Source: Mesorhizobium sp. M1C.F.Ca.ET.210.01.1.1
GTDB lineage: Bacteria > Pseudomonadota > Alphaproteobacteria > Rhizobiales > Rhizobiaceae
Length of the DNA: 64,000 nt
Direction: 5' to 3'
Assembly: GCF_004791585.1 (NCBI RefSeq)
Contig: NZ_SRUU01000012.1
Coordinates: 1 to 64,000, forward strand
A program made the translations under genes and the position numbers. The notes under the pieces were generated by a model. The model was not told the DNA's origin, ran no database searches, and saw only the letters and a program-made list of their open reading frames with translations. Every line of letters begins with the position of its first letter. Position 1 is the first letter of the stretch. This document shows, one piece after another, positions 1 through 64,000 of the stretch.

Positions 1-55
1 TCCCGACGGCGGTCGCGCCATCGCCGACATCTGCCGAAAATCGAAATCCCCATAG
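1..55 (+). CDS. Possible 3' end of a gene cut by the window edge
   Basis: An open frame enters from the left edge (first full codon at base 2) and ends at TAG 53-55. The last residues read PDGGRAIADICRKSKSP, with almost every early codon ending in C, as in real genes of this genome. It is too short to assign a family, and it may be chance. Confidence 0.25.
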   Translation, partial: PDGGRAIADICRKSKSP

Positions 56-436
56 CCATCGCCTGTGGCCCGCGGGTTCCTTCCTCGGGGACTTTCGTAC
101 GCCTGCCGGCGCCCGAAACTCTTCACGAGGGCGGACTGGCTGGTTCTGGCGTACGCGGAGCGAATAGCGGACATTTAAACCGATGGAGCTAGGTCCTGGA
201 TTGGACCCGAAGCCGTCACAGTCCCATTGCGAGGCAACTGCCGCGAACAAGCGGTAGGGAAGGTGGGACTCGCTCGTCAGTGGCGCTGCGGCAGGATCGC
301 CAAGGCGTCGCGCGAGTCATACCTCAAGAAGCGTGATCTGTGGTATGATGGGCCGGAGAGGGCACGCTGGAAGCGCCGGTCCCTACCTGCCTCGGGTCTG
401 CGGCTTGCGTGTCGCGAATCTTGACTGGGGCTCAAC
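56..436. other. Intergenic region upstream of the first cyclase gene
   Basis: No convincing gene is seen in this stretch. It contains the composite element at 131-175 that recurs upstream of the second cyclase gene. The short open frames here lack ribosome binding sites and look like chance. Confidence 0.6.
131..175 (+). repeat. Composite upstream element, copy 1
   Basis: The 16-mer GCGGACTGGCTGGTTC (131-146) is followed, after exactly 16 bases, by AATAGCGGACATT (163-175). The same 16-mer, the same 16-base gap and a near-identical second box recur at 2503-2547. Both copies lie 250-310 bases before a cyclase/TPR gene, so this is either a shared regulatory element or the relic of a duplicated upstream region. 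Confidence 0.65.
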
Positions 437-2155
437 ATGGAGCGGAAGCTCGCTGCCATCCTTGCCATCGATGTCGTAGGGTACTCGGCGCTCATGGAGG
501 CGGATGAAGCGGGCACCTTCGATCGGCTGAAACGTGGCCGCAAAGAGCTGTTCGAGCCGGAAATCGAGACGCGACACGGGCGAATCTTCAAGCTGATGGG
601 AGACGGCCTGCTGGCGGAGTTCGGCAGCGTGGTAGATGCGGTCGAATGCGCGGTCACGCTTCAGCGCGGCATGGCGGAACGTAATGCGAGCGTCGCCGAA
701 GACCAGCGCTTCGAAGTCCGGATCGGAATCAACCTTGGGGAAGTGATCGTCGAAGGGGACGATCGCTATGGCGAGGGCGTGAATGTGGCGTCGCGCCTCC
801 AACAACTCGCCGAGCCCGGTGGCATCTGCGTTTCGGAGAAGGTGTCCAAGGAGGTCAGGCAGAAGCTAGCGTTTGCGTTCGAGCCCATGGGCGAGCAGCG
901 GGTGAAGAACATAGCCGAGCCGATATACTGCTATCGCGTGAACCTGCAGCTTCCGAGAGCGGCTCCGGTCGGGCGACTGGCATCGCTGGAATTGCCCGAC
1001 AAGCCCTCAATCGCGGTTTTGCCTTTCACCAACATGAGCAACGATCCGGAGCAGGAAACCTTTGTCGACGGCTTGACCGAAGACCTGATCACCGACCTGT
1101 CTCGCTCAGCCGGCCTCTTCGTCATCGCGCGCAACTCGACCTTTGCTTACAAGGGGCGGTCGGTCGATGTGCGTTTGGCCGCGCGTGATCTTGGGGTGCG
1201 CTATGTGGTTGAAGGCAGCGCCCGGCGTGCTGCGGCGCGCGTGCGCATCAATGCGCAGTTGATCGACGCGATCGGCGGCGATCATATCTGGGCCGAGCGC
1301 TACGACAGCAGCCTCGAGGATATCTTTGCGGTGCAGGACGAGGTCACGGCCAAGATCGTCGAAGCCCTTGTCGGCCGATTGGCCGGACAGCCGGCGCGCA
1401 AACGGCCGACAAGTCTCGAAGCCTATGACCTCTGCGTGCGAGCCCGCGGCGTCAGTTTTCAGACCGGGTTAGGCGCGCGGGAAGCGCGCATGCTCCTGGA
1501 AAAGGCGATCGGACTCGATCCCGACTATGCCGAAGCACATAGCTTGCTGGCCCTCAATCTTTGGCTCGGCTGGCTGTTCTGGAACGAGCCGAAGGAAACC
1601 AACCAGCCTCGCGCACTGGCTGAAGCGCAGCGGGCTGTGGCGCTCGACCCTAACGATGCCGGGAACCGCTGGGGGCTGGGCATCATACTTGGTCACGAAC
1701 GGCGATACGCGGAATCGGATGCCGAATTCGAGACGACCTTCAAGCTCGATCCCAATCATGCCGATGCCTGGGCGATGCGCTCGGATCTCATCACCTTGAG
1801 GGGCGACGCGGTCAAGGGCGTCGAATTCGTGAAGCGGGCTTTGCGGCTCAATCCGCACCCACCGGGGTGGTACTATTGGATGGCAGGCCAAGCCTACTAT
1901 GCGCTCGGGGACTATCAATCCGCGGTCGAGGCTTTACGCAAACCGGAAACCTACCGCACCACGTCGCGGCGCATGCTGGCGGCAGCCCTCGCGCAGGTCG
2001 GGCGCCTGGATGAAGCCCGTCAGGAAGCGGAATTCTTCATGATGAGCAATCCCCATTTCAGCATCAGGCATTGGGCAACATCGCAGCCATTCGACGACGA
2101 GGAAGTGCTCCAGCGCTTCGTCGAAGGCTACCGCAAGGCTGGCCTTCCCGACTAA
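437..2155 (+). CDS. Class III adenylate/guanylate cyclase with TolB-like and TPR domains
   Basis: A 572-residue protein. Residues 5-170 form a class III nucleotide cyclase domain: the metal-binding Asp is in AIDVVGYS, a second Asp is in KLMGDGLLAEF, and GVNVASRL carries the transition-state Asn/Arg. The Lys just before MGDG fits adenine recognition. Residues about 190-310 resemble the TolB N-terminal fold (SIAVLPFTNMSNDPEQ), and TPR-like repeats fill about 340-560. There is no signal peptide or membrane span, so it is probably cytosolic. The start is ATG 437 after GGGGCTCAAC. The next gene is a paralogue of the same layout. Rhizobial genomes carry many such proteins, and the signal each one senses is generally unknown. 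Confidence 0.85.
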   Translation: MERKLAAILAIDVVGYSALMEADEAGTFDRLKRGRKELFEPEIETRHGRIFKLMGDGLLAEFGSVVDAVECAVTLQRGMAERNASVAEDQRFEVRIGINLGEVIVEGDDRYGEGVNVASRLQQLAEPGGICVSEKVSKEVRQKLAFAFEPMGEQRVKNIAEPIYCYRVNLQLPRAAPVGRLASLELPDKPSIAVLPFTNMSNDPEQETFVDGLTEDLITDLSRSAGLFVIARNSTFAYKGRSVDVRLAARDLGVRYVVEGSARRAAARVRINAQLIDAIGGDHIWAERYDSSLEDIFAVQDEVTAKIVEALVGRLAGQPARKRPTSLEAYDLCVRARGVSFQTGLGAREARMLLEKAIGLDPDYAEAHSLLALNLWLGWLFWNEPKETNQPRALAEAQRAVALDPNDAGNRWGLGIILGHERRYAESDAEFETTFKLDPNHADAWAMRSDLITLRGDAVKGVEFVKRALRLNPHPPGWYYWMAGQAYYALGDYQSAVEALRKPETYRTTSRRMLAAALAQVGRLDEARQEAEFFMMSNPHFSIRHWATSQPFDDEEVLQRFVEGYRKAGLPD

Positions 2156-2759
2156 AGAGCGCATTGCTTTGGATCGCCGGCTTGCTCCCGTCAGGATATA
2201 GGCTCGTCTTTTGACTATGAGGGCAATGCCCGTGGGTTCCATCGATCAATGTCCGTTGAGGGCGCAAACGTCCCACCTTCGCCTGTTCGCTCAGATGTCT
2301 GCTATTGGGGTGCGGGTAGGGTCCACGCGACGACGAGATGCGGCGCAAAGCGGCCATACGTGACTCACCTATTGCTTTGAACCTCCGCCACGACGAAACC
2401 AGCTGAGAGTGTGCGTACCTCGCTCGGCGTCTGTGATGCAGGCGGATTGGGCGGTGAATTTTATAGCTGCGGGAGTAATTCGAAATCATGTCAATGGCGA
2501 CAGCGGACTGGCTGGTTCAGGCTACGGATCTTTCAAAAGCGGACGTTCGGTTGAACGGGGACATAGTCGTGACCTGACCAAAATTAGCCCTTCGGCAGCA
2601 GCCGCGATCGGACGATAAACGACGCCGTGTTAGGAATGGCCCAAGCGACGTGGTGAGTTGATCGCTGCTGGCGCCGGCACTGCACGCTCGCATTCGAGGT
2701 AGGACTAGAATACGCTCGCCGCCCGGAGCTTCGACCTATGGAAGAGGCAGGACACAAGC
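2156..2759. other. 604-base intergenic region between the two cyclase paralogues
   Basis: I see no gene here. It holds the second composite element (2503-2547). It also holds inverted, degenerate copies of the AGCGGACATT box near 2250-2262 (TGTCCGTT) and 2293-2306 (ATGTCTGCTATT). Open frames in this stretch lack ribosome binding sites and codon bias. Confidence 0.6.
2503..2547 (+). repeat. Composite upstream element, copy 2
   Basis: GCGGACTGGCTGGTTC at 2503-2518 is identical to 131-146. After a 16-base gap comes AAAGCGGACGTT. It lies about 250 bases before the second cyclase gene, mirroring copy 1. Confidence 0.65.
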
Positions 2760-4508
2760 ATGGAGCGACGCCTCACCGCAATCCTTGCTGCCGACGTCGT
2801 CGGCTACAGCCGCCTCATGGGAGCCGACGAGGTTGGCACGCTTGCACAGCTGAAGAGGCTTCGCGCCGAAGTGATCGAGCCCAAGATCACAGAGTCCCAC
2901 GGACGCATCGTCGGTTCCGCTGGCGACAGCCTTCTTGTCGAATTCGCCAGCGCAGTCCACGCGGTGCAGTGTGCGGTCGAAGCCCAGGAGGGATTGGCTG
3001 CTCACAATGCAAGTTTGCCCGAAGACAAGCGCATGACTTTCCGTATGGGCGTGAATCTGAGCGACGTGATTGCCGAGGACGATACAATCTACGGTGATGG
3101 TGTGAACATCGCCGCGCGGCTCGAGAAGCTTGCAGAACCTGGCGGCGTCTGCGTCGCGAGCAACGTCTACGAGCAGGTCAAGGGCAAACTAGACTATGCC
3201 TACACCGACCTCGGTAGCCATCAGGTCCACAACATCGTGGAGGCGGTGCGCGCCTATCAGGTCAGTCGAGCAAAACCAACTTCGGTATTCTCGACAAGGG
3301 AGAGGCTGACGCTTCCCGAAAAACCGTCCATTGCGGTCTTGCCATTCGACAACCTCAGTGGCGACCCCGAGCAGGGCTACTTCGCTGACGGCATGGTGGA
3401 GGAGATCATCACCGCGCTGTCCCGGACGCGCTGGCTGTTCGTCATCGCGCGCAACTCGAGCTTTACTTACAAGGGCCGGGCAGTGGACATTAAGCAGGTC
3501 GGGCGCGAGCTTGGTGTGCGCTATGTGCTTGAAGGGAGCGTGCGCAAGGCGGCGAGCAGGGTGCGCATTACCGGGCAGCTTATCGATGCGGCAACGGGTG
3601 CACATCTATGGGCCGACCGTTTCGACGGCGGGCTGGAGGACGTTTTTGACCTGCAGGAGGAAGTGACCCGGAGCGTCGTCGGAGCGATCGCTCCGAAGCT
3701 GGAACAGGCAGAGATCGAGCGGGCCAAGCGCAAACCGACCGAGCACCTTGACGCTTACGACTATTATCTGCGCGGGATAGCAAGCCTCCACCAGTTGACC
3801 AGGGAATCCAACGCAACCGCCCTTCAGTTGTTTTACAAGGCCATCGAACTCGACCCTGAATTCGCCTCGGCATACGGCATGGCCGCGTGGTGTGCCGTCA
3901 TGCGCAAGGCGAACGGCTGGATGGCCGATCATGAGCAGGAAACCGTCGAGACAGAACGCCTGGCTCTGAAGGCAGTGGATTTGGGCAGGGATGACGGGGT
4001 TGCGCTCTCACTCGGCGGGCACGCGCTCGCGTATGTCGTGGGCGACAACAATAGCGGGGCAGCGTTCATTGATCGCGCGCTCGCGCTCAATCCGAACCTG
4101 GCTACCGCGTGGCTATTCAGCGGCTGGGTCAGAGTCGACCTCGGCGATACGGAAACCGCTCTCCAGCACCTCGCGACTGCGATACGCATGAGCCCGGTCG
4201 ACCCGCTCATGTTCGATATGCAGAATGCGGTTGCAGTGGCTCATCTCTTCGCTGGTCGATTTGAGGAGGCATCATCTTGGGCCGAAAGGTCGTTGCGGGA
4301 AAAGCCGGACTTTTTGGGGTCGTTGCGCTATGCGGCTGCAAGCTATGCTCACGCCTGCCGAACCGAGGACGCGCAAAAGGTGGTGAGCCGAATTCTCGCC
4401 CTCGATCCTGGCCAACGAATTTCCAATCTCGCCGACGTCGTTTCAGCCGTCCCAGCCCATATGGCTCTGCTTGCAGAAGGTTTGCGAAAGGCGGGGCTGC
4501 CGGAATAG
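2760..4508 (+). CDS. Class III cyclase-like protein with TolB-like and TPR domains (paralogue)
   Basis: A 582-residue paralogue of the preceding gene with the same order: cyclase domain (about 5-170), TolB-like segment (SIAVLPFDNLSGDPEQGYF, from about 190) and TPRs (about 330-575). The metal Asp residues (AADVVGYS, GDSLLVEF) and GVNIAARL are kept. However, the position that is Lys in the first protein (KLMGDG) reads GSAGDS here, so the usual adenine-recognition Lys is missing. It may prefer another nucleotide or be a weak or inactive cyclase used for signalling. The ATG at 2760 follows a weak AGGACACAAGC. It faces the convergent proline racemase gene. Confidence 0.82.
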   Translation: MERRLTAILAADVVGYSRLMGADEVGTLAQLKRLRAEVIEPKITESHGRIVGSAGDSLLVEFASAVHAVQCAVEAQEGLAAHNASLPEDKRMTFRMGVNLSDVIAEDDTIYGDGVNIAARLEKLAEPGGVCVASNVYEQVKGKLDYAYTDLGSHQVHNIVEAVRAYQVSRAKPTSVFSTRERLTLPEKPSIAVLPFDNLSGDPEQGYFADGMVEEIITALSRTRWLFVIARNSSFTYKGRAVDIKQVGRELGVRYVLEGSVRKAASRVRITGQLIDAATGAHLWADRFDGGLEDVFDLQEEVTRSVVGAIAPKLEQAEIERAKRKPTEHLDAYDYYLRGIASLHQLTRESNATALQLFYKAIELDPEFASAYGMAAWCAVMRKANGWMADHEQETVETERLALKAVDLGRDDGVALSLGGHALAYVVGDNNSGAAFIDRALALNPNLATAWLFSGWVRVDLGDTETALQHLATAIRMSPVDPLMFDMQNAVAVAHLFAGRFEEASSWAERSLREKPDFLGSLRYAAASYAHACRTEDAQKVVSRILALDPGQRISNLADVVSAVPAHMALLAEGLRKAGLPE

Positions 4509-4695
4509 CGCTGCCAGGCTGGCGCATCGATCGTGAGTTGGGAACGCACCGAGCGGGGGGCAGATTCGGCGCGGATCACCTTGAGGCAGGGAGTCCGACA
4601 CAGGACCATCCCGACGGAGACTCCCCGTCAAGCGCCTCTGGACACCATGGCAGGCATTGCCTCTCCGGCCGGTCCGCCCCCATCGCCCAATCGCG

Positions 4696-5736
4696 CTACT
4701 GTTTCACCGAGGTCGATGTGCCCCAGGTGTCCGACAGCACATAGCCTTGCGGATAGGGATCCGTCGGATCGAGATAGTAGCTGTGCTCGCCCGTGATCCA
4801 GGCGCGGCCGGTGATCTGCGGAACGATCGCCTTGCGTCCAGCAACCTCGGCCAGTTCGAGAATCCTGCCGGTGAAACGTGAGCCGATGATCGATTCATGG
4901 ATCAGAACGTCGCCGACGTTCATCAGGCCCCGGGCCTGCAGCACGGCCATGCGGGCCGACGTGCCGGTTCCGGTCGGGCTGCGGTCGGAGCGTCCGGGCG
5001 AGACGATGCAGGTGTTGCGCGTGACGTTGCCCGGCCCCTGGAACGGCATGGCGAACTGCACGATCGACACACCGCGCACATTGTCGAATTCCGGATGCAC
5101 GACATCGAGCTGCTCGCGCGCGGCGCGGCGGACCTTCTCGCCGGTAACCGCCAATTCCCGGGCCTCGTCGGGTGTGACCGAGAAGCCGAGCGCGGCTGCG
5201 TCGACGATCGCGTAGAACATCCCGCCATAGGCGATGTCGACCTTCAGCGTGCCGAGCCCTTCCACCTCGATATTGGCATCGAGGCGTTCGGCGAAGGCCG
5301 GCGCGTTGCGCAAGGTGATCGACAGGCACTTGCCGTCGCGGCATTCGGCACGCACTTCGATGACGCCGCCCGGCATGTCGAGCTTGAAGCGCGTCTCGGG
5401 CTCGTTCATCGGCACCATGCCGGTCTCGAGCAGCACAGTGGCGACGCAGATCGTGTTGGAGCCGGACATCGGCGGATATTCCGTCGGCTCCATGATGATT
5501 GCGCCGGCGACGCAATCCTCGCGCGTCGAGGGGACCAGGAGATTGACGTGCCGGGCAACGCTGCCGCGCGGCTCGCAGATCAGCATGCGCCTTATATGGT
5601 CGTGATCGCGCTCCATCGCGATCATCTTTTCCATCATAGTGCGGCCCGCCGGCGGCAGGACGCCGCCCACGATGACATCGCCGATCTCACCCTCGGCATG
5701 GCAGCCGACGACGCGAATGCTGGATCTGGTGCGCAT
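4696..5736 (-). CDS. Proline racemase family enzyme (hydroxyproline dehydratase/epimerase type)
   Basis: A 346-residue cytosolic enzyme of the proline racemase superfamily, which interconverts or dehydrates proline and hydroxyproline isomers. The two catalytic-base positions read PMSGSNT (Ser91) and DRSPTGTGTSAR (Thr255). Both cysteines of classical racemases are therefore replaced. In characterised members Thr at the second site goes with trans-3-hydroxyproline dehydratases and Ser at the first with some 4-hydroxyproline epimerases, so the exact reaction is open. The start is ATG 5736 after GGGAGAAACA; the frame is open further upstream but lacks a better site. It is divergent from a DHDPS-family gene, the pairing expected for hydroxyproline breakdown. 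Confidence 0.85.
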   Translation of the reverse strand: MRTRSSIRVVGCHAEGEIGDVIVGGVLPPAGRTMMEKMIAMERDHDHIRRMLICEPRGSVARHVNLLVPSTREDCVAGAIIMEPTEYPPMSGSNTICVATVLLETGMVPMNEPETRFKLDMPGGVIEVRAECRDGKCLSITLRNAPAFAERLDANIEVEGLGTLKVDIAYGGMFYAIVDAAALGFSVTPDEARELAVTGEKVRRAAREQLDVVHPEFDNVRGVSIVQFAMPFQGPGNVTRNTCIVSPGRSDRSPTGTGTSARMAVLQARGLMNVGDVLIHESIIGSRFTGRILELAEVAGRKAIVPQITGRAWITGEHSYYLDPTDPYPQGYVLSDTWGTSTSVKQ

Positions 5737-5762
5737 TGTTTCTCCCTGCCGACCGCGACTAT

Positions 5763-5777
5763 CCGCTTGGCAAGCGG
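5763..5777. promoter_or_regulatory. Perfect 15-bp palindrome in the hydroxyproline divergon
   Basis: CCGCTTG-G-CAAGCGG has two perfect 7-bp arms around one base. It sits 27 bases before the proline racemase start and 70 before the DHDPS-family start. A dimeric repressor site is the simplest reading. Confidence 0.5.
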
Positions 5778-5794
5778 TACCGCTCCGGGACAAA

Positions 5795-5826
5795 CTGATC
5801 AATCTGCATGCTGATCAATCTGTATG
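5795..5826 (+). promoter_or_regulatory. Tandem 16-bp direct repeat, candidate operator
   Basis: CTGATCAATCTGCATG (5795-5810) is directly followed by CTGATCAATCTGTATG (5811-5826), a 15 of 16 match. Each unit contains the palindrome TGATCA. It lies just before the ribosome binding site of the DHDPS-family gene, a position suited to transcriptional control of that gene. Confidence 0.55.
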
Positions 5827-5847
5827 CCAGGCTCAAGGAGAATCCGA

Positions 5848-6810
5848 ATGAACGCCACTGTCTTCTCCGGCTGCATGCCGGCGCTGATGACGCCTTGCAC
5901 CAACGACCGTCAGCCCGACTTCGAGGCGCTCGCGCGTAAGGGACGCGAGCTGATCGCCGCCGGCATGTCGGCGGTCGTCTATTGCGGATCCATGGGCGAT
6001 TGGCCGCTGCTGAGCGACGAGCAGCGCATGGAAGGCGTCGAGCGGCTGGTGAAGGCCGGCGTGCCGGTGATCGTCGGCACCGGCGCGGTCAACACCGCCA
6101 GCGCCGTGGCCCATGCCGCGCACGCCCAGAAAGTTGGCGCGCGCGGCCTGATGGTGATCCCACGCGTCTTGTCGCGCGGACCCTCGGTGACGGCGCAGCG
6201 CCACCACTTCAAGGCCATCCTCGCCGCCGCCCCCGACCTGCCGGCGGTCATCTACAACAGCCCCTATTACGGTTTTGCCACGCGCGCCGATCTCTTCTTC
6301 GCGCTGCGCGCCGAACATCCGAACCTGGTTGGCTTCAAGGAATTCGGCGGCCCGTCGGACCTGCGCTATGCGGCGGAAAACATCACCAGCCGTGACGATG
6401 AAGTCGCGCTCATGATCGGCGTCGACACCGCCGTCTTCCATGGCTTCGTCAATTGCGGCGCCTCGGGCGCCATCACCGGCATCGGCAACGTGCTGCCCAA
6501 GGAGGTGCTGCATCTCGTCGGCCTCAGCCAAGCGGCGGCGAAGGGCGATGCCGAAGCGCGCCGGCTGGCGCTGGAGCTGGACGCCGCGCTTGCCGTGCTG
6601 TCCTCCTTCGACGAGGGTCCGGACCTGGTGCTCTATTTCAAGCACATGATGGTTTTGAAGGGGAATCCCGAGTACCGGCTGCATTTCAACGAAACGGACG
6701 CGCTGAGCGACAGCCAGCGCGGCTATGCCGAGCAGCAGATCAAGCTCTTCGACGCCTGGTACGCGCAGTGGTCGAGGCAGCCCGGCGTGGTGGCGAGATA
6801 CGCTGCCTGA
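5848..6810 (+). CDS. Dihydrodipicolinate synthase family aldolase/deaminase
   Basis: A 320-residue TIM-barrel protein of the DapA/NAL family. It shows the family's GSMGDWPLL N-terminal loop (usually G-[ST]-T-G-E), the Tyr of VIYNSPYYG and the Schiff-base Lys in NLVGFKEFGG. Next to a proline racemase family gene the likely job is pyrroline-4-hydroxy-2-carboxylate deaminase, which makes alpha-ketoglutarate semialdehyde from hydroxyproline. That role comes from context, and other keto-acid aldolase activities are possible. The start is ATG 5848 after AAGGAGAATCCG. It is longer than E. coli DapA (about 290 residues). Confidence 0.82.
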   Translation: MNATVFSGCMPALMTPCTNDRQPDFEALARKGRELIAAGMSAVVYCGSMGDWPLLSDEQRMEGVERLVKAGVPVIVGTGAVNTASAVAHAAHAQKVGARGLMVIPRVLSRGPSVTAQRHHFKAILAAAPDLPAVIYNSPYYGFATRADLFFALRAEHPNLVGFKEFGGPSDLRYAAENITSRDDEVALMIGVDTAVFHGFVNCGASGAITGIGNVLPKEVLHLVGLSQAAAKGDAEARRLALELDAALAVLSSFDEGPDLVLYFKHMMVLKGNPEYRLHFNETDALSDSQRGYAEQQIKLFDAWYAQWSRQPGVVARYAA

Positions 6811-7193
6811 CCGGCCGGCATGGCGGCGGAAGCTTCCTAAGCCACAACGCTCCCTCCGCCGTCAAATTGGAACTGGCTTGTCCTGCTGCCCTGCCGGCAA
6901 ACCTCTCGCGATCTGGACGGATCGCCAGGATCGGCGAGTGCCTTCGAAAGCAGCGACAGCATCGGCTTCGCCCGACGTCCCGCCTTCCGTTTCACAAGCG
7001 AGGAGCTCGGCGTCTTATGACGCGAGGGTCCGGTGTTGCGAAGGCTCAGGATAGTCAAAAAAGTACCAATGACGGCACCGGAACATAGTGGCGCCGGTTT
7101 CGTCGGCTCAGTAGTCTGGCTGGCATGAGGCCGATGAGGGGAGCGCGTCGGCGAGGCGATCGCGCTGATGGCCTCGACACGGGAGGAACAGCG
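6811..7193. other. 383-base intergenic region
   Basis: No gene is supported here. Open frames on both strands are out of character in codon use and lack ribosome binding sites. The 3' part must hold the promoter of the AraC-type regulator, but I could not pick out clear -35 and -10 boxes. Confidence 0.5.
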
Positions 7194-8078
7194 ATGAAAC
7201 CTGATCTCGAGCTTGTGCAGATCAGGCCGGGCGAATCTTTCACCGCCTGGTCGCACGGCTATCCGTTCCGCACGGTGCGCTGGCATTTCCACCCGGAATA
7301 CGAGCTGCACCTCATCGTCGCCACCCGCGGCCGCTATTTCGTCGGCGACTTCATCGGCGAGTTCGAGCCGGGCAATCTCGTGCTGACCGGCCCCAACCTG
7401 CCGCACAATTGGGTGAGCGATGTGCCGAAGGACGCGACGGTGCCGCTGCGCTGCCGTATCATCCAGTTCAACGAGGGCTTCATCGACGGCGCCATCAACA
7501 CCTTCCCCGAGCTCGCGGCGCTGACGCCGGTGTTGGAGGCCTCGCGCCGCGGCGTGCAGTTCAGCCGGCAGACCAGCCGGCAGCTCGCGCCGTTGATGGA
7601 AGAGATCATGAATTCGCAAGGCGTGCGCCGCATCGAGCTGTTCATGATGATGATGGGCCTGCTCAGCCGTGCCGAGGGCGCGCGCATGCTCGCCAGCGCA
7701 AGCTATCTGCCGGACCCGTCGGGCTACATGTCGGCCGGCATCAACAAGGCGCTTGCCTATCTGCGCGAGAACCTGACCCAGCCCTTCAGTGAGACCGATC
7801 TCGCCGGCATCGCAGGCCAGTCGCCCAGCGTCTTCTCGCGCTCCTTCCGCCAGCACACCGGCATGACCTTGGTGCAGTATGTGAAACGGCTGCGCATCAA
7901 CCTGGCCTGCCAGATGCTGATGAGCGACGAGCTGGCCCCGATCACCAGCATCTGCTTCGAGGTCGGCTACAACACCCTTTCCAACTTCAACCGGCAGTTC
8001 CTCGCCGAAAAGGGCATGACGCCCTCGCATTTCCGGCGGCTGACGCTGCACAACATCAACCTGGCGAAAGCGGCCTAG
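7194..8078 (+). CDS. AraC family transcriptional regulator
   Basis: A 294-residue regulator. The N-terminal half (about 10-110) is a cupin-type sensing domain (HFHPEYELHLIVATRGRYFVGD). The C-terminal 100 residues hold two helix-turn-helix motifs, ending in the classic FEVGYNTLSNFNRQFLAEKGMTPSHFRR-type segment. The start is ATG 7194 with GGGAGGAACAGCG in front. It lies 68 bases upstream of the FGGY kinase on the same strand and probably controls that gene in response to a sugar, although no inducer can be inferred. Confidence 0.88.
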   Translation: MKPDLELVQIRPGESFTAWSHGYPFRTVRWHFHPEYELHLIVATRGRYFVGDFIGEFEPGNLVLTGPNLPHNWVSDVPKDATVPLRCRIIQFNEGFIDGAINTFPELAALTPVLEASRRGVQFSRQTSRQLAPLMEEIMNSQGVRRIELFMMMMGLLSRAEGARMLASASYLPDPSGYMSAGINKALAYLRENLTQPFSETDLAGIAGQSPSVFSRSFRQHTGMTLVQYVKRLRINLACQMLMSDELAPITSICFEVGYNTLSNFNRQFLAEKGMTPSHFRRLTLHNINLAKAA

Positions 8079-8146
8079 GCGCCAGGCCGCGCGGCTCACC
8101 CAGTAATGACCTCCAAGCACATCGGCGCAACCGGCCGCGGAGTTGA

Positions 8147-9754
8147 ATGATGAGCAGCCATTTCATCGGCATCGACATCGGCACCGGCAGTGCCCGCGCC
8201 GGCGTCTTTGATGAAGCCGGCGCCATGCTTGCATCCGCCAAGGCCGATATCGCCATCTGGCACGCCGAAGGCCATATCGTCGAGCAATCGAGCAACGACA
8301 TCTGGCGCGCCGTTGCGGCCGCTGTCCGCGAGGCGGTGTCGCTCGCCGGCATTTCCGCGCAATCGGTACATGGCATTGGCTTCGACGCGACCTGCTCGCT
8401 TGTCGTTCTGGGACGAGGCGGCGCGCCGCTAACGGTGAGCCTGTCTGGCGATCCGGAGCGCAACATCATCGTCTGGATGGATCACCGCGCCACCGAGCAG
8501 GCGCGCCGCATCAACGACACCGGCGAAGATGTGCTCACCTATGTCGGCGGCGCCATCTCTCCGGAGATGGAAACGCCGAAGCTCCTGTGGCTCGCCGAGA
8601 ACATGCCGCGGACTTTCGCTGACGCCTGGCAGTTCATGGACCTCGCCGATTTCCTGACCTGGCGGGCGACCGGCGGCCTGGCGCGCTCGACCTGCACGGT
8701 AACCTGCAAATGGACCTATCTCGCGCATGAGGCGCGATGGGACGACGCCTATTTCCGTAAAGTGGGGCTGGGCGCGCTGGCGGACGAGAAATTCGAGCGC
8801 ATCGGCACCGAGATCGTGGCGCCCGGGAGCGCTCTCGCCAACGGCCTGACGAACGAGGCGGCGGCCGAGCTTGGCCTTTTGCCTGGAACGCCGGTCGCTG
8901 CCGGCATGATCGACGCCCACGCCGGCGGCATCGGTTCGGTCGGCGCGCGCGGCGCCGGCAGCGCGACGACGCGCATGGCCTATGTCTTCGGCACCTCCGC
9001 CTGCACCATGACGACGACCGAGCAGGCCGCCTTCGTGCCTGGCGTGTGGGGGCCTTATTTCTCCGCCATGGTGCCGGGCCTGTGGCTGAACGAAGGCGGC
9101 CAGTCGGCGGCCGGCGCCGCCATCGACCGCCTGGTCGGCATGCACCCAGCCGCTGCCGAGCTTGCCGGCGTCGCGGCGCGAAACGGCCAGAGCCTCAGCC
9201 AATGGCTGGCGCGGGAGGCTGAACAGCGAGGCGGCGCATCCAGGGCCGACAAGCTCATCGGCGGCCTGCACGTCGTTCCCGAGTTTCTCGGCAATCGCGC
9301 CCCCTTGGCCAATCCCGACGCGCGCGGGCTGATCGCCGGCCTGGACATGGCGACCGGCGCCGACAGCCTCGTCGCGCTTTATCTCGCCGGCCTCTGCGGC
9401 CTCGGCTACGGCGCCCGGCAGATCCTCGAAGCCATGCGCGCCTGCGGCATCACGATCGACACGATCGCCATCAGCGGCGGCGCGGGACAGAGCCCGCTGG
9501 TGCGGCAGCTCATCGCCGACACCACCGGCAAGCTGGTCTACGCGCCGACGTCGCCAGAGCCGGTGCTGCTCGGCTCGGCAATGCTCGGCGCCGTTGCCGC
9601 CGGCCGTCATCCCGACCTTCCGGCGGCCATGGCGGCGATGTCGGAGGTGGGCGAGATCTATTCGCCCAACTCCTCGCTTGCCTCCTGGCACGACAGGCGC
9701 TTCGCGGCGTTCGAACGCCTGCAGGCCGCGGCGCTGTCGGTGTTGACTGCCTGA
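8147..9754 (+). CDS. FGGY family carbohydrate (pentulose) kinase
   Basis: A 535-residue ATP-dependent sugar kinase. The N-terminal phosphate loop GIDIGTGSARAGVFD and the C-terminal ISGGAGQSPLVRQLIAD motif belong to the FGGY fold. The overall pattern (IVWMDHRA, SPEMETPKLLWL) matches ribulokinase-type pentulose kinases, so ribulose or a related ketose is the likely substrate, inferred from family only. Two ATG codons sit at 8147 and 8150 and neither has a strong ribosome binding site. It follows the AraC gene, suggesting a two-gene module, and ends 18 bases before a strong hairpin. Confidence 0.85.
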   Translation: MMSSHFIGIDIGTGSARAGVFDEAGAMLASAKADIAIWHAEGHIVEQSSNDIWRAVAAAVREAVSLAGISAQSVHGIGFDATCSLVVLGRGGAPLTVSLSGDPERNIIVWMDHRATEQARRINDTGEDVLTYVGGAISPEMETPKLLWLAENMPRTFADAWQFMDLADFLTWRATGGLARSTCTVTCKWTYLAHEARWDDAYFRKVGLGALADEKFERIGTEIVAPGSALANGLTNEAAAELGLLPGTPVAAGMIDAHAGGIGSVGARGAGSATTRMAYVFGTSACTMTTTEQAAFVPGVWGPYFSAMVPGLWLNEGGQSAAGAAIDRLVGMHPAAAELAGVAARNGQSLSQWLAREAEQRGGASRADKLIGGLHVVPEFLGNRAPLANPDARGLIAGLDMATGADSLVALYLAGLCGLGYGARQILEAMRACGITIDTIAISGGAGQSPLVRQLIADTTGKLVYAPTSPEPVLLGSAMLGAVAAGRHPDLPAAMAAMSEVGEIYSPNSSLASWHDRRFAAFERLQAAALSVLTA

Positions 9755-9771
9755 TCTTCCATTGGCGGTTA

Positions 9772-9797
9772 TGCGCCGGGAACCATCGCCCGGCGCA
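9772..9797 (+). terminator. Hairpin after the FGGY kinase
   Basis: TGCGCCGGG and CCCGGCGCA form perfect 9-bp arms with an 8-base loop, 17 bases after the stop codon. No T-run follows, so it may be a transcript-end or stability hairpin rather than a classic intrinsic terminator. Confidence 0.5.
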
Positions 9798-9823
9798 GGG
9801 GTTGTGTCGTCAGACTTCGAGAC

Positions 9824-9852
9824 AAGGAAGGTGAGACAAGGAAGGTGAGACG
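9824..9852 (+). repeat. Short tandem repeat carrying the ribosome binding site
   Basis: The 14-mer GAGACAAGGAAGGT occurs twice in succession just before the ATG at 9853, and the second copy supplies the AAGGTGAGACG Shine-Dalgarno region. This is a small duplication in a 5' leader. Confidence 0.6.
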
Positions 9853-10248
9853 ATGCGGACGTTGACGATGATGCTTGCGCTTTCAACCTTTGCCTTGGCG
9901 CAGCCGGTGTCCGCACAGCACGCCGATCCGCAGCCGCCCCAGGCTTTGCCGCCGGTTGAGCAGCCCCTGCCCGACCAGCCGCCGCCCGATCCGGGAAATT
10001 CCGGTCAGAACGTGACCAATGTCGTGGTGGTGGCGATCGAGGACCTGCCCGCGGAGATCAAGGCCCAGGCTGAAGCCGTGGTCACCAGGACGACTGCCAA
10101 GGACCTGGCCAGGCTGCAGAATTCGGTCGACGCCTCGCCTGAAGCCGTATCGGTCCTGCGCGCGAATGGACTGAATTCCTCGCAGGTCGTCGCCGCCAAC
10201 ATCGATGGCGACGGCACGCTGACGCTGATCATCCAGACCACGACTTGA
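9853..10248 (+). CDS. Small secreted proline-rich hypothetical protein
   Basis: A 131-residue protein with a clear signal peptide (hydrophobic run after MRTLTMM, ending near VSAQ at about residue 22). A Pro/Gln-rich linker (about 25-50) and a mixed alpha/beta tail of about 80 residues follow. It is probably periplasmic. I do not recognise the family. The start ATG follows AAGGTGAGACG. It stands alone between the kinase and the orphan nuoD. Confidence 0.75.
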   Translation: MRTLTMMLALSTFALAQPVSAQHADPQPPQALPPVEQPLPDQPPPDPGNSGQNVTNVVVVAIEDLPAEIKAQAEAVVTRTTAKDLARLQNSVDASPEAVSVLRANGLNSSQVVAANIDGDGTLTLIIQTTT

Positions 10249-10310
10249 TCGGCCCCAGATCGGTTCAGCGCACCGGCCGAGGCAAAACCAGATTTCGCTG
10301 AGGGGCCGCT

Positions 10311-11501
10311 ATGGCCGAAACCGCCGTCCGCAATTTCACCCTCAACTTCGGGCCGCAGCACCCGTCGGCGCATGGCGTGCTCAGGCTGGTGCTGGAGTTG
10401 GACGGCGAGATCGTCGACCGCGCCGATCCGCATATCGGCCTGCTCCACCGCGGCACCGAGAAGCTGATCGAATACAAGAGCTACCTGCAGGCCCTGCCCT
10501 ATTTCGACCGGCTCGACTATGTGGCGCCGATGAACCAGGAGCATGCCTTCTGCCTCGCCACCGAGAAGCTGCTCGAAATTTCTGTTCCCCGGCGTGGGCA
10601 GCTCATCCGCGTCCTGTTTTGCGAGATCGGCCGGCTGTTGTCGCATCTGCTCAACGTCACCACGCAGGCCATGGATATCGGCGCACTGACGCCGCCGCTC
10701 TGGGGCTTCGCCGAGCGCGAGAAGCTGATGGTCTTCTATGAACGCGCGTCCGGCGCCCGTATGCACGCCAACTATTTCAGGGTCGGCGGCGTGCATCAGG
10801 ATCTGCCGGGGCAGCTGCTCGACGACATCTGGGACTTCTGCGATCCGTTCTTGAAGGTCTGCGACAATCTCGAAGGCCTGCTGACCGGGAGCCGCATCTT
10901 CAAGCAGCGCAACGTCGATGTCGGCGTGATCTCGCTCGACGATGCCTGGGCCTGGGGTTTCTCCGGCCCGATGGTGCGCGGGTCGGGCGCCGCATGGGAT
11001 CTGCGCAAGGCGCAGCCTTATGAGTGCTACCCTGAGATGGAGTTCGACATCCCGATCGGCAAGCACGGCGACTGCTACGACCGCTATCTCGTGCGCATGG
11101 AGGAGATGCGGCAGTCGGTGCGGATCATGAGGCAGTGCCTTGAAAGGCTGCGCTCGGCCGACGGGCAGGGGCCGGTCGCCGTGGCAGACCGGAAGATCAC
11201 GCCGCCGCGGCGCGCCACCATGAAGCGCTCGATGGAAGCGATGATCCAGCATTTCAAGCTCTACACCGAAGGGCACCGCGTGCCGGCTGGCGAGGTCTAC
11301 GCCGCGGTGGAGGCGCCGAAAGGGGAATTCGGCGTGTATCTGGTCTCGGACGGCAGCAACGTTCCATACCGCTGCAAGATACGTGCGCCGTCCTTCGCCC
11401 ACCTCCAGGCGATGGACTATCTGTCGCGCGGGCACATGATCGCCGATGTCGCGGCCATCATCGGATCCCTGGACATCGTATTCGGCGAGATCGATCGCTG
11501 A
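10311..11501 (+). CDS. nuoD: NADH-quinone oxidoreductase subunit D, stand-alone copy
   Basis: A 396-residue 49-kDa-type subunit of respiratory complex I. It has the family hallmarks [14 protein letters not shown] near the N-terminus, [19 protein letters not shown], and the C-terminal [14 protein letters not shown]. The length is typical. In complex I this subunit lines the quinone site together with NuoB. What is odd is the context: no other nuo gene is present in the window, so this is an orphan paralogue. It may replace NuoD under some condition or belong to a dispersed second complex. The start ATG 10311 follows a weak GAGGGGCCGCT. Confidence 0.9.
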
Positions 11502-11618
11502 CTGACGGCGCGCCAAACCTCATCTCTCGACGGCTGGGGAGAAGCAGGCAACCCCCCGTCTCCGATCAAGTCCGATATGGAAGCTTTTGCCGCGGCTCTG
11601 ACAGCCGCGGCAATCGCC

Positions 11619-12053
11619 TCAGTGCATGAACACCCCTCTCAGCCAGGCCAAGATGCCCGAGCCTGGAGAGATGGCCGCGCGGACGCGGGACGCCGCCCAG
11701 CGTGCCGGCAGGCTGGCGCCGACATGGCAGTGGCAGACGACCTCGTGCAGCTGCCAGTCGCTGAGTTCGAAGAAGCGCTTCGCTTCGCCGTAAGTGTCGT
11801 CCCGAAGGCCCTGCGCACGGAAGATCGGGTCTTCGAAAGCGACGGTGATCGGCGAACCGGCGGAGCGCATTTTCTCGCGCACGTCGGGAGTCGTGTATTC
11901 TGTGCCCGCAAGCGCCACGAGGCGCCGGCCGGGATCCTGCTCGAGAAGTTGCGCCCAGCGTTCGAGGCGCTGGCCTCGACTGGCGATGAGAACCGCTGCT
12001 TCAGCATGAACGTCGGCAACGGCATTGAGTTGGTCTACGGTTTGGTGCTTCAA
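11619..12053 (-). CDS. Conserved-looking hypothetical protein
   Basis: A 144-residue protein read from TTG 12053, which is preceded by a strong AGGAGGCGGCC at the right distance. The sequence begins with KHQTVDQLNAVADVHAEAAV and has a Cys/His cluster (VCHCHVG) near residue 110. It has no signal peptide. I do not recognise the family. It is convergent with nuoD, and codon use fits a real gene. Confidence 0.6.
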   Translation of the reverse strand: MKHQTVDQLNAVADVHAEAAVLIASRGQRLERWAQLLEQDPGRRLVALAGTEYTTPDVREKMRSAGSPITVAFEDPIFRAQGLRDDTYGEAKRFFELSDWQLHEVVCHCHVGASLPARWAASRVRAAISPGSGILAWLRGVFMH

Positions 12054-12360
12054 GGCCGCCTCCTATGTCGGCAGATGATCACCCGCCCCGCAACGGAACT
12101 AAGGCGCTGCATGGCGCCGGCAAGGGCGAAATGGGCGACGGAAAATCATTTGATCGTCATTCGTGCCCGGCGGCGCCGAAACGCGACGAAGATCAATGCG
12201 GAACCATCCCGAGTCGCTACCGTTCTGCCCAGCGTAGCCGCCGGTCGGGTGCTCGATGAGTGCCGGGGCGATCATCCATCATGTTCTGGTCAGGCAGACA
12301 TCCGGTTGCCGGAAACCGCATCACGCCGACAGTTCGCAGCGCAACGAGGGAAGTCAATTG
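12054..12360. other. 307-base intergenic region
   Basis: No supported gene. A 64-codon open frame starts at ATG 12065 but lacks a Shine-Dalgarno sequence and resembles no family I know. Promoters for the divergent genes on either side presumably lie here. Confidence 0.45.
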
Positions 12361-12543
12361 ATGGCCATTCTCCCCAATCCCGACCCGACGCCGACGCCGG
12401 TCCCCACGCCGCCGCCTTTTCCCGACCCGAAGCCGTTGCGCGAACCCGATCCGGAGAGGATGCCGGACGAGGAATCCTTCCCCAATCCGGATGAGAACGA
12501 CGTGCCGCCCAAGCACTCGAGGGCAGGCCCGCTTCGATGCTAG
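12361..12543 (+). CDS. Short proline/aspartate-rich protein
   Basis: A 60-residue protein starting MAILPNPDPTPTPVPTPPP and continuing as an acidic, proline-rich chain without a signal peptide. It is low-complexity and probably disordered. A GAGGGAAG sits 8 bases before the ATG. Similar tiny Pro-Asp-rich proteins are common in rhizobia, but the function is unknown and it could still be spurious. Confidence 0.45.
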   Translation: MAILPNPDPTPTPVPTPPPFPDPKPLREPDPERMPDEESFPNPDENDVPPKHSRAGPLRC

Positions 12544-12649
12544 TCGAAATGGCCGGCCGGCGGCGCCTCGGGCAGCCCTCCGTCCTAGGTGGCTGCTCGA
12601 AGCGATAACGCACAGCGCCATAGACCGCATGGGCGGCGTGACCGCATCT

Positions 12650-13309
12650 TCATGATCTGACGGCGAGCAGGAAATGCAGTCCGAGCCAACCAAGCGGACC
12701 GCCTTCTATGCGCTCGAAGCCGGCTGCCGCCATCGGTTCGCGAAGGCGATGCAGATCGAACTGGCCATGCATGCCGTGCTTTGCCGACATGTGCCCGCGC
12801 TCGCTCACGGGGCCGGCATAGTCGATCAGCAACAGCCGCCCGCCGGGAGGCAGGACGCGCGCGGCCTCGCGCAGGCAAAGGCCGCGCCGCGCCTCCGGCA
12901 CCATGTGCAGCACCGTCGTGAAAGTGACGGCGTCGAAGCGACCGTCCTCGAACGGCAGTTCGGCCGCATCGGCATGGTGAAACGCGATGTCGAGACCCGC
13001 CCGGCTTGCCTTGCGGCGAGCGACGGCAAGCATCTTTTCGGAAACGTCGACGCCAACCACCGATCCGCCGGGCCCAACGCGGCGCCAGGCCGCGATCGCC
13101 TGCGTGCCGGTGCCGCATCCGACGTCCAGCAGGTGGAAGCCCGGCGCCAGGCCTGTCAGATCGAGCAGAGCCTCGCGATAGGCCCGGTCGCGCCCACGGG
13201 TCAGCATGAGGACCAGCAGGTCGTAGAGACGCGGAAAGCCGATGCCCTTGTTGGCATCCGGGCCGATTGCCGCCCCGGCATTGCGCGCTTCGCTTCGCAT
13301 ATGGTGCAT
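12650..13309 (-). CDS. Class I SAM-dependent methyltransferase
   Basis: A 219-residue UbiE/Methyltransf_11-type enzyme. Motif I is LLDVGCGTGTQA, followed by VVGVDVSEKML, a DAAELPFEDGRFDAVTF segment and REAARVLPPGGRLLLIDY. The start is ATG 13309 after AAGGATGG; the frame stays open upstream but the ribosome binding site favours this start. It is divergent from a TetR regulator, with paired inverted repeats between them, so it is probably the regulator's target. The substrate cannot be read from the sequence. Confidence 0.85.
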   Translation of the reverse strand: MHHMRSEARNAGAAIGPDANKGIGFPRLYDLLVLMLTRGRDRAYREALLDLTGLAPGFHLLDVGCGTGTQAIAAWRRVGPGGSVVGVDVSEKMLAVARRKASRAGLDIAFHHADAAELPFEDGRFDAVTFTTVLHMVPEARRGLCLREAARVLPPGGRLLLIDYAGPVSERGHMSAKHGMHGQFDLHRLREPMAAAGFERIEGGPLGWLGLHFLLAVRS

Positions 13310-13410
13310 GCTTGTCCATCCTTTCTTCAACAGCGCCAAAGGCCAGTGCCCGCGAACGCCGGAACAGCGGCTGTCGGCTCGTGAAACTTCGAAACAGTCG
13401 GTATAATAAT

Positions 13411-13467
13411 GGACATGCTGTCCGGGATTTCGACAGACGATGCAGGCAAAATGTCCGTTAGTGGACA
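13411..13467. promoter_or_regulatory. Paired inverted repeats between methyltransferase and TetR genes
   Basis: GGACATGCTGTCC (13411-13423) and TGTCCGTTAGTGGACA (13452-13467) are two inverted repeats built from the same GGACA/TGTCC half-site. A TATAAT box lies at 13402-13407. The layout suits a TetR-family operator controlling both divergent genes. Confidence 0.5.
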
Positions 13468-13543
13468 ATCCAGGCCTGCCGTTCTGGAAAACGCGCCGGA
13501 AGCGGCGCTCCGTCAGTGTGGAAGGGCGTAGGAGGAGTGATCC

Positions 13544-14146
13544 ATGCCACGGGATATCGATCGGCGGGCCGCCCGTACGCGCAAAGCGCTTCATCAGGCG
13601 CTGCTGACGCTCATGCTGCGCAAGGGCTACGAGGCTCTATCCGTGCAGGACATCATCGATGAAGCCGATGTCGGCCGCTCAACCTTCTACGCCCACTATA
13701 CCGGCAAGGAGGACCTCTTGCGCAGCGGTTTCCAGATGCTTCGACAGGAGCTCAAGGAGGCACAATCGACGGTACGTGCGGGAGCCGAAGCATCACACGG
13801 CGATCCGCTTGGCTTCAGCACGGCCATGTTCGATCATGCCGCCCGGTATGCCGACCACTATCGGACGATGATCGGCGGGCGAGGCGGTGCGGTGACGGAG
13901 AACGAGATCCGCCTGATCCTGTCGGAAATGGTGCGGCAGGAACTGCCCGCTACCCTTCACGGCGACGCCGCCCCGCGCGACTTCGTCGTGCAATTCATCG
14001 TCGGCGCCTTTCTTACGGCGCTGAACTGGTGGTTCGAGCGGAAGCCGAAACTGTCGCCGTCCCAGGTCGACGCCATGTTCCGCAGCCTGGTGCTCCACGG
14101 GCTGTCATCCTCTATCGGTGGCGACCGCCGACCGTCGGCGGATTAG
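13544..14146 (+). CDS. TetR/AcrR family transcriptional regulator
   Basis: A 200-residue repressor. The N-terminal helix-turn-helix (about 8-55) reads KALHQALLTLMLRKGYEALS followed by the DIIDEADVGRSTFYAHYTGKEDLL signature. The remaining helical domain would bind an unknown ligand. GGAGGAGTGATCC precedes ATG 13544. It is divergent from a methyltransferase and probably autoregulated through the inverted repeats in between. Confidence 0.88.
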   Translation: MPRDIDRRAARTRKALHQALLTLMLRKGYEALSVQDIIDEADVGRSTFYAHYTGKEDLLRSGFQMLRQELKEAQSTVRAGAEASHGDPLGFSTAMFDHAARYADHYRTMIGGRGGAVTENEIRLILSEMVRQELPATLHGDAAPRDFVVQFIVGAFLTALNWWFERKPKLSPSQVDAMFRSLVLHGLSSSIGGDRRPSAD

Positions 14147-14198
14147 CATGCCATACATTGCGGGGCGGACCGACTGAACTGAAGGATCCGGCCGCGCT

Positions 14199-15383
14199 TC
14201 ACCCAAACCGCGCTGCCGTCCAATCTCCCCCTGCCGCGTTCGACTCCACCGCCGCCGCGACGAACTTCACGCCGCGCGCGCCGTCGACAACGTCGGGCAC
14301 CTGCGCCACGCGCGCCGCATCGACAGTTCCGCCCGAACGATGCGCGCGGATGATGTCGGCGGCGTCGCGGTAGAAATTGGCGAAAGCCTCGATGTAGCCT
14401 TCCGGATGCGCGGCCGGCATGCGGGACACGCGCCGGGCTTCGGCAGTCGAGCCGTGGCCGCCGCGCACCAGCGTGCGCGTCTCTTCGCCATAGGGCGAGA
14501 AGCGCAGTTCCTCCGGCCGCGCGCCCGACCATTCGAGCCCAGCCTTCTCGCCATAGATGCGCACCGAAAGGTCATTGTAGTGGCCCGGCGAGGTCTGGCT
14601 GGCGAGAATGGTGCCGCGCGCGCCGCCGGTCCAGCGCACCAAGACATGCGCATTGTCGTCGAGCCGCCGTCCGGGCACGGCGGTGAAAAGGTCGGCTGAA
14701 ACCGCCTCGGCCTCGAAGCCGGAAATGAAGCTGGCCAGGTTGAAGGCATGCACGCCGATATCGGCGAGCACCGCCGATTGCCCGGCGCGCACCGGATCGG
14801 TGCGCCACTCGGCCTGCTTCTGGCCTTGCGCGTCGATCGGCTGCGTCAGCCAGTCCTGGATGTAGCCGCCATGCACCGAAACGATGCGCCCGAGTTCGCC
14901 TGCCGCCACCATCTCGCGCGCCTGCCGCACCATGGCGTAGCCGGTGTTGTTGAGCGTGACGACGAAGCGGCGCTTCCTCGCTCTTGTCAGCGACACCAGC
15001 GCTTCGGCCTCGGCAAGCGTTGTCGACAGCGGCTTGTCGCAGATGACGTCGATGCCGGCCTCGAGGAAGGCGGTCGCGATCGGCGCATGCAGATGGTTTG
15101 GCGTGACGATGACGACCGCCTCGATGCCGTCGGGGCGAGCCGCTTCCGCCTTTGCCATGGCGCGATAGTCGGCATAGCTGCGCTCCGGCGCGATGCCGAT
15201 CTCGGTCGCCGATGCGGCGGCGTTTTCCGGGTCCGAGGACAGCGCGCCGGCCACCAACGCGATCTGGTCGTCGAGCCGCATGGCCAGCCGGTGCACGGCG
15301 CCGATAAAGGCGTTGCGCCCTCCACCAACCATGCCGACCGCCAGTCGTTTGCGCTTCGATCCGTCAGCCGTTGCATAGACCAT
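14199..15383 (-). CDS. Gfo/Idh/MocA family NAD(P)-dependent oxidoreductase
   Basis: A 394-residue sugar dehydrogenase. The Rossmann loop VGMVGGGRNAFIGAVHR is at the N-terminus and the conserved Lys is in DVICDKPLSTTLAEAEAL. A C-terminal MocA domain follows (ADIGVHAFNLASFI). It probably oxidises or epimerises a sugar or inositol-like substrate. The start is ATG 15383, preceded by AGAGGATAAT. It is divergent from the RpiR regulator, and a GAA-N6-TTC half-palindrome lies in the shared promoter region. It belongs functionally to the sugar locus running to 24.5 kb. Confidence 0.87.
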   Translation of the reverse strand: MVYATADGSKRKRLAVGMVGGGRNAFIGAVHRLAMRLDDQIALVAGALSSDPENAAASATEIGIAPERSYADYRAMAKAEAARPDGIEAVVIVTPNHLHAPIATAFLEAGIDVICDKPLSTTLAEAEALVSLTRARKRRFVVTLNNTGYAMVRQAREMVAAGELGRIVSVHGGYIQDWLTQPIDAQGQKQAEWRTDPVRAGQSAVLADIGVHAFNLASFISGFEAEAVSADLFTAVPGRRLDDNAHVLVRWTGGARGTILASQTSPGHYNDLSVRIYGEKAGLEWSGARPEELRFSPYGEETRTLVRGGHGSTAEARRVSRMPAAHPEGYIEAFANFYRDAADIIRAHRSGGTVDAARVAQVPDVVDGARGVKFVAAAVESNAAGGDWTAARFG

Positions 15384-15455
15384 GGTTGCGATTATCCTCT
15401 TCTGAATGGCGATCCGGTACGGCAGTCGTCGCGGGGGGCTTTGCCAGACGCCGAC

Positions 15456-15495
15456 TACCATATTTTCGAATGATATTTCTATTTTTTGTTTTGTA
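15456..15495. promoter_or_regulatory. AT-rich divergent control region with RpiR-like site
   Basis: An AT-rich patch between the dehydrogenase and the RpiR gene. It contains CCATATTTTCGAA and GAA-TGATAT-TTC (15468-15479). Two elements are shared with 16521-16562: CCATATT..CGAA and, on the other strand, AAAATAGAAA. It is probably the autoregulatory site of the RpiR protein. Confidence 0.5.
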
Positions 15496-15604
15496 AAATT
15501 CTTGTGCCGCGTTAGCTTTTTCCGTGGCCTGGTTGATGGGCCGCATCCGGAAGGGAGGTTCGGATGACGCATCCGATCTTTGGGGCCGTGGCGGGGTCCA
15601 CAGC

Positions 15605-16501
15605 ATGAGCAACCGTCGCAAGCCGGCGAATGAACCGTCTCAACTCAGCCTGGAGACGGCGGCAGGGAAGCGCGGCCGCTCGCTCGCAGCGCTCGGCTAC
15701 ACCAAACCGCAAACCTATGAAGAGCTGCGCGCCGTGCTCTCCTCCGGCACCGTGCATTTCCCGAAGCGGCTGCGCCAGGTCGCCATCTTCCTGTGGCAGC
15801 ATCCGAGCGACGTGGCGCTGGGCACCATCGCCCAGGTGGCCGACCAGGCCGGCGTGCAGCCCTCGACGCTGGTGCGCTTCGCGCAAATCTTCGGCTATGC
15901 CGGATTCTCCGATTTCCAGGGCCTGTTCAAGGACCATATGAAAGGCTCCTGGCCGGAACGCGTGGACGCCGAACGCCCGGCAGGACCCAACGCCGACCTG
16001 CATTTCCTCAACGGCATGGTCGGCGCCTCGCAGGCCTCGCTCGGCCGCATCGGCAGCGGCTTCGACATCGACAGCTTCGAGAAGATGGCCGACCTGCTCG
16101 CCGGAGCCGAGCTGATCTATGTCATCGGCAGCAAGCGCGCCTTCCCCGTCACCACCTATCTTTCGCTGACGCTGTCGCAGCAGGGCGTGCGCAATGTGCT
16201 GGTCGACAATGTCGGCTCGACCGCGCTCGACCAGGTCGGCTGCACCGGCCCCCGCGACGCGGTGCTCGCCGTCTCCTTCAGCCCCTACAACTCGATCACG
16301 CCGGACCTGGTTGCCGTCGCGCATGAGCGCAAGGCGCGCATCGTCACCATCACCGACAGCACCTTCTCGCCGCTGGTGAAACTCTCCGACACCTGGCTGG
16401 AGGTGGTGGAACAGGATTTCGCAGGCTTCCGTTCACTGGCCGCGACGCTCGCCGTCGGCATGGCTTTGGTCCACGGCGTCGTCACCCGCCGGACAGGCTG
16501 A
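15605..16501 (+). CDS. RpiR/MurR family transcriptional regulator
   Basis: A 298-residue regulator with an N-terminal helix-turn-helix (about 50-120: LRQVAIFLWQHPSDVALGTI, then DQAGVQPSTLVRFAQIFGYAGFSDFQ) and a C-terminal SIS sugar-phosphate-binding domain (about 150-280: YVIGSKRAFPVTTYLSLTL). It probably represses the adjacent sugar genes until a sugar phosphate appears. The start is uncertain: ATG 15605 has a weak leader, and in-frame ATGs exist at 15524 and 15536. It is divergent from the MocA-type dehydrogenase and upstream of the SDR operon. Confidence 0.88.
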   Translation: MSNRRKPANEPSQLSLETAAGKRGRSLAALGYTKPQTYEELRAVLSSGTVHFPKRLRQVAIFLWQHPSDVALGTIAQVADQAGVQPSTLVRFAQIFGYAGFSDFQGLFKDHMKGSWPERVDAERPAGPNADLHFLNGMVGASQASLGRIGSGFDIDSFEKMADLLAGAELIYVIGSKRAFPVTTYLSLTLSQQGVRNVLVDNVGSTALDQVGCTGPRDAVLAVSFSPYNSITPDLVAVAHERKARIVTITDSTFSPLVKLSDTWLEVVEQDFAGFRSLAATLAVGMALVHGVVTRRTG

Positions 16502-16520
16502 CGGGCGCGATTGACTATCG

Positions 16521-16562
16521 GGAACTTTCGTTCCATATTCGAAAAAATAGAAACTTTGTTCC
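16521..16562 (+). promoter_or_regulatory. Two GGAA-N6-TTCC-type sites upstream of the SDR operon
   Basis: GGAACTTTCGTTCC (16521-16534) and AGAAACTTTGTTCC (16549-16562) are 28 bases apart, about three helical turns, flanking ATATTCGAAAAAAT. The first is a perfect GGAA-N6-TTCC palindrome, the motif I recall for the RpiR-type inositol repressor IolR of Sinorhizobium meliloti. They lie just before the SDR start, ideal for repression. Confidence 0.6.
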
Positions 16563-16572
16563 GGGAGAAGGA

Positions 16573-17355
16573 ATGGAGGTTCGGCTCGACGGCAAGGTGG
16601 TGCTGGTCACCGGCTCGACGCAAGGCATCGGCCGCGCGATCGCCGAGACGGCCGCGCGTTCCGGCGCTGCCGGCCTGCTGATCACCGGCCGCAACCGGCA
16701 ACGCGGCGACGCTGTCGCGGCGGAACTGTCGGCCCTGGGCACGCCTGCCGCATTCGTCGCCGCCGACCTCAGCGATCCCGAGACCCCGGCGCAGCTCGCG
16801 CGGACCTGTATCGAGCGCTTCGGCCGCATCGACGGGCTGGTCAATGCCGGCGCTCTGACCGACCGCGCCTCCTTCGTCGACGCCGGCCTGGACGACTGGG
16901 AACCATTGTTCGCCGTCAACGCACGCGCGCCTTTCTTCCTGATGCAGGCGGCGATCGCCGACATGAAGAAGCGTGGTGAAGGCGGCGCCATCGTCAACAT
17001 CCTGTCGATCAATGCGCATTGCGGCGCGCCGGAGCTTGCCGTCTATTCCGCCACCAAGGGCGCGCTGGCGACGCTGACCAAGAACGCCGCCAACGCCCAT
17101 CGCTTCGACCGCATCCGCGTCAACGGCATCAATGTCGGCTGGACCGACACGCCGGCCGAACGCGTCATGCAGGCCGAGACGCTGGGCCTCGGTCCGGGCT
17201 GGCTCGACGCCGCCAATGCCGCGCAGCCTTTCGGCAGGCTGCTCTCGACAAGCGATGTCGCGAACCTCGCGGTCTTCCTGCTCTCCGACGCCGCCGGCCC
17301 GATGACAGGCGCGCTGATCGACCAGGAGCAATGGGTGATCGGAGCCAACCGGTGA
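16573..17355 (+). CDS. Short-chain dehydrogenase/reductase
   Basis: A 260-residue SDR. It has the cofactor motif TGSTQGIGRA, the catalytic Ser in NILSINAHCG and the YSATK active-site Tyr/Lys. GGGAGAAGGA leads into ATG 16573. It is the first gene of a run that overlaps the mannitol-dehydrogenase-family gene (GTG inside its stop codon) and continues to the ABC transporter. Its role is probably oxidation of a sugar alcohol or sugar. The substrate is unknown. Confidence 0.88.
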   Translation: MEVRLDGKVVLVTGSTQGIGRAIAETAARSGAAGLLITGRNRQRGDAVAAELSALGTPAAFVAADLSDPETPAQLARTCIERFGRIDGLVNAGALTDRASFVDAGLDDWEPLFAVNARAPFFLMQAAIADMKKRGEGGAIVNILSINAHCGAPELAVYSATKGALATLTKNAANAHRFDRIRVNGINVGWTDTPAERVMQAETLGLGPGWLDAANAAQPFGRLLSTSDVANLAVFLLSDAAGPMTGALIDQEQWVIGANR

Positions 17356-18887
17356 GCCCAGCGCACGCCGCGAACCTCGGCCCTGCCCTGCTCGGCAACT
17401 TGCCGTCCGAGGTCCGCCAGCCGGCTTACGATCGAGCGGCGCTCAAGCCGGGCATCGCCCATATCGGCGTCGGCGCGTTCCACCGCTCTCATCAGGCCGA
17501 ATACACAGACGACCTTCTGGCGAAGAATTTCGACCGCTGGGGACTGGTCGGCATCAATATTCGTCCGCCTTTGCTTACCGATACGCTTGGCCGGCAGGAC
17601 GGCCTCTACACGCGGCTGATCCGCCAGAACGACGAGGTCGAGGCACGTGTCATCGGCAGCATCGTGGGCGTCGTCGACAGCCAGGACAATGCCGCGCCGG
17701 CGCTTGAGGTGCTCGCTTCCCCCGAGATCGAAATGGTCACCATGACGGTGACAGAGAAGGGCTATTGCCATGTCCCGTCGAGTGGCGCGCTCGACCTCGA
17801 CCATCCCGACATCGTGCACGATCTCGCCAACCCGCAAGCGCCGCGCAGCGTGCCCGGCATACTAGCCAAGGCGCTGGAGCTGCGCATGGCCTCGCATGGC
17901 CGGCCAGTGACGCTGCTGTCCTGCGACAACATCCCGGCCAACGGCATCATCCTCGGCAACGCCGTGCGGACGATCGCCGAACGGCGCGACAAGAAGCTGG
18001 CGGACTGGCTTGCCGCCAACGTCGCCTTCCCTTCGGCCATGGTCGACCGCATCGCCCCGGCAACGACCGGGGCCGATATCGACACCGTGGAGCAGCGCTT
18101 CGGCTACCGCGACAGCGCCGTAGTCGTCGGCGAGCGGTTTCGCCAATGGGTGATCGAGGACCGCTTTGCCGGCCGCGTGCCGCGCTGGGACCTTGTCGGC
18201 GCGACCTTTGTCGACGACGTCACCCCGTTCGAGCATCTCAAGATGCGGGTGCTGAACGGCGCCCAGACCACGCTCTCCTATCTCGGCGTGCTCGGCGGCT
18301 TCGCGCACACTTTCGAAGCGATCGCCGACTCCCTCCTGGCGACCTTCATCCGCCGCATGCTGACGGAGGAGACGGTACCCACATTGATGCCTGTGCCCGG
18401 CATCTCGCCACAGGCCTATGTCGAGCAAAGCCTCGCGCGCCTTGCCAACACGGCGATCCGCCACCGCAACCACCAGATCGCCACCGACGGCTCGCAGAAG
18501 ATCGTCCAGCGCCTGCTCAACCCGATCCGCGACCGCCTGGCCAAGGGCGATAGCATCGCGCTGCTGTCGGTCTCGGTCGCCGCCTGGATGGCCTATCTGA
18601 TCAAGGCCTCCGCCCGCTTCGGCCGCGCCTGGCAGGTGTCCGATCCTTTTGCCGAGAGGGTTGCGGCGATCGCGGATCGCGTTGGCGCCGACAGCACGGA
18701 ATTGGCCAATGCAATCCTGGCGATCGAGGCCATCTTCGACCCATCACTCGCCGCCAGCGACATGTTCCGCGCAAGTCTCGTCGCCAGTCTCGAGGGCCTG
18801 CTCTCAGACGATCCAATGGCCTTTGTCAGACATGTCTGCGCTGAACCAACAGATGCGCGGTTGAAGCGACCAGCGCGATCTGCATAG
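17352..18887 (+). CDS. Mannitol dehydrogenase family oxidoreductase (mannitol/fructuronate type)
   Basis: A 511-residue long-chain polyol dehydrogenase. The N-terminal Rossmann part has IAHIGVGAFHRSHQAEYTDD. The family signature MTVTEKGYCH and the catalytic region with Lys (FEHLKMRVLNGAQTTLSYLG) are present. The GTG start at 17352 overlaps the SDR stop, showing translational coupling; a longer upstream reading is antisense-like extension inside the SDR. Members oxidise mannitol, arabinitol or similar polyols, or reduce fructuronate. Context points to polyol use. Confidence 0.88.
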   Translation: MSPAHAANLGPALLGNLPSEVRQPAYDRAALKPGIAHIGVGAFHRSHQAEYTDDLLAKNFDRWGLVGINIRPPLLTDTLGRQDGLYTRLIRQNDEVEARVIGSIVGVVDSQDNAAPALEVLASPEIEMVTMTVTEKGYCHVPSSGALDLDHPDIVHDLANPQAPRSVPGILAKALELRMASHGRPVTLLSCDNIPANGIILGNAVRTIAERRDKKLADWLAANVAFPSAMVDRIAPATTGADIDTVEQRFGYRDSAVVVGERFRQWVIEDRFAGRVPRWDLVGATFVDDVTPFEHLKMRVLNGAQTTLSYLGVLGGFAHTFEAIADSLLATFIRRMLTEETVPTLMPVPGISPQAYVEQSLARLANTAIRHRNHQIATDGSQKIVQRLLNPIRDRLAKGDSIALLSVSVAAWMAYLIKASARFGRAWQVSDPFAERVAAIADRVGADSTELANAILAIEAIFDPSLAASDMFRASLVASLEGLLSDDPMAFVRHVCAEPTDARLKRPARSA

Positions 18888-18905
18888 TACAAGAAGGGAG
18901 GTATC

Positions 18906-19817
18906 ATGAAGCTTGGACTACTCACGGCACCATTTCCCGATACTGCACTCGGGGACGTTGCCGACTGGGCACGGTCGGTCGGCTTCGAGGCGCTCGAGAT
19001 CGCCTGCTGGCCGAAGGCCTCCGGCGCCAGCCGCCGCTACGCCGGCACCAGCCATATCGACGCCGGCATCGCCGCGTCTGAAGCCAGGGACATCGCCGCG
19101 GAGCTCGCCGGCAAGGGCCTGACGATCTCCGGCCTCGGCTTCTATCCAAACCCCCTGCACCCCGACCAGGCGCATCGCGAGGCGGTCATCGATCACCTGA
19201 AGAAGGTGATCGTGCTGGCAAGCCGCATGGGCGTCTCGCTGGTCAACACTTTCTGCGGCGGCGATGCCTCGAAGACTGTCGACGCCAACTGGGAGGCAGC
19301 GCAAAAAATCTGGCCAGCGATCATCGCTCATGCGCGCGAGCATGGCGTCAGGCTCGCCTTCGAGAACTGCCCGATGATCTTCAGCTATGACGAATGGCCG
19401 GGCGGGCACAACATCGCCTACTCGCCCTATGTCTGGCGCCGCATCCTGGAGGCATGGGGCGGCGACGTCGGCATGAATTTCGACCCCTCGCACCTCGTCT
19501 GGCAGATGATCGACAAGGAGCGCTTCATCCGCGAGTTCGGCCCGCACATGCTGCATGTGCATGCCAAGGACCTGATGATTGATCATGATGGTTTGTACGA
19601 GCGCGGAATCCTTTCGGCTGGCATAGGCTGGCAGGTGCCACGCATGCCGGGGCTGGGCGACATCAACTGGAGCACCATCTTTTCGGGCCTCTATCGGGCC
19701 GGATATGACGGGCCGGTCATCATTGAGCACGAGGACCGGCGCTTCGAGGGGAGCGACGACAAGGTGAAGCGCGGTTTCCTGCTGGCCCGCGACGTGCTGC
19801 GGCCCTTCGTCAAATGA
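18906..19817 (+). CDS. Sugar phosphate isomerase/epimerase (xylose-isomerase-like TIM barrel)
   Basis: A 303-residue AP-endonuclease-2-type TIM barrel. Metal-ligand candidates appear in RLAFENCPM, NFDPSHLVWQ, LHVHAKD and VIIEHED, the usual Glu/Asp/His set of this family. AAGGGAGGTATC precedes ATG 18906. It lies 18 bases after the polyol dehydrogenase gene and probably isomerises that enzyme's ketose product. Some relatives are hexulose 3-epimerases or inosose dehydratases, so the exact step is unknown. Confidence 0.85.
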   Translation: MKLGLLTAPFPDTALGDVADWARSVGFEALEIACWPKASGASRRYAGTSHIDAGIAASEARDIAAELAGKGLTISGLGFYPNPLHPDQAHREAVIDHLKKVIVLASRMGVSLVNTFCGGDASKTVDANWEAAQKIWPAIIAHAREHGVRLAFENCPMIFSYDEWPGGHNIAYSPYVWRRILEAWGGDVGMNFDPSHLVWQMIDKERFIREFGPHMLHVHAKDLMIDHDGLYERGILSAGIGWQVPRMPGLGDINWSTIFSGLYRAGYDGPVIIEHEDRRFEGSDDKVKRGFLLARDVLRPFVK

Positions 19818-19828
19818 AGGAACACGGC

Positions 19829-19857
19829 CTGGGTCCGATGCGATCGGAACCCTGGAA
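19829..19857 (+). other. Intercistronic hairpin before the ABC transporter genes
   Basis: GGGTCCGAT and ATCGGAACCC pair around GCG with one bulge, between the isomerase and the binding-protein gene. Such hairpins often adjust transcript levels between enzyme genes and the abundant binding protein. Confidence 0.4.
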
Positions 19858-19891
19858 CTGCAACTGACAGTCAATGTGGAGGAGTACTGAA

Positions 19892-20926
19892 ATGAAGAAA
19901 TACCTGACCATGGCCCCGCTGCTTGCCGGCGCCGCCTTGCTTGCCTCGGTGGGCGTCTCGTCCGCCGAGGGCAAGTACACCATCGGCATTTCCAACACCG
20001 TGCAGGGCAACGGCTGGCGCGAGGAGATGATCTGCGCCATGAAGGCGCAGGCTTTGGCGTCCGGCGAGGTGGCGAAGCTCAACATCGCCCATCGCAACAC
20101 CGACGCCGCCGGCCAGCTCGAGGACATCCGCAACCTGATCAGCGCCAAGGTCAACGCCATTGTCGTCAACCCGGCCGACCCGGCCGGCATCAAGGCGGGC
20201 CTGGAGGAAGCGACCAAGGCCGGCATCGTTGTCGTCGCCGTCGACCAGGCCGTCACCGAGCCGTCCGCCTACATTATCTCCAACAACCAGGAGCAGTACG
20301 CCTATCTCGGCGCCAAGTGGCTGTTCCAGAAGATGGGCGGCAAGGGCGAGGTGCTGTATATGCGCGGCGCCGCCGGCGCCTCGGCCGACAGCGACCGCGA
20401 CAAGGGCTTCAAGAAGGCGCTGGCCGAATTCCCCGACGTGAAGGTCGCGCAGGAAGTCTTCACCGGCTGGCAGCAGGACCAGGCCAAGCAGCAGATCCTC
20501 TCCTTCCTCGCCACCGGAACGCCGATCAACGGCATCTGGACCTCCGGCATCGACAACGTGATTGTCGACGCGCTGGTCGAGCAGCAGGCGCCGATGGTGC
20601 CGGTCGTCGGCGCCGACAATGCCGGCTTCGTCGGCCAGTTGAACACGGTCAAGGATCTGGTCGGCGCGGCCGTCACCAATCCCGGCTCGATCGGCGGCGC
20701 TGGCGTCACGCTGGCGCTGCAGATCCTCGACGGCAAGAAGCCGGCGCAGCAGACCGTGCTGGTCGAGCCCCAGCTCTGGGAGAACGCCACCGATGCGGGC
20801 AAGGCCAAGCTCAAGGCGGCCGCCGATCCGTCGCTCAGCCCCGAGTGGCCGGTCTCGATCTCGATCCCGGACTGGACCACCTACACCAAGGACCAGATCG
20901 TCGCCTGCAAGGGCCCGGGCGAATAA
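19892..20926 (+). CDS. Sugar ABC transporter substrate-binding protein (RbsB type)
   Basis: A 344-residue periplasmic binding protein with a signal peptide (MKKYLTMAPLLAGAALLASV, cleavage near SSAEG). It has the type I periplasmic-binding fold (YTIGISNTVQGNGWREEM, NTDAAGQLEDIRNLI, VVAVDQAV). The strong GTGGAGGAGTACTGAA precedes ATG 19892. It is the first gene of the transport set and feeds the ATPase and two permeases that follow. The ligand is probably the same polyol or sugar the upstream enzymes degrade. Confidence 0.9.
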   Translation: MKKYLTMAPLLAGAALLASVGVSSAEGKYTIGISNTVQGNGWREEMICAMKAQALASGEVAKLNIAHRNTDAAGQLEDIRNLISAKVNAIVVNPADPAGIKAGLEEATKAGIVVVAVDQAVTEPSAYIISNNQEQYAYLGAKWLFQKMGGKGEVLYMRGAAGASADSDRDKGFKKALAEFPDVKVAQEVFTGWQQDQAKQQILSFLATGTPINGIWTSGIDNVIVDALVEQQAPMVPVVGADNAGFVGQLNTVKDLVGAAVTNPGSIGGAGVTLALQILDGKKPAQQTVLVEPQLWENATDAGKAKLKAAADPSLSPEWPVSISIPDWTTYTKDQIVACKGPGE

Positions 20927-20967
20927 TCGTCCATTGACTTGAACCACGAGGGCGGCAGGTATCAACC

Positions 20968-22566
20968 TTGCCGTCCTCGATGCTTGAGCCGAGAACACCC
21001 GTTCTGATGACGAATGAATTGCCGAAAAGCCCATTGCTGGACGCCACGGGCGTCGCGAAGAGTTACGGCGCGGTGGCGGCACTGCGCAACGCCTCGCTGT
21101 CGGTGTTGCCGGGTGAAGTTCATGCGCTGATGGGCGCCAACGGCGCCGGCAAATCGACCTTGGTGAAGATCCTGACCGGTGCCCTGCGGGCGGACACCGG
21201 CCGCATCCTGATCCGCGGCGAGACCCGCGATGTCCGCTCGCCCGCTGCCGCGCGCCGCGCCGGCCTGCTGCCTGTCTATCAGGAGCCGGCGCTGATCCCG
21301 GATCTGGATGTCCTCTCGAACCTTCGCCTGACCGGCACGCCGGTCGAGCCGTTCCGCGCCTGGGTGCGCGAGCTCGGCATTCCCGACCTCGACATACGCG
21401 AGACCGCGCGCGACATTCCGCTGGCCGTCCTGCGCGTGCTCGACCTCGCCCGCGCGCTGGCCGTCGAGCCCGACGTGCTCCTGCTCGACGAGATGACCGC
21501 AGCGCTTCCCGCCAACCTCGCCGAAAAGGTGCTGGAAGTTGTGCGCCGACAGGGCGACAGCGGCCGCTCGGTCATCTTCATCTCGCACCGTTTCGTCGAG
21601 ATCTCCGCGCTTTGCGACCGCGCCACGGTGCTGCGCGACGGCGCCACTGTCGGCGTCGTCGACATCGAGCCGGGCGTCGAGGAAAAGATCGTCGAGATGA
21701 TGCTCGGTGCCCGCATCGAAAAGACCAGCGTCGCCGCCGCCAGGATGGCAAGCGAGGCGTCGTCCGTGCAGGATAGCCATCCTCGGCTTGTCGTGCGCAA
21801 CCTTCGGCTCGGCACCAAGCTCAACGATGTCTCCTTCGATCTCGCCAATGGCGAGGTGGCCGGTGTCGTCGCGCTCGAGGGCCAGGGCCAGGATGAGCTC
21901 TTTGCAGCGCTTGCCGGCTCGATCCGGCCGGCCGGCGGCACGATCGAGGTCGACGGCGCGCCGGTGAAGTTTTCGCATCCGAGCGACGCGATCCAAGCCG
22001 GCATCGCTTATGTGCCTGGTGACCGGACCGAGGCGCTCGCCATGCAGCGCTCGGTGCGCGAGAACATCGCGCTGCCCTTCAGTGCAGCACTCCGCAAATG
22101 GGGGCCGATCCGGGTGCAGCGGGAACGCATGGTGGTTTCCAGCGCCATCGCCAGGCTGCAGATCGACACCCGCGCGCAGGGAGAGGTGCAGCGCCTTTCC
22201 GGCGGCAATCAGCAGAAGGTGACGATCGCCCGCTGGATCGCCGCGGACGCCCGCACCATCCTCTGCTTCGACCCGACCCGCGGCATCGATGTCGGCACCA
22301 AGCAGGAAATCTACAAGCTGCTGCGCGAGCTCGCGGGCCTCGGCAAGTCGGTGCTGTTCTACACGTCCGAGCTGGAGGAGGTGCAGCGTGTCTGCGACCG
22401 CGTCATCGTCATCTTCGGCGGTCGCGTCGTCGATACGTTCCCGGTCGAGCTTGCCGACGAGCCGGCGCTGATGCGGGCCGCCTACGGCCTGCCGCGCGGC
22501 GCCAGGGAGGATGTCGGCATCCTGGCCGATGTCAGGCCCGCCTCCGATACGGGGATCGCGCCATGA
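20968..22566 (+). CDS. Sugar ABC transporter ATP-binding protein with two NBDs (RbsA type)
   Basis: About 520-532 residues with two fused nucleotide-binding domains. NBD1 has an intact Walker A (GANGAGKSTL), Q-loop and H-loop (FISHRF). Its signature is degenerate (IPLAVLRVLDLARAL) and its Walker B reads LLLDEMTAAL. NBD2 has the weakened Walker A usual in this family (EGQGQDE), a good LSGGNQQK signature and an unusual Walker B (LCFDPTRGID). Only one composite ATP site therefore looks complete. The start is uncertain: TTG 20968 has the best-placed GGCAGGT, while ATG 20980 and 21007 are in frame. The stop overlaps the permease ATG. Confidence 0.87.
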   Translation: MPSSMLEPRTPVLMTNELPKSPLLDATGVAKSYGAVAALRNASLSVLPGEVHALMGANGAGKSTLVKILTGALRADTGRILIRGETRDVRSPAAARRAGLLPVYQEPALIPDLDVLSNLRLTGTPVEPFRAWVRELGIPDLDIRETARDIPLAVLRVLDLARALAVEPDVLLLDEMTAALPANLAEKVLEVVRRQGDSGRSVIFISHRFVEISALCDRATVLRDGATVGVVDIEPGVEEKIVEMMLGARIEKTSVAAARMASEASSVQDSHPRLVVRNLRLGTKLNDVSFDLANGEVAGVVALEGQGQDELFAALAGSIRPAGGTIEVDGAPVKFSHPSDAIQAGIAYVPGDRTEALAMQRSVRENIALPFSAALRKWGPIRVQRERMVVSSAIARLQIDTRAQGEVQRLSGGNQQKVTIARWIAADARTILCFDPTRGIDVGTKQEIYKLLRELAGLGKSVLFYTSELEEVQRVCDRVIVIFGGRVVDTFPVELADEPALMRAAYGLPRGAREDVGILADVRPASDTGIAP

Positions 22567-23549
22567 CCCGCTTCCTGCGCCGCCAGGGCTGGGTCGCCGG
22601 CTTGCTCGCCTTGCTCATATTCCTGTTCGTCGTCACCAAGCTGATCCAGCCGGGCTACGGCAGCGGCGACTTCGGCTCGCTCGCGCGGGCAGTCTTGCCC
22701 TACGCTTTTGCAGTGGCAGCCCAGACCGTCGTCGTCATCGCCGGCGGCATCGACCTCTCCGTCGCCGCGATGATGGCGCTGACGAGTGTGACCGCCGCCT
22801 CGATGATGAACGGCGCCAGCGAGGAATACGCCTTCTTCGTCGTGCCCTTCGTGCTCACCATGGGGCTGGTGCTCGGCGCGCTGAACGGCTTCCTTATCGT
22901 TGTCACCCGTGTGCCGGATATCGTCGTCACCCTGGCAACCCTGTTCGTGCTGCAGGGGGCGGCGCTTCTGGTGCTCGACGCTCCTGGCGGCGGCGCCGCC
23001 GAGTGGCTGAAGGCAACCGTCGTCGGCACCATGCCGATACCGAACGTGCCTGACAATATTGACGCCTGGGTGCCGAAGGCGCTGGTGCTACTCGTCGTCT
23101 GCCTTTTCGTCATCTGGATCCCGCTCAGGCGCTCACGCCTCGGACCTTCCATCTACGCCATCGGCAGCGACGAGCTCGCCGCCTTCCGCAGCGGCGTGCC
23201 TGTGGCGCGCACCAGGATCGTCGCCTATGCGCTCTCCGGCCTGTTCGCGGCGCTTGGCGGCCTTTCGCTCACCATCAGCACCGGCATCGGCGCGCCGATC
23301 CCCGGCCCTTATCTGCTTGCCAGCGTCGCGGCGGTGGTCCTGGGCGGCGTCGCGCTTGGCGGCGGCAAGGGGGGGCTGCTCGGGCCGATCATCGCCGTCT
23401 TCGTGCTCAGGCTGGTGCGCACCGACCTCACGCTTCTCGCCATCGACCCCAACGTCACCGCCATCATCGAGGGCGCAATCATGGTCGCCGTCGTGATGTT
23501 CGGCGCCTTCATCACCATTCGCGGCCGCCCGGCAGGAGCAACGCCATGA
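22563..23549 (+). CDS. Sugar ABC transporter permease (RbsC type), first
   Basis: A 328-residue inner-membrane permease with about 8-10 hydrophobic spans and the family motif VVIAGGIDLSVAAMMAL. The ATG overlaps the ATPase stop codon (ATGA). It pairs with the next permease, so the transporter probably has a heterodimeric channel instead of the RbsC homodimer. A longer upstream reading of the frame lies inside the ATPase gene and is not part of the protein. Confidence 0.9.
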   Translation: MTRFLRRQGWVAGLLALLIFLFVVTKLIQPGYGSGDFGSLARAVLPYAFAVAAQTVVVIAGGIDLSVAAMMALTSVTAASMMNGASEEYAFFVVPFVLTMGLVLGALNGFLIVVTRVPDIVVTLATLFVLQGAALLVLDAPGGGAAEWLKATVVGTMPIPNVPDNIDAWVPKALVLLVVCLFVIWIPLRRSRLGPSIYAIGSDELAAFRSGVPVARTRIVAYALSGLFAALGGLSLTISTGIGAPIPGPYLLASVAAVVLGGVALGGGKGGLLGPIIAVFVLRLVRTDLTLLAIDPNVTAIIEGAIMVAVVMFGAFITIRGRPAGATP

Positions 23550-24532
23550 GCTCAAGCGCGACCATGTCCCAGCCGGTCTCTTTCGGGCGGCGCCTGAAGC
23601 GCTTCATGGCGGACCGGCCGCTCATTCCGCTGATCATATTGCTCGTCATCCTCGTGGTTATCCTGCAGGCCCTGCGCCCCGGCATCGTCAACGAGCGCTG
23701 GATCGCCAACACGGCGAAGTTCGCCATTCCGCTGGCGATCCTCGCCGGCTGCCAGACCATGACGATGCTCACCGGCGGCATCGACCTCTCCGTCGGCACG
23801 GTGGCGACGATGAGCGCCTTCATCATGGCGACCCAGATCGTCAACCAGGATCCGGCGGTGGCATTTGTCCTGGCCATGCTGCCGGCGGTGCTGATCGGCT
23901 TCGTCAACGGCATCGGCGTCGGCGTCTTCCGCGTCCATCCGCTGATCATGACGCTTGGCACCAGCCTGATCGGCACCGGCTTCCTGCAGGTCTATCAGCG
24001 CACCGTGATCGCCTCCGGCGCCAGGATCCCGGACTTCCTCAACTGGCTGGGCACCGGCCTCACCTACGGCTTCCCCAACGCGCTCTTCCTGTTCGTTCCG
24101 GTGGCGGTGCTGATCGTCTTCACGCTCAACCGCACCGGCTTCGGCCGCCTGCTCTACGCCGTCGGCGACAATGAGCGCGCGGCACGCCTGTCCGGCGTCC
24201 GCTACTGGCAGGTGATCACGTCGCTCTATGTCATCTCCAGCCTGCTCGCCGGCATCACAGGCCTGCTCTATATCGGCCTGATCAAGGCGCCGTCGCTGTC
24301 GCTCGCCGAACCGCTGGTGCTGCCATCCGTGGCCGCAGCCGTCATCGGCGGCACCTCGATCTTCGGCGGCCGCGGCGGCTACACCGGCACCATCGTCGGC
24401 GCGCTGATCCTCACCGTGCTGACGACGCTGCTCACCATCCTGCACATGCCCGAAGGCGGCCGCCGTATCCTCTTCGGCTTCATCGTGCTGTTCGTGACGG
24501 CGGCGTATTTGAGGATCATCGAGGATCGGTAG
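23546..24532 (+). CDS. Sugar ABC transporter permease (RbsC type), second
   Basis: A 328-residue permease homologous to the previous one. It carries TMTMLTGGIDLSVGTVATMS and the C-terminal GGTSIFGGRGGYTGTIVGA motif. It starts with ATGA overlap on the preceding gene and ends 28 bases before the convergent HerA-like gene. It completes the binding protein-ATPase-permease-permease set. Confidence 0.9.
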   Translation: MSSSATMSQPVSFGRRLKRFMADRPLIPLIILLVILVVILQALRPGIVNERWIANTAKFAIPLAILAGCQTMTMLTGGIDLSVGTVATMSAFIMATQIVNQDPAVAFVLAMLPAVLIGFVNGIGVGVFRVHPLIMTLGTSLIGTGFLQVYQRTVIASGARIPDFLNWLGTGLTYGFPNALFLFVPVAVLIVFTLNRTGFGRLLYAVGDNERAARLSGVRYWQVITSLYVISSLLAGITGLLYIGLIKAPSLSLAEPLVLPSVAAAVIGGTSIFGGRGGYTGTIVGALILTVLTTLLTILHMPEGGRRILFGFIVLFVTAAYLRIIEDR

Positions 24533-24560
24533 GCGAAAGGCCCGCCGGTGCTTCGACGTA

Positions 24561-26060
24561 TCACACCGCCAGTCTGCCCGGCTCTTCTTCTCCGGCATTT
24601 GGATCGCCCGGCGCCGTCGCCCAGGCGAGCTCGACCAGCGTGACCGTGCGCCGGCCGGTGCCGTCGACCTGGCAGACGATGAGGCCCTGCTCCTCGATAT
24701 AGTCGAGCAGCCGCCGCGCCCGGCGCAGAGAATGCGAGCCGTAGGCGCGGGCGATCGCCGCATCGCTCGGGCAGGGCCAGCCTTCCTTTGCCGCCCTTGC
24801 GATCATCATGAACACGCCTTGCATGTCCTCCGGCAGCAGCGAGGCGCGCACCGAGACGTCCCGCCACGCATCGTCCTCGGCCATGTCGGAGCCGACGCCG
24901 GCGCGGGCGCGTGTCAGCATGCGGCGGAACTCCGACAGGTCGGGCACGACCGAAGCGAGCCCCTCGATCCGGCAGCGGACCACGAATTCCTGGTAAAGCA
25001 CGCCGATGACGCGGAACCCGGCATCGGGCTCGGCCAGGATGGCACGCAGGATGCGGTCCATCCGCTCGCGCCGCTCGGCAAGGTCCTCGGCGCTGGGCTG
25101 CGGCTCGGCGGGCTCAGGACGGATGTCCAGCGGCGCGGCCTTGGCCGCCATCAGCTGATCGAGCAGGTCCGGCGAGGGCCGGCGCTGCGGCCGCACGGTC
25201 TCCGGCGGCGGCGCCGCAAGGATGATCGAGCGCGCATCCTCCAGCGCCGCCTCTGGCAGCGGCATCAGCCGCGGCGTGCCGTTGCGCGGGCTCGTCTCGG
25301 TCGATCCGATCCGCAAGCTCAGCGGACGGCGGGACAGCGCGGGCCCGAGCGCCATGAAATGCCCGCGCTCCAGGTCGCGAAACGATTCCGCCTGCCGCCG
25401 CTCCATGCCAAGCAGGTCGGCGGCGCGCGCCATGTCGATGTCGAGGAAGGTGCGGCCCATCAGGAAATTCGACGCCTCCGCCGCGACGTTCTTGGCGAGC
25501 TTTGCCAGCCGCTGCGTGGCGATGATGCCGGCAAGGCCGCGCTTGCGGCCGCGGCACATCAGATTGGTCATGGCGCCCAGCGAAAGCTTGCGCGCCTCGT
25601 CCGACACCTCGCCGGCGGCGGCGGGCGCGAAAAGCTGCGCCTCGTCCACCACCACCAGCATCGGATACCAATGGTCGCGCGCGACCTCGAACAGGCCGCC
25701 GAGGAAGGCGGCGGCACGCCGCATCTGGTTCTCGGCGTCGAGCCCTTCGAGGTTGAGCACCGTCGAAACGCGGTGGATGCGCGCCCGCTCGCCGGCCGCT
25801 TGCAGGCCGCGCTCGGTATGCTCCTCGGCATCGATCACCAGATGGCCGTAGCGCTCGCCGAGCGAGACGAAATCGCCTTCCGGGTCGATGATGGTCTGCT
25901 GCACCCAAGGCGCGCTCTGTTCGAGCAGACGGCGCAACAGATGCGACTTGCCCGAGCCCGAATTGCCCTGCACCAGCAGGCGGGTCGCCAGCAGTTCCTC
26001 AAGGTCGAGGGCCGCCGGCGCGCCTGCCGTCGTCTGCCCCATCTCGATCGCAACCGTCAT
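24561..26060 (-). CDS. HerA-like/DUF87 ATP-binding protein
   Basis: A 499-residue P-loop ATPase of the HerA/FtsK group. Walker A is VQGNSGSGKSHLL (about 30-42), Walker B is LVVVDEAQLF and a sensor motif reads GIIATQRLAKL. The C-terminal 150 residues look like a winged-helix region. Archaeal HerA works with the nuclease NurA in DNA end processing, but no nuclease gene is nearby, so the role here is unknown. The start is ATG 26060 after a GAGAG. It is convergent with the sugar transporter operon. Confidence 0.8.
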   Translation of the reverse strand: MTVAIEMGQTTAGAPAALDLEELLATRLLVQGNSGSGKSHLLRRLLEQSAPWVQQTIIDPEGDFVSLGERYGHLVIDAEEHTERGLQAAGERARIHRVSTVLNLEGLDAENQMRRAAAFLGGLFEVARDHWYPMLVVVDEAQLFAPAAAGEVSDEARKLSLGAMTNLMCRGRKRGLAGIIATQRLAKLAKNVAAEASNFLMGRTFLDIDMARAADLLGMERRQAESFRDLERGHFMALGPALSRRPLSLRIGSTETSPRNGTPRLMPLPEAALEDARSIILAAPPPETVRPQRRPSPDLLDQLMAAKAAPLDIRPEPAEPQPSAEDLAERRERMDRILRAILAEPDAGFRVIGVLYQEFVVRCRIEGLASVVPDLSEFRRMLTRARAGVGSDMAEDDAWRDVSVRASLLPEDMQGVFMMIARAAKEGWPCPSDAAIARAYGSHSLRRARRLLDYIEEQGLIVCQVDGTGRRTVTLVELAWATAPGDPNAGEEEPGRLAV

Positions 26061-26404
26061 CTCTCGACTCGACTAGTCTCCCTGCGCGGGAGGGGCTTAG
26101 CAACCCGAGCGCGACGCGTCGAGCGGACGGCGCGGCCGGCGGCCCGGTGTTCCACACCTAACGCATGTCGCCCAAAGCATGCCCTCGGGCTCGACCCGAG
26201 AGCGCGCGGCGGATTTGGGAAAACGAACATGCGTAATGCAAAGATTTGCAGCGCGTTGCCTGAATCCGTTCAGCGCGACGCGCTTTGAGGCGCAACTGGC
26301 GGCAGGCTGTCGCCAATCGCACTGGTCGGACCACCATTTCGCTGGCGCAATCCAGCCATCGGCGTATCATCCTTTCAGGGAGGGTTCATGGCAGGAGGAG
26401 GCCG
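26061..26404. other. 344-base intergenic region
   Basis: No gene is seen. The central part (26160-26240) is a palindromic repeat element described separately. The right part leads to a strong ribosome binding site for the small gene at 26405. Confidence 0.55.
26160..26238. repeat. Palindromic intergenic repeat, ACGCATGT family
   Basis: The outer arms are ACGCATGTCGCCCAAA and ATTTGGGAAAACGAACATGCGT, separated by a GC-rich core that includes CTCGGGCTCGACCCGAG, itself a hairpin. The layout (ACGCATGT...CCCAAA...TTTGGG...ACATGCGT) is one I know from many rhizobial intergenic regions. Confidence 0.65.
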
Positions 26405-26659
26405 ATGAACGTCGCTGCGGAACTGCCCGTCACGGACCCGACGGTGCAAGATCTTGTTTCGTCTGCCCTTTCGAAATTTCGCGCCGGCGACACCATCTCG
26501 ACCCGGGCGATGCTTGACGCCATCCGCCAAACCGATCCCGCCTGCGAGGACAGCGACGACCGTCTTGTCGAACTGATCGTCATGGCCGCCGTTGGTAAGA
26601 CAATGGGCGTCGTGTTCGACCATCGCTCGCCCGACGAGCGGTTGCCGCGCCTGTTCTAG
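26405..26659 (+). CDS. Small hypothetical protein
   Basis: An 84-residue, probably cytosolic protein (MNVAAELPVTDPTVQDLVSS...). It is preceded by the very strong CAGGAGGAGGCCG at ATG 26405. No known domain is recognised. An in-frame start further upstream has no ribosome binding site. A GGAGGC-TGAC-GCCTCC hairpin overlaps the stop codon. Confidence 0.65.
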   Translation: MNVAAELPVTDPTVQDLVSSALSKFRAGDTISTRAMLDAIRQTDPACEDSDDRLVELIVMAAVGKTMGVVFDHRSPDERLPRLF

Positions 26660-26675
26660 GAGGCTGACGCCTCCT
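26658..26675 (+). terminator. Hairpin at the stop codon of the 26405 gene
   Basis: AGGAGGC-TGAC-GCCTCCT gives a perfect 7-bp stem with a 4-base loop starting within the TAG. No T-run follows. It could act as a terminator or as a 3' stabilising hairpin. Confidence 0.4.
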
Positions 26676-26680
26676 CGAGT

Positions 26681-26718
26681 TGTCATCCTTGGGCGCAGCG
26701 ACGCGAAGCGACCCCTAG
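26681..26718. repeat. GTCATCC-type intergenic repeat, partial
   Basis: TGTCATCCTTGGGCG followed by CAGCGACGCGAAGCGACCCCTAG matches the left part and centre of the element at 29001-29052. The right arm is truncated at the end of the next gene. Confidence 0.55.
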
Positions 26719-27200
26719 CTTCCCAGCGGGTAGGGCATGTAGCCGACAAAGCCGGCGATCTTCCAGCGGCCGCCAACCTTGCGGCAGAAATACAGCGTCT
26801 GCCATTTGAGGCGGTCAACGCCGCCGTCCGCCTTGGCGACAGAGCCATCGAATTTCTTGTGCAGCACCGCCCGGTCGCCATCGACGTCGATGTCGCGCAT
26901 GTTGGTGACGCGAAACAGCGCCTCGCGCAGCGGCTCCGCGAATTTCGTCGCCGCGGTCTCCTTGGCCTGCCGCAGCCATTCGTCGCGATACACTTCCAGC
27001 CTCGGAAACTGCAGCCGCCAGGCGTCGGCATTGGCAAGGAAATGCGCATGCATGCCGAAGAAGCTCTCGGCGGTGAAATCGTCCTCGACCATCGACCAGT
27101 CCTGGCCGAGGAAGGCATCGATGTCGCGCCGCACCAGCATTTCCCACAGCGCGTGGCGGTCGGCATCGCCTTCCGGAAACGGATTCTTGTCGAAGGTCAT
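26715..27200 (-). CDS. SnoaL/NTF2-like hypothetical protein
   Basis: A 161-residue protein with the shape of a nuclear-transport-factor-2-like fold: an N-terminal helix pair (RHALWEMLVRRDIDAFLGQDW), a middle with FFGMHAHFLANADAWRL and a C-terminal beta sheet (WQTLYFCRKVGGRWKIAGFVGYMPYP). Such proteins are small enzymes or binding domains of varied function. A GGGGTGA-type leader precedes ATG 27200. The stop codon lies inside the truncated GTCATCC repeat. Confidence 0.65.
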   Translation of the reverse strand: MTFDKNPFPEGDADRHALWEMLVRRDIDAFLGQDWSMVEDDFTAESFFGMHAHFLANADAWRLQFPRLEVYRDEWLRQAKETAATKFAEPLREALFRVTNMRDIDVDGDRAVLHKKFDGSVAKADGGVDRLKWQTLYFCRKVGGRWKIAGFVGYMPYPLGS

Positions 27201-27272
27201 CGGATCACCCCTCTCTCATACGTGATTGGCCGGCTTTGAGGGCGCAGGATGCTCAGGCTTCTTGTAATAAAG

Positions 27273-27307
27273 CAACATGGATTTTTCGAAAAAATGTTGC
27301 TTTCCGA
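27273..27307. promoter_or_regulatory. Inverted repeat upstream of the RidA operon
   Basis: AAAGCAACAT and ATGTTGCTTT are perfect 10-bp arms around a 15-base centre that contains TTTTTCGAAAAA, itself a palindrome. It lies about 80 bases before the RidA start and looks like an operator for the RidA-amidohydrolase pair. Confidence 0.55.
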
Positions 27308-27385
27308 CATTGCTCTGTGTGGAGCACGCCGATAAGCGTAGGCGGCTATAAGAGCGGCCCATCCGGTCGACAACAGGAGGCTCAT

Positions 27386-27751
27386 TTGTCCAAGCAATGC
27401 TTTGGAAAGTCGCATGTCCCGCTCTCGCCCGCCGTACGGGCCGGCGATTTCGTCTATGTCTCCGGCCAGGTGCCGGTGGGAAGCGACGGCCTCGTGGTCA
27501 AGGGTGGGATTACAGAGCAGGCCGAGCAGGTGCTGCAGAACGTCAAGGCGGCGCTGGCGCTTGCCGGCTGCAGCATGGACGATGTGGTAAAGACCACCGT
27601 CTGGCTCGAGGACGCCCGCGACTTCGGCGCCTTCAACACGGTCTATGCCAGGCACTTCCCGAAGGACCCGCCGGCGCGCACAACGGTGGAGTCCCGCCTG
27701 ATGATCGACATCAAGATCGAGATCGAAGCCGTCGCTTACCGGCCGGCCTGA
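27386..27751 (+). CDS. RidA family protein (reactive imine/enamine deaminase)
   Basis: A 121-residue YjgF/YER057c/UK114 protein. The substrate-binding Arg lies in PPARTTVESRL, and the core VYVSGQVPVGSDG and NVKAALALAGCSMDDVVKTTVW segments are typical. RidA proteins hydrolyse reactive enamines such as 2-aminoacrylate. The start is TTG 27386, set 5 bases after AGGAGG. It sits 27 bases before the amidohydrolase gene, so the pair probably acts on one nitrogen compound. Confidence 0.88.
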   Translation: MSKQCFGKSHVPLSPAVRAGDFVYVSGQVPVGSDGLVVKGGITEQAEQVLQNVKAALALAGCSMDDVVKTTVWLEDARDFGAFNTVYARHFPKDPPARTTVESRLMIDIKIEIEAVAYRPA

Positions 27752-27778
27752 TCACGAAACGATAGCGAGGAGGCGCCG

Positions 27779-29011
27779 ATGCAGTTCGACCTGCTGATCA
27801 AGGGCGGCCGTGTGATCGACCCGGCCTCCGGGTTGGACGCGCAGCGCGACGTCGCCATCGTTGATGGCCGTGTCGCGGCGATCGACGCGGCCATCGATGC
27901 CGAGACCGCCGGTGAGGTCGTCGACGCAAGGGAGTGCATCGTCGCGCCAGGCCTCGTCGACCTGCACAGCCATGTCTATTGGGGCGGCACCTCGCTCGGC
28001 GTCGACGCCGACCGGCTCGCCGCCAAGAGCGGCACCACCACCTTCATCGACGCCGGCAGCGCCGGCGCCGGCAATTTCCTGGGCTTTCGCCGCCACGTCA
28101 TCGAGCGCTCGAAAGTCCGCATCCTCGCTTACGTCAACATCTCCTTCGCCGGCATATTCGGCTTCGCCAAGACCGTGTCGGTCGGCGAATGCAGCGACCT
28201 CAGGCTCTGCGAGCCGCGCGAGACGGTCGCCGCCGTGCGCGAGCACGCCGACGTCGTCGTCGGCGTCAAGGTCCGCTCCGGCCGCCATGCAAGCGGCACC
28301 AGCGGCATCGCGCCGGTCGACCTCGCGCTGGAAGCGGCCGACAGGGCCGGCCTGCCGCTGATGGCGCATATAGACGAACCGCCGCCCGGCCGCTCGGAAG
28401 TGCTGCCGCGCCTGCGCCGCGGCGACATCCTCACCCACTGCTTCCGTCCCTTCCCCAACGCGCCGGTTTTCGCCTCGGGCGCCGCGCGCCCCGACATGCG
28501 GCTTGCGCGCGAGCGCGGCGTCATCTTCGACATCGGCCATGGCATGGGCTCCTTCGACTTCGAAGTCGCGAAAGCGATGCTTGCCGAAGGCCTCGCGCCC
28601 GATGTCATCTCGAGCGATGTGCACCTCTACTGCGTCGACGGACCGGCCTTCGACATCCTCGTCTGCATGTCGAAGCTTTTGGCGCTGGGCATGCCGTTTA
28701 CCGAGGTGCTGCGCGCGGCGACGCAGCGGCCGGCCGAGGCAATCGCCAGGCCGGAGCTCGGCACGCTGAAGGTTGGCGGCATCGGCGATGTCGCCGTGCT
28801 CAGGTTGAAGCAGGGCCGCTTCACCTTCGTCGATGCAGTCGGCGCTTCGCTGGTCGCGGATCAGCGGCTGGTCTCAGAGGGCATCGTCCTCGGCGGCAAA
28901 TGGTGGCCGAACGAAGCGCCCGACCACAACGAGACCGAGCGCTTCGAGGCGCATGCGCATCATACGCATGTGGAGGTTACGGCCAGGCATTTTGGCCCCT
29001 CGTCATCCTAG
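27779..29011 (+). CDS. Amidohydrolase/deacetylase family metallohydrolase
   Basis: A 410-residue dihydroorotase-like TIM barrel. It has the metal motif DLHSHVYWGG, a probable carboxylated Lys in VVVGVKVRSG, further His ligands in LMAHIDEPP and ILTHCF, and the Asp in VISSDVHLY. GAGGAGGCGCCG precedes ATG 27779. It is co-transcribed with RidA. The last three Ser codons and the stop lie inside a GTCATCC repeat, so the C-terminus has been re-set by that element. The substrate is unknown. Confidence 0.86.
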   Translation: MQFDLLIKGGRVIDPASGLDAQRDVAIVDGRVAAIDAAIDAETAGEVVDARECIVAPGLVDLHSHVYWGGTSLGVDADRLAAKSGTTTFIDAGSAGAGNFLGFRRHVIERSKVRILAYVNISFAGIFGFAKTVSVGECSDLRLCEPRETVAAVREHADVVVGVKVRSGRHASGTSGIAPVDLALEAADRAGLPLMAHIDEPPPGRSEVLPRLRRGDILTHCFRPFPNAPVFASGAARPDMRLARERGVIFDIGHGMGSFDFEVAKAMLAEGLAPDVISSDVHLYCVDGPAFDILVCMSKLLALGMPFTEVLRAATQRPAEAIARPELGTLKVGGIGDVAVLRLKQGRFTFVDAVGASLVADQRLVSEGIVLGGKWWPNEAPDHNETERFEAHAHHTHVEVTARHFGPSSS

Positions 29012-29052
29012 CGCGGAGCGACGCGAAGCCGAGCGTAGACCCTAGGATGACG
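29001..29052. repeat. GTCATCC-type palindromic intergenic repeat, complete
   Basis: The outer arms are CGTCATCCTAG and CTAGGATGACG. Between them lies CGCGGAGCGACGCGAAGC. It supplies the final codons and stop of the amidohydrolase on the left and ends 4 bases from the stop codon of the monooxygenase on the right. Confidence 0.7.
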
Positions 29053-29056
29053 AACG

Positions 29057-30847
29057 CTAGGTTCGCGAATTGCTCGGCTTGCCATACACCGGCGTCGGGA
29101 TGCCTTCCATACGCGCCTTGAGCTGCAGCGCCACGAATTTCGAATAGAAGCGCGACAGCGCGAGGTTGCCGCCGTGGAACCATAGCGCCTCCTGCGCCGT
29201 CGGCTTCCACATGTTGCGCAATTCGCCCTGCCAGGGGCCTGGATCGCCCTTGACGCCGGAGCCGAGACCCCAGCACGGACCGACCTTGTCGGCCACTTCG
29301 CGCGAAACGACTCCCGCCACCGTCTCGTTCATCGACTGGTAGCCCGTGCAGCAGACGATCGCGTCGACCGCAAGCTCGCTGCCGTCCTCGAACAGGATGC
29401 CGCTCGGCGTCAGCGACTTGATGCCGACGCCGCTCTTCACCGCGATCTCGCCGTTCAGGATCAGCTCGCAGGCGCCGACGTCGATGTAGAAGCCCGAGCC
29501 GGTGCGGTAGGCCTTCATCAGCAGGCCGGTTTCGTCCTCGCCGAAATCGATTGCGAAGCCGCTGTCGCTGAGGCGCTTGTAGAAGTCAGCGTCGCGCTCG
29601 CGGATGACGTCATAGAGCGCGCGCTGACCCTTCGGCACCAGCGCGAACGGTGTCGAGGCGACGATCATGTCGGCCTTGTCGGTGGTGATGCCGCGCGCCA
29701 GCGCCTTCTCCGAAAAGATCTCGAAGCCGACTTCCATAAGCGTGTCCGACTTCACCACGGTCGTCGGCGAGCGTTGCACCATGGTCACCTTGGCGCCCGC
29801 CTCCCAGAGATCGACGCTGACATCATGGCCGGAGCTCGCCGCGCCGATCACCGCGACGCGTCTGCCGCGGAATTTCTCGCCGGTGGAATATTGGCTCGAA
29901 TGCAGGAGCTCGCCCTTGAAGGCATCGGCGCCCGGCAGCGCGATCTGCCGCGGCGGCCCGTAGGCGCCGGTGGCGAAGACGATGTGCTTCGGCTTCAGCG
30001 TGATGCGCTGGCCGACCCGGTCGACCACCACGGTCCAGACCTTTTCGGTCTCGTCATAGGCGGCGCTGATGCATTTGGTCGAGACCCAATAGTTCAGCTC
30101 CATGACGCGGGCATACATTTCCAGCCAGTCGCCCATCTTGTCCTTGGGCGTGAACACCGGCCAGTTCTCCGGGAACGGAATGTAGGGCAAATGGTCGTAC
30201 CAGACCGGATCGTGCAGCACGAGCGAGCGGTAGCGGTTGCGCCAGGAATCGCCGGCGCGCGCGTTCTTCTCGATGATGACGGTTGGAACGCCGAGCTGCC
30301 GCAGCCGGGCGCCGAGCATGATGCCGCCCTGGCCGCCGCCGATCACTAGGCAATAGGGCTGCTCGTACACGCCAAGATCGCGCGCCTCGCGCGCTCTTTT
30401 CTCCGCCCAGGTCTCGCGCTCGGGATCGGCCTTGTGGCGAATGCCGAGCGGTCGAGCCGGACCCTTCCGCTCCTCGAAGCCCTTGAGCTCGCTCATCGCC
30501 GTGAACAGCGTCCGGCAGCGGCCGTCCTTGAGCCGCAGGATGCCCTCGCCCCGCGCCACGGCCGTCTCGAAGCTGAACCAGGCCTCGACGATGCCGTCGT
30601 CGACGCTCGCCTCTCCCGACAGGCGCCAGTGCGACGGCCTGGCCGCAGTCAGCGTCGCCTTCAGCATCTCTCGGACCGCCGCCTGGCCCTCCATGGTCTT
30701 TATGTTCCATGTGAAGGTCAGCAGATCGCGCCAGTAGCAATCCTCGATGAAAAGGCTGGTCGCCGCCTCGATGTCGCCGGCCTCGAGCGCCCGGCCGAAC
30801 GAACCGAGCCAGGTTGCCGCCTGTTGCGATGGTGCGATGTCGAGCAT
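29057..30847 (-). CDS. Flavin-containing monooxygenase with N-terminal SnoaL-like domain
   Basis: A 596-residue protein. Residues 1-130 resemble a SnoaL/NTF2-like domain (SLFIEDCYWRDLLTFTWNI). The rest is a class B flavin monooxygenase with the FAD loop VIGGGQGGIMLGARLRQLGV, the FMO-type fingerprint FKGELLHSSQY and the NADPH loop VIGAASSGHDVSVDL. It probably oxygenates a small heteroatom-containing or ketone substrate using NADPH and O2. The domain fusion is known in rhizobia and actinobacteria. The start is ATG 30847 after GAGGAAGA. Confidence 0.86.
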   Translation of the reverse strand: MLDIAPSQQAATWLGSFGRALEAGDIEAATSLFIEDCYWRDLLTFTWNIKTMEGQAAVREMLKATLTAARPSHWRLSGEASVDDGIVEAWFSFETAVARGEGILRLKDGRCRTLFTAMSELKGFEERKGPARPLGIRHKADPERETWAEKRAREARDLGVYEQPYCLVIGGGQGGIMLGARLRQLGVPTVIIEKNARAGDSWRNRYRSLVLHDPVWYDHLPYIPFPENWPVFTPKDKMGDWLEMYARVMELNYWVSTKCISAAYDETEKVWTVVVDRVGQRITLKPKHIVFATGAYGPPRQIALPGADAFKGELLHSSQYSTGEKFRGRRVAVIGAASSGHDVSVDLWEAGAKVTMVQRSPTTVVKSDTLMEVGFEIFSEKALARGITTDKADMIVASTPFALVPKGQRALYDVIRERDADFYKRLSDSGFAIDFGEDETGLLMKAYRTGSGFYIDVGACELILNGEIAVKSGVGIKSLTPSGILFEDGSELAVDAIVCCTGYQSMNETVAGVVSREVADKVGPCWGLGSGVKGDPGPWQGELRNMWKPTAQEALWFHGGNLALSRFYSKFVALQLKARMEGIPTPVYGKPSNSRT

Positions 30848-31374
30848 TCTTCCTCATTCCCCTGGATTACGCAGATCGTAGCCGCATGACTGTCAGCTTC
30901 GGGCATTGGGCAGCCATTCCCAGCCGCCCGCTGGCCGGCTTCGCCTTCGTGCGTCCAAGTCACGTGCTTGCGCGCCATCGATTGCGACCCGCCTCAAGCC
31001 GCCGTGTAGGAAAGTAGCATAGCAAGTAAGATAGCCACAGATTGATTTGCGGACTGCGCTGCTTCGGCTCCTTGACCCATCATGACCTCGAGGCGGCTTT
31101 GCTTGCCACTCGGATGCCGGAGCAGCCGGCAGTGGAAACATTGTCGGCCAGGATCGCCACTTGCGGCTACCCAAAACGCGGCCAAAACCCCTATAAAATT
31201 CCTATATCTTCTCTCCCCGCCCCGTCTCGAACCTTTATGGCGATCGGGGTCATATTCCGTTCCGAAAAGAAGCTCTGGCCGCCGTCACCGCCAAGGTGAC
31301 GTGCGCTCGCATGCAGTTTTTGAGTCCGCCGGTATCGGGCGGGAAAGCACCAACGAAAGCAAGGAACGCCTGAA
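30848..31374. other. 527-base leader region of the kdp operon
   Basis: No gene is supported. The right half is the probable kdp promoter and leader. CTATAT at 31202-31207 resembles a rhizobial -10 box. Two hairpins follow: GTCACC-GCCAA-GGTGAC (31284-31300) and CCGCC...GGCGG (31326-31342). KdpE would be expected to bind here, but I cannot identify its site. Confidence 0.45.
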
Positions 31375-31455
31375 ATGGACTTCATTGTTCTCGGGATCGG
31401 GATTTTATTCTTCGCCCTGTCCTTAGCCTACGTCAAAGCCTGCGACAGAATCTGA
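31375..31455 (+). CDS. Short single-span membrane peptide at the head of the kdp operon
   Basis: A 26-residue peptide, MDFIVLGIGILFFALSLAYV then KACDRI, consisting of one transmembrane helix and a basic tail. AAGGAACG lies 8 bases before ATG 31375. It precedes kdpF by 16 bases and resembles KdpF in size and topology, so it may be a second lipid-like stabiliser of the Kdp complex. Confidence 0.6.
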   Translation: MDFIVLGIGILFFALSLAYVKACDRI

Positions 31456-31471
31456 GCACGAGGATCGGACC

Positions 31472-31561
31472 ATGCTTTTCGATTACATCCTCGGCGGCGC
31501 GGTGACCTTGTTCCTGCTTGCCTACCTCACCTACGCGCTCATTCGCCCAGAGCGCTTCTGA
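31472..31561 (+). CDS. kdpF: Potassium-transporting ATPase small subunit KdpF
   Basis: A 29-residue peptide (MLFDYILGGAVTLFLLAYLT then YALIRPERF). The single helix with the C-terminal YALIRPERF tail is the usual KdpF signature. In the Kdp complex KdpF lies beside KdpA and stabilises it. AGGATCGGACC precedes ATG 31472, and kdpA follows after 21 bases. Confidence 0.88.
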   Translation: MLFDYILGGAVTLFLLAYLTYALIRPERF

Positions 31562-31582
31562 CCGGCACGCGGAGAGCTCATC

Positions 31583-33286
31583 ATGACTATAAATGGCTGG
31601 ATACAGATCCTCGTCTATTGCGGCATCCTTGTCGCGCTCGTGAAGCCGCTCGGCGGCTACATGTACCAGGTCTTCAATGGCGATCGCACCTTGCTGTCGC
31701 CGGCTCTGGTTCCGATCGAGCGCGGCCTCTATCGCCTCGCCGGCACAAGCGACAAGGAAGAACAGCACTGGGCCGCATATGCCACCGGCATGCTGCTCTT
31801 CAATCTCGCCGGCCTGCTGGTTCTCTACGCGCTGCAGCGGCTGCAGGGCGTGCTGCCGTATAATCCCGCCGGGATGACCGCTGTCGACCCGCAGCTTGCC
31901 TTCAATACCGCGGCGAGCTTCGTCACCAACACCAACTGGCAGAATTACGGCGGCGAAAGCACGATGTCCTACCTCGTGCAGATGGCCGGCCTCACCGTCC
32001 AGAATTTCGTCTCGGCCGCCACCGGCATTGCGATCGCGATCGCTTTGATCCGCGGCTTTGCCCGTGCTTCCGGCAAGTCGATCGGCAATTTCTGGGTCGA
32101 TCTCACCCGTTGCACGCTCTACTTGCTCTTGCCGCTCTGCATCGTGCTGACGCTCGTCTATGTCTGGCTGGGTATGCCGCAGACCCTCGGTCCGTATGTC
32201 GACGCGACCACGCTGGAAGGCGTCAGGCAGACCATCGCGCTCGGCCCGGTCGCCTCGCAGGTGGCCATCAAGATGCTCGGCACCAATGGCGGCGGCTTCT
32301 TCAACGCCAATGCCGCGCACCCGTTCGAGAATCCGGACGCGATCTCCAATCTGATCCAGATGCTGACGATCTTCGTGCTCGGCGCCGGCCTCACCAACGT
32401 CTTTGGCCGCATGGTCGGCAATCAGCGCCAGGGCTGGGCGATCCTCGCCTCGATGGGCGTGCTGTTCATCGCCGGTGTCATCGTCTGCTACTGGGCCGAA
32501 GCCGCCGGCAACCCGCTGGTCCATGCGCTGGGCATCGACGGCGGCAACATGGAAGGCAAGGAAACCCGCTTCGGCATCGCCTTGTCGGCGCTGTTCGCTG
32601 TCATCACCACGGCCGCCTCCTGCGGCGCCGTCAACGCCATGCATGATAGTTTCACCGCGCTTGGCGGCATGATCCCGCTCATCGATATGCAGCTCGGCGA
32701 GGTTATCGTTGGCGGCGTCGGCGCTGGTTTCTACGGCATCCTGATGTTCGTCGTCGTCGCCGTCTTCGTCGCCGGCCTGATGGTCGGCCGCACGCCGGAA
32801 TATCTCGGCAAGAAGATCGAGGCCAAGGAAGTCAAGATGGCGATGCTTGCCATCCTCTGCCTGCCGCTGGCGATGCTGATCTTCACTGCCATCGCCGTGG
32901 TCTTGCCGAGCGCCGTGGCCTCGATGGCCAATGGCGGCCCGCACGGCTTCAGCGAGGTGCTTTATGCCTATACCTCGGCGGCCGCGAACAACGGCTCGGC
33001 CTTCGGCGGCCTCACCGGCAACACGCCCTGGTACAACATCACCATGGCCATCGGCATGCTGATGGGCCGCTTCCTGGTCATCATCCCGGCGCTCGCAATC
33101 GCCGGCTCGCTGGCCGCGAAGAAGACCGTGCCCGCTTCCGCCGGCACGTTCCCGACTGACGGCATGCTGTTCGTCGGCCTGCTGGTCGGCGTCATCATCA
33201 TCGTCGGCGGCCTCACCTTCTTCCCCTCGCTCGCCGTCGGTCCGATCGTCGAGCACCTGGCGATGATCCACGGACAGACCTTCTGA
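31583..33286 (+). CDS. kdpA: Potassium-transporting ATPase potassium-binding subunit KdpA
   Basis: A 567-residue membrane protein with about ten spans. The four selectivity-filter-like loops appear as [33 protein letters not shown], and later [13 protein letters not shown]-type segments, as in other KdpA proteins. It forms the K+ channel-like entry path of the high-affinity pump. GCGGAGAGCTCATC precedes ATG 31583. The next small gene starts one base after its stop. Confidence 0.95.
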
Positions 33287-33287
33287 G

Positions 33288-33524
33288 ATGACCATGCCCT
33301 GGTTCAACAACATACGCCGGCACGACCATCACCAACCCGGTGAAGGACAGCCCGATGACGGAGGGGACGAAAAGCCTCGTCCCTTCCCGACGCTCTCCAC
33401 CTTCCTCGGCATGGCAGCCGTGCTGTTCGTGCTGTGGCTGCTGGCTTCCGGCCTTCCGCACCTGCTGCCGAAGACCGAGCACCCGGCGCCGTCCAACATA
33501 ACCGATACTGGAGCCTCGAAATGA
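33288..33524 (+). CDS. Small single-span membrane protein between kdpA and kdpB
   Basis: A 78-residue protein with a charged, His/Pro-rich cytosol-side N-terminus ([20 protein letters not shown]), one membrane helix at about 38-58 ([17 protein letters not shown]) and a short polar tail. It starts one base after the kdpA stop and its own stop overlaps the kdpB start (ATGA), so translation is coupled on both sides. No such subunit exists in E. coli Kdp. It is a candidate accessory subunit. Confidence 0.75.
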
Positions 33525-35617
33525 GCCAGGCCAAATCCGCGAGCATCCTGGATGCCCGCATCCTGGTGCCCGCCATCGGCGGCGCCTTCCGCAAGCTCGA
33601 TCCGCGCACGCTGATCCGTAACCCGGTGATGTTCGTCGTCGCCGTCGTCTCGCTGCTCACCACCGTGCTGTTCGTCCGCGACCTGGTGGCCGGCGGCGGC
33701 GATCTCGTCTTCACCCTGCAGATCATCATCTGGCTGTGGTTCACCGTGCTGTTCGCCAACTTCGCCGAAGCCGTGGCCGAAGGCCGCGGCAAGGCACAGG
33801 CCGACTCGTTGCGCAAGGCGCGAACCGAGACCCAGGCCAAGCTGCTCATCAACGGCGAGGATCGCTCGAAGTTCAAGCTCGTGCCCGGCACCAGCCTGAA
33901 GGTCGGAGATGTCGTGCTGGTCGAAGCCGGCGACATCATCCCCTCCGACGGCGAAGTGATCGAAGGCGTGGCCTCCGTCAATGAGGCGGCGATCACCGGC
34001 GAATCCGCGCCCGTCATCCGCGAATCCGGCGGCGACCGCTCGGCCGTCACCGGCGGCACGCAGGTGCTGTCCGACTGGATCCGCGTGCGCATTTCCGCCG
34101 CGTCCGGCCATACCTTCCTCGACCGCATGATCTCGCTGGTCGAAGGCGCGGAGCGCCAGAAGACGCCGAACGAGATCGCGCTCAACATCCTCTTGGTCGG
34201 CATGACGCTGATCTTCGTGCTGGCGACCGCGACCATCCCGAGCTTCGCCTCCTATTCGGGCGGCTATATTCCCGTCACCATCCTCGTCGCGCTGTTCGTG
34301 ACGCTCATCCCAACCACTATCGGCGCGCTGCTTTCGGCCATCGGCATCGCCGGCATGGACCGCCTGGTGCGCTTCAACGTGCTTGCCATGTCCGGCCGCG
34401 CCGTCGAGGCCGCCGGCGACGTCGACACGCTTCTCCTCGACAAGACCGGCACCATCACGCTCGGCAACCGCCAGGCGACCGAGTTCCGCCCGGTCAAGGG
34501 CGTCACCGAACAGGAACTGGCCGACGCGGCGCAGCTCGCCTCTTTGGCCGACGAGACCCCGGAAGGCCGCTCGATCGTCGTGCTGGCCAAGGAGAAGTAC
34601 GGCATCCGCGCCCGCGACATGGCCACCCTGCATGCGGCCTTCGTGCCCTTCACCGCGCAGACCCGTATGAGCGGCGTCGACGTCGACGGCTCGTCGGTGC
34701 GCAAGGGCGCAGTCGACGCGGTGCTGGCCCATGTCAGCCAGGCGACAACCGCCGCCCACGGGACGAGGCCCGCGAGCGACACGATCCGCGACCTGCAGGT
34801 CATCGCCGACGAGATCGCCAAGGCCGGCGGCACGCCGCTGGCGGTCGAGCGCGACGGGCGGCTGCTCGGCGTCGTCCACCTCAAGGACATCGTCAAGGGC
34901 GGCATCAGCGAGCGTTTCGCGGAGCTGCGCAAGATGGGCATCCGCACGGTGATGATCACCGGAGATAACCCACTGACGGCGGCCGCGATCGCCGCCGAGG
35001 CCGGCGTCGACGACTTCCTCGCCCAGGCGACGCCCGAGAACAAGCTGTCGCTGATCCGCGAGGAGCAGGCCAAGGGCAAGCTGGTCGCCATGTGCGGCGA
35101 CGGCACAAACGACGCGCCGGCGCTCGCCCAGGCCGATGTCGGCGTCGCCATGAACACCGGCACGGTCGCCGCGCGCGAAGCCGGCAACATGGTGGACCTC
35201 GACAGCGACCCGACCAAGCTGATCGAGATCGTCGAGATCGGCAAGGCGCTGCTGATGACACGCGGCTCACTGACCACCTTCTCGATCGCCAATGATGTGG
35301 CCAAGTACTTCGCCATCATCCCGGCCATGTTCGCGGTGTTCTACGTCGCGCCGGGCCAGACCGCCGGCCCGCTGCAGGCGCTCAACGTCATGCAGCTGGC
35401 GACGCCGCAAAGCGCCATCCTGTCGGCGATCATCTTCAACGCGCTGATCATTATCGCGCTGATCCCACTGTCGCTGGGGGGTGTGAAGTACCGCGCCATT
35501 GGCGCCGGCGCGCTGCTCACTCGCAATCTGCTCGTCTACGGCCTCGGCGGCATCATCGTGCCGTTCGTCGGCATCAAGGCGATCGATCTGATCGTCACGG
35601 CCCTCGGCCTCGCATAA
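33521..35617 (+). CDS. kdpB: Potassium-transporting P-type ATPase subunit KdpB
   Basis: A 698-residue P-type ATPase. The phosphorylated Asp is Asp307 in [10 protein letters not shown], the same position as in E. coli. The actuator loop [10 protein letters not shown], the hinge motif [20 protein letters not shown] and the nucleotide-binding region are all intact. It energises K+ uptake through KdpA. The ATG overlaps the preceding small gene, and kdpC follows 11 bases downstream. Confidence 0.95.
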
Positions 35618-35628
35618 GGATCACTCCG

Positions 35629-36192
35629 ATGCTCAAGCAACTCAGACCGGCGATCGTCATGTTCGTCTTCTTCACGGTGCTGACCGGCCTCATCTATCCG
35701 ATCGGCATGACCGGCATCGCCCAGGCGCTCTTTCCCAAGCAGGCCAACGGCAGTCTGGTCGAAAAGGATGGCAAGGTCATCGGCTCCGAACTGATCGGCC
35801 AGGCCTTCGCCAGCGATCGTTACTTTCATGGCAGGCCGTCGGCCGCCGGTGACGGCTATAATGCCGCTGCCTCCAGCGGCTCGAATCTCGGACCGACCAA
35901 TGCGAAGCTGATCGAGCGCATCAAGGGCGACGCCGAGAAGCTGAAGGCCGAGAACCCGAACGCGCCGGTGCCGATGGACCTCGTTACGACTTCGGGCAGC
36001 GGCCTCGATCCGGACATCAGCCCCGATGCCGCCTATTTCCAGGTACGGAGGGTCGCCAAGGCGCGCGGCATCGACGAAGCCAAGGTCAAGGCGGTGGTCG
36101 ACAGCCATGTCGAGGCGCGCGAGCTTGGTTTCATGGGAGAGCCGGTGGTCAATGTGCTCGCCCTCAACCTCGCACTGGACGACCTGAAGTAG
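35629..36192 (+). CDS. kdpC: Potassium-transporting ATPase subunit KdpC
   Basis: A 187-residue protein with one N-terminal membrane helix ([20 protein letters not shown]) and a periplasmic domain with the typical [15 protein letters not shown]-like and [20 protein letters not shown] segments. It stabilises the KdpA-KdpB complex. It is 11 bases after kdpB and 56 before kdpD. Confidence 0.94.
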
Positions 36193-36248
36193 CCAGCACC
36201 CGCGCCGGGGATCGACACGGTCCCCGGCACAATTCATGATTGGACCTG

Positions 36249-38972
36249 ATGCCGGACGACAGGACCAACCCCGAGAATAGACCATCTCCCGACGCGCTGC
36301 TCGAGCATGCCGAGCGGGAGGGCCGGGGCCGTCTGCGCATATTCCTGGGTGCTGCGCCGGGTGTCGGCAAGACCTACGAGATGCTTTTGGCGGGCCGCGC
36401 CCGCCGCGTCGACGGCGTCGACGTCGTCATCGGCGTCGTCGAGACGCATGGCCGCAGGGAAACCCAGGCGCTGGTCGACGGCTATGAGGTGATCCCGCGC
36501 CGCAAGGTCGAGTACAGGGGGCGCACCCTCGACGAGATGGATATCGATGCCATCCTGAAACGGCGCCCGGCGCTGGTCCTCGTCGACGAGCTCGCCCACA
36601 CCAACGCGCCCGGCAGCCGCCACCCAAAGCGCTACCTCGATGTGCAGGAAATCCTGACGCAGGGCATCGACGTCTACACCACGCTCAACATCCAGCATGT
36701 CGAAAGTCTGAATGATGTCGTGGCGCAGATCACCCGCGTTCGCGTGCGTGAAACCGTTCCCGATTCCATCATCGACGAGGCCGACGACATCGAGGTCATC
36801 GACCTCACCCCCAACGATCTGATCAAGCGGCTTCACGAAGGCAAGGTCTATTTCCCGCAAACCGCCCAGCGCGCGATCGAGAACTACTTCTCGCCCGGCA
36901 ACCTGACGGCGCTGCGCGAGCTGGCGCTGAGGCGGACTGCCCAGCGCGTGGACGAGCAACTACTCAGCCACATGCAGTCCCACGCCATTCCGGGGCCGTG
37001 GGCTGCCGGCGAACGGGTGCTTGTCTGCGTCGACTCGCGTCCCGGCGGGGCCGCCCGCATCCGCTATGCGCGCCGGCTTGCCGACCGGCTGCGCGCGCCC
37101 TGGACGGCGCTCCATGTCGACACCCCTCGCCTGGCCGGCATGTCCGAGGAGGACAAGGACCGGCTTGCGAAGAACCTGCGCCTTGCCGAACAGCTCGGCG
37201 CCGAGGTGACGACCATTCCCGGCCAGAACGTCGCTCAGGACATCGTGCGCCACGCGACCGCGAACAACTTCACCCATATCGTCATCGGCAGGCCGACCCG
37301 CTCGCGCTGGCGGGAACTGATCGAGGGCTCGCTCACTTACGATCTGATCCGCAATGCCGGCGACATCAGCGTCCATGTCATTTCGGGCACCGAACGCGAC
37401 GAACAAACGCCTTCGACGAGGGTTAAGGCAGCCACCGAGAAAAGGCCTTTCCAGGTCTGGCCCTATCTGCTCGCCACCGCCTATGTCGCGGGCGGGCTGG
37501 CCGTCAGCTCGGTTCTCGATCAGTTCCTCGACGTGCGCAATCTAGCGATAGTGCTGCTGCTGTCGGTGCTGACGGCGGCGGTCACCTGCGGGCTCTGGCC
37601 CGCGCTCTATGCCTGCTTCCTAAGCGCGCTTGGCTTCAACTATTTCTTCCTCCAGCCGCGCTACACGCTGACGATCAGGGACCCGGAGAGCATCGTCGCC
37701 TTCGCCGTCTTCCTCGTCGTCGCGGTCATCGCCAGCAATCTGACGGCGCGCGTCCAGCGCCAAGCCGTTGCCGCCCGTTCGCGCGCACGCGCCACCCAGG
37801 ATATCTATTCCTTCTCGAAGAAGCTCGCCGGTGCCGGGACGCTCGACGACGTGCTATGGGCCACCGCCTTCCAGATCGCCTCGATGCTGAAAGTGCGCGT
37901 CGTGCTGCTCCTGCCGGAAGACGGCACGATCACAGTCAAGGCCGGCTACCCGCCAGACGACACGCTGGCCGAAGCGGACATCGCAGCGGCCCGTTGGGCC
38001 TGGGAGCACGACCGCCCGGCCGGCCGCGGCGCCGACACCTTGCCCGGCGCGAAACGGCTCTATCTCCCGTTGCGGACGGGCCGCACGGCGGTCGGTGTCA
38101 TCGGCCTCGACAACGACAAGCAGGGACCGTTGCTGACGCCCGAGCAGCAGCGCCTTCTCGACGCGCTTGCCGACCAGGCGGCGGTCGCCATCGAACGGAT
38201 CCAGCTCGTCGCCGATGTCGACCGCGCCAGGCTGGCGGCCGAAGCGGACCGGCTGCGCACCGCGCTGCTCACCTCGATCTCGCATGACCTGAAGACACCG
38301 CTTGCCGCCATCATGGGCGCCGCCGGCACGCTCAGGGACTACGCAGCCGCCCTTCCCGAAAAGGACCGCGCGGACCTTCTGTCGACCGTCGTCGACGAAT
38401 CGGAGCGGCTGAACCGCTTCATCGCCAATCTGCTCGACATGACCAAGATCGAGTCGGGCGCAATGGAGCCGAACTATGCGTTCCACTATGTCGGCGACAT
38501 TGTCGGCTCGGCGCTCGACCGAGCCCGCAAGATCACCGGTGAGCACCGGATCGACACCGACATTCCGCCGGATCTGCCGATGCTGCGCCTCGACCCGGTC
38601 CTGTTCGAGCAGGCGCTGTTCAACCTGCTCGACAATGCCGCGAAATATGCGCCGCCCGGCTCGACCATCCGCCTGCAGGGCTGGGTCGATAACGGGTCCG
38701 TCATCCTGCAGGTCATGGACGAGGGACCGGGCATTCCGCCCGACGATCTCGAACGGATCTTCGACACCTTCTACCGCGTGCGCAAGCGCGACCAGGTTCG
38801 CGCCGGCACCGGCCTCGGACTGTCGATCAGCCGCGGCTTCGTCGAGGCCATGGGCGGCACGATTTCGGCGGCGAACCGCACCGACCGGCCGGGCGCGATC
38901 TTCACCATCCGCATGCCGGTGCCGGCGGACTCGCCCGACATGAGCGACGCCAGAATGGACCATACGGCATGA
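36249..38972 (+). CDS. kdpD: Potassium-sensing histidine kinase KdpD
   Basis: A 907-residue sensor kinase. In order: the N-terminal KdpD domain with Walker A (GAAPGVGKTYEML), a universal-stress-like domain (about 250-370), four membrane helices (about 400-500), a GAF domain (about 530-660), HisKA with the phosphorylated His679 (SHDLKTPLA) and HATPase_c (DNAAKYAPPG, GTGLGLSISRGF). It senses K+ limitation and phosphorylates KdpE. The start is ATG 36249; TTG 36240 is also in frame. The stop overlaps kdpE. Confidence 0.93.
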   Translation: MPDDRTNPENRPSPDALLEHAEREGRGRLRIFLGAAPGVGKTYEMLLAGRARRVDGVDVVIGVVETHGRRETQALVDGYEVIPRRKVEYRGRTLDEMDIDAILKRRPALVLVDELAHTNAPGSRHPKRYLDVQEILTQGIDVYTTLNIQHVESLNDVVAQITRVRVRETVPDSIIDEADDIEVIDLTPNDLIKRLHEGKVYFPQTAQRAIENYFSPGNLTALRELALRRTAQRVDEQLLSHMQSHAIPGPWAAGERVLVCVDSRPGGAARIRYARRLADRLRAPWTALHVDTPRLAGMSEEDKDRLAKNLRLAEQLGAEVTTIPGQNVAQDIVRHATANNFTHIVIGRPTRSRWRELIEGSLTYDLIRNAGDISVHVISGTERDEQTPSTRVKAATEKRPFQVWPYLLATAYVAGGLAVSSVLDQFLDVRNLAIVLLLSVLTAAVTCGLWPALYACFLSALGFNYFFLQPRYTLTIRDPESIVAFAVFLVVAVIASNLTARVQRQAVAARSRARATQDIYSFSKKLAGAGTLDDVLWATAFQIASMLKVRVVLLLPEDGTITVKAGYPPDDTLAEADIAAARWAWEHDRPAGRGADTLPGAKRLYLPLRTGRTAVGVIGLDNDKQGPLLTPEQQRLLDALADQAAVAIERIQLVADVDRARLAAEADRLRTALLTSISHDLKTPLAAIMGAAGTLRDYAAALPEKDRADLLSTVVDESERLNRFIANLLDMTKIESGAMEPNYAFHYVGDIVGSALDRARKITGEHRIDTDIPPDLPMLRLDPVLFEQALFNLLDNAAKYAPPGSTIRLQGWVDNGSVILQVMDEGPGIPPDDLERIFDTFYRVRKRDQVRAGTGLGLSISRGFVEAMGGTISAANRTDRPGAIFTIRMPVPADSPDMSDARMDHTA

Positions 38973-39661
38973 CCAGTCAGCACGTCAGCATCCTGGTCGT
39001 CGACGACGAGCCGCCGATCCGCAAGCTGCTGCGTGTCGGCCTCGGCAGCCAGGGCTATGCGGTCTCGGAGGCGCCTAACGCCAAGACCGCGATCGAGCTG
39101 GTGCAGGCGGAGGGGCCCGACCTGATCCTGCTCGATTTAGGTCTGCCCGGCATGACGGGCCTCGAATTGCTCGGCAAATGGCGTCGCGACGGCCTCGACA
39201 TCCCGGTCGTCATCCTGTCAAGCCGCACCGACGAAGCGGGCATCGTCTCGGCGCTCGAGCTCGGCGCCGATGACTACGTGACGAAACCTTTCGGTATGAA
39301 CGAGCTCGTCGCCCGCATCCGCGTGGCGCTGCGCCACAAGTTCCAGCAGCAGGGCGAGAAGCCGGTATTCCGGACCGGCGATCTGTCGGTCGACCTGGTC
39401 AAACGCATCGTCAAGGTCGAGGGCAAGGAAGTGAAACTGTCGCCCAAGGAATACGACATCCTGCGCATGCTCGTGCAATACGCCGGCAAGGTGCTCACCC
39501 ATCAGTTCCTTATGAAGCAGATCTGGAACGACTCGACCGACGTGCAGTATCTCAGGGTCTATGTCCGCCAATTGAGGCAGAAGATCGAGAAGACGCCGGA
39601 CCAACCGCGCTACATCATCACCGAGACCGGCGTCGGCTATCGTTTGCGTGAGGTCGATTAG
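38969..39661 (+). CDS. kdpE: Response regulator KdpE
   Basis: A 230-residue OmpR-type regulator. The receiver domain has VVDDEPP, the phosphoacceptor Asp56 (LILLDLGLPG) and the conserved Lys in YVTKPFG. The winged-helix DNA-binding domain occupies about 130-230 (LSPKEYDILRMLVQYAGKVL). The ATG overlaps the kdpD stop. It activates the kdp operon, whose genes all read in the same direction. Confidence 0.94.
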   Translation: MTSQHVSILVVDDEPPIRKLLRVGLGSQGYAVSEAPNAKTAIELVQAEGPDLILLDLGLPGMTGLELLGKWRRDGLDIPVVILSSRTDEAGIVSALELGADDYVTKPFGMNELVARIRVALRHKFQQQGEKPVFRTGDLSVDLVKRIVKVEGKEVKLSPKEYDILRMLVQYAGKVLTHQFLMKQIWNDSTDVQYLRVYVRQLRQKIEKTPDQPRYIITETGVGYRLREVD

Positions 39662-39695
39662 CCGGCGCAAGTCGCGGCCGAAGCATCCAAAAGCC

Positions 39696-39753
39696 GTCAT
39701 CCCGGGGCGGAGCGGGAGCGAAGCGATAGACCGTTCGGCCCGGCGAACCAGAG
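39696..39753. repeat. GTCATCC-type intergenic repeat, diverged
   Basis: GTCATCCCGGGGCGGAGCGG then GAGCGAAGCGATAGACC and CGGCCCGGCGAACCAGAG. It follows the same plan as 29001-29052 (GTCATCC, GGAGCG..GCGAAGCG, TAGACC) but has a different right end. It abuts the truncated end of the gene remnant. Confidence 0.55.
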
Positions 39754-39765
39754 CGTTTCAGCGAT

Positions 39766-39949
39766 TCAGTCGCCATGCGTTTCCGAAAGCGCCGAAGCGC
39801 CGCCCGGAAGCTGCGGCCTGGCCGTGGCGCCGGCCGGCTGGCTGGCCACCGGCGCGACCTTGTCGCCCTTGTTCTGCGCGGCGAGAGCCGGCGCGCCTGT
39901 GACGCAGGCGAGCCAGCATTGCGACCAACAACCTGGACCTGCTTGTCAT
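39766..39949 (-). pseudogene. N-terminal remnant of an invasion-associated (IalB-like) secreted protein
   Basis: From ATG 39949 the frame reads MTSRSRLLVAMLA, the start of a signal peptide. It then has to shift frame to continue as CVTGAPALAAQNKGDKVAPV and, later, LPGGASALSETHGD before TGA at 39766-39768. The segment LPGGASALSETHGD(W) resembles the N-terminus of mature IalB-type proteins, and the stop falls where Trp is expected. The rest of the gene is gone and replaced by the repeat. The IalB assignment is from memory of the motif, so it is only moderately sure. Confidence 0.5.
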
Positions 39950-40158
39950 CGAATTCCTCTTTACCCGACCGCGTCCAGCTTTGCGGACTGGCCGCGCCAT
40001 AGAGCGGGGTAACGCCTGTTGCCGTCGAGCGCAAATGCTGGGCCGGAGACCAGATTTTCTTTGGCACGACAATCGATCAACTCGCGGCATGCGCTGCCCT
40101 GAACCATGGCACATCCGGACAAACACCCTATATTACGGCAAAGTTCTTTTTTCGTGGG

Positions 40159-40473
40159 ATGGAAGCGATGTCGCATCCTCGTTTGTCGGCAGTTTTGGTC
40201 TCGGCAGCTCTCCTGGCTGCCGCCGCTTTAGGCGCGGCTTCATACGCTTCGGCCCAGGTCGTTGCCCCGACAAACCGCAACGCCCTGATCCAGCAGAACG
40301 AACTGCAGACGCTGCGGAACCAGTTGCAGCGGCAGCAGTTCCAGCAACAGCAGCAGCTTTATCGCGAGCAGGACCGGCAGATCGTGCCGAAACCTCGTCC
40401 TGAAGTGCCGGTCGTCAAGCAGAATTGCCAGTCTCAGGTGATTGGCACCACGATTTCGCGGGTTTGCCGCTGA
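40159..40473 (+). CDS. Small secreted glutamine-rich protein
   Basis: A 104-residue protein with a signal peptide (SAVLVSAALLAAAALGAAS, cleavage near SAQ at about 34). A Gln/Arg-rich helix (NQLQRQQFQQQQQLYREQ) and a tail with two Cys residues (KQNCQSQ, RVCR) that may pair follow. It is probably periplasmic, of unknown function. The start is ATG 40159 or 40168; neither has a strong ribosome binding site. A hairpin with a T-run follows at 40521. Confidence 0.7.
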   Translation: MEAMSHPRLSAVLVSAALLAAAALGAASYASAQVVAPTNRNALIQQNELQTLRNQLQRQQFQQQQQLYREQDRQIVPKPRPEVPVVKQNCQSQVIGTTISRVCR

Positions 40474-40520
40474 CATTTTTCGTTTTTCGGTTTATTTAGC
40501 CGACTTACAGTCAGGCAAGA

Positions 40521-40545
40521 GCCGGATTGCAAGGCCGGCGTTTTT
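40521..40545 (+). terminator. Rho-independent terminator
   Basis: GCCGG and CCGGC form the stem with a 9-base loop, followed by GTTTTTGGGG. It lies about 48 bases after the stop of the secreted-protein gene. Confidence 0.6.
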
Positions 40546-40612
40546 GGGGTTTGCAGGAGCAGGATTGCCGCGCGCAGGTGTGGCGTGAACGCTGCTCTCA
40601 CCGGATTTCGGG

Positions 40613-41080
40613 ATGGCAACAGCCAAGAAGAAGACAGTACGCAAGGCTAAGAAGGGAGAGCGGATCCGTCAGGTGGCGGCCATCCCCTTTCGTCCGCGCG
40701 AAAATGGCGGCCTCGAGGTGTTGCTGGTCACCTCGCGCACGACCAGGCGCTTCATCGTGCCCAAGGGCTGGCCGATGAAGGGCAAGAGTGGGCGCAAGGC
40801 GGCCATGATCGAGGCCCAGGAGGAGGCGGGCGTGCTTGGCAAGGCGCTGAAACGGCCTGCCGGCAGCTACTCCTATTGGAAGCGGATGGCCAACCGCTTC
40901 GTCCGCGTCGACGTCGTGGTTTACTTGCTTGAGGTCACCGAGGAGATGACCGACTGGCGGGAAGCGGCGAACCGACAGCGCGCCTGGCTGCCGGCGGCCG
41001 ACGCCGCCTTGCTTATCGACGAGCCGGAGCTTTCGACGCTGCTCAGGGACTTGACGATACCGGCGGCCGTGCAGGCCTGA
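40613..41080 (+). CDS. Nudix hydrolase
   Basis: A 155-residue pyrophosphohydrolase. The Nudix box runs through GKSGRKAAMIEAQEEAGVLG; the catalytic glutamates EAQEE are kept, but the usual Arg before the first Glu is Ile. The N-terminus is very basic (MATAKKKTVRKAKKGERIR). The sequence style (FIVPKGWPMKGKS) is like diphosphoinositol/dinucleoside polyphosphate hydrolases. The start is ATG 40613, with only a weak leader. Confidence 0.86.
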   Translation: MATAKKKTVRKAKKGERIRQVAAIPFRPRENGGLEVLLVTSRTTRRFIVPKGWPMKGKSGRKAAMIEAQEEAGVLGKALKRPAGSYSYWKRMANRFVRVDVVVYLLEVTEEMTDWREAANRQRAWLPAADAALLIDEPELSTLLRDLTIPAAVQA

Positions 41081-41193
41081 CAGGATTTCCCCATTCGGAG
41101 TCGCCGCAAAGGCTCTTGCCATTCGCGTCCCTCGGCAGCAGTGTCGGGCCACAGCCGCTCATCAGGTGGATGTCGGCGTGATGGGATTTTGCC

Positions 41194-41664
41194 ATGACCC
41201 GCGATCAGATGCTCGCCCACCTCCGAGCCGCCGACGCCGTCGCGCGCGAGGCGGCGGCGCATGGCCATCATCCGTTCGGCGCGGTGCTGGTCGGCCCGGA
41301 CGACGGCGTGCTGATGCGGCAGGGCAATCTCGACACGGTGCGCCACGCCGAGACCGAGCTCGCCCGGCGCGCCGCGGCGGCCTACGAGCCAGCGTTCCTG
41401 TGGCAATGCACGCTGGTCTCAACCGGTGAGCCCTGCGCGATGTGCGCAGGCACGCTCTACTGGGCGAATATCGGACGGCTGGTTTACGGCTTCGAGGAAA
41501 CCGAACTGCTCGCGCTCACCGGGGATCACGCGGAGAATCCGACGATGAGCCTCTCCTCGCGCACCGTGCTCGGCTCCGGCCAGAAAGAGATCGAGGTCTT
41601 TGGCCCCTTCCCCGAAATCGCGGACGAGCTGATCGCTCCGCACCGCGATTTCTGGAAGCGCTGA
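41194..41664 (+). CDS. Nucleoside/guanine-type deaminase
   Basis: A 156-residue zinc deaminase of the CDA/TadA superfamily. The motif HAETELA gives the His ligand and catalytic Glu, and GEPCAMCAGTLYW gives the two Cys ligands. It is similar in length to guanine deaminases and TadA-like proteins; with no other evidence the base specificity is open. It overlaps, on the opposite strand, the read-through 3' end of the NmrA-like gene. Confidence 0.85.
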   Translation: MTRDQMLAHLRAADAVAREAAAHGHHPFGAVLVGPDDGVLMRQGNLDTVRHAETELARRAAAAYEPAFLWQCTLVSTGEPCAMCAGTLYWANIGRLVYGFEETELLALTGDHAENPTMSLSSRTVLGSGQKEIEVFGPFPEIADELIAPHRDFWKR

Positions 41665-42552
41665 CGCGGCACCGCACCATCGGGCCCGGCATGCGACAGT
41701 CGTCCCGTGCCTTAAGTTGTCCGAAGCAGGAAATCGCAAACTCTCCGGCCTCTGGCCGGTGATGCCGGTGAAGTCGCCGCAGACCCGGCTGTAGCGATCT
41801 TCGGCGATTGAGGCACAGAGCGTGGCAAAGGCATGAGGCCAAGGTTCATCCAGGCGTGCCGACGCCGAGGTCAGATATTCGTCCTGGGCGCATGAGCGAT
41901 AGCGCAATTGCTGCCCGATCGCTCGGCCATAGTCGGCGGCGATCTCGCCAAAGTCCAACGCCTGATCGCCCGTGATTGTATAAGTGGCACCGGATTTCTC
42001 GGTCGCTGCCGCCGCGACCGCGGTCGCCACGTCGTCGCGCGAGATTGGCGCGACCCGACCGTCTCCCGCGGGCAACGCGAATTCTCCGGACGTCCGGCAT
42101 GGCTCAAGCCAGTGGTGGAGAATGAAGTCGCAGTAGAGCCCGCAGCGAAGGATCGTCGCCGGCACGCCGCAGCGCGCCAGCCGTCGTTCGGCATCGCGGT
42201 AGACGGGCGCGAAATAGAAGGGTGACGCCTCGTCGATATCGACAATGCTGGTGAATGTTATGTGGCGGATACCGGCCGACACGGCAGCTTCTATCGCATT
42301 GGCATGATGGCGGAGCACAGCGGTAGCCTCGCCATCGCTCGAAATGAGGACAAGCTCATCGATACCCGCGAACGCGTCTCTGAGGGTGAGGGCATCCTCA
42401 TAATCCCCGACGCGCGTGGCGGTTCCGCGCGGCAGCCGCCGGCGCGCGGTCTCGACGTCGCGGATCATCGCGGCCACGTCATGGCCGCATGACGCCAGCC
42501 TGCGGACGACCGCGCGTCCGACATGCCCCGTTGCTCCTGTGACGAGGATCAT
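41419..42552 (-). CDS. NmrA-like NAD(P)-binding protein with probable 3' frameshift
   Basis: From ATG 42552 (after GGAGCGGCAGG) the first 275 residues form an NmrA/atypical SDR with MILVTGATGHVGRAVVRRL and the YTITGDQALDFGEIA region. Family members end with a motif like GRPPESLRDFL. Here the frame reads GQRPESLRFPASD, but a shift at about 41735 would give DFLLRTT and a stop at 41712. A 2-base CG loss explains this. As it stands the frame runs on for about 100 unrelated residues, antisense to the deaminase gene. It may still be functional because the core is complete. Confidence 0.7.
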   Translation of the reverse strand: MILVTGATGHVGRAVVRRLASCGHDVAAMIRDVETARRRLPRGTATRVGDYEDALTLRDAFAGIDELVLISSDGEATAVLRHHANAIEAAVSAGIRHITFTSIVDIDEASPFYFAPVYRDAERRLARCGVPATILRCGLYCDFILHHWLEPCRTSGEFALPAGDGRVAPISRDDVATAVAAAATEKSGATYTITGDQALDFGEIAADYGRAIGQQLRYRSCAQDEYLTSASARLDEPWPHAFATLCASIAEDRYSRVCGDFTGITGQRPESLRFPASDNLRHGTTVACRARWCGAASALPEIAVRSDQLVRDFGEGAKDLDLFLAGAEHGARGEAHRRILRVIPGEREQFGFLEAVNQPSDIRPVERACAHRAGLTG

Positions 42553-42609
42553 CCTGCCGCTCCACGCTTCCGCCCCCTCTACGCTCTCGCTTGACTCACA
42601 CATATCTCA

Positions 42610-42649
42610 ACGGTTATAGATCGATCAATAACCAAAGGGTTATAGATTG
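42610..42649 (+). promoter_or_regulatory. ArsR-type operator region
   Basis: GGTTAT (42612-42617) and ATAACC (42628-42633) are inverted arms around AGATCGATCA, itself nearly palindromic. A third half-site, GGTTATAGATTGA, starts at 42638, 14 bases before the ArsR start. This is a typical autoregulatory site for the ArsR gene and probably affects the divergent NmrA-like gene as well. Confidence 0.6.
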
Positions 42650-42651
42650 AA

Positions 42652-42975
42652 ATGGCGGCCACGCACGATATGCTCTTCCGGACGCTTGCCGATCCGACAA
42701 GGCGCGCCATTTTTGAGCGTCTGTGTCGTCAAGGCGAGAAGACGGTTGGAGCGCTCACGGCTGAGGCAGGCGTCTCGCAGCCTGCGGTATCGAAGCATCT
42801 CGGCCTTCTCAAGCAAGCCGGGCTGGTGCGTGATCGCCATGAGGGCCGGCAGACCCACTACAGCGCGCAGCTGGGCGCGCTGGCGCCGCTGATGGACTGG
42901 ACGCGCGAGATGGCGGGGTTTTGGGAAAACCGGTTCGATGATCTCGAGGATCTGCTGAAGAGGATGGATCAATGA
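42652..42975 (+). CDS. ArsR family winged-helix regulator
   Basis: A 107-residue regulator with the winged helix at about 10-85 (RTLADPTRRAIFERLCRQGE, then AGVSQPAVSKHLGLLKQAGL). No metal-binding Cys pair is visible, so this is the non-metal type commonly paired with SRPBCC proteins. The stop overlaps the ATG of the SRPBCC gene. The operator upstream suggests autoregulation. Confidence 0.88.
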   Translation: MAATHDMLFRTLADPTRRAIFERLCRQGEKTVGALTAEAGVSQPAVSKHLGLLKQAGLVRDRHEGRQTHYSAQLGALAPLMDWTREMAGFWENRFDDLEDLLKRMDQ

Positions 42976-43382
42976 ACGACAGGCCGGCCGGAACGCGCTC
43001 CGTCGTCGTCGAGCGCGAGATTCCCTATCCGCCGGAGAAGATCTGGCGCGCGCTGACCCAACCGCATCTCATCGAGGAGTGGCTGATGAAGAACAATTTC
43101 AAGCCGGTCGTGGACTACCGCTTCAATCTGAGCGCGGACTGGGGAGGTGTCGAGTGCCGGGTCCAGACCGTCGACCCCAACAAAACGCTATCCTACACCT
43201 GGGACACCAAGGATCTGGAGAGCGTCGTAACCTGGACGCTCACCCCGACAGGCACCGGCACTCGTCTGCGCATGGAACAGACAGGCTTCCGGACAGATCA
43301 GGAGCCGTATTTCCGGGGTGCCACCGTTGGCTGGCCGAGGTTCTTTGCGGCCCTGGAAGAGGTCCTGGCGCGGATCGACTGA
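42972..43382 (+). CDS. SRPBCC/AHSA1 family protein
   Basis: A 136-residue START-like domain protein (VVEREIPYPPEKIWRALTQP at the N-terminus, WPRFFAALEEVL at the end). AHSA1-type domains bind small hydrophobic ligands or, in eukaryotes, Hsp90. It is translationally coupled to the ArsR gene by ATGA overlap, a very common bacterial pairing of unclear role. Confidence 0.88.
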   Translation: MNDRPAGTRSVVVEREIPYPPEKIWRALTQPHLIEEWLMKNNFKPVVDYRFNLSADWGGVECRVQTVDPNKTLSYTWDTKDLESVVTWTLTPTGTGTRLRMEQTGFRTDQEPYFRGATVGWPRFFAALEEVLARID

Positions 43383-43460
43383 AATCCCATCGAAGGGCTC
43401 AGAAAAGCAGAAGCTGTTGGCGGGTGGCAACCTGCAGGCGTGAGCGATTGGAGACATGCC

Positions 43461-43853
43461 ATGAAGATCAAACTGACAAGCGTCTATGTCGACGACCAGG
43501 AGAAGGCCCTCGGTTTTTATACCGGCGTGCTGGGCTTCACCAAGAAAGCCGATTTCACCAACGGGCCATTTCGCTGGCTGACGGTCGCCTCGCCCGACGA
43601 TCCGGACGGGACCGAGCTGCAGCTGGCGCTGAATGACAATCCTGCGGCCAGGACCTACCAGCAGGCCATCTTCAAGCAGGGCCAGCCGGCGCTCATGCTG
43701 TTCACCGACGACATCAAGGGCGACCATGAGCGCATCACGGCCAATGGCGGCAGCTTCGCCATGGCGCCGACCGCGGTGACCGGCTCGACCATCGCGCAGC
43801 TCAACGACACCTGCGGCAATCTCATCCAAATCACCCAGCTGGCGGGCTGGTGA
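43461..43853 (+). CDS. VOC family (glyoxalase-like) protein
   Basis: A 130-residue vicinal-oxygen-chelate protein (KLTSVYVDDQEKALGFYTGV; DTCGNLIQITQL). It is related to glyoxalase, dioxygenase and resistance proteins; the residues do not single out a reaction. GGAGACATGCC precedes ATG 43461. It is third in the ArsR-led gene group. Confidence 0.86.
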   Translation: MKIKLTSVYVDDQEKALGFYTGVLGFTKKADFTNGPFRWLTVASPDDPDGTELQLALNDNPAARTYQQAIFKQGQPALMLFTDDIKGDHERITANGGSFAMAPTAVTGSTIAQLNDTCGNLIQITQLAGW

Positions 43854-43890
43854 AACCGACGTTCCATTCGTTCTTTCAGAGGAGGCAGCA

Positions 43891-44124
43891 TTGGACTGGA
43901 GCAAGTGGATAAGGCAGTTGCATCGCTGGCTGTCGATCATTTTTACCGTGACCGTCATCGCCAACTTCGTCGCCATGGCCTTGGGAGAGCCGCCCGCCTG
44001 GGTGGTCTATTCGCCGCTCCTGCCGCTTTTCCTGCTGCTGTTCAGCGGCCTTTATATGTTCGTGCTGCCCTATGCAGCCAAACGGCGCGGTGAGCAGGCA
44101 AGCGAGCGCATAGGACCGGCCTGA
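43891..44124 (+). CDS. Small two-span membrane protein
   Basis: A 77-residue protein with two hydrophobic helices (about 13-32 and 41-60) and a basic C-terminus. The start is TTG 43891 with AGGAGG in front. The stop abuts the start of the DUF1801 gene. Small proteins like this commonly accompany ArsR-SRPBCC-VOC groups in rhizobia; the function is unknown. Confidence 0.7.
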   Translation: MDWSKWIRQLHRWLSIIFTVTVIANFVAMALGEPPAWVVYSPLLPLFLLLFSGLYMFVLPYAAKRRGEQASERIGPA

Positions 44125-44573
44125 TGGCTAGGGCGAAATTGGCGAAGGCCTCCGCGAGGCCCTCGGACGCGAAACCCGTTCTGCTTTCAGGCGGCAACCC
44201 GCAGATCGCCAAGGGCTATGGCGACGCACCCGTGCAGGCCTATATCGCGGCGATGCCGGGCTGGAAAAGCGAGGTCGGTCGCCGGCTCGACCAGCTCATC
44301 ACGCAGGCCGTTCCTGACGCGCGGAAGGCCGTCAAATGGAACTCGCCATTCTACGGGATGGAAGGCGAAGGCTGGTTTCTCGGCATCCATTGTTTCACCA
44401 GATACATCAAGGTGGCCTTCTTCCGCGGCATGTCGCTGAAGCCGGTGCCGCCCGGCGAATCCAAGAGCAAGGACACGCGCTATCTTCACATCCATGAGGA
44501 CGACCAGCTCGACGAAGCGCAATTCGTCTCTTGGGTGAAGCAGGCGAGCCAATTGCCTGGCGAACGGATGTAG
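44124..44573 (+). CDS. DUF1801 domain protein
   Basis: A 149-residue protein with the DUF1801/YdhG-like fold (VQAYIAAMPGWKSEVGRRLD, VKWNSPFYG, FFRGMSLKP). The family is structurally related to frataxin-like proteins and its function is not established. It starts at the stop of the small membrane protein. A second, diverged family member follows. Confidence 0.8.
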   Translation: MARAKLAKASARPSDAKPVLLSGGNPQIAKGYGDAPVQAYIAAMPGWKSEVGRRLDQLITQAVPDARKAVKWNSPFYGMEGEGWFLGIHCFTRYIKVAFFRGMSLKPVPPGESKSKDTRYLHIHEDDQLDEAQFVSWVKQASQLPGERM

Positions 44574-44652
44574 GCGAATTGTTGATCAAGCGTGGGTTCG
44601 CCCGAAGAGGCACTGTGGCGATCCATCTATCCAGCATGGCAGGAGAACAGAT

Positions 44653-45051
44653 ATGGAGAAAAGCCTATCGCCGGGAAGCAAGTCTCCCTCCGAGCTGATC
44701 GATGGCCGCATCGCCGAACTGGGCGATTGGCGAGGCGGGATGCTTGACCGGCTGCGCGCCCTGATCAAGCAGGCCGATCCTGATGTCACCGAAGAATGGA
44801 AATGGCGTGGCGTGCCGGTCTGGGAGGACGCCGGGATGATCTGCACCGGCGAGACCTATAAGGCGGTCGTCAAGCTGACCTTCGCCAAGGGCGCGGCGCT
44901 GCCGGATCCCTCACGCCTCTTCAATTCCAGCCTCGAAGGCAACACAAGGCGCGCCGTCGATTTTCGCGAGGGTGAGGAGATCGACGAGGAAGCGTTCAAG
45001 GCCCTCGTCCGTGCAGCGGTGGCCCTGAACAGGTCCAAGGCCAAACGCTGA
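44653..45051 (+). CDS. DUF1801 domain protein, second copy
   Basis: A 132-residue protein with the same domain (LDRLRALIKQADPDVTEEWKWRGVPVWEDAG and VVKLTFAKGAAL). It is only distantly similar to the preceding gene. Its start ATG 44653 has AGGAGAACAGAT in front. It is probably the last gene of the ArsR-led group. Confidence 0.8.
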   Translation: MEKSLSPGSKSPSELIDGRIAELGDWRGGMLDRLRALIKQADPDVTEEWKWRGVPVWEDAGMICTGETYKAVVKLTFAKGAALPDPSRLFNSSLEGNTRRAVDFREGEEIDEEAFKALVRAAVALNRSKAKR

Positions 45052-45394
45052 TCGACGGAACCCGCTGGGCGCGTCCATCGATTGTCATTCGTTCTGGCGA
45101 GCCTGGTTCACGGGCCTGCGAAATCGCAGTCTCCGGATATCCGACACGGAACACCGCTGCGCGGACGATTTCAGCGTTTAAATATCCGTATGACGTGGCG
45201 TAGCCGCAAACTTGTTTGTCGAAGAATTTTGAAAATAAATACTGTGCGAATTCATCGGCCGTTAAGCTAGGCACGCTATTTGGATTGCCGTCGCCAATTG
45301 CCGGCAGACATGAGGGGAACACCATCGTCTCAACCGACGGATGAACCGGCCGGACAGACGCCGACGGGGTCACGGCAAGCTCCATGGGAATGCG
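45052..45394. other. 343-base intergenic region
   Basis: No gene. An AT-rich patch (about 45170-45260) probably holds the promoter for the GGDEF/EAL gene. I could not place specific boxes with confidence. Confidence 0.45.
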
Positions 45395-47866
45395 ATGAAG
45401 CTCTCATCGACGGATGCCAGCCCGCGCCTCATCGGGCTGGTCTGGCCTTTCATTGTGGTCGTCCTTATCCAGGCACTGGTGGCCAGTCTCAGCCTCTACA
45501 CGCTATCGGCCGTTCGCGCCTATGTCGGCGGCGAGAGCCAATGGTCGAAAGGCCAGAAGCAAGCCATCTATTTCCTCAGCCTCTATGCCGACACCGGCAA
45601 GCAGGAATATTTCCGCGAATACCGCCAGGCCATCGCCGTGCCGCTCGCCGATCGCTCGGCAAGGCTCGCGCTTGAAAGGACCAACCCCGACACGAGTGCC
45701 GCGCGACTGGGCTTCCTCGGCGGCAACAACCATGCCGACGACATTGCCGGCATGATCTGGCTGTTCCAGAACTTCCGTGGCGTGAGCTATCTCGACACCG
45801 CCATCCGGCACTGGACGGAGGCCGACGAGATGATCCTGGCCATCGACAGGCTTGGCGATGACATGCACGCAAGGCTCGAACAGGGTCCGGCCTCGCAGGC
45901 GCAGATCGTCGCCTGGAAAGCCGATATCCACCAGCTCGACCACCGGATCGCCCCCCTGTCCAAGGCCTTTTCCGAAAGCCTCGGCGAAGGCTCGCGCTTC
46001 ATCAAGATGGCGCTCACGGCCGCCAACCTCGTCACCGCGGCGCTGCTTATCCTGCTGGCGGTATGGCGCACGCGAAAGCTGATGGCGCAGCGGCAGGCGT
46101 TCCGGAGCGCCTTGAACGCCGAGCGCGAACGCGCGCAGGTCATGGCCTCGATCGGCCAGGCTGTCATCAGCACCGATGCGGCGGGGCGGCTGGATTACAT
46201 GAATGCCGTGGCCGAACGCCTGCTCGCCTGCCCCCTCGGCGCCGCCAAGGGCAAGCCTGCGGCCTCGCTGTTCCGGCTGATCGACAAGGATAGCGGGGTG
46301 GAGGAAACCGACCTGATTCCGCGCCTCCTGGCCGGCGAGCTGCGCCGCTCCAACGTGCGGCCGCAACTCCTGGAACGCCCCGATCGCTCTGTCGTCCCCG
46401 TCGCGCTCAACGGCGCGCCGCTCAGCGTCTCCGGCAAGATCGTCGGCGCAGTTCTCGCCCTGTACGACATGACCCGCGAGCAGGACTTCATCGAGCGTCT
46501 GTCGTGGCAGGCATCGCATGATGCGCTCACCGGTCTCACCAATCGCCGCGACTTCGAGAGCCGGCTCGCGGGCGCGATTTCCCAGCCACCGGAAAAACCG
46601 CGCGTCCATGCGCTGATGTATCTCGACCTTGACCAGTTCAAGCTGGTCAACGACACCTGCGGCCATGCGGCAGGCGATCAGCTGCTGCGCCAGATTTCCG
46701 TATTGCTCCTCAGCGAATTGCCGACCGGCGACATTCTGGCCAGGCTGGGCGGCGATGAGTTCGGCGTGCTGCTGTTCGATTGCGATAGCGGCTCCGCCAT
46801 CGCCACAGCCGAGCGGCTGCGCGCCACCGTCCAGGATCTGCATTTTTCCTGGGAAGGCAGGCCCTTCAATATCAGCGTCAGCATCGGCATGGTCGAGATC
46901 GCCGATTGCGGGATGTCGCTGGAGGAGGTCCTGCGCGCCGCCGATGTCGCCTGCTACATGGCCAAGGAAAAGGGCCGCAACCGCGTCCAGCTCCACAGCG
47001 ACAGCGATAGCGCCTTGCGCCAGCGCTTCGGCGAGATGGCCTGGGTCCAGCGCCTGCATGCCGCGCTCGAGGAGGACCGTTTCAGGCTCCATGCGCAGGA
47101 AATTGCCCCGCTGCACCAGAACACCGGCGAGGCGGGCGCACATATCGAGATCCTGCTCAGGCTGACCGATGAGGACGGCAACTACGTCACGCCGCAAAGC
47201 TTCATTCCGGCGGCGGAGCGTTACGGGCTGATGCCGTCGATCGACCGCTGGGTGGTGCGCAACACGTTCAGAACGCTGGCGGCCAGAATTGCCGATCCGC
47301 GCGCCACGCCGATATCCACCTGCGCCATCAACCTTTCCGGCGCCAGTTTCGGCGACGAGACTTTCCTCCGCTTCCTGCGCGAGCAGTTTGCCGCCCATGA
47401 CATTGCGCCCGAGACGACCTGCCTGGAGATCACCGAAACCAGCGCCATCGCCAACCTGACGGAGGCTATGCGCTTCATCGCCGACCTGCGCGCCCTGGGC
47501 TGCCGCTTCGCGCTCGACGATTTCGGCTCCGGCATGTCATCCTTCGCCTATCTGAAGCACCTGCCGGTCGACTACCTCAAGATCGACGGCAGCTTCGTCA
47601 AGGACATGCTTGACGACCGCATCGACCGGGCCATGGTCGAGATGATCAAGGTGACGGGAAAACGCACGATCGCCGAATTCGTCGAAAGCCAGGGCATCAT
47701 CGAGGCCTTGCGGGCGATTGGTGTCGACCACGCCCAGGGCTATGCGATCGCCAGGCCTCAGCCATTCGACGCGACGACGGTTTTGCGCAGCGGGGTGATC
47801 GACCGGAGCACAACGGTGGATGCCTGGGAGGGTTTGGCGCAGACGTTGCGCCGCAAGGCCGGCTGA
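45395..47866 (+). CDS. Membrane GGDEF/EAL bifunctional cyclic-di-GMP protein with PAS domain
   Basis: An 823-residue inner-membrane protein. It has two membrane helices (about 10-35 and 203-225) bounding a periplasmic sensor, then a PAS domain (about 250-365). A GGDEF domain follows with the intact motif RLGGDEFGVLL, then an EAL domain with EILLRL, ALDDFGSGMSSFAYL and YLKIDG. Metal and catalytic residues of both domains look present, so it may make and break c-di-GMP. The start ATG 45395 follows GGGAATGCG; ATG 45341 is an alternative. Confidence 0.87.
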   Translation: MKLSSTDASPRLIGLVWPFIVVVLIQALVASLSLYTLSAVRAYVGGESQWSKGQKQAIYFLSLYADTGKQEYFREYRQAIAVPLADRSARLALERTNPDTSAARLGFLGGNNHADDIAGMIWLFQNFRGVSYLDTAIRHWTEADEMILAIDRLGDDMHARLEQGPASQAQIVAWKADIHQLDHRIAPLSKAFSESLGEGSRFIKMALTAANLVTAALLILLAVWRTRKLMAQRQAFRSALNAERERAQVMASIGQAVISTDAAGRLDYMNAVAERLLACPLGAAKGKPAASLFRLIDKDSGVEETDLIPRLLAGELRRSNVRPQLLERPDRSVVPVALNGAPLSVSGKIVGAVLALYDMTREQDFIERLSWQASHDALTGLTNRRDFESRLAGAISQPPEKPRVHALMYLDLDQFKLVNDTCGHAAGDQLLRQISVLLLSELPTGDILARLGGDEFGVLLFDCDSGSAIATAERLRATVQDLHFSWEGRPFNISVSIGMVEIADCGMSLEEVLRAADVACYMAKEKGRNRVQLHSDSDSALRQRFGEMAWVQRLHAALEEDRFRLHAQEIAPLHQNTGEAGAHIEILLRLTDEDGNYVTPQSFIPAAERYGLMPSIDRWVVRNTFRTLAARIADPRATPISTCAINLSGASFGDETFLRFLREQFAAHDIAPETTCLEITETSAIANLTEAMRFIADLRALGCRFALDDFGSGMSSFAYLKHLPVDYLKIDGSFVKDMLDDRIDRAMVEMIKVTGKRTIAEFVESQGIIEALRAIGVDHAQGYAIARPQPFDATTVLRSGVIDRSTTVDAWEGLAQTLRRKAG

Positions 47867-47891
47867 CAGCCGCCCGCCAACCCGCGCTCCG

Positions 47892-47937
47892 GAGCATGAT
47901 GCCGTGTGGCGCGGTTTTCGGACGACATCATGCTCTA
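47892..47937. repeat. GAGCATGATG palindromic intergenic repeat
   Basis: GAGCATGATG and CATCATGCTC are perfect outer arms around CCGTGTGGCGCGGTTTTCGG and ACGA. It is a well-known rhizobial repeat layout. Its right end overlaps the TAG stop of the GNAT gene. Confidence 0.7.
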
Positions 47938-48495
47938 TTCCTCTAAGCTGCCGCCTCCGGCCTGCCGCTCCAGCAGGATCGTCGGCTTGTCGTGATAGGT
48001 CGTCCGCAGGATTTCGCGATAGCCGTTCTTTTCGGCCACCTTGAGCGAAGCGCCATTGTCGGGGTCAATGATGCAGACGGTCCTGGCTCGCCCGAAGACT
48101 GCGTCCCCCCAGGCGACGATGCGCCCGACGACTTCGCTCGCCAGCCCGTGGCCGTGCGCCACCGAAGCCAGCGCCCAGCCGGCCTCCGGCACGCCTTCGA
48201 TCGAAGGCTCGATCTCACGCTTCAGATCATGGAACCCGGCCTCGCCGATGAAGTGGCCTGTCGCCTTGTCCTCGATCGCCCAGAATCCATAGCCCAGCAG
48301 CGACCAGAGGCCGGCATGACGCAGGAAGCGCAACCAGCTTTCCTCGCGGGTGCGCGGCTTGCCGCCGATGAAACGGGTGACCCCCTGGTCCGCCCACATG
48401 GCGACATAGCTTTCGAAATCATCGAGCCGATGCGACCGCAGAACGGTTCGCGCCGTCTCCAGGATCGGCACGCCGGCTTCCCTTGCAATGCTCAT
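47935..48495 (-). CDS. GNAT family N-acetyltransferase (RimJ/RimL type)
   Basis: A 186-residue acetyltransferase. The acetyl-CoA loop region is ASVAHGHGLASEVVGRIVAW, and the C-terminal DPDNGASLKVAEKNGYREI is typical of the RimJ/RimL subfamily. AAGGGAAATGCC precedes ATG 48495. The stop codon lies in a rhizobial repeat. The substrate is unknown. Confidence 0.87.
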   Translation of the reverse strand: MSIAREAGVPILETARTVLRSHRLDDFESYVAMWADQGVTRFIGGKPRTREESWLRFLRHAGLWSLLGYGFWAIEDKATGHFIGEAGFHDLKREIEPSIEGVPEAGWALASVAHGHGLASEVVGRIVAWGDAVFGRARTVCIIDPDNGASLKVAEKNGYREILRTTYHDKPTILLERQAGGGSLEE

Positions 48496-48566
48496 GGCAT
48501 TTCCCTTCGTTCAGGCGGAAGCGCTTAGCAAACCGGCGCGCTCGAACAAGGGCCAAGAGACGAAAC

Positions 48567-48797
48567 TCAGCCGCGCCAGGCCATGTTCATGTAGACGCTG
48601 CCGCGCGCCAGTTCGTCGAGCATCTGATCGAGCCGCTTCTGCCTGGTGTCGGGGCGTTTGGCGCGCGCGATCCAGCCGAGATAGTCGTTCTTCTGATAGT
48701 CCGGCCGCGCGTCATAGGCGACAGTCAATCCGCGCTCCGCGAGAGTTGCTCGGACTTCCTCGGGCATTGGGTTGAGGGCACGCTTCAATCGGCTCAT
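48567..48797 (-). CDS. YdeI/OmpD-associated-like small protein
   Basis: A 76-residue protein matching the C-terminal region of YdeI-type bacteriocin-protection proteins (DYQKNDYLGWIARAKRPDTR followed by QKRLDQMLDELARGSVYM). The usual proteins are about 190 residues, so this is either a short stand-alone form or a truncated one. A GAGCCGATTG-like weak leader precedes ATG 48797. Confidence 0.7.
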   Translation of the reverse strand: MSRLKRALNPMPEEVRATLAERGLTVAYDARPDYQKNDYLGWIARAKRPDTRQKRLDQMLDELARGSVYMNMAWRG

Positions 48798-48930
48798 GAT
48801 CCAAGCAATAGACTGTCGGTAGTTGGCGTCAACGCTAGCTTGCCCGTGTGGGCTTTTTATTCCGCGATGCTACTCTGCAGCCGCTGGAAACTGATTCAAC
48901 ATTCGCGCTCTTCGACCAAAGGAAGAAACC

Positions 48931-49386
48931 ATGGACACCACCGACCTTCTGCTGGCGATCGCCCATCACCTTCTGGTGTTCTCGCTGGCCGGCATCATCG
49001 GGGCCGAGTTCGTGCTGGTACGCGGTGACCTGGGGGCGTCGGCGCTCAAGCGCGTTGCCGGCATCGACCGCCACTACGGCATCATCGCGGCGCTGATCGT
49101 CATCGTCGGCATCTGCCGGGTGTTCTTCGGCCTGAAGGGCTGGGAGTTCTACGTCTACAACTGGGTGTTCTGGGCCAAGATGGCGGCCTTCATCACCGTC
49201 GGCCTGCTGTCGATTGTCCCGACCAGTCGCTTCGTCTCCTGGAACAGGCAGGCGAGCGGCAATCCCTCTTTCTCGGTGCCGGCGGCGGAGCTTGCCTCGG
49301 TGAAGAACTATGTCCGCGTCGAGGGCTTCATCTTCCTGCTCATCCCCGTCTTTGCCGCGGCAATGGCGCGCGGCTACGGCTACTGA
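48931..49386 (+). CDS. DUF2214 family membrane protein
   Basis: A 151-residue integral membrane protein with four hydrophobic spans (for example AIAHHLLVFSLAGIIGAEFV and IIAALIVIVGICRVFFGL). The function of the family is unknown. AAGGAAGAAACC precedes ATG 48931. Confidence 0.82.
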   Translation: MDTTDLLLAIAHHLLVFSLAGIIGAEFVLVRGDLGASALKRVAGIDRHYGIIAALIVIVGICRVFFGLKGWEFYVYNWVFWAKMAAFITVGLLSIVPTSRFVSWNRQASGNPSFSVPAAELASVKNYVRVEGFIFLLIPVFAAAMARGYGY

Positions 49387-49453
49387 CATCGAACTCGACG
49401 AGTCAAACTCGATGTTCTAGTATTGTTCTCCGAATCGCGATCTGGAGACACCA

Positions 49454-49783
49454 ATGAAGGAAGACGCTCGACGCGCCGTGGCCTGCGCAGCAGCTTTGCG
49501 TGCTTCGAAGAAGGCTGCCAGCTCAATCTACAGCTACGAGAAGGGTCGTCATAGCTTTATGTCGACCAGCTATGACTATGACACCAGCTCCCATCTCAGT
49601 GGCGTGAAGTCAGGCAATATCTATCACTATGGACTTGGAGCCCACATTAGTTTGAATGTCAGTGGTCGGAATTTTTCTGGTTTTGACTATGACAGTTCTA
49701 GTCATTTTTCCGGCACAATTTCCGGAAGATCCATTCAGCTATACGATTACGGTGAAGCGAGATATTTCAACTACTCGGTCTGA
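49454..49783 (+). CDS. Repeat-containing hypothetical protein, atypical composition
   Basis: A 109-residue protein with a short basic helical N-terminus and then internal repeats: YDYDTSSHLSGVKSG (40-54) and FDYDSSSHFSGTISG (77-91), each preceded by an aromatic IY-x-Y-type strand. It looks like a small all-beta repeat protein. Codon use is clearly less GC-biased than its neighbours, hinting at recent acquisition. CTGGAGACACCA precedes ATG 49454. I do not recognise the family. Confidence 0.65.
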   Translation: MKEDARRAVACAAALRASKKAASSIYSYEKGRHSFMSTSYDYDTSSHLSGVKSGNIYHYGLGAHISLNVSGRNFSGFDYDSSSHFSGTISGRSIQLYDYGEARYFNYSV

Positions 49784-49822
49784 ATTCGAAACAGAGCGCA
49801 ATTTGAGACAATAGTTCAATCG

Positions 49823-50626
49823 CTAAATAAGCGTCAGCCGGGCACTATCCTCCAGCGGCGCGATCGGCACCAGCCGCGCCGGCATGTCCGTGGTCTTCTC
49901 TGTGGACTTGCAGATATCGGCGATCACGCAGGCCGGACAATCGGGCTTGCGCGCCTTGCAGACATAGCGGCCATGCAGGATCAGCCAGTGATGCGCATGG
50001 CGCATATATTCGGCCGGGATGACCTTCAAGAGCCCCTGCTCGACCTGCTCCGGCGTCTTGCCGGGCGCCAATCCGATCCGGTTGCCGATGCGGAAGATGT
50101 GCGTGTCGACCGCCATCGTGTGCTGGCCGAAGGCGACGTTGAGCACGACATTGGCGGTCTTGCGCCCGACGCCCGGCAGCTTGACCAGCTCGTCGCGATC
50201 CTCCGGCACCTTGCCGGCATGGTCGTCGATCAGCGCCTTCGAGAGCGCGATCACGTTCTTGGCCTTGTTGCGCCACAGCCCGATGGTGCGGATATAGTCG
50301 CCCACCTTGGCCTCCCCGAGCGCCAGCATCTTCTGCGGCGTGTCGGCCACCGCAAACAACGGCTTCGTCGCCTTGTTGACGCCGGCATCGGTCGCCTGCG
50401 CCGACAGCACCACGGCGATCAGCAGCGTGAAGGCATTGACATAGTCGAGCTCGCCTTTCGGCTCCGGCCGCTGCACGGAAAAGCGCCGGAAGATCTCGCG
50501 CACCTCTGCCGGAGTGTAGAGCGAGCGCCGCCCGCGGGACGGGGTCCTTGCTTTCGCGCCGTCGCCTGAGGCGGAGGCTGATGGCTTTTTGACGGGGAAG
50601 GATTTTTTGGACTTGGGGAGCGCCAT
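49823..50626 (-). CDS. nth: Endonuclease III
   Basis: A 267-residue base-excision repair DNA glycosylase/AP lyase. It has the helix-hairpin-helix LPGVGRKTANVVL with the catalytic Lys, the catalytic Asp in AVDTHIFRIGNRIGL and a C-terminal [4Fe-4S] loop (CKARKPDCPACVIADIC). It removes oxidised pyrimidines. The Ser/Lys-rich N-terminal 45 residues are an extension relative to E. coli Nth (211 residues). The start is ATG 50626 after GGGATGGA. It is divergent from the DUF2244 gene with only 22 bases between start codons. Confidence 0.95.
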   Translation of the reverse strand: MALPKSKKSFPVKKPSASASGDGAKARTPSRGRRSLYTPAEVREIFRRFSVQRPEPKGELDYVNAFTLLIAVVLSAQATDAGVNKATKPLFAVADTPQKMLALGEAKVGDYIRTIGLWRNKAKNVIALSKALIDDHAGKVPEDRDELVKLPGVGRKTANVVLNVAFGQHTMAVDTHIFRIGNRIGLAPGKTPEQVEQGLLKVIPAEYMRHAHHWLILHGRYVCKARKPDCPACVIADICKSTEKTTDMPARLVPIAPLEDSARLTLI

Positions 50627-50648
50627 TCCATCCCTATAATATCTCCCC

Positions 50649-51143
50649 ATGAGCGACACAAACGCCTCGTTCGAAGCCGACGAGCCATTCTTCCAGGCTC
50701 TGCTGACGCCTCATCGCTCCCTCGGCCGCACCGGCTTTCTGATTTTGATGGGCGCTCTGCTGTTCGGCTGGGGGATCATCGGCGCGATCTTCCTGGCGCA
50801 TGGCGCATGGCCGGTCTTCGGCTTCTTCGGGCTCGACGTGATCGCCGTCTTCATCGCTTTCCGCGTCAACTACCGCGCCGCGCGCGCCCGTGAGGAAATA
50901 TCGGTCTCGCGCACCAGCCTCGACATCCGCAAGACGGCGCCGTCGGGCCGCTTTGAGGCCCATCGCTTCAACCCGTTCTGGACGCGGTTTTCGATCGCCC
51001 GCCATGCCGAGATCGGCATCACCCAGATGGCCGTCGAGGCGCAAGGCAGGAGCGTGTCGATCGGCTCTTTCCTCGATCCCGACTCCCGCGAAAGTTTTGC
51101 GACGGCCTTTTCACGCGCGCTCGCGACCGCCAAGGCGCGCTGA
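50649..51143 (+). CDS. DUF2244 family membrane protein
   Basis: A 164-residue protein with two adjacent membrane helices (about 30-75: LILMGALLFGWGIIGAIFLA and VFGFFGLDVIAVFIAF) followed by a cytosolic domain. The family is common in alphaproteobacteria and uncharacterised. A weak leader precedes ATG 50649. Its promoter must overlap the start of the divergent nth gene. Confidence 0.82.
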   Translation: MSDTNASFEADEPFFQALLTPHRSLGRTGFLILMGALLFGWGIIGAIFLAHGAWPVFGFFGLDVIAVFIAFRVNYRAARAREEISVSRTSLDIRKTAPSGRFEAHRFNPFWTRFSIARHAEIGITQMAVEAQGRSVSIGSFLDPDSRESFATAFSRALATAKAR

Positions 51144-51153
51144 ACCGGCGCGG

Positions 51154-51969
51154 TCAAAAACGGTAGCGCAACAGCCTGCCGATCTTGCGCAGCGCCGGAA
51201 TGTGTTTCCAAAGCCGAACGAACAGTTTTGCGGACCAGCGCATGTGCGCGGCATGCTCGGGTTTGTAGGCCGGAACCTCGTCGACGAACCGCAGCTTTGG
51301 AACGGCACGCTCAAGCTCGTGCGGATCCTCGATGGCCCAGTGAACCTCGGCGCCTGTCGCTTTCACGGCCGGATTGAGGCGAAGCAGCTTCAAGCCAAAA
51401 CGGCTATAGGCATCGAACATCAGCTCACCGCTGGCCAGGTGCGATACAAGCCGCGAAAGCAGGCGTAGCCCCTGGTCTGCGGCGAGATAGGGCGTCAGCC
51501 CCTCCGCCACCACGATGGCCGGGCGGTTGCGCGATACATCGGTCAGCCAGCCCGGTTCGGTCAGCGACGAAGCGACCAGATGGTAGCCGTCCCGGGGCGG
51601 GTAGAGCTTGCGCCGGAGCGCGATGACTTCCGGATAGTCGACATCGAACCAGTCGACGTCTCGGGGCGGATCGACACGAAAGACGCGCGTGTCGAGGCCG
51701 CATCCCAGATGCAGCACGATGGCATCAGGGTTTCTGGCGAGAAAGTCCTCGACATGAACGTCCAGCGTCTTGGCCCTGATGGCGAAGCCGATGCCGAGAT
51801 TGGCATCAACCTTGAGCCTGGAGAAATCGTAATCGATCCTGCGCACCGCCGCGTCGGCGAAATGGTCCTTGAGCAGCGAATGGGGCAGCCGGCTCTCCAG
51901 CGCCTTGCCGTAGAGCGTCATCAGCAAAGTCTCTTTGGCCCCGGTCAGATTGGCTTTTTCCGCGGTCAT
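51154..51969 (-). CDS. Class I SAM-dependent methyltransferase, LCM/PPM-like
   Basis: A 271-residue methyltransferase of the leucine-carboxyl-methyltransferase-like group. Motif I is VLHLGCGLDTRVFRVDPP, followed by WFDVDYPEVIALRRKLYP, and VVAEGLTPYL is the family hallmark. Bacterial members include polyketide O-methyltransferases, but the substrate is not predictable. GGAGGCGTTG precedes ATG 51969. Confidence 0.84.
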   Translation of the reverse strand: MTAEKANLTGAKETLLMTLYGKALESRLPHSLLKDHFADAAVRRIDYDFSRLKVDANLGIGFAIRAKTLDVHVEDFLARNPDAIVLHLGCGLDTRVFRVDPPRDVDWFDVDYPEVIALRRKLYPPRDGYHLVASSLTEPGWLTDVSRNRPAIVVAEGLTPYLAADQGLRLLSRLVSHLASGELMFDAYSRFGLKLLRLNPAVKATGAEVHWAIEDPHELERAVPKLRFVDEVPAYKPEHAAHMRWSAKLFVRLWKHIPALRKIGRLLRYRF

Positions 51970-52067
51970 CAACGCCTCCGGCTCGAAATCGGAGTCTATC
52001 TGGGGGTGGGATTTGAGAAGGCAAGTTTCGGGTGGTGGCAGAGCACTGGAGGACCGATATTCGCGGT

Positions 52068-52100
52068 CAAAGAGATATTGCCATGGGAGATATTGCCATG
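52068..52100 (+). repeat. Duplicated translation-initiation segment
   Basis: GAGATATTGCCATG occurs twice in tandem (spacing 15 bases). This creates two in-frame ATGs (52083 and 52098), each with the same upstream bases. The second copy reads GGGAGA and has the better Shine-Dalgarno sequence. Confidence 0.65.
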
Positions 52101-53003
52101 AACGCCCAGATGACCATGAATACCCTGATGAGACCGACAGCGATCCTCCAGGACGACATCACGCCCGAAGGCAGCGACTACGAAGTCGTGCGTCGCGCCA
52201 TCGAGAAGATCAGCCTCGACTATCGCGACCAGCCCTCGCTCGAGGTCCTTGCCGAGGCCGTCGGCGAGACGCCGACCGGCCTGCAGAAACTGTTCACGCG
52301 CTGGGCCGGCCTGTCGCCAAAGGCCTTCCTGCAAGCGGTCACGCTGGACCATGCCCGCAAGCTGCTCGATTCCGGCATGCCGCTGCTGGAGACCTCGTTC
52401 GAGCTCGGCATGTCAGGCCCGGGCCGGCTGCATGACCTCTTCGTCACCCACGAGGCGATGTCGCCCGGCGACTACAAAACCCGCGGCGCCGGCCTCACCA
52501 TCCGCTATGGCTACCACATCTCGCCTTTCGGCATCGCGCTCATCATGGTCACCGACCGCGGACTGGCCGGCCTCGCCTTCTGCGATGCCGGCGGCGAACG
52601 GGCCGCTTTCGCCGACATGTCCGGCCGCTGGCCGAACGCAGCCTACGTCGAGGATATGTCGGCCACCCAGCCCTATGCCGGACGCATCTTCGATCCGACG
52701 CTCTGGCGGGCCGACCAGCCGCTGCGCGTGGTGATGATCGGCACCGATTTCCAGCTGCGCGTCTGGGAAGCGCTGCTGCGCATCCCGATGGGCAAGGCCT
52801 GCACCTATTCCTCGATCGCGGCAAGCATCGGCCATCCCAGCGCAAGCAGGGCTGTCGGTGCGGCGGTCGGCGCCAATCCGATGTCCTTCGTGGTTCCTTG
52901 CCACCGGGCCCTGGGCAAGTCCGGAGCCCTTACCGGCTACCATTGGGGCCTGACACGCAAGCGCGCCATCCTTGGCTGGGAGGCGGGACAAGTGGCGTCC
53001 TGA
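52098..53003 (+). CDS. Ada-like bifunctional AraC-HTH/methylated-DNA-cysteine methyltransferase
   Basis: A 301-residue protein. Residues about 25-110 are an AraC-type helix-turn-helix (LEVLAEAVGETPTGLQKLFT). The C-terminal half is an O6-alkylguanine methyltransferase with the acceptor Cys in VVPCHRALGKSG. The N-terminal phosphotriester-sensing Cys domain of E. coli Ada is absent. It repairs O6-methylguanine and may regulate transcription. The start is probably ATG 52098; ATG 52083 lies in the upstream half of a duplicated segment. Confidence 0.9.
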   Translation: MNAQMTMNTLMRPTAILQDDITPEGSDYEVVRRAIEKISLDYRDQPSLEVLAEAVGETPTGLQKLFTRWAGLSPKAFLQAVTLDHARKLLDSGMPLLETSFELGMSGPGRLHDLFVTHEAMSPGDYKTRGAGLTIRYGYHISPFGIALIMVTDRGLAGLAFCDAGGERAAFADMSGRWPNAAYVEDMSATQPYAGRIFDPTLWRADQPLRVVMIGTDFQLRVWEALLRIPMGKACTYSSIAASIGHPSASRAVGAAVGANPMSFVVPCHRALGKSGALTGYHWGLTRKRAILGWEAGQVAS

Positions 53004-53094
53004 AACCTCGATTTTTCCGCGCGCCATTGCGAAAAAACCGCGGATCTGAATATAAGAAAGTATAATCGAACAAATCAGGCTCGAATATATGTGG

Positions 53095-53134
53095 AATACA
53101 ACCGGCGACAACCCCTAGTTTCGCCGATTGTATT
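53095..53134. promoter_or_regulatory. 14-bp inverted repeat upstream of the secreted-protein cluster
   Basis: AATACAACCGGCGA and TCGCCGATTGTATT pair with one mismatch around a 12-base loop. It lies 92 bases after the ogt-like gene and 105 before the first cluster gene. No T-run follows, so an operator or a leader structure is more likely than a terminator. Confidence 0.55.
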
Positions 53135-53205
53135 TCAAGCTGCTTGTCGTTGCTATTTCACTTAACGCGAAATTAACCATGATAAAGGGATGATGCCTCT
53201 ATATT

Positions 53206-53223
53206 GAGCTGCAATCTCAGCTC
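53206..53223 (+). promoter_or_regulatory. Short leader hairpin before the secreted-protein cluster
   Basis: GAGCTG-CAATCT-CAGCTC is a perfect 6-bp stem ending 5 bases before the GAGGGG ribosome binding site of the 53239 gene. It could influence translation or mRNA stability. Confidence 0.4.
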
Positions 53224-53238
53224 GAAAGAGGGGTCCCA

Positions 53239-53709
53239 ATGAAGTCCTTTCGCGCAGCAACGGCCGCGAGCTTGCTGGCCGCCTGCGCCGGCCAGACTGC
53301 ATCGGCAGCCACCGGAAACGTGCTGTTCAACGGCACCATCACTGCGACCTGCACGATCACGATCAACTCCAACGGCACGATGACAGTCAGCGCCAATCTC
53401 CAGTCGCTGAGCTCCCATAATGCCGGCGGTTCGGCAGGCAGCGCCCAGGTCGATACCACAGGTGGCGTCACGCTCAGCGTCGACCCGGTCACCTCCACCA
53501 CGGTGCCGGCCTCGGACACGACGGCCACGACATGGACCCCGACCTTCGCCACCTCCGGCGCGCAGACGATCGCGGAAACCGGCACCGCGACTGCGCTGAC
53601 GGTGCCGGGCACATCGACGGTCGCGGTCAACCTGGACGGCACCAAGAGCGGCTCAAACCGCTTCTCCGCCGGCAACTACCAGGCAACCGTCACACTGCGC
53701 TGCGAATAG
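53239..53709 (+). CDS. Secreted all-beta protein, SCPU/pilin-like (cluster gene A)
   Basis: A 156-residue protein with a signal peptide (AATAASLLAACAGQTASA). The mature chain is Thr/Ser/Gly-rich and all beta. It has an early Cys (TATCTITINSNG) and a terminal Cys in GNYQATVTLRCE, apt for a disulfide. The ending resembles chaperone-usher/spore-coat-U subunits and matches the end of cluster gene D. AGAGGGGTCCCA precedes ATG 53239. It is first of four tightly packed genes; the next starts 23 bases on. Confidence 0.7.
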   Translation: MKSFRAATAASLLAACAGQTASAATGNVLFNGTITATCTITINSNGTMTVSANLQSLSSHNAGGSAGSAQVDTTGGVTLSVDPVTSTTVPASDTTATTWTPTFATSGAQTIAETGTATALTVPGTSTVAVNLDGTKSGSNRFSAGNYQATVTLRCE

Positions 53710-53732
53710 CCCTCTCGCGAAAGGAGCGGTCC

Positions 53733-54122
53733 TTGAGAACGATTGGAACCCTGGCGGCGCTGGCCGTCGCGCTGCCTCCCGTTGCCGCGACGGGCCAGTC
53801 GATGACGCCGATGCGGGGCGAGGTTCGCTCCTTCACGGATGCCTTTGCCGTCCGGGTCTTCCCGGGCAATCCGTACGACCAGCGCATCCGGGTCGAGGTT
53901 CACGTCTATGACCAGGATTTCCAGCCGATCGATGCCAGGATCACGCCGAGCGTCTTCCTTCTGGCCGGCCAGGCGTCGCGTCCGGTTCTGGTCGTCGTCC
54001 CGTTCGACGGCGCGAGCGAGCGTAAAGTGCGTATCTGTACCGAGAGTATCCCCTTTCCCAGCGAGCAGACGCAGATAAGGGCACAGATATGCGGAAAGTT
54101 CTTCGGGCATCGCAGGTCCTGA
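53733..54122 (+). CDS. Secreted single-domain pilus-chaperone-like protein (cluster gene B)
   Basis: A 129-residue protein from TTG 53733, 6 bases after AAGGAG. A signal peptide (LAALAVALPPVAATGQS) is followed by one immunoglobulin-like domain resembling the N-terminal half of PapD-type chaperones (RVEVHVYDQDFQPIDARITP, then LLAGQASRPVLVVVPF and RKVRICTES). Normal chaperones have two domains and about 230 residues. Its end overlaps gene C by 34 bases. It probably escorts proteins A and D in the periplasm, an inference from layout. Confidence 0.65.
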   Translation: MRTIGTLAALAVALPPVAATGQSMTPMRGEVRSFTDAFAVRVFPGNPYDQRIRVEVHVYDQDFQPIDARITPSVFLLAGQASRPVLVVVPFDGASERKVRICTESIPFPSEQTQIRAQICGKFFGHRRS

Positions 54123-54613
54123 CGCTCTCCCTGCTGCCCGCCTTGGCGGTCGTAAGTCAGGTGTTGGCCGAGGATATCCTGAACCTGAACCAGAACCAGA
54201 CGGGTTTCACCTTGCCCGGCGTTTCTTTGCCCCAGGGCCAGGACGAGGTTCATGCTTCCGACGGCACGACCTGCCGCTCGGCCGTTTCCGGCAGCGGCGC
54301 CTATCTGGATGTCGGCGTCATCCGCGGCAACAGCAGCAGCCAGTCGAACAGCGACATCGCCACTTACGGCCGGGTGGTGCTTCCGATCGGGCGGACGCCG
54401 AAGCGCGTCGATTGCAGTCGTCTCTACGAGCTTGAAGTCGAGCGTCTGCAGCTTGAGTTGAAGCTCCTCAAGATGGGCCTCGGTGCCGACGGCCAGACGG
54501 GAAGCGTGGCTGCCCCTGCGGCTGCCCCCGCCACCGCTTCGGCCGGATGGGCCAACGAAGGCTGGAGCATCAGAGGCACAACCGGCAATGACAGGAAAAA
54601 GAAGAAGAAATAG
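54089..54613 (+). CDS. Secreted protein of unknown family (cluster gene C)
   Basis: A 174-residue protein with a signal peptide (VLTLSLLPALAVVSQVLAED). A conserved-looking Gly-rich segment (DGTTCRSAVSGSGAYLDVGV), a likely coiled coil (LYELEVERLQLELKLLKMG, about 113-131), an Ala/Pro linker and a poly-Lys tail follow. Two Cys residues may pair. It overlaps B by 34 bases and D by 26, so all are probably co-translated. I do not recognise the family. Confidence 0.65.
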   Translation: MRKVLRASQVLTLSLLPALAVVSQVLAEDILNLNQNQTGFTLPGVSLPQGQDEVHASDGTTCRSAVSGSGAYLDVGVIRGNSSSQSNSDIATYGRVVLPIGRTPKRVDCSRLYELEVERLQLELKLLKMGLGADGQTGSVAAPAAAPATASAGWANEGWSIRGTTGNDRKKKKK

Positions 54614-55070
54614 TCGACCGCTGCTGGCGATGTCCTTGCTTGCCGCCTTCCCTCTCCCGGCGCAAGCGGCGATCGTCGGCACCTGCACTATAGTGATCGG
54701 TGCCTCGGGAACGATGAAATCGAACCCGGCGATCAACATATTCGGCTCTAAGCAGGCGGGCGGGTCGAGCGCCGGCGCCACGATCACCGCGAGTTCGCTT
54801 CTGTGCACGATCCTCAACCTGCTGGACTGCTATTCCGTCTCCGCGCCGGCGCCGATCGCCTTTACTTCCGCGCCGAGCGGAGGCGACACCAACGTCACCT
54901 TTGATACGGTCTTCCGCCTTGACGGCTCGGGGGTCGATATACCCGGCAGCTCGCCGCAGCGGGTCATCAACGGCACCCACTCCGTCCAGGTCGATCTCAC
55001 GGCGACGAAATCATCCGGCATCTTCCCGGCAGGCAATTACCAGGGCACGGTCACCTTGCGCTGCGAATGA
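54588..55070 (+). CDS. Secreted all-beta protein, pilin-like (cluster gene D)
   Basis: A 160-residue protein starting at ATG 54588 inside gene C. It has a basic n-region and signal peptide (LLAMSLLAAFPLPAQA). The beta-rich chain has Cys pairs (GTCTIVIGASGTM, LLCTILNLLDCYS) and ends FPAGNYQGTVTLRCE, nearly the same as gene A. It is probably a partner subunit of A. The longer in-frame start at 54483 would remove the signal peptide logic. Confidence 0.68.
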   Translation: MTGKRRRNSRPLLAMSLLAAFPLPAQAAIVGTCTIVIGASGTMKSNPAINIFGSKQAGGSSAGATITASSLLCTILNLLDCYSVSAPAPIAFTSAPSGGDTNVTFDTVFRLDGSGVDIPGSSPQRVINGTHSVQVDLTATKSSGIFPAGNYQGTVTLRCE

Positions 55071-55221
55071 TGCTGTGGGCCAGCGGCGCGCGCAACCGAC
55101 ATGATCTGGCAACCGGCGATCTTTGCGGCTAGCCTCCCGCCCAATCAATTGCGTAAAAGCAAGGACTTGGAGCGCATCGACCTTCGACCGAAGGCTCGCC
55201 CGCTCCGGCAGGAGGCGTTTC

Positions 55222-56127
55222 TTGATCATCATCGTCGGCTCGATCAACCTCGACCTGATCGCCAATGTCGACCGCTTGCCGGGACCCGGCGAGACGGTCC
55301 GCGGCTCCGGCTTCGCCACCGCCCCCGGCGGCAAGGGCGCCAACCAGGCGCTGGCCGCCGCCCGCGCCGGCGCCAAGGTGCGCATGGTGGGTGCCGTCGG
55401 CAAGGACAGCTTTGCCGCCGAAGCGCTGGCGTTGCTGAAAGCCGGCAACGTCGATCTCTCCGGCGTCGGCGAGAGCTTCGCCTCGACCGGCACGGCGCTG
55501 ATCCTGGTCGGCGCCGACGGCGAGAATGTCATCGCCGTCGTACCGGGCGCCAACGATTCGGTTCTGCCCGGCGACATCGCCAAGGCCCATCTGAAAAAGG
55601 GCGATGTCGTGCTGTTGCAGCATGAGATCCCGCTGCAGACGGTCGAAGCGGCGCTCGACGCCGCGCCCGCGGCGGGCGCCGTCAGCGTGCTCAACACCGC
55701 GCCTTTCCGCGCCGAGGCTTCCGGTTTCCTCGGCAAGGCCGACTACGCCGTCGCCAACGAGACCGAGTTCGACCTCTATGGCGAGGCGCTGGCGCTTTCC
55801 GGGAGCGACCGGCAGGCCCGGATGCGCGACTACGCCCAGAAGACCGGCCGCACCATCGTCGTCACGCTCGGCGGCGACGGCGTCCTTGCCGCCACGCCCG
55901 ACCATTTCCTCACCGTTCCGGCGCTGAAGATCACCCCGGTCGACACGGTCGGCGCCGGCGACACCTTTTGCGGCTATTTCGGCGCCGGCCTGTCGTCCGG
56001 CCTTTCGCTCGAGCAGGCGCTTGCGCGCGCCGCGGCCGCCGGCTCGCTCGCCTGCCTGAAGCCGGGCGCCCAGCCGGCGATCCCGCTGGCCAAGGATGTC
56101 GACGCCGCACTGGTGGCGGCGCGGTGA
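55222..56127 (+). CDS. rbsK: Ribokinase
   Basis: A 301-residue PfkB-family kinase. It has the N-terminal VGSINLDLIANVDRLPGPGE, the APGGKGANQALAAARAGA substrate motif and the C-terminal VDTVGAGDTFCGYFGAGL with the catalytic Asp. It phosphorylates ribose at O5. The start is TTG 55222, 6 bases after GGAGG. The amidase gene overlaps its stop by GTG, and no ribose transporter is adjacent. Confidence 0.9.
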   Translation: MIIIVGSINLDLIANVDRLPGPGETVRGSGFATAPGGKGANQALAAARAGAKVRMVGAVGKDSFAAEALALLKAGNVDLSGVGESFASTGTALILVGADGENVIAVVPGANDSVLPGDIAKAHLKKGDVVLLQHEIPLQTVEAALDAAPAAGAVSVLNTAPFRAEASGFLGKADYAVANETEFDLYGEALALSGSDRQARMRDYAQKTGRTIVVTLGGDGVLAATPDHFLTVPALKITPVDTVGAGDTFCGYFGAGLSSGLSLEQALARAAAAGSLACLKPGAQPAIPLAKDVDAALVAAR

Positions 56128-57584
56128 CGGCGATGCGTCCGTCGACGAAACATGCCGTGCCGCCGGCCGGCGACATCTGCCGCCTGTCCGCGATCGAACT
56201 TGCCCAAGCCATCCGGCAGCGGCGCCTTTCGGCGCGCGAAGTCGTCAGTGCCTTCCTCGACCGCATCGAGACCGTGAACCCGTTGGTCAACGCCATCGTG
56301 TCGCTGCGCCAGCGCGCCGACATCCTGGCCGAAGCCGACAGGGCCGATGCCCATCTGGCTGAGGGCGGAGATGCCGGACCGCTGTTCGGCCTGCCGATCG
56401 CCATCAAGGACCTGGCCTTGACCAAGGGCCTGAGGACCACCTTCGGCTCGCCGATCTTCGCCGATTTCGTCCCGCAAGAGGATGACTTCTTCGTCGAGCG
56501 CCTTCGCAAGGCCGGCGTCATCATCATCGGCAAGACCAATGTGCCGGAATTCGGGTTGGGTTCGAACACCTACAATCCGGTCTTCGGCCCAACGCTCAAC
56601 GCCTTCGATCCGGCGCTCACCGCCGGCGGCTCAAGCGGCGGCGCCGCCGTTGCACTGGCGCTCGACATGGTGCCTGTGGCCGACGGCAGCGACTTCGGCG
56701 GCTCGCTGCGCAATCCGGCCGCCTACAACAACGTCTATGGCTTCCGCCCTTCGCAGGGGCTGGTGCCCGCCGGCCCCGACATCGACGTCTTCCACGCCCA
56801 GATGGGCGTTGAAGGCCCGATGGGCCGAAACGTGCGCGACATCGCCCTGCTGCTCGACGAGCAGGCCGGTTACCATCCTCGCGCGCCATTGTCGCACGAC
56901 AAGCAGGGTTCCTTCCTCGAAGGTTTGGGCAAAAAAGCCGCCGGCGGCCGCATCGCCTGGCTCGGCAATCTCGGCGGCCACCTGCCGATGGAGCCAGGAA
57001 TCCTCGAGCTGTGCGAGGCCGCCCTGGGCCGCTTCGCCGAGGCATCCTTCCACACCGAAGCCCTGGTGCCGGATTTCGACTTCGAGGCGCTGTGGCAGGC
57101 CTTTGTGACGCTGCGCCAGGCAAGTAGCGGCTGCGGGCTGAAGGCGCACTATGACGATCCGGAGAAACGCAGGCTGCTGAAGCCGGAAGCGGTTTGGGAA
57201 GTCGAGCAGGCGATGCGCCTCAGCGCGCCTCAGGTCCACGCCGCCACAGTCCGGCGCTCCTCATGGCACAGGACGCTGCTGTCGCTGTTCGAGCGCTTCG
57301 ACCTCGTCGTCCTGCCGACCGCGCAGGTCTTCCCTTTCGACGTCGCCACCCACTGGCCGCGCGAGGTCGCTGGGCGGGCCATGGACAGCTATCACCGCTG
57401 GATGCAGGTCTCCGCCTTTGCCACGCTGGGCGGCTGCCCGGCGCTCAACGTCCCGGTCGGCTTCGACGACAAGGGCCGGCCGATGGGCATGCAACTGATC
57501 GGCCGTCCGCGAGGCGACCTCGCCGTGCTCAAGGCCGGCGCCGCCTATGAGGCGACGCTGCCCTGGCCGGCGGGGGCCGGCTGA
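56124..57584 (+). CDS. Amidase (GatA/amidase signature family)
   Basis: A 486-residue amidase. The catalytic triad is visible as Lys in LPIAIKDLALTKG, cis-Ser in TAGGSSGGAAVA and the nucleophile Ser in GSDFGGSLRNPA. It probably hydrolyses a small amide; it is too divergent from GatA to be the tRNA amidotransferase. The start is GTG 56124 overlapping the ribokinase stop; ATG 56133 is an alternative. Confidence 0.88.
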   Translation: MTAMRPSTKHAVPPAGDICRLSAIELAQAIRQRRLSAREVVSAFLDRIETVNPLVNAIVSLRQRADILAEADRADAHLAEGGDAGPLFGLPIAIKDLALTKGLRTTFGSPIFADFVPQEDDFFVERLRKAGVIIIGKTNVPEFGLGSNTYNPVFGPTLNAFDPALTAGGSSGGAAVALALDMVPVADGSDFGGSLRNPAAYNNVYGFRPSQGLVPAGPDIDVFHAQMGVEGPMGRNVRDIALLLDEQAGYHPRAPLSHDKQGSFLEGLGKKAAGGRIAWLGNLGGHLPMEPGILELCEAALGRFAEASFHTEALVPDFDFEALWQAFVTLRQASSGCGLKAHYDDPEKRRLLKPEAVWEVEQAMRLSAPQVHAATVRRSSWHRTLLSLFERFDLVVLPTAQVFPFDVATHWPREVAGRAMDSYHRWMQVSAFATLGGCPALNVPVGFDDKGRPMGMQLIGRPRGDLAVLKAGAAYEATLPWPAGAG

Positions 57585-57678
57585 CTGGCCACCCTGCGCG
57601 GCCAGCTTGCACCGGCGCCAACTCCGTGCATTGATCGCGCTCCGCCCAAGTCGGCGCCATCCTGTTCGAGGAAAGATC

Positions 57679-58293
57679 ATGTCGCTGGAACTCTACGCCA
57701 CCTATGTCGTCGCCTGCATCGTCATCATCCTGGTGCCCGGCCCGACAGTCACGCTGATCATCGCCAACAGCATGCGCCACGGCTCGCGCGCCGGGCTTGC
57801 CAACGTGGCTGGCACCCAGGCGGGCCTCGCCATCATGATTGCCATCGTCGGCATCGGCCTCAACACGCTGATCGCCGGCATGGGCCACTGGTTCGAATGG
57901 GTGCGGCTGATCGGCGCCGCCTACCTGATCTGGATGGGCGTGCAGATGTTTCGTTCGAAGGGCACGCTGAGCCCCGACGGTTCCGCGAAGAAGCCGCGCG
58001 GCGGCTTCTTCCTGCAGGGTTTCCTCGTGGCGATCTCCAATCCGAAGACGCTTGTCTTCTTCGGCGCGTTCTTCCCGCAGTTCATCGCGCCTCAGGGCAA
58101 TTACACGCTGCAGATCATTGTCATGGGCCTGACCGCGATGGTCTTCGCCGCCATGTCCGATTCCACCTACGCGCTTGCCGCCGGCCGCGCTGGACGCCTG
58201 CTGTCGGCCAGCCGTGTGAAGCTCATGTCCCGGATCAGCGGCAGCTTCCTGGTCGGCGACGGCCTGTGGCTGGCGTTTTCGAAGGCGAAGTAA
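57679..58293 (+). CDS. LysE family amino acid exporter
   Basis: A 204-residue membrane transporter of the LysE/RhtB family with five or six spans and the N-terminal VPGPTVTLIIANSMRHGSRA motif. GAGGAAAGATC precedes ATG 57679. It follows the amidase by 94 bases and could export that enzyme's product, but this is only a suggestion from position. Confidence 0.88.
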   Translation: MSLELYATYVVACIVIILVPGPTVTLIIANSMRHGSRAGLANVAGTQAGLAIMIAIVGIGLNTLIAGMGHWFEWVRLIGAAYLIWMGVQMFRSKGTLSPDGSAKKPRGGFFLQGFLVAISNPKTLVFFGAFFPQFIAPQGNYTLQIIVMGLTAMVFAAMSDSTYALAAGRAGRLLSASRVKLMSRISGSFLVGDGLWLAFSKAK

Positions 58294-58302
58294 GCGCGCG
58301 TC

Positions 58303-58450
58303 CTCTTCTCCCCCTGTGGGAGAAGGTGTCGCCGAAGGCGACGGATGAGGGCCGTTCTAGGAAACACCAGCGTCTCACTCCGTCCAACACCTTCATCCGT
58401 CTCGGCGCTGCGCACCGATTTCCCATCCCCCACCAGGGGGAAGGGAAAGG
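58303..58450. repeat. Long imperfect inverted intergenic repeat, rhizobial type
   Basis: The left arm is TCTTCTCCCCCTGTGGGAGA followed by AGGTGTCGCCGAAGGCGACGG and ATGAGGG. The right arm reads ACACCTTCATCCGTCTC and CCCACCAGGGGGAAGGG. It fills the gap between the convergent LysE and nucleoside hydrolase genes. The layout (CTCCCC..GGGAGAAGGTG..GATGAGGG) is common in Mesorhizobium and Rhizobium. Confidence 0.7.
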
Positions 58451-58452
58451 CC

Positions 58453-59394
58453 CTAGAGCCGCCCCAGCCTCTCGACCAGCAGGGCAAAGAAGGCGTCATG
58501 GTCGATGTCGCGCATCACCATGGCGTTCTTTTCCCGCTTGGTGACGCCCCACCAGTCGATCACCGTCATGCCCATGGTGAGTTCGGAGGTGGTCTCGACG
58601 CTGACGTTGCAATGGCGGCCCTTGAACAGTTCCGGCTTGATCAGATAGGCGATCACGCATGGGTCGTGCAGCGGCCCGCCGTCGGTGCCGTATTTCTCCT
58701 CGTCGAAACGCTCGAAGAATTCCAGCATCTCGGCGGTCGCGGTGCCGACCCTGGTGCCGAGCTCGCGGAAAGCGTTGGTGCGCCTGGCCGTGGTCAGCGC
58801 CTTGTGGGTGACGTCGAGCGGCATCATCACGATCGGGATACCCGACTTGAACACCACATCGGCCGCCTGCGGGTCGACATAGATGTTGAACTCGGCAGCG
58901 GGCGTGACGTTGCCGCCTTCGAAGAAGCCGCCGCCCATCAGCACGATTTCCTTGATGCGCGGCGCGATGCGCGGCTCGCGGATCAGCGCCAGGGCGATAT
59001 TGGTGAGCGGCCCGAGCGGGCAGAGCGTGATCGTGCCGCTTTCCTCGCGCATCAGCGTCTCGACGATGAAATCGACGGCGTGCTGCGTCTGCAGCGGCAT
59101 TGTCGGCTCCGGCAACTGCGGCCCGTTGAGGCCGGTCTTGCCGTGCACTTCCTCGGCGGTGACGAGCTCGCGCGCCAGCGGGCGGATGGCGCCGGCATAG
59201 ACCTTGATGTCGGGCCGGCCGGCAAGCTCGCAGATCTTGCGGGCATTCTTCTCGGTGAGTTTCAGCGGCACGTTGCCGGCAACGGCGGTGATGCCGACGA
59301 CCTCCAACTCGGAGCTGCCGAGCGCCAGCAATATGGCGACGGCATCGTCCTGGCCGGGGTCGGTGTCGATGATGATCTTTCGGGTCTGGGGCAT
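58453..59394 (-). CDS. Inosine-uridine preferring nucleoside hydrolase
   Basis: A 313-residue nucleoside N-ribohydrolase. The Ca2+-binding Asp cluster IIIDTDPGQDDAVAILLAL is at the N-terminus, and LMGGGFFEGGNVTPAAEFNI matches the family's GG..N.tp.AEFN motif. It splits ribonucleosides to base and ribose. With the nearby ribokinase it forms a plausible nucleoside salvage pair. AAGGAATTGAA precedes ATG 59394. Confidence 0.9.
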   Translation of the reverse strand: MPQTRKIIIDTDPGQDDAVAILLALGSSELEVVGITAVAGNVPLKLTEKNARKICELAGRPDIKVYAGAIRPLARELVTAEEVHGKTGLNGPQLPEPTMPLQTQHAVDFIVETLMREESGTITLCPLGPLTNIALALIREPRIAPRIKEIVLMGGGFFEGGNVTPAAEFNIYVDPQAADVVFKSGIPIVMMPLDVTHKALTTARRTNAFRELGTRVGTATAEMLEFFERFDEEKYGTDGGPLHDPCVIAYLIKPELFKGRHCNVSVETTSELTMGMTVIDWWGVTKREKNAMVMRDIDHDAFFALLVERLGRL

Positions 59395-59438
59395 TTCAAT
59401 TCCTTTTTGGGGAGTCTTTTTGGGCGGGGTTTTGATGG

Positions 59439-59467
59439 CTTGAACTTGATCGCGCGGCGGACCATAT
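59439..59467 (+). promoter_or_regulatory. RpoH-type (sigma-32) promoter of hsp20
   Basis: CTTGAA (59439-59444) and CCATAT (59462-59467) are separated by 17 bases. This fits the heat-shock sigma factor consensus in rhizobia (CTTGAA, 16-18 bases, CCAnnT). Transcription would start near 59474. Confidence 0.65.
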
Positions 59468-59473
59468 CAAGAC

Positions 59474-59535
59474 CATCGGGAAAAATGCCATCCGGGTTTT
59501 TCCAGTTTATGTCGCTCTTGAGAGGACAGTGTAAC
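59474..59535 (+). promoter_or_regulatory. ROSE-like RNA thermometer in the hsp20 leader
   Basis: The roughly 62-base leader holds two hairpins. The first is GGAAAAA (59479-59485) with TTTTTCC (59497-59503). The second (59510-59528) is TGTCGCTC-TTGA-GAGGACA. In it UCGCU pairs with the AGGA Shine-Dalgarno bases, leaving one bulged G (59514) and a UUGA loop. The UYGCU-against-AGGA arrangement with a bulged G is the hallmark of ROSE elements, which melt on heating to free the ribosome site. Confidence 0.72.
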
Positions 59536-59961
59536 ATGAGCCGAATGACGCCCTTCTCCAGCCCGCTTCTCTTGGGTTTCGACACCATGGAAAAGACGCT
59601 CGAGCGTCTGGCGAAGTCGGGCGACAGCTATCCTCCCTATAACATCGAGCGCTTGGGCGCTGTCGACGGCAGGGCCGAGAGGCTGCGCATCACGCTTGCC
59701 GTGGCGGGTTTCGCCGAAAGCGACCTCGATGTCACCACTGAGGAGAACCAGCTGATCGTGCGCGGCCGTCAGACCGACGACACCGAGCGTGAATTCCTCC
59801 ACCGTGGCATCGCCGCGCGCCAGTTCCAGCGCTGTTTCGTGCTGGCCGACGGCATGCGGGTGATCGGTGCTGAGCTCAAGAACGGCCTTCTGTCGATCGA
59901 TCTCGACCGGCCGGAAGCCGAGCGGCTGGTACGGAAAATAAACATATCGGTGAAAGACTGA
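59536..59961 (+). CDS. Small heat shock protein, Hsp20/IbpA type
   Basis: A 141-residue alpha-crystallin protein (PPYNIERLGAVDGRAERLRI; the GLL(S)IDL motif near the end in ELKNGLLSIDLDRPEAERLV). It holds unfolded proteins during heat stress. The start is ATG 59536, nine bases after AGGA, which is buried in a ROSE-like hairpin. A DUF1150 gene follows, the usual rhizobial pairing. Confidence 0.93.
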   Translation: MSRMTPFSSPLLLGFDTMEKTLERLAKSGDSYPPYNIERLGAVDGRAERLRITLAVAGFAESDLDVTTEENQLIVRGRQTDDTEREFLHRGIAARQFQRCFVLADGMRVIGAELKNGLLSIDLDRPEAERLVRKINISVKD

Positions 59962-60025
59962 CCTTTGCCGATGGCTCTAATGCGGGACGGCCGGAAGTGG
60001 CGTCTCGCGCCAAGGAGGCTTGAAA

Positions 60026-60283
60026 ATGCCCAGAACTGACGAAACCCTGACCATGACCAGCGGCGAACTCGCCCATTTGGGCGAAGGTTCGGTCGCTTAC
60101 CTGAGGAAAGTATCAAGCGACGATCTGCGCGGCCGCTTCCCCGGCCTCACCGAGATCGCGCCCGGCCTGGAACTGTGGGCGCTGTTTGCCGCCAACGGCC
60201 AGCCTATCCTGCTTTCCGATGCTCGTGACCGGGCGCTGGCGGGTGCGCTGGAGAACGATCTGACCACGGTCGCGATCCACTAA
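60026..60283 (+). CDS. DUF1150 family protein
   Basis: An 85-residue cytosolic protein of the DUF1150 family (GELAHLGEGSVAYLRKVSSD; LFAANGQPILLSDAR). AGGAGG lies 7 bases before ATG 60026. It follows hsp20 by 64 bases and is probably co-induced on heat shock; its function is unknown. A strong hairpin follows at 60333. Confidence 0.85.
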   Translation: MPRTDETLTMTSGELAHLGEGSVAYLRKVSSDDLRGRFPGLTEIAPGLELWALFAANGQPILLSDARDRALAGALENDLTTVAIH

Positions 60284-60332
60284 GGTTCGCTTCCCGCCGT
60301 CCCAGGCGGCGTGTGGTTTGCGTCTGAAACGG

Positions 60333-60357
60333 AAAGGGCCGCTCGCGGCGGCCCTTT
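60333..60357. terminator. Bidirectional hairpin terminator between DUF1150 and ptsN
   Basis: AAAGGGCCGC and GCGGCCCTTT are perfect 10-bp arms around TCGCG. The A and T ends of the stem give a short T-run in either direction, suiting termination of both convergent genes. Confidence 0.65.
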
Positions 60358-60377
60358 GAAGGTTTTATCCCCGAAAA

Positions 60378-60842
60378 TCAAGCCGCGTGCGAGGCCTGCG
60401 TGTCCGACAAGAGCGCGTGGATGGCCACGGCGTCGCGCGTCCCCCTGATCTTGGCCACCGTATCGGCGTCGCGCAGCACGCGCGCGATGCGCGACAGCGC
60501 CTTGAGATGGTCGGCGCCGGCGCCTTCGGGCGCAAGCAGCAGAAACACCAGGTCGACCGGCTGGTCGTCGAGCGCCTCGAAATCCACCGGCGTCTCCAGC
60601 CGGGCGAACACGCCTGCGATCCGCTTCACGCCCGCCAGCTTGCCGTGTGGGATGGCGATACCGTTGCCGACGCCGGTCGAGCCCAGCCGCTCGCGCTGCA
60701 GGATGGTGTCGAACACTTCCCGCTCCGGAATCCCGGAAATCGCCGCGGCCCTCTCCGACAGCAATTGCAGAAGCTGCTTTTTGGAATTCGCCTTCAACGC
60801 CGGCATGATAGCCGGGACGCTGATGAGATCGCTAAGATCCAT
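60378..60842 (-). CDS. ptsN: PTS IIA-like nitrogen regulatory protein PtsN
   Basis: A 154-residue EIIA-Ntr protein. The phosphorylated His is in STGVGNGIAIPHGKL, and VFLLLAPEGAGADHLKALS is typical. It takes phosphate from NPr and links nitrogen and potassium status to transport and metabolism. The position downstream of rpoN-hpf is the conserved arrangement. In some bacteria EIIA-Ntr controls KdpD, and a full kdp operon lies 21 kb away. Confidence 0.94.
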   Translation of the reverse strand: MDLSDLISVPAIMPALKANSKKQLLQLLSERAAAISGIPEREVFDTILQRERLGSTGVGNGIAIPHGKLAGVKRIAGVFARLETPVDFEALDDQPVDLVFLLLAPEGAGADHLKALSRIARVLRDADTVAKIRGTRDAVAIHALLSDTQASHAA

Positions 60843-60905
60843 GCTTGAAAAATCCCTTGCTCGCCTGCCGCGCCGGTCGTCGTCCCCCTCGCGCGGCCGG
60901 CTTTC

Positions 60906-61490
60906 TTATCCCTGCGCGACTTTGGTCGTCGACGGATCGATCCAGCCGATGTTTCCATCCGGCCGGCGGTAGACAATATTGAGATGGTCGTTTCCGGCGT
61001 TGCGGAATACGAAAACCGGGCTGTCCTTGGTATCGAGCTCGATGACGGCAGACGCCACCGACATGGTGCGAAGCGCCATGGTCGATTCGGCGACGATAGC
61101 CGGAGCGAAGTTCTCCGGGATTTCCTCGTCATCGTCGGCGAGCGGCTCCATCACGGTATAAGCGATGTCGGTGGACTCGCCATTGCCATTGCTGGAATTG
61201 TGCGACTTCAGCCGGCGCTTGTAGCGCCTGAGCCGCGTTTCGAGGCGATCGGCGGCCGCCTCGAAGGCAAGCGTGGGATCCTGGGCGTCACCGGTTGCCT
61301 GCAGTGAGGCGCCGGAATCGAGACGGATCATGCAATCGGCCGAGAAGCGCGATCCCGCCTTGATGACCGTTACATGTCCTGAAAAACCTCGATCGAAATA
61401 TTTTTCGATCACTTCGTTGACACGATCGTTGATGCGCGTACGGAACGCATCGCCGATGTCCATATGTTTTCCCGAAATGCGCAGATTCAT
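60906..61490 (-). CDS. hpf: Ribosome hibernation-promoting factor, long form
   Basis: A 194-residue protein. The N-terminal domain (about 1-105) is the HPF/YfiA fold (NLRISGKHMDIGDAFRTRIN; FEAAADRLETRLRRYKRRLK). The C-terminal domain (about 135-190) is the dimerisation domain of long HPF (PVFVFRNAGNDHLNIVYRRPDG). It pairs idle ribosomes into 100S dimers. It sits between rpoN and ptsN on the same strand. Confidence 0.94.
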   Translation of the reverse strand: MNLRISGKHMDIGDAFRTRINDRVNEVIEKYFDRGFSGHVTVIKAGSRFSADCMIRLDSGASLQATGDAQDPTLAFEAAADRLETRLRRYKRRLKSHNSSNGNGESTDIAYTVMEPLADDDEEIPENFAPAIVAESTMALRTMSVASAVIELDTKDSPVFVFRNAGNDHLNIVYRRPDGNIGWIDPSTTKVAQG

Positions 61491-61706
61491 CTGAAAACTG
61501 ACCTTCCTTGCTCAGGCTTCAAACTGTCCCGAGTTTATACCCGTGGTGCGCGCGCACAAGCTTTGCAGCGGCACGCGCGCCGATTTTAGACCCGAACTTT
61601 CCGGTTGATCACAAGTCGCCTTCTTGGCCGTCCGAGGCCTTCGCTTTGACGGACCCATTCGCGAGCGGGCATCACGGCCCGGCTCATGCGGGCGGGCTTC
61701 TAGACA

Positions 61707-61730
61707 CTTCATTGCAGCTTGTCAATGAAG
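61707..61730 (-). terminator. Hairpin downstream of rpoN
   Basis: CTTCATTG and CAATGAAG are perfect 8-bp arms with an 8-base loop, 37 bases after the rpoN stop. No T-run follows, so termination is only a possibility. It separates rpoN from hpf, which has its own leader of about 220 bases. Confidence 0.4.
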
Positions 61731-61766
61731 CTCGGAGACTGTGAAATGCGCCATCGGGGCAGATCG

Positions 61767-63296
61767 TCAGCGCCCGGCGTTGGCCAAAGCCCGCTTCTCG
61801 CGTCGCCGCTGCACCGATGAAGGGATGTTCATGCCTTCGCGGTACTTGGCGACGGTGCGGCGCGCAATGTCGACGCCGCTTTCCCGCAGCATGTCGACGA
61901 TGGCGTCGTCGGAAAGCACGTCGGCGGGCTTTTCCTCGTCGATCAGCTGCTTGATGCGGTCGCGCACGGCTTCCGAGGAGTGGGCTTCACCGCCTTCCGC
62001 CGAGGCGATCGAAGCGGTGAAGAAATAGCGCAGCTCGAAGACGCCGCGCGGCGTCAGCATGTATTTGTTGGCGGTGACGCGGCTCACGGTCGATTCATGC
62101 ATGCCGATCGCGTCGGCCACCGTGCGCAGGTTGAGCGGCTTGAGATGCCGCACGCCATGGACAAGGAACGCGTCCTGCTGGCGCACGATTTCCGAGGCCA
62201 CCTTGAGGATGGTCTTCGCCCGCTGGTCGAGGCTGCGCGTCAGCCAGTTGGCGTTCTGCAGGCATTCGGCGAGAAATTCCTTCTCCGCCTGGTCCCTGGC
62301 GTGGCAGGAAACCCGGGCGAAATAAACATGATCGACCAGGACGCGCGGCAGCGTGTCGGCGTTGAGCTCCACCGCCCAGCTGCCGTCAGCGGCGGCCCGC
62401 ACCTCGACATCGGCGATGATCGCGTCGCTCGCGCCGCCCGAAAATGCCGTGCCGGGCCGCGGATCGAGCGCGCGGATCTCGGCCAGCATGTCGAGAAGGT
62501 CTTCCTCATCGACGCCGCAGATGCGCTTCAGCGTCTGGAAGTCGCGCCGCGCCAGAAGCTCGAGATTGGCGACCAATGCCTTCATCGCCGGATCGAGCCG
62601 GTCGCGCACGGCAAGCTGCAGCGACAGGCATTCGGCGAGATCTCGGGCAAACAGACCGGCCGGCTCGAAAGTCTGGCAGACCGTGAGTACGCGTGAAACC
62701 GCCTCCTTGTCCGCGCCAAGCCGCGCCGCGACCTCTTCCAGGTCGGCGCGCAGATAGCCCGCCTCGTCGAGGCTGTCGGCAAGCTCGCCGGCAATCAGGC
62801 GTTCGCCAGGGGCAGGAAAGGCAAGCGCGATCTGCTCGCCGACATGCTCGCGCAGCGTCACAATCGTTGCTGCCATCTCGCCGACATCGAAGCCTTCCGA
62901 CGCAGCGCCGCCGGCGCTGCCGCCGGACGCTGACTTCCATTGCGCCGTGAGATCCGGTCCCAGCTTCTCGCTCGTCCCGGGATCGTCGGGAAACAGGTTC
63001 TCCAGCGAAGAGTCGAGCTTTTCCGAGATCGCCTCGGCGCTCCATTCCGTCTCGGCCTCGAACCAGTCATCCCCGCTGGCGGGTTCGGCCGCGGCCTCGC
63101 TCTTCTGCGGCTGGTCGCCGCTTGCGTCGTCCTGCGGCTCGGCCCGCTCCAGTAGCGGATTGCGCTCGATTTCCTCGTCGATGAAGCGCTCGAGCTCGAC
63201 ATGGGTGAGCTGCAGCAGCCGGATCGACTGCATCAGCTGGGGCGTCATCACCAGCGACTGGGACTGTCTGAGCTGCAGTTTGGCTGCCAGCGCCAT
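61767..63296 (-). CDS. rpoN: RNA polymerase sigma-54 factor
   Basis: A 509-residue sigma factor. The N-terminal activator-interacting region reads LQLRQSQSLVMTPQLMQSIR; an acidic linker, the core-binding domain and the C-terminal RpoN box (ARRTVAKYRE) follow. It directs transcription of nitrogen-fixation, nitrogen-assimilation and dicarboxylate-transport genes with enhancer-binding activators. The start is ATG 63296, matching family N-termini; TTG 63308 is in frame with a closer GAGG. Confidence 0.96.
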   Translation of the reverse strand: MALAAKLQLRQSQSLVMTPQLMQSIRLLQLTHVELERFIDEEIERNPLLERAEPQDDASGDQPQKSEAAAEPASGDDWFEAETEWSAEAISEKLDSSLENLFPDDPGTSEKLGPDLTAQWKSASGGSAGGAASEGFDVGEMAATIVTLREHVGEQIALAFPAPGERLIAGELADSLDEAGYLRADLEEVAARLGADKEAVSRVLTVCQTFEPAGLFARDLAECLSLQLAVRDRLDPAMKALVANLELLARRDFQTLKRICGVDEEDLLDMLAEIRALDPRPGTAFSGGASDAIIADVEVRAAADGSWAVELNADTLPRVLVDHVYFARVSCHARDQAEKEFLAECLQNANWLTRSLDQRAKTILKVASEIVRQQDAFLVHGVRHLKPLNLRTVADAIGMHESTVSRVTANKYMLTPRGVFELRYFFTASIASAEGGEAHSSEAVRDRIKQLIDEEKPADVLSDDAIVDMLRESGVDIARRTVAKYREGMNIPSSVQRRREKRALANAGR

Positions 63297-63486
63297 GGTG
63301 GGATTCAAACGCCTCGTCTACGCGTCGAGCTACGGTTTTTCGGTCGGGCATAGAAACTGGCCCGGCTTTTGCTTGTCAAGCCAAACGCTAGCAGCGACGG
63401 CTTACCGGAGCGTTATTCGAGGGCGGATTTGCCAAAAATTCGGCGAAACGGCGCGAAACTTCCGCAGAAAGCCTGATTTTACACTC

Positions 63487-64000
63487 TTAGAGGGTAAAGC
63501 CCTCGCCGAGATAGAGACGCCGCACATCGGCGTTGGCGACGATTTCGTCGGCCCGGCCATGCGTCAGCACTTGGCCGGCATGGATGATGTAAGCGCGGTC
63601 GATCAGGCCGAGCGTCTCGCGCACATTGTGGTCGGTGATCAGCACGCCGATGCCGCGTGCGGTCAGGTGGCGAACGAGCTGCTGTATGTCGGCGACCGCG
63701 ATCGGGTCGATACCGGCGAAGGGCTCGTCGAGCAGCATGTAGGCCGGCCGCGTCGCCAGCGCCCGCGCGATCTCGAGGCGGCGTCTTTCACCGCCCGACA
63801 GCGACATCGACGGCGCCTTGCGCAGATGGCTGATGTGGAATTCCTCGAGCAGCTCGTCGAGCGTGCGCTCGCGTTCCTTGCGGCTCTTTTCCACCACTTC
63901 CAGAACGGCGCGGATGTTCTGCTCGACATTCAGGCCGCGGAAGATCGAGGCCTCCTGCGGCAGATAGCCGATGCCGAGACGGGCGCGGCGGTACATCGGC
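63487..64000 (-). CDS. lptB: LPS export ABC transporter ATPase LptB, 5' end outside the window
   Basis: The visible part covers the last 171 codons and continues off the edge. It shows the Q-loop region [19 protein letters not shown], the signature [16 protein letters not shown], Walker [16 protein letters not shown] and H-loop [11 protein letters not shown]. With LptFG it powers lipopolysaccharide transport to the outer membrane. It lies just upstream of rpoN, the usual arrangement in proteobacteria. Confidence 0.94.

Follow-up and report, generated by a model that had tools for sequence, protein, structure and literature searches.

A recurring four-gene set with a pilin-like subunit and a half-size chaperone-like protein, which may build a surface fibre without an usher

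The window, the whole stretch of 64,000 nucleotides that was analysed, carries four adjacent genes (A-B-C-D, 53239 to 55070) that form a real, recurring unit in soil bacteria and may represent a hitherto undescribed route to a surface fibre. Our preferred reading, which we hold at a probability of about 0.57, is that A-B-C-D is a CtrA-controlled, donor-strand-type surface fibre system that has a one-domain chaperone and lacks an usher. The computed observations are a conserved unit, homology between A and D, a pilin-like model of A, no recognisable usher, a conserved CtrA-type box and counterparts in phages. If the reading is true, an usher-less operon with half a chaperone shows which parts of the chaperone-usher machine are dispensable. 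No description of the A-B-C-D set was found in the searches made of open-access papers.

Gene A (53239..53709, + strand) encodes a predicted pilin-like subunit of 156 aa with an apparent signal peptide, gene B (53733..54122, +) a putative half-size (single-domain) PapD-type chaperone of 129 aa, gene C (54089..54613, +) an apparently secreted protein of 174 aa with no family assigned, and gene D (54588..55070, +) a 160-aa paralogue of A. Signal peptides of all four were assessed by eye. The start codon of B is TTG, and AAAGGAG is found at 53720-53726. The tight packing reported in the initial annotation was borne out, with a gap of 23 nt between A and B, overlaps of 34 nt (B-C) and 26 nt (C-D), and all four genes on the forward strand. 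None of A, B, C or D reached the cut-off of any Pfam or NCBIfam model.

The initial annotation had proposed looking for the gene order beyond this strain, and there it was conserved: A-B-C-D occurred in order at 79 of the 80 loci found through C (the best 80 of 107 confirmed), and the lone exception, L092, is truncated by a contig end. At ten of the 80, open-frame starts put B before A and match positions put A first. A tally of 100 loci, some of which are the same contig counted twice, gave 89 A-B-C-D, five A-B-C, three A-B-C-D-D and one A-B-C-D-B-C, with L057 and L092 incomplete. The order was also kept in divergent genomes. Most Mesorhizobium/Aminobacter loci have the set between a methylguanine-methyltransferase-domain gene and a PfkB-family sugar kinase gene; Aureimonas and its kin keep the order in different genomic surroundings, and the set is also present on plasmid NZ_CP083953.1. 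The system is patchy, with B found in 16 of 121 genomes of the family.

Whether A and D might be unrelated was settled by profile comparison, which found them homologous (hhalign P 3.7e-38); judged by sequence, D is a paralogue of A. The ending that they had been said to share, GNYQ-x-TVTLRCE, is indeed common to both, and a C-terminal CE is present in 79 of 92 distinct A rows (two rows labelled A, L057 and L092, are really D) and in 87/87 D rows. The AlphaFold2 model of A (pLDDT 92.5, pTM 0.78) resembles a pilin. Chaperone-usher pili made up 45 of the 50 listed Foldseek rows, none under E 0.001, and the best match was CfaB (4y2l_F, E 2.4e-3, prob 1.00); the best VIA Z was near 6, a level at which matches include other beta sandwiches.

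For A, this model agrees with the pilin half of the earlier "SCPU/pilin-type" label given to A and D; the sequence evidence did not uphold the SCPU half. A and D were unrelated by sequence to the SCPU subunits of the carriers' true chaperone-usher loci (hhalign 0.8-4.4%), and an ordinary SCPU/archaic operon was rejected; the Pfam listing for 80 A/D members contained neither SCPU nor DUF4402 at E <= 0.1. A DUF4402 identity was also dropped, the matches in the strain's own genome (E 0.54 and 0.72) both lying on other contigs. PDB sequence searches with three profiles gave nothing convincing. The second PDB row for the A/D profile, "Ferrous iron transporter B" (E 0.47), has an alignment confined to the signal peptide and the region of the first Cys, and was set aside.

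By predicted cleavage, mature A has an N-terminal extension before its first Cys, ATGNVLFNGTITATC, which the model places outside any strand, and mature D begins AIVGTC, without the extension. When a crude cleavage rule was used to set the mature N-terminus, the stretch up to the first Cys was 15 residues long in 25 of 42 non-redundant A rows and six residues long in 24 of 46 rows for D. Since 2 to 30 residues precede the first Cys among D rows, loss of the extension in D is not general. The two cysteines of mature A lie near both chain ends; the usual pilin Cys pair is placed otherwise.

B had been likened to the N-terminal domain of PapD. What resemblance there is falls on domain 1: hhalign against 19 two-domain chaperones gave 96.0% for full-length sequences and only a moderate 49.4% for mature ones, the link to PapD being 31-53% once signal peptides were removed. 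The score against two-domain chaperones was 31.4, compared with a best of 17.8 among 150 column-shuffled controls, while none of A, D and C scored above 2.1% with an earlier chaperone set of this kind. B covers residues 1-123 (local) or 1-144 (forced global) of chaperones of 239 aa; the mature local alignment has 66 columns and ends before the last strand, where the forced global alignment is gapped. At 129 aa and matching only the first part, B is not a two-domain PapD-like chaperone. Two cysteines, C102 and C120, are invariant in 38/38 B members. None of the 38 matched Pfam PapD_N at E <= 0.5, the strain's own genome gave no PapD_N match, and the B profile found no chaperone among PDB sequences at E <= 10.

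An usher had been reported missing from the set, and this was confirmed: the usher model (PF00577) had no match anywhere in the strain's own assembly, the operon included, which also disposed of an unlinked usher there. The further question, whether an usher ever accompanies the set, had a divided answer. With the Pfam usher model as the sole probe, in genomes some of which are drafts and with carriers taken from 40 of 80 named loci, no match was found in 32 of 39 carrier genomes and one was found in the other 7; a tally of 16 carriers gave 14 without a match and 2 with one. The nine phage records and one plasmid record carrying the set or C also had no usher match. Two of the carriers' usher loci were read from end to end, and each is a complete SCPU-PapD-usher operon. 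Having neither an usher nor a two-domain chaperone, A-B-C-D falls outside the definition of a chaperone-usher system.

A CtrA-type box, TTAA-N7-TTAACC (53162..53178, +), begins 77 nt before the A start codon and is the sole match in the 64 kb, with 0 in 100 shuffles. TTAA-N7-TTAA is given as the CtrA motif in a passage of PMC11264516, and its position upstream of A makes the set a predicted member of the CtrA regulon. An exact TTAA-N7-TTAA lies within 120 nt upstream of A at 40 of 80 loci (including L092, where D stands for A), with 4 boxes elsewhere in the same loci. Counted over 80 distinct upstream regions, the window included, there were 41 exact boxes with 17 different spacers; another 24 regions have the box in the same place with one mismatch, and 15 have two or three mismatches. 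Loci of the Aureimonas type lack the box, as do L106 and L107 from Mesorhizobium. In the strain's own genome the same motif precedes minC and a Flp-type pilin gene, among others, and it is also found near genes with no evident CtrA tie. Such a site would tie the bacterial version of the set to cell-cycle control.

The initial annotation did not mention this box; the two upstream features that it did name are present: an inverted repeat (53092-53108 / 53121-53137, no strand; 17-nt arms, 88%) and a leader hairpin before A (53196-53211 / 53218-53233, +; 75%). RNA of 53095-53240 folds with z = -4.58, and 0 of 200 shuffles were equally good. Across 61 aligned upstream regions the CtrA-type box is conserved and the right arm of the repeat poorly so; the repeat is therefore probably not a required element, and its candidacy as a regulatory element was dropped.

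Relatives of C were found in 130 Vibrio phage records, and all six phage cassettes that were read have A-, B- and C-like genes in the same order. Window C matched phrog_37374 at E 2.8e-12. PHROG 25895, 25455 and 37374 (function unassigned) contain the A-, B- and C-like proteins of the phages, respectively; window A and B gave no direct match to the first two at E <= 0.01, nor window A to the phage records at that level, and the link of the phage A-like proteins to A rests on profiles. The phage cassettes differ from the bacterial set in that no D was recognised, a large unrelated gene stands before them and the setting is a lytic phage. This large gene was considered as an usher and rejected, with no Pfam family at E <= 0.01 (3 of 6 seen) and no usher in the records. 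Small genes, including one that looks by eye like a lipoprotein gene, follow the cassettes in lytic Vibrio phages; a holin and an endolysin follow them in two T5-like phages. Scans of viral contigs returned 0 relatives with the bacterial C profile and 4 with the phage C profile. In jumbo phages C is supported (96.0%), while the A-like and B-like neighbours score 0.3% or less against A and B, and the B-like neighbour 2.4% against canonical chaperones; because these neighbours are not detectably related, the jumbo-phage loci were not taken as further examples of the system. That lytic phages have a comparable set of three parts prompts the question why a phage would carry a pilus-like module.

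In the mechanism that we propose, all four proteins would reach the periplasm by the Sec route, as their N-termini suggest. B would hold each subunit by donating its final strand to the incomplete pilin fold; A would polymerise by strand exchange through its donor-type N-terminal extension, and D, without an extension in this clade, could be the tip or first subunit. C, the most widely shared component, may serve as the dedicated envelope partner, as an anchor or exit site, and the fibre would be exported to the surface. In the Mesorhizobium/Aminobacter clade CtrA probably turns on transcription. In PapD-type chaperones it is domain 2 that works with the usher, so joint loss of that domain and the usher is coherent, and their being lost together yields a direct prediction on what the domain is for.

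Chance adjacency of unrelated small secreted genes, which the lack of a family annotation for any of the four might suggest, is already refuted by an order kept at 79/80 loci and in divergent genomes. We regard it as highly improbable that A-B-C-D is an ordinary chaperone-usher operon that lost its own usher and borrows one encoded elsewhere: usher genes do occur in 7/39 carriers (2/16 in the other tally), but the strain's own genome has neither an usher nor a PapD_N match, and the remaining 32 carriers, some of them drafts, the phage records and the plasmid record are likewise without a match to the Pfam usher model. A rather unlikely account, though one with some weight, is that the proteins work inside the envelope, or shield the cell surface (against phages, for instance), and make no fibre, the phage copies being a superinfection-exclusion or late envelope-remodelling module. 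The presence of A-, B- and C-like genes in lytic Vibrio phages, upstream of a lipoprotein-like gene or of holin and endolysin, speaks for it, as does the fact that a pilus is of no obvious use to a phage; the pilin-like model of A, with its extension outside any strand, speaks against it, and the cell-cycle-type regulatory site of the bacterial operon is more in keeping with an appendage than with a defence gene.

C allows a reading that extends the fibre explanation and is compatible with it, in which C is an oligomeric outer-membrane part. Each subunit would contribute a disulphide-clamped beta-hairpin to a ring-shaped barrel standing above a coiled coil in the periplasm, and this barrel would be an exit channel replacing the usher. 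The conserved core of C (residues 39-130) contains Cys62 and Cys109, invariant in 45/45, a strand pair (71-78 / 93-100, in a low-confidence model) and a helix (110-131). Along most of each strand hydrophobic and polar residues alternate, and D74 and R95 fall on the polar side; the loop between the strands is variable, and of the components it is C that can be recognised in every group, including the jumbo phages. Nevertheless, positions 78 and 97 break the alternation, beta-hairpins can be amphipathic for many reasons, the Cys62-Cys109 bond is assumed, and the monomer model is not confident (pLDDT 56.8, pTM 0.27), so poor that a structure of C based on it was set aside. The second structural comparison by VIA had no row at Z >= 2 among 67 chains and was uninformative on the fold. 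We consider this channel doubtful. A broader proposal, that C defines a new export-and-assembly module common to Alphaproteobacteria and lytic phages, with C oligomers as outer-membrane exit and base, B as one-domain chaperone and A polymerising through the exit by strand exchange, so that no usher or other known channel is needed, is speculative and in our view unlikely. The poly-Lys tail ascribed to C is present in 3 of 17 aligned relatives, a count that includes the window.

Returning to the usher-less fibre reading, the set is like the chaperone-usher pathway (classical, alternative and archaic; Fim, Pap, CfaB, Caf1, Csu) in its pilin-like subunit model with an N-terminal extension, its PapD-like chaperone domain (on moderate evidence) and its adjacent subunit and chaperone genes. 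It differs in having no usher, a one-domain chaperone, an extra constant gene C, subunits that reach no Pfam pilin family and a Cys pair near both chain ends. In Caf1M a Cys pair joins the last two strands of domain 1, and C102 and C120 of B are by eye at the corresponding places of such (FGL) chaperones; Caf1M is a two-domain protein that functions together with an usher, whereas B would have one domain. To our knowledge, every PapD-type assembly line ends in an usher. Assembly without one is described for TasA/TapA of Bacillus subtilis, where, according to PMC10151520, a dedicated chaperone donates a strand completing the subunit. The likeness to A-D would lie in the mode of assembly. B. subtilis is Gram-positive, with no outer membrane; its system has no C, and TapA donates its N terminus, whereas B would donate its last strand.

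Some loci stand at the edge of the family. The B-like genes at L039-L041 stand alone, with neither C nor D nor a convincing A in the vicinity; at L041 a 42-residue A match (E 0.005) lies ~5 kb from the B-like gene. Since L131, L132 and L144 already contribute rows to alignments A8 and A9, the match in genome G676 proves nothing new, and independent support for these three loci comes from profiles built without them. In genome G834 (L196), C is recognised at 97.4%, B at 50.9% and A at 3.5%, in the order B-C-A.

The four genes lie on the forward strand, A at 53239-53709, B at 53733-54122, C at 54089-54613 and D at 54588-55070. These coordinates confirmed the tight packing described in the initial annotation, whose observation of a cluster stands. 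Its suspicion of an usher-less system was largely borne out, in that A-D form a conserved set with a pilin-like subunit, an apparent half of a PapD-type chaperone (B) and a new hallmark protein (C). The N-terminus of each looked by eye like a signal peptide. None of the four reached a Pfam or NCBIfam cut-off, and the sole sub-threshold rows given were AMIN-like for A (E 0.19) and Ca_tandemer for C (E 0.023). No consistent Pfam family was found among the 80 A/D, 38 B and 39 C relatives scanned; one family matched 3 of the 38 B members and all others a single member each. The Mesorhizobium signal peptide of A (53239-53289, the start of A) contains a lipobox-like LAAC/LVAC, absent in several other genera; cleavage by signal peptidase I at AxA seems more likely than use of the lipobox.

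The source genome (GCF_004791585.1) gave no matches to the Pfam usher model or to PapD_N. An usher was present in 2 of 16 and in 7 of 39 carrier genomes (partly overlapping sets), and at the two usher loci examined in full it belonged to a separate SCPU-PapD-usher operon. None was found in the nine phage records and one plasmid record searched. Because an usher and a two-domain chaperone were sought and not found, A-D is placed outside the chaperone-usher family. The system most likely resembles a chaperone-usher system in the first half of its mechanism; donor-strand exchange, export of the products and the task of C are inferred.

B was present in 16 of 121 genomes sampled from the same family (source genome counted). 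A C-profile scan of named genomes confirmed 107 loci, and the best 80 were retained; they fell mostly in Mesorhizobium, and also in Aminobacter, Aureimonas, Fulvimarina, Antarcticirhabdus, Consotaella and several MAGs. The order A-B-C-D was found at 79 of these best 80, the exception (L092) beginning at a contig end within B. Over 100 loci, a count that includes some contigs twice, the orders were A-B-C-D (89), A-B-C (5), A-B-C-D-D (3) and A-B-C-D-B-C (1), plus L092 and L057. At L057 A and B were each detected in two frames, as was A at L058. Wider profile searches, each counting the source genome, recovered C from 6 of 297 genomes at order level, 2 of 337 at class level and 7 of 299 at phylum level. 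Four diverged copies (L131, L132, L144 and L197) have A-B-C without D, so the minimal unit is A, B and C. A gene with a methylguanine-methyltransferase domain on one side and a PfkB-family sugar kinase on the other flank most Mesorhizobium and Aminobacter loci. The neighbours of the unit differ in Aureimonas and related genera, and likewise on a plasmid from Mesorhizobium that has the four genes annotated as 'hypothetical protein'.

The two-frame A and B of L057 (Mesorhizobium tamadayense, around 7486-7783) represent a frameshift or a sequencing error. The A-B-C-D-B-C locus, L037 (5653-8340), is a single cluster with two chaperone/C pairs. Lone distant B-like genes were seen at L039 (6191-6679), L040 (around 6345-6821) and L041 (around 7364-7987), in genomes that carry the full operon too; by eye, their Cys pair is seemingly retained.

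A is homologous to D (hhalign P 3.7e-38). The AlphaFold2 model of A, built from 78 sequences, had a pLDDT of 92.5 and a pTM of 0.78, with no strand over residues 24-37. In a Foldseek search of the PDB, chaperone-usher pilus chains, including CfaB, Caf1, CsuA/B, FimA, PapE, PapH and the PapG pilin domain, made up 45 of the 50 listed rows; the best match had E 2.4e-3 (probability 1.00), and none of 594 fell below E 0.001. Because the VIA comparison gave Z near 6 for such pilins and likewise for other sandwiches, a pilin fold of A is suggested by the model, not proved. Under a crude cleavage rule, the mature chain up to the first Cys is 15 residues long in 25 of the 42 A rows and 6 long in 24 of the 46 D rows (2 to 30 in the remaining D rows). 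We read this as a putative donor extension in A that is missing from D of the window's clade; lacking it, D would be the tip in that clade. The 92 distinct A-labelled rows, two of them actually D, included 79 with a Cys-Glu C-terminus; all 87 D-labelled rows had it.

Against 19 canonical two-domain chaperones, B matched best on their residues 1-123, which is domain 1. With signal peptides included the comparison gave 96.0% (P 4.9e-9), and without them 31-53% across four comparisons. The main mature comparison (49.4%) scored 31.4 versus a best of 17.8 among 150 column-shuffled controls; its alignment covers 66 columns and stops short of the last strand. Forcing a global alignment with the signal peptides left in (96.3%) opened a gap at that strand. 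Adding phage and other relatives to B gave 68.6% without signal peptides. Speaking against the link, PapD_N was matched by none of 38 B members, and a PDB sequence search with B found no chaperone. C102 and C120 are invariant (38/38); a basic residue occupies position 28 in 36 of these sequences and position 122 in 37. By eye, we take the Cys pair and these positions to correspond to the strand pair and two anchor residues of PapD-type chaperones. B looks like half a PapD-type chaperone.

C is the new hallmark protein of the system, with 18 invariant columns across 38 sequences. Its model was of low quality (pLDDT 56.8); it shows paired strands (71-78 and 93-100) and a helix (110-131), the sole part with a pLDDT near 80. 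Across 45 sequences, phages included, the strands for the most part alternate hydrophobic and polar residues, with breaks at positions 78 and 97 and with D74 (42/45) and R95 (43/45) on the polar side; Cys62 and Cys109 are present in all 45. These features would suit an oligomeric outer-membrane hairpin.

In the clade of the window a CtrA-type site precedes the operon, and lytic phages have a counterpart of the system. A CtrA-type box, TTAA-N7-TTAACC, at 53162-53178 is the sole match in 64 kb, with none in 100 shuffles. The exact TTAA-N7-TTAA occurred within 120 nt upstream of A at 40 of 80 loci, and the rest of the sequence of those loci had just four occurrences. Of 80 distinct upstream regions, the window's among them, 41 had the exact box, with 17 different spacers, 24 were one base off at the same place, and 15 were off by two or three; the last were Aureimonas-type loci, Mesorhizobium L106 and L107, and L092, where D takes the place of A. 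According to PMC11264516, TTAA-N7-TTAA is the CtrA consensus and most CtrA-activated promoters have a single site at -35. In the source genome the motif with CC gave 17 matches at 14 places on both strands (reversed control, 2). Gene starts within 400 nt downstream included those of minC, two outer-membrane beta-barrel proteins, an ABC-type ATPase that we read as ftsE and a Flp-type pilin (sub-threshold, 24.2 bits versus Pfam's 32.2), but also those of a phasin and of genes without an evident CtrA tie; at two places (L181/L182 and L186) no called gene followed within 400 nt. Upstream of the box, 61 aligned regions revealed a conserved stretch (53097-53122) around ACAACC and CGACAACC, then GTTT, perhaps the site of a second regulator.

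The window's C matched 130 phage records, Vibrio throughout, over less than half of its length, and PHROG family 37374 (unknown function) at E 2.8e-12. Phage-derived queries matched 185 records for C and 179 each for A and B. In all six cassettes examined (L194, L195, L198, L200, L201 and L202), a gene for 770-864 residues is directly followed by A, B and C; the cassettes come from siphophages (about 59 kb), further phages (about 80 kb) and two T5-like Demerecviridae. The one such gene tested belonged to phrog_10818 (unknown function), and three tested had no Pfam family. Compared with the bacterial proteins, phage A gave 97.9% (mature, P 3.4e-13), phage B 89.3% with its signal peptide and 27.5% without it, and phage C E about 1e-22 (two loci). 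Small genes lie 3' of phage C, one lipoprotein-like by eye, followed in the two Demerecviridae by holin and endolysin. C was further found in 24 records of Klebsiella, Serratia, Erwinia, Stenotrophomonas and Raoultella phages; in three examined, its neighbours were of fitting size with no detectable relation to A or B. In the jumbo phages L199 (3598-4848), L203 (2598-3909) and L204 (2607-3879), C lies between two genes, one the size of a chaperone and one that of a pilin, which have apparent signal peptides but no detectable sequence relation to A or B; this is possibly a diverged form of the system.
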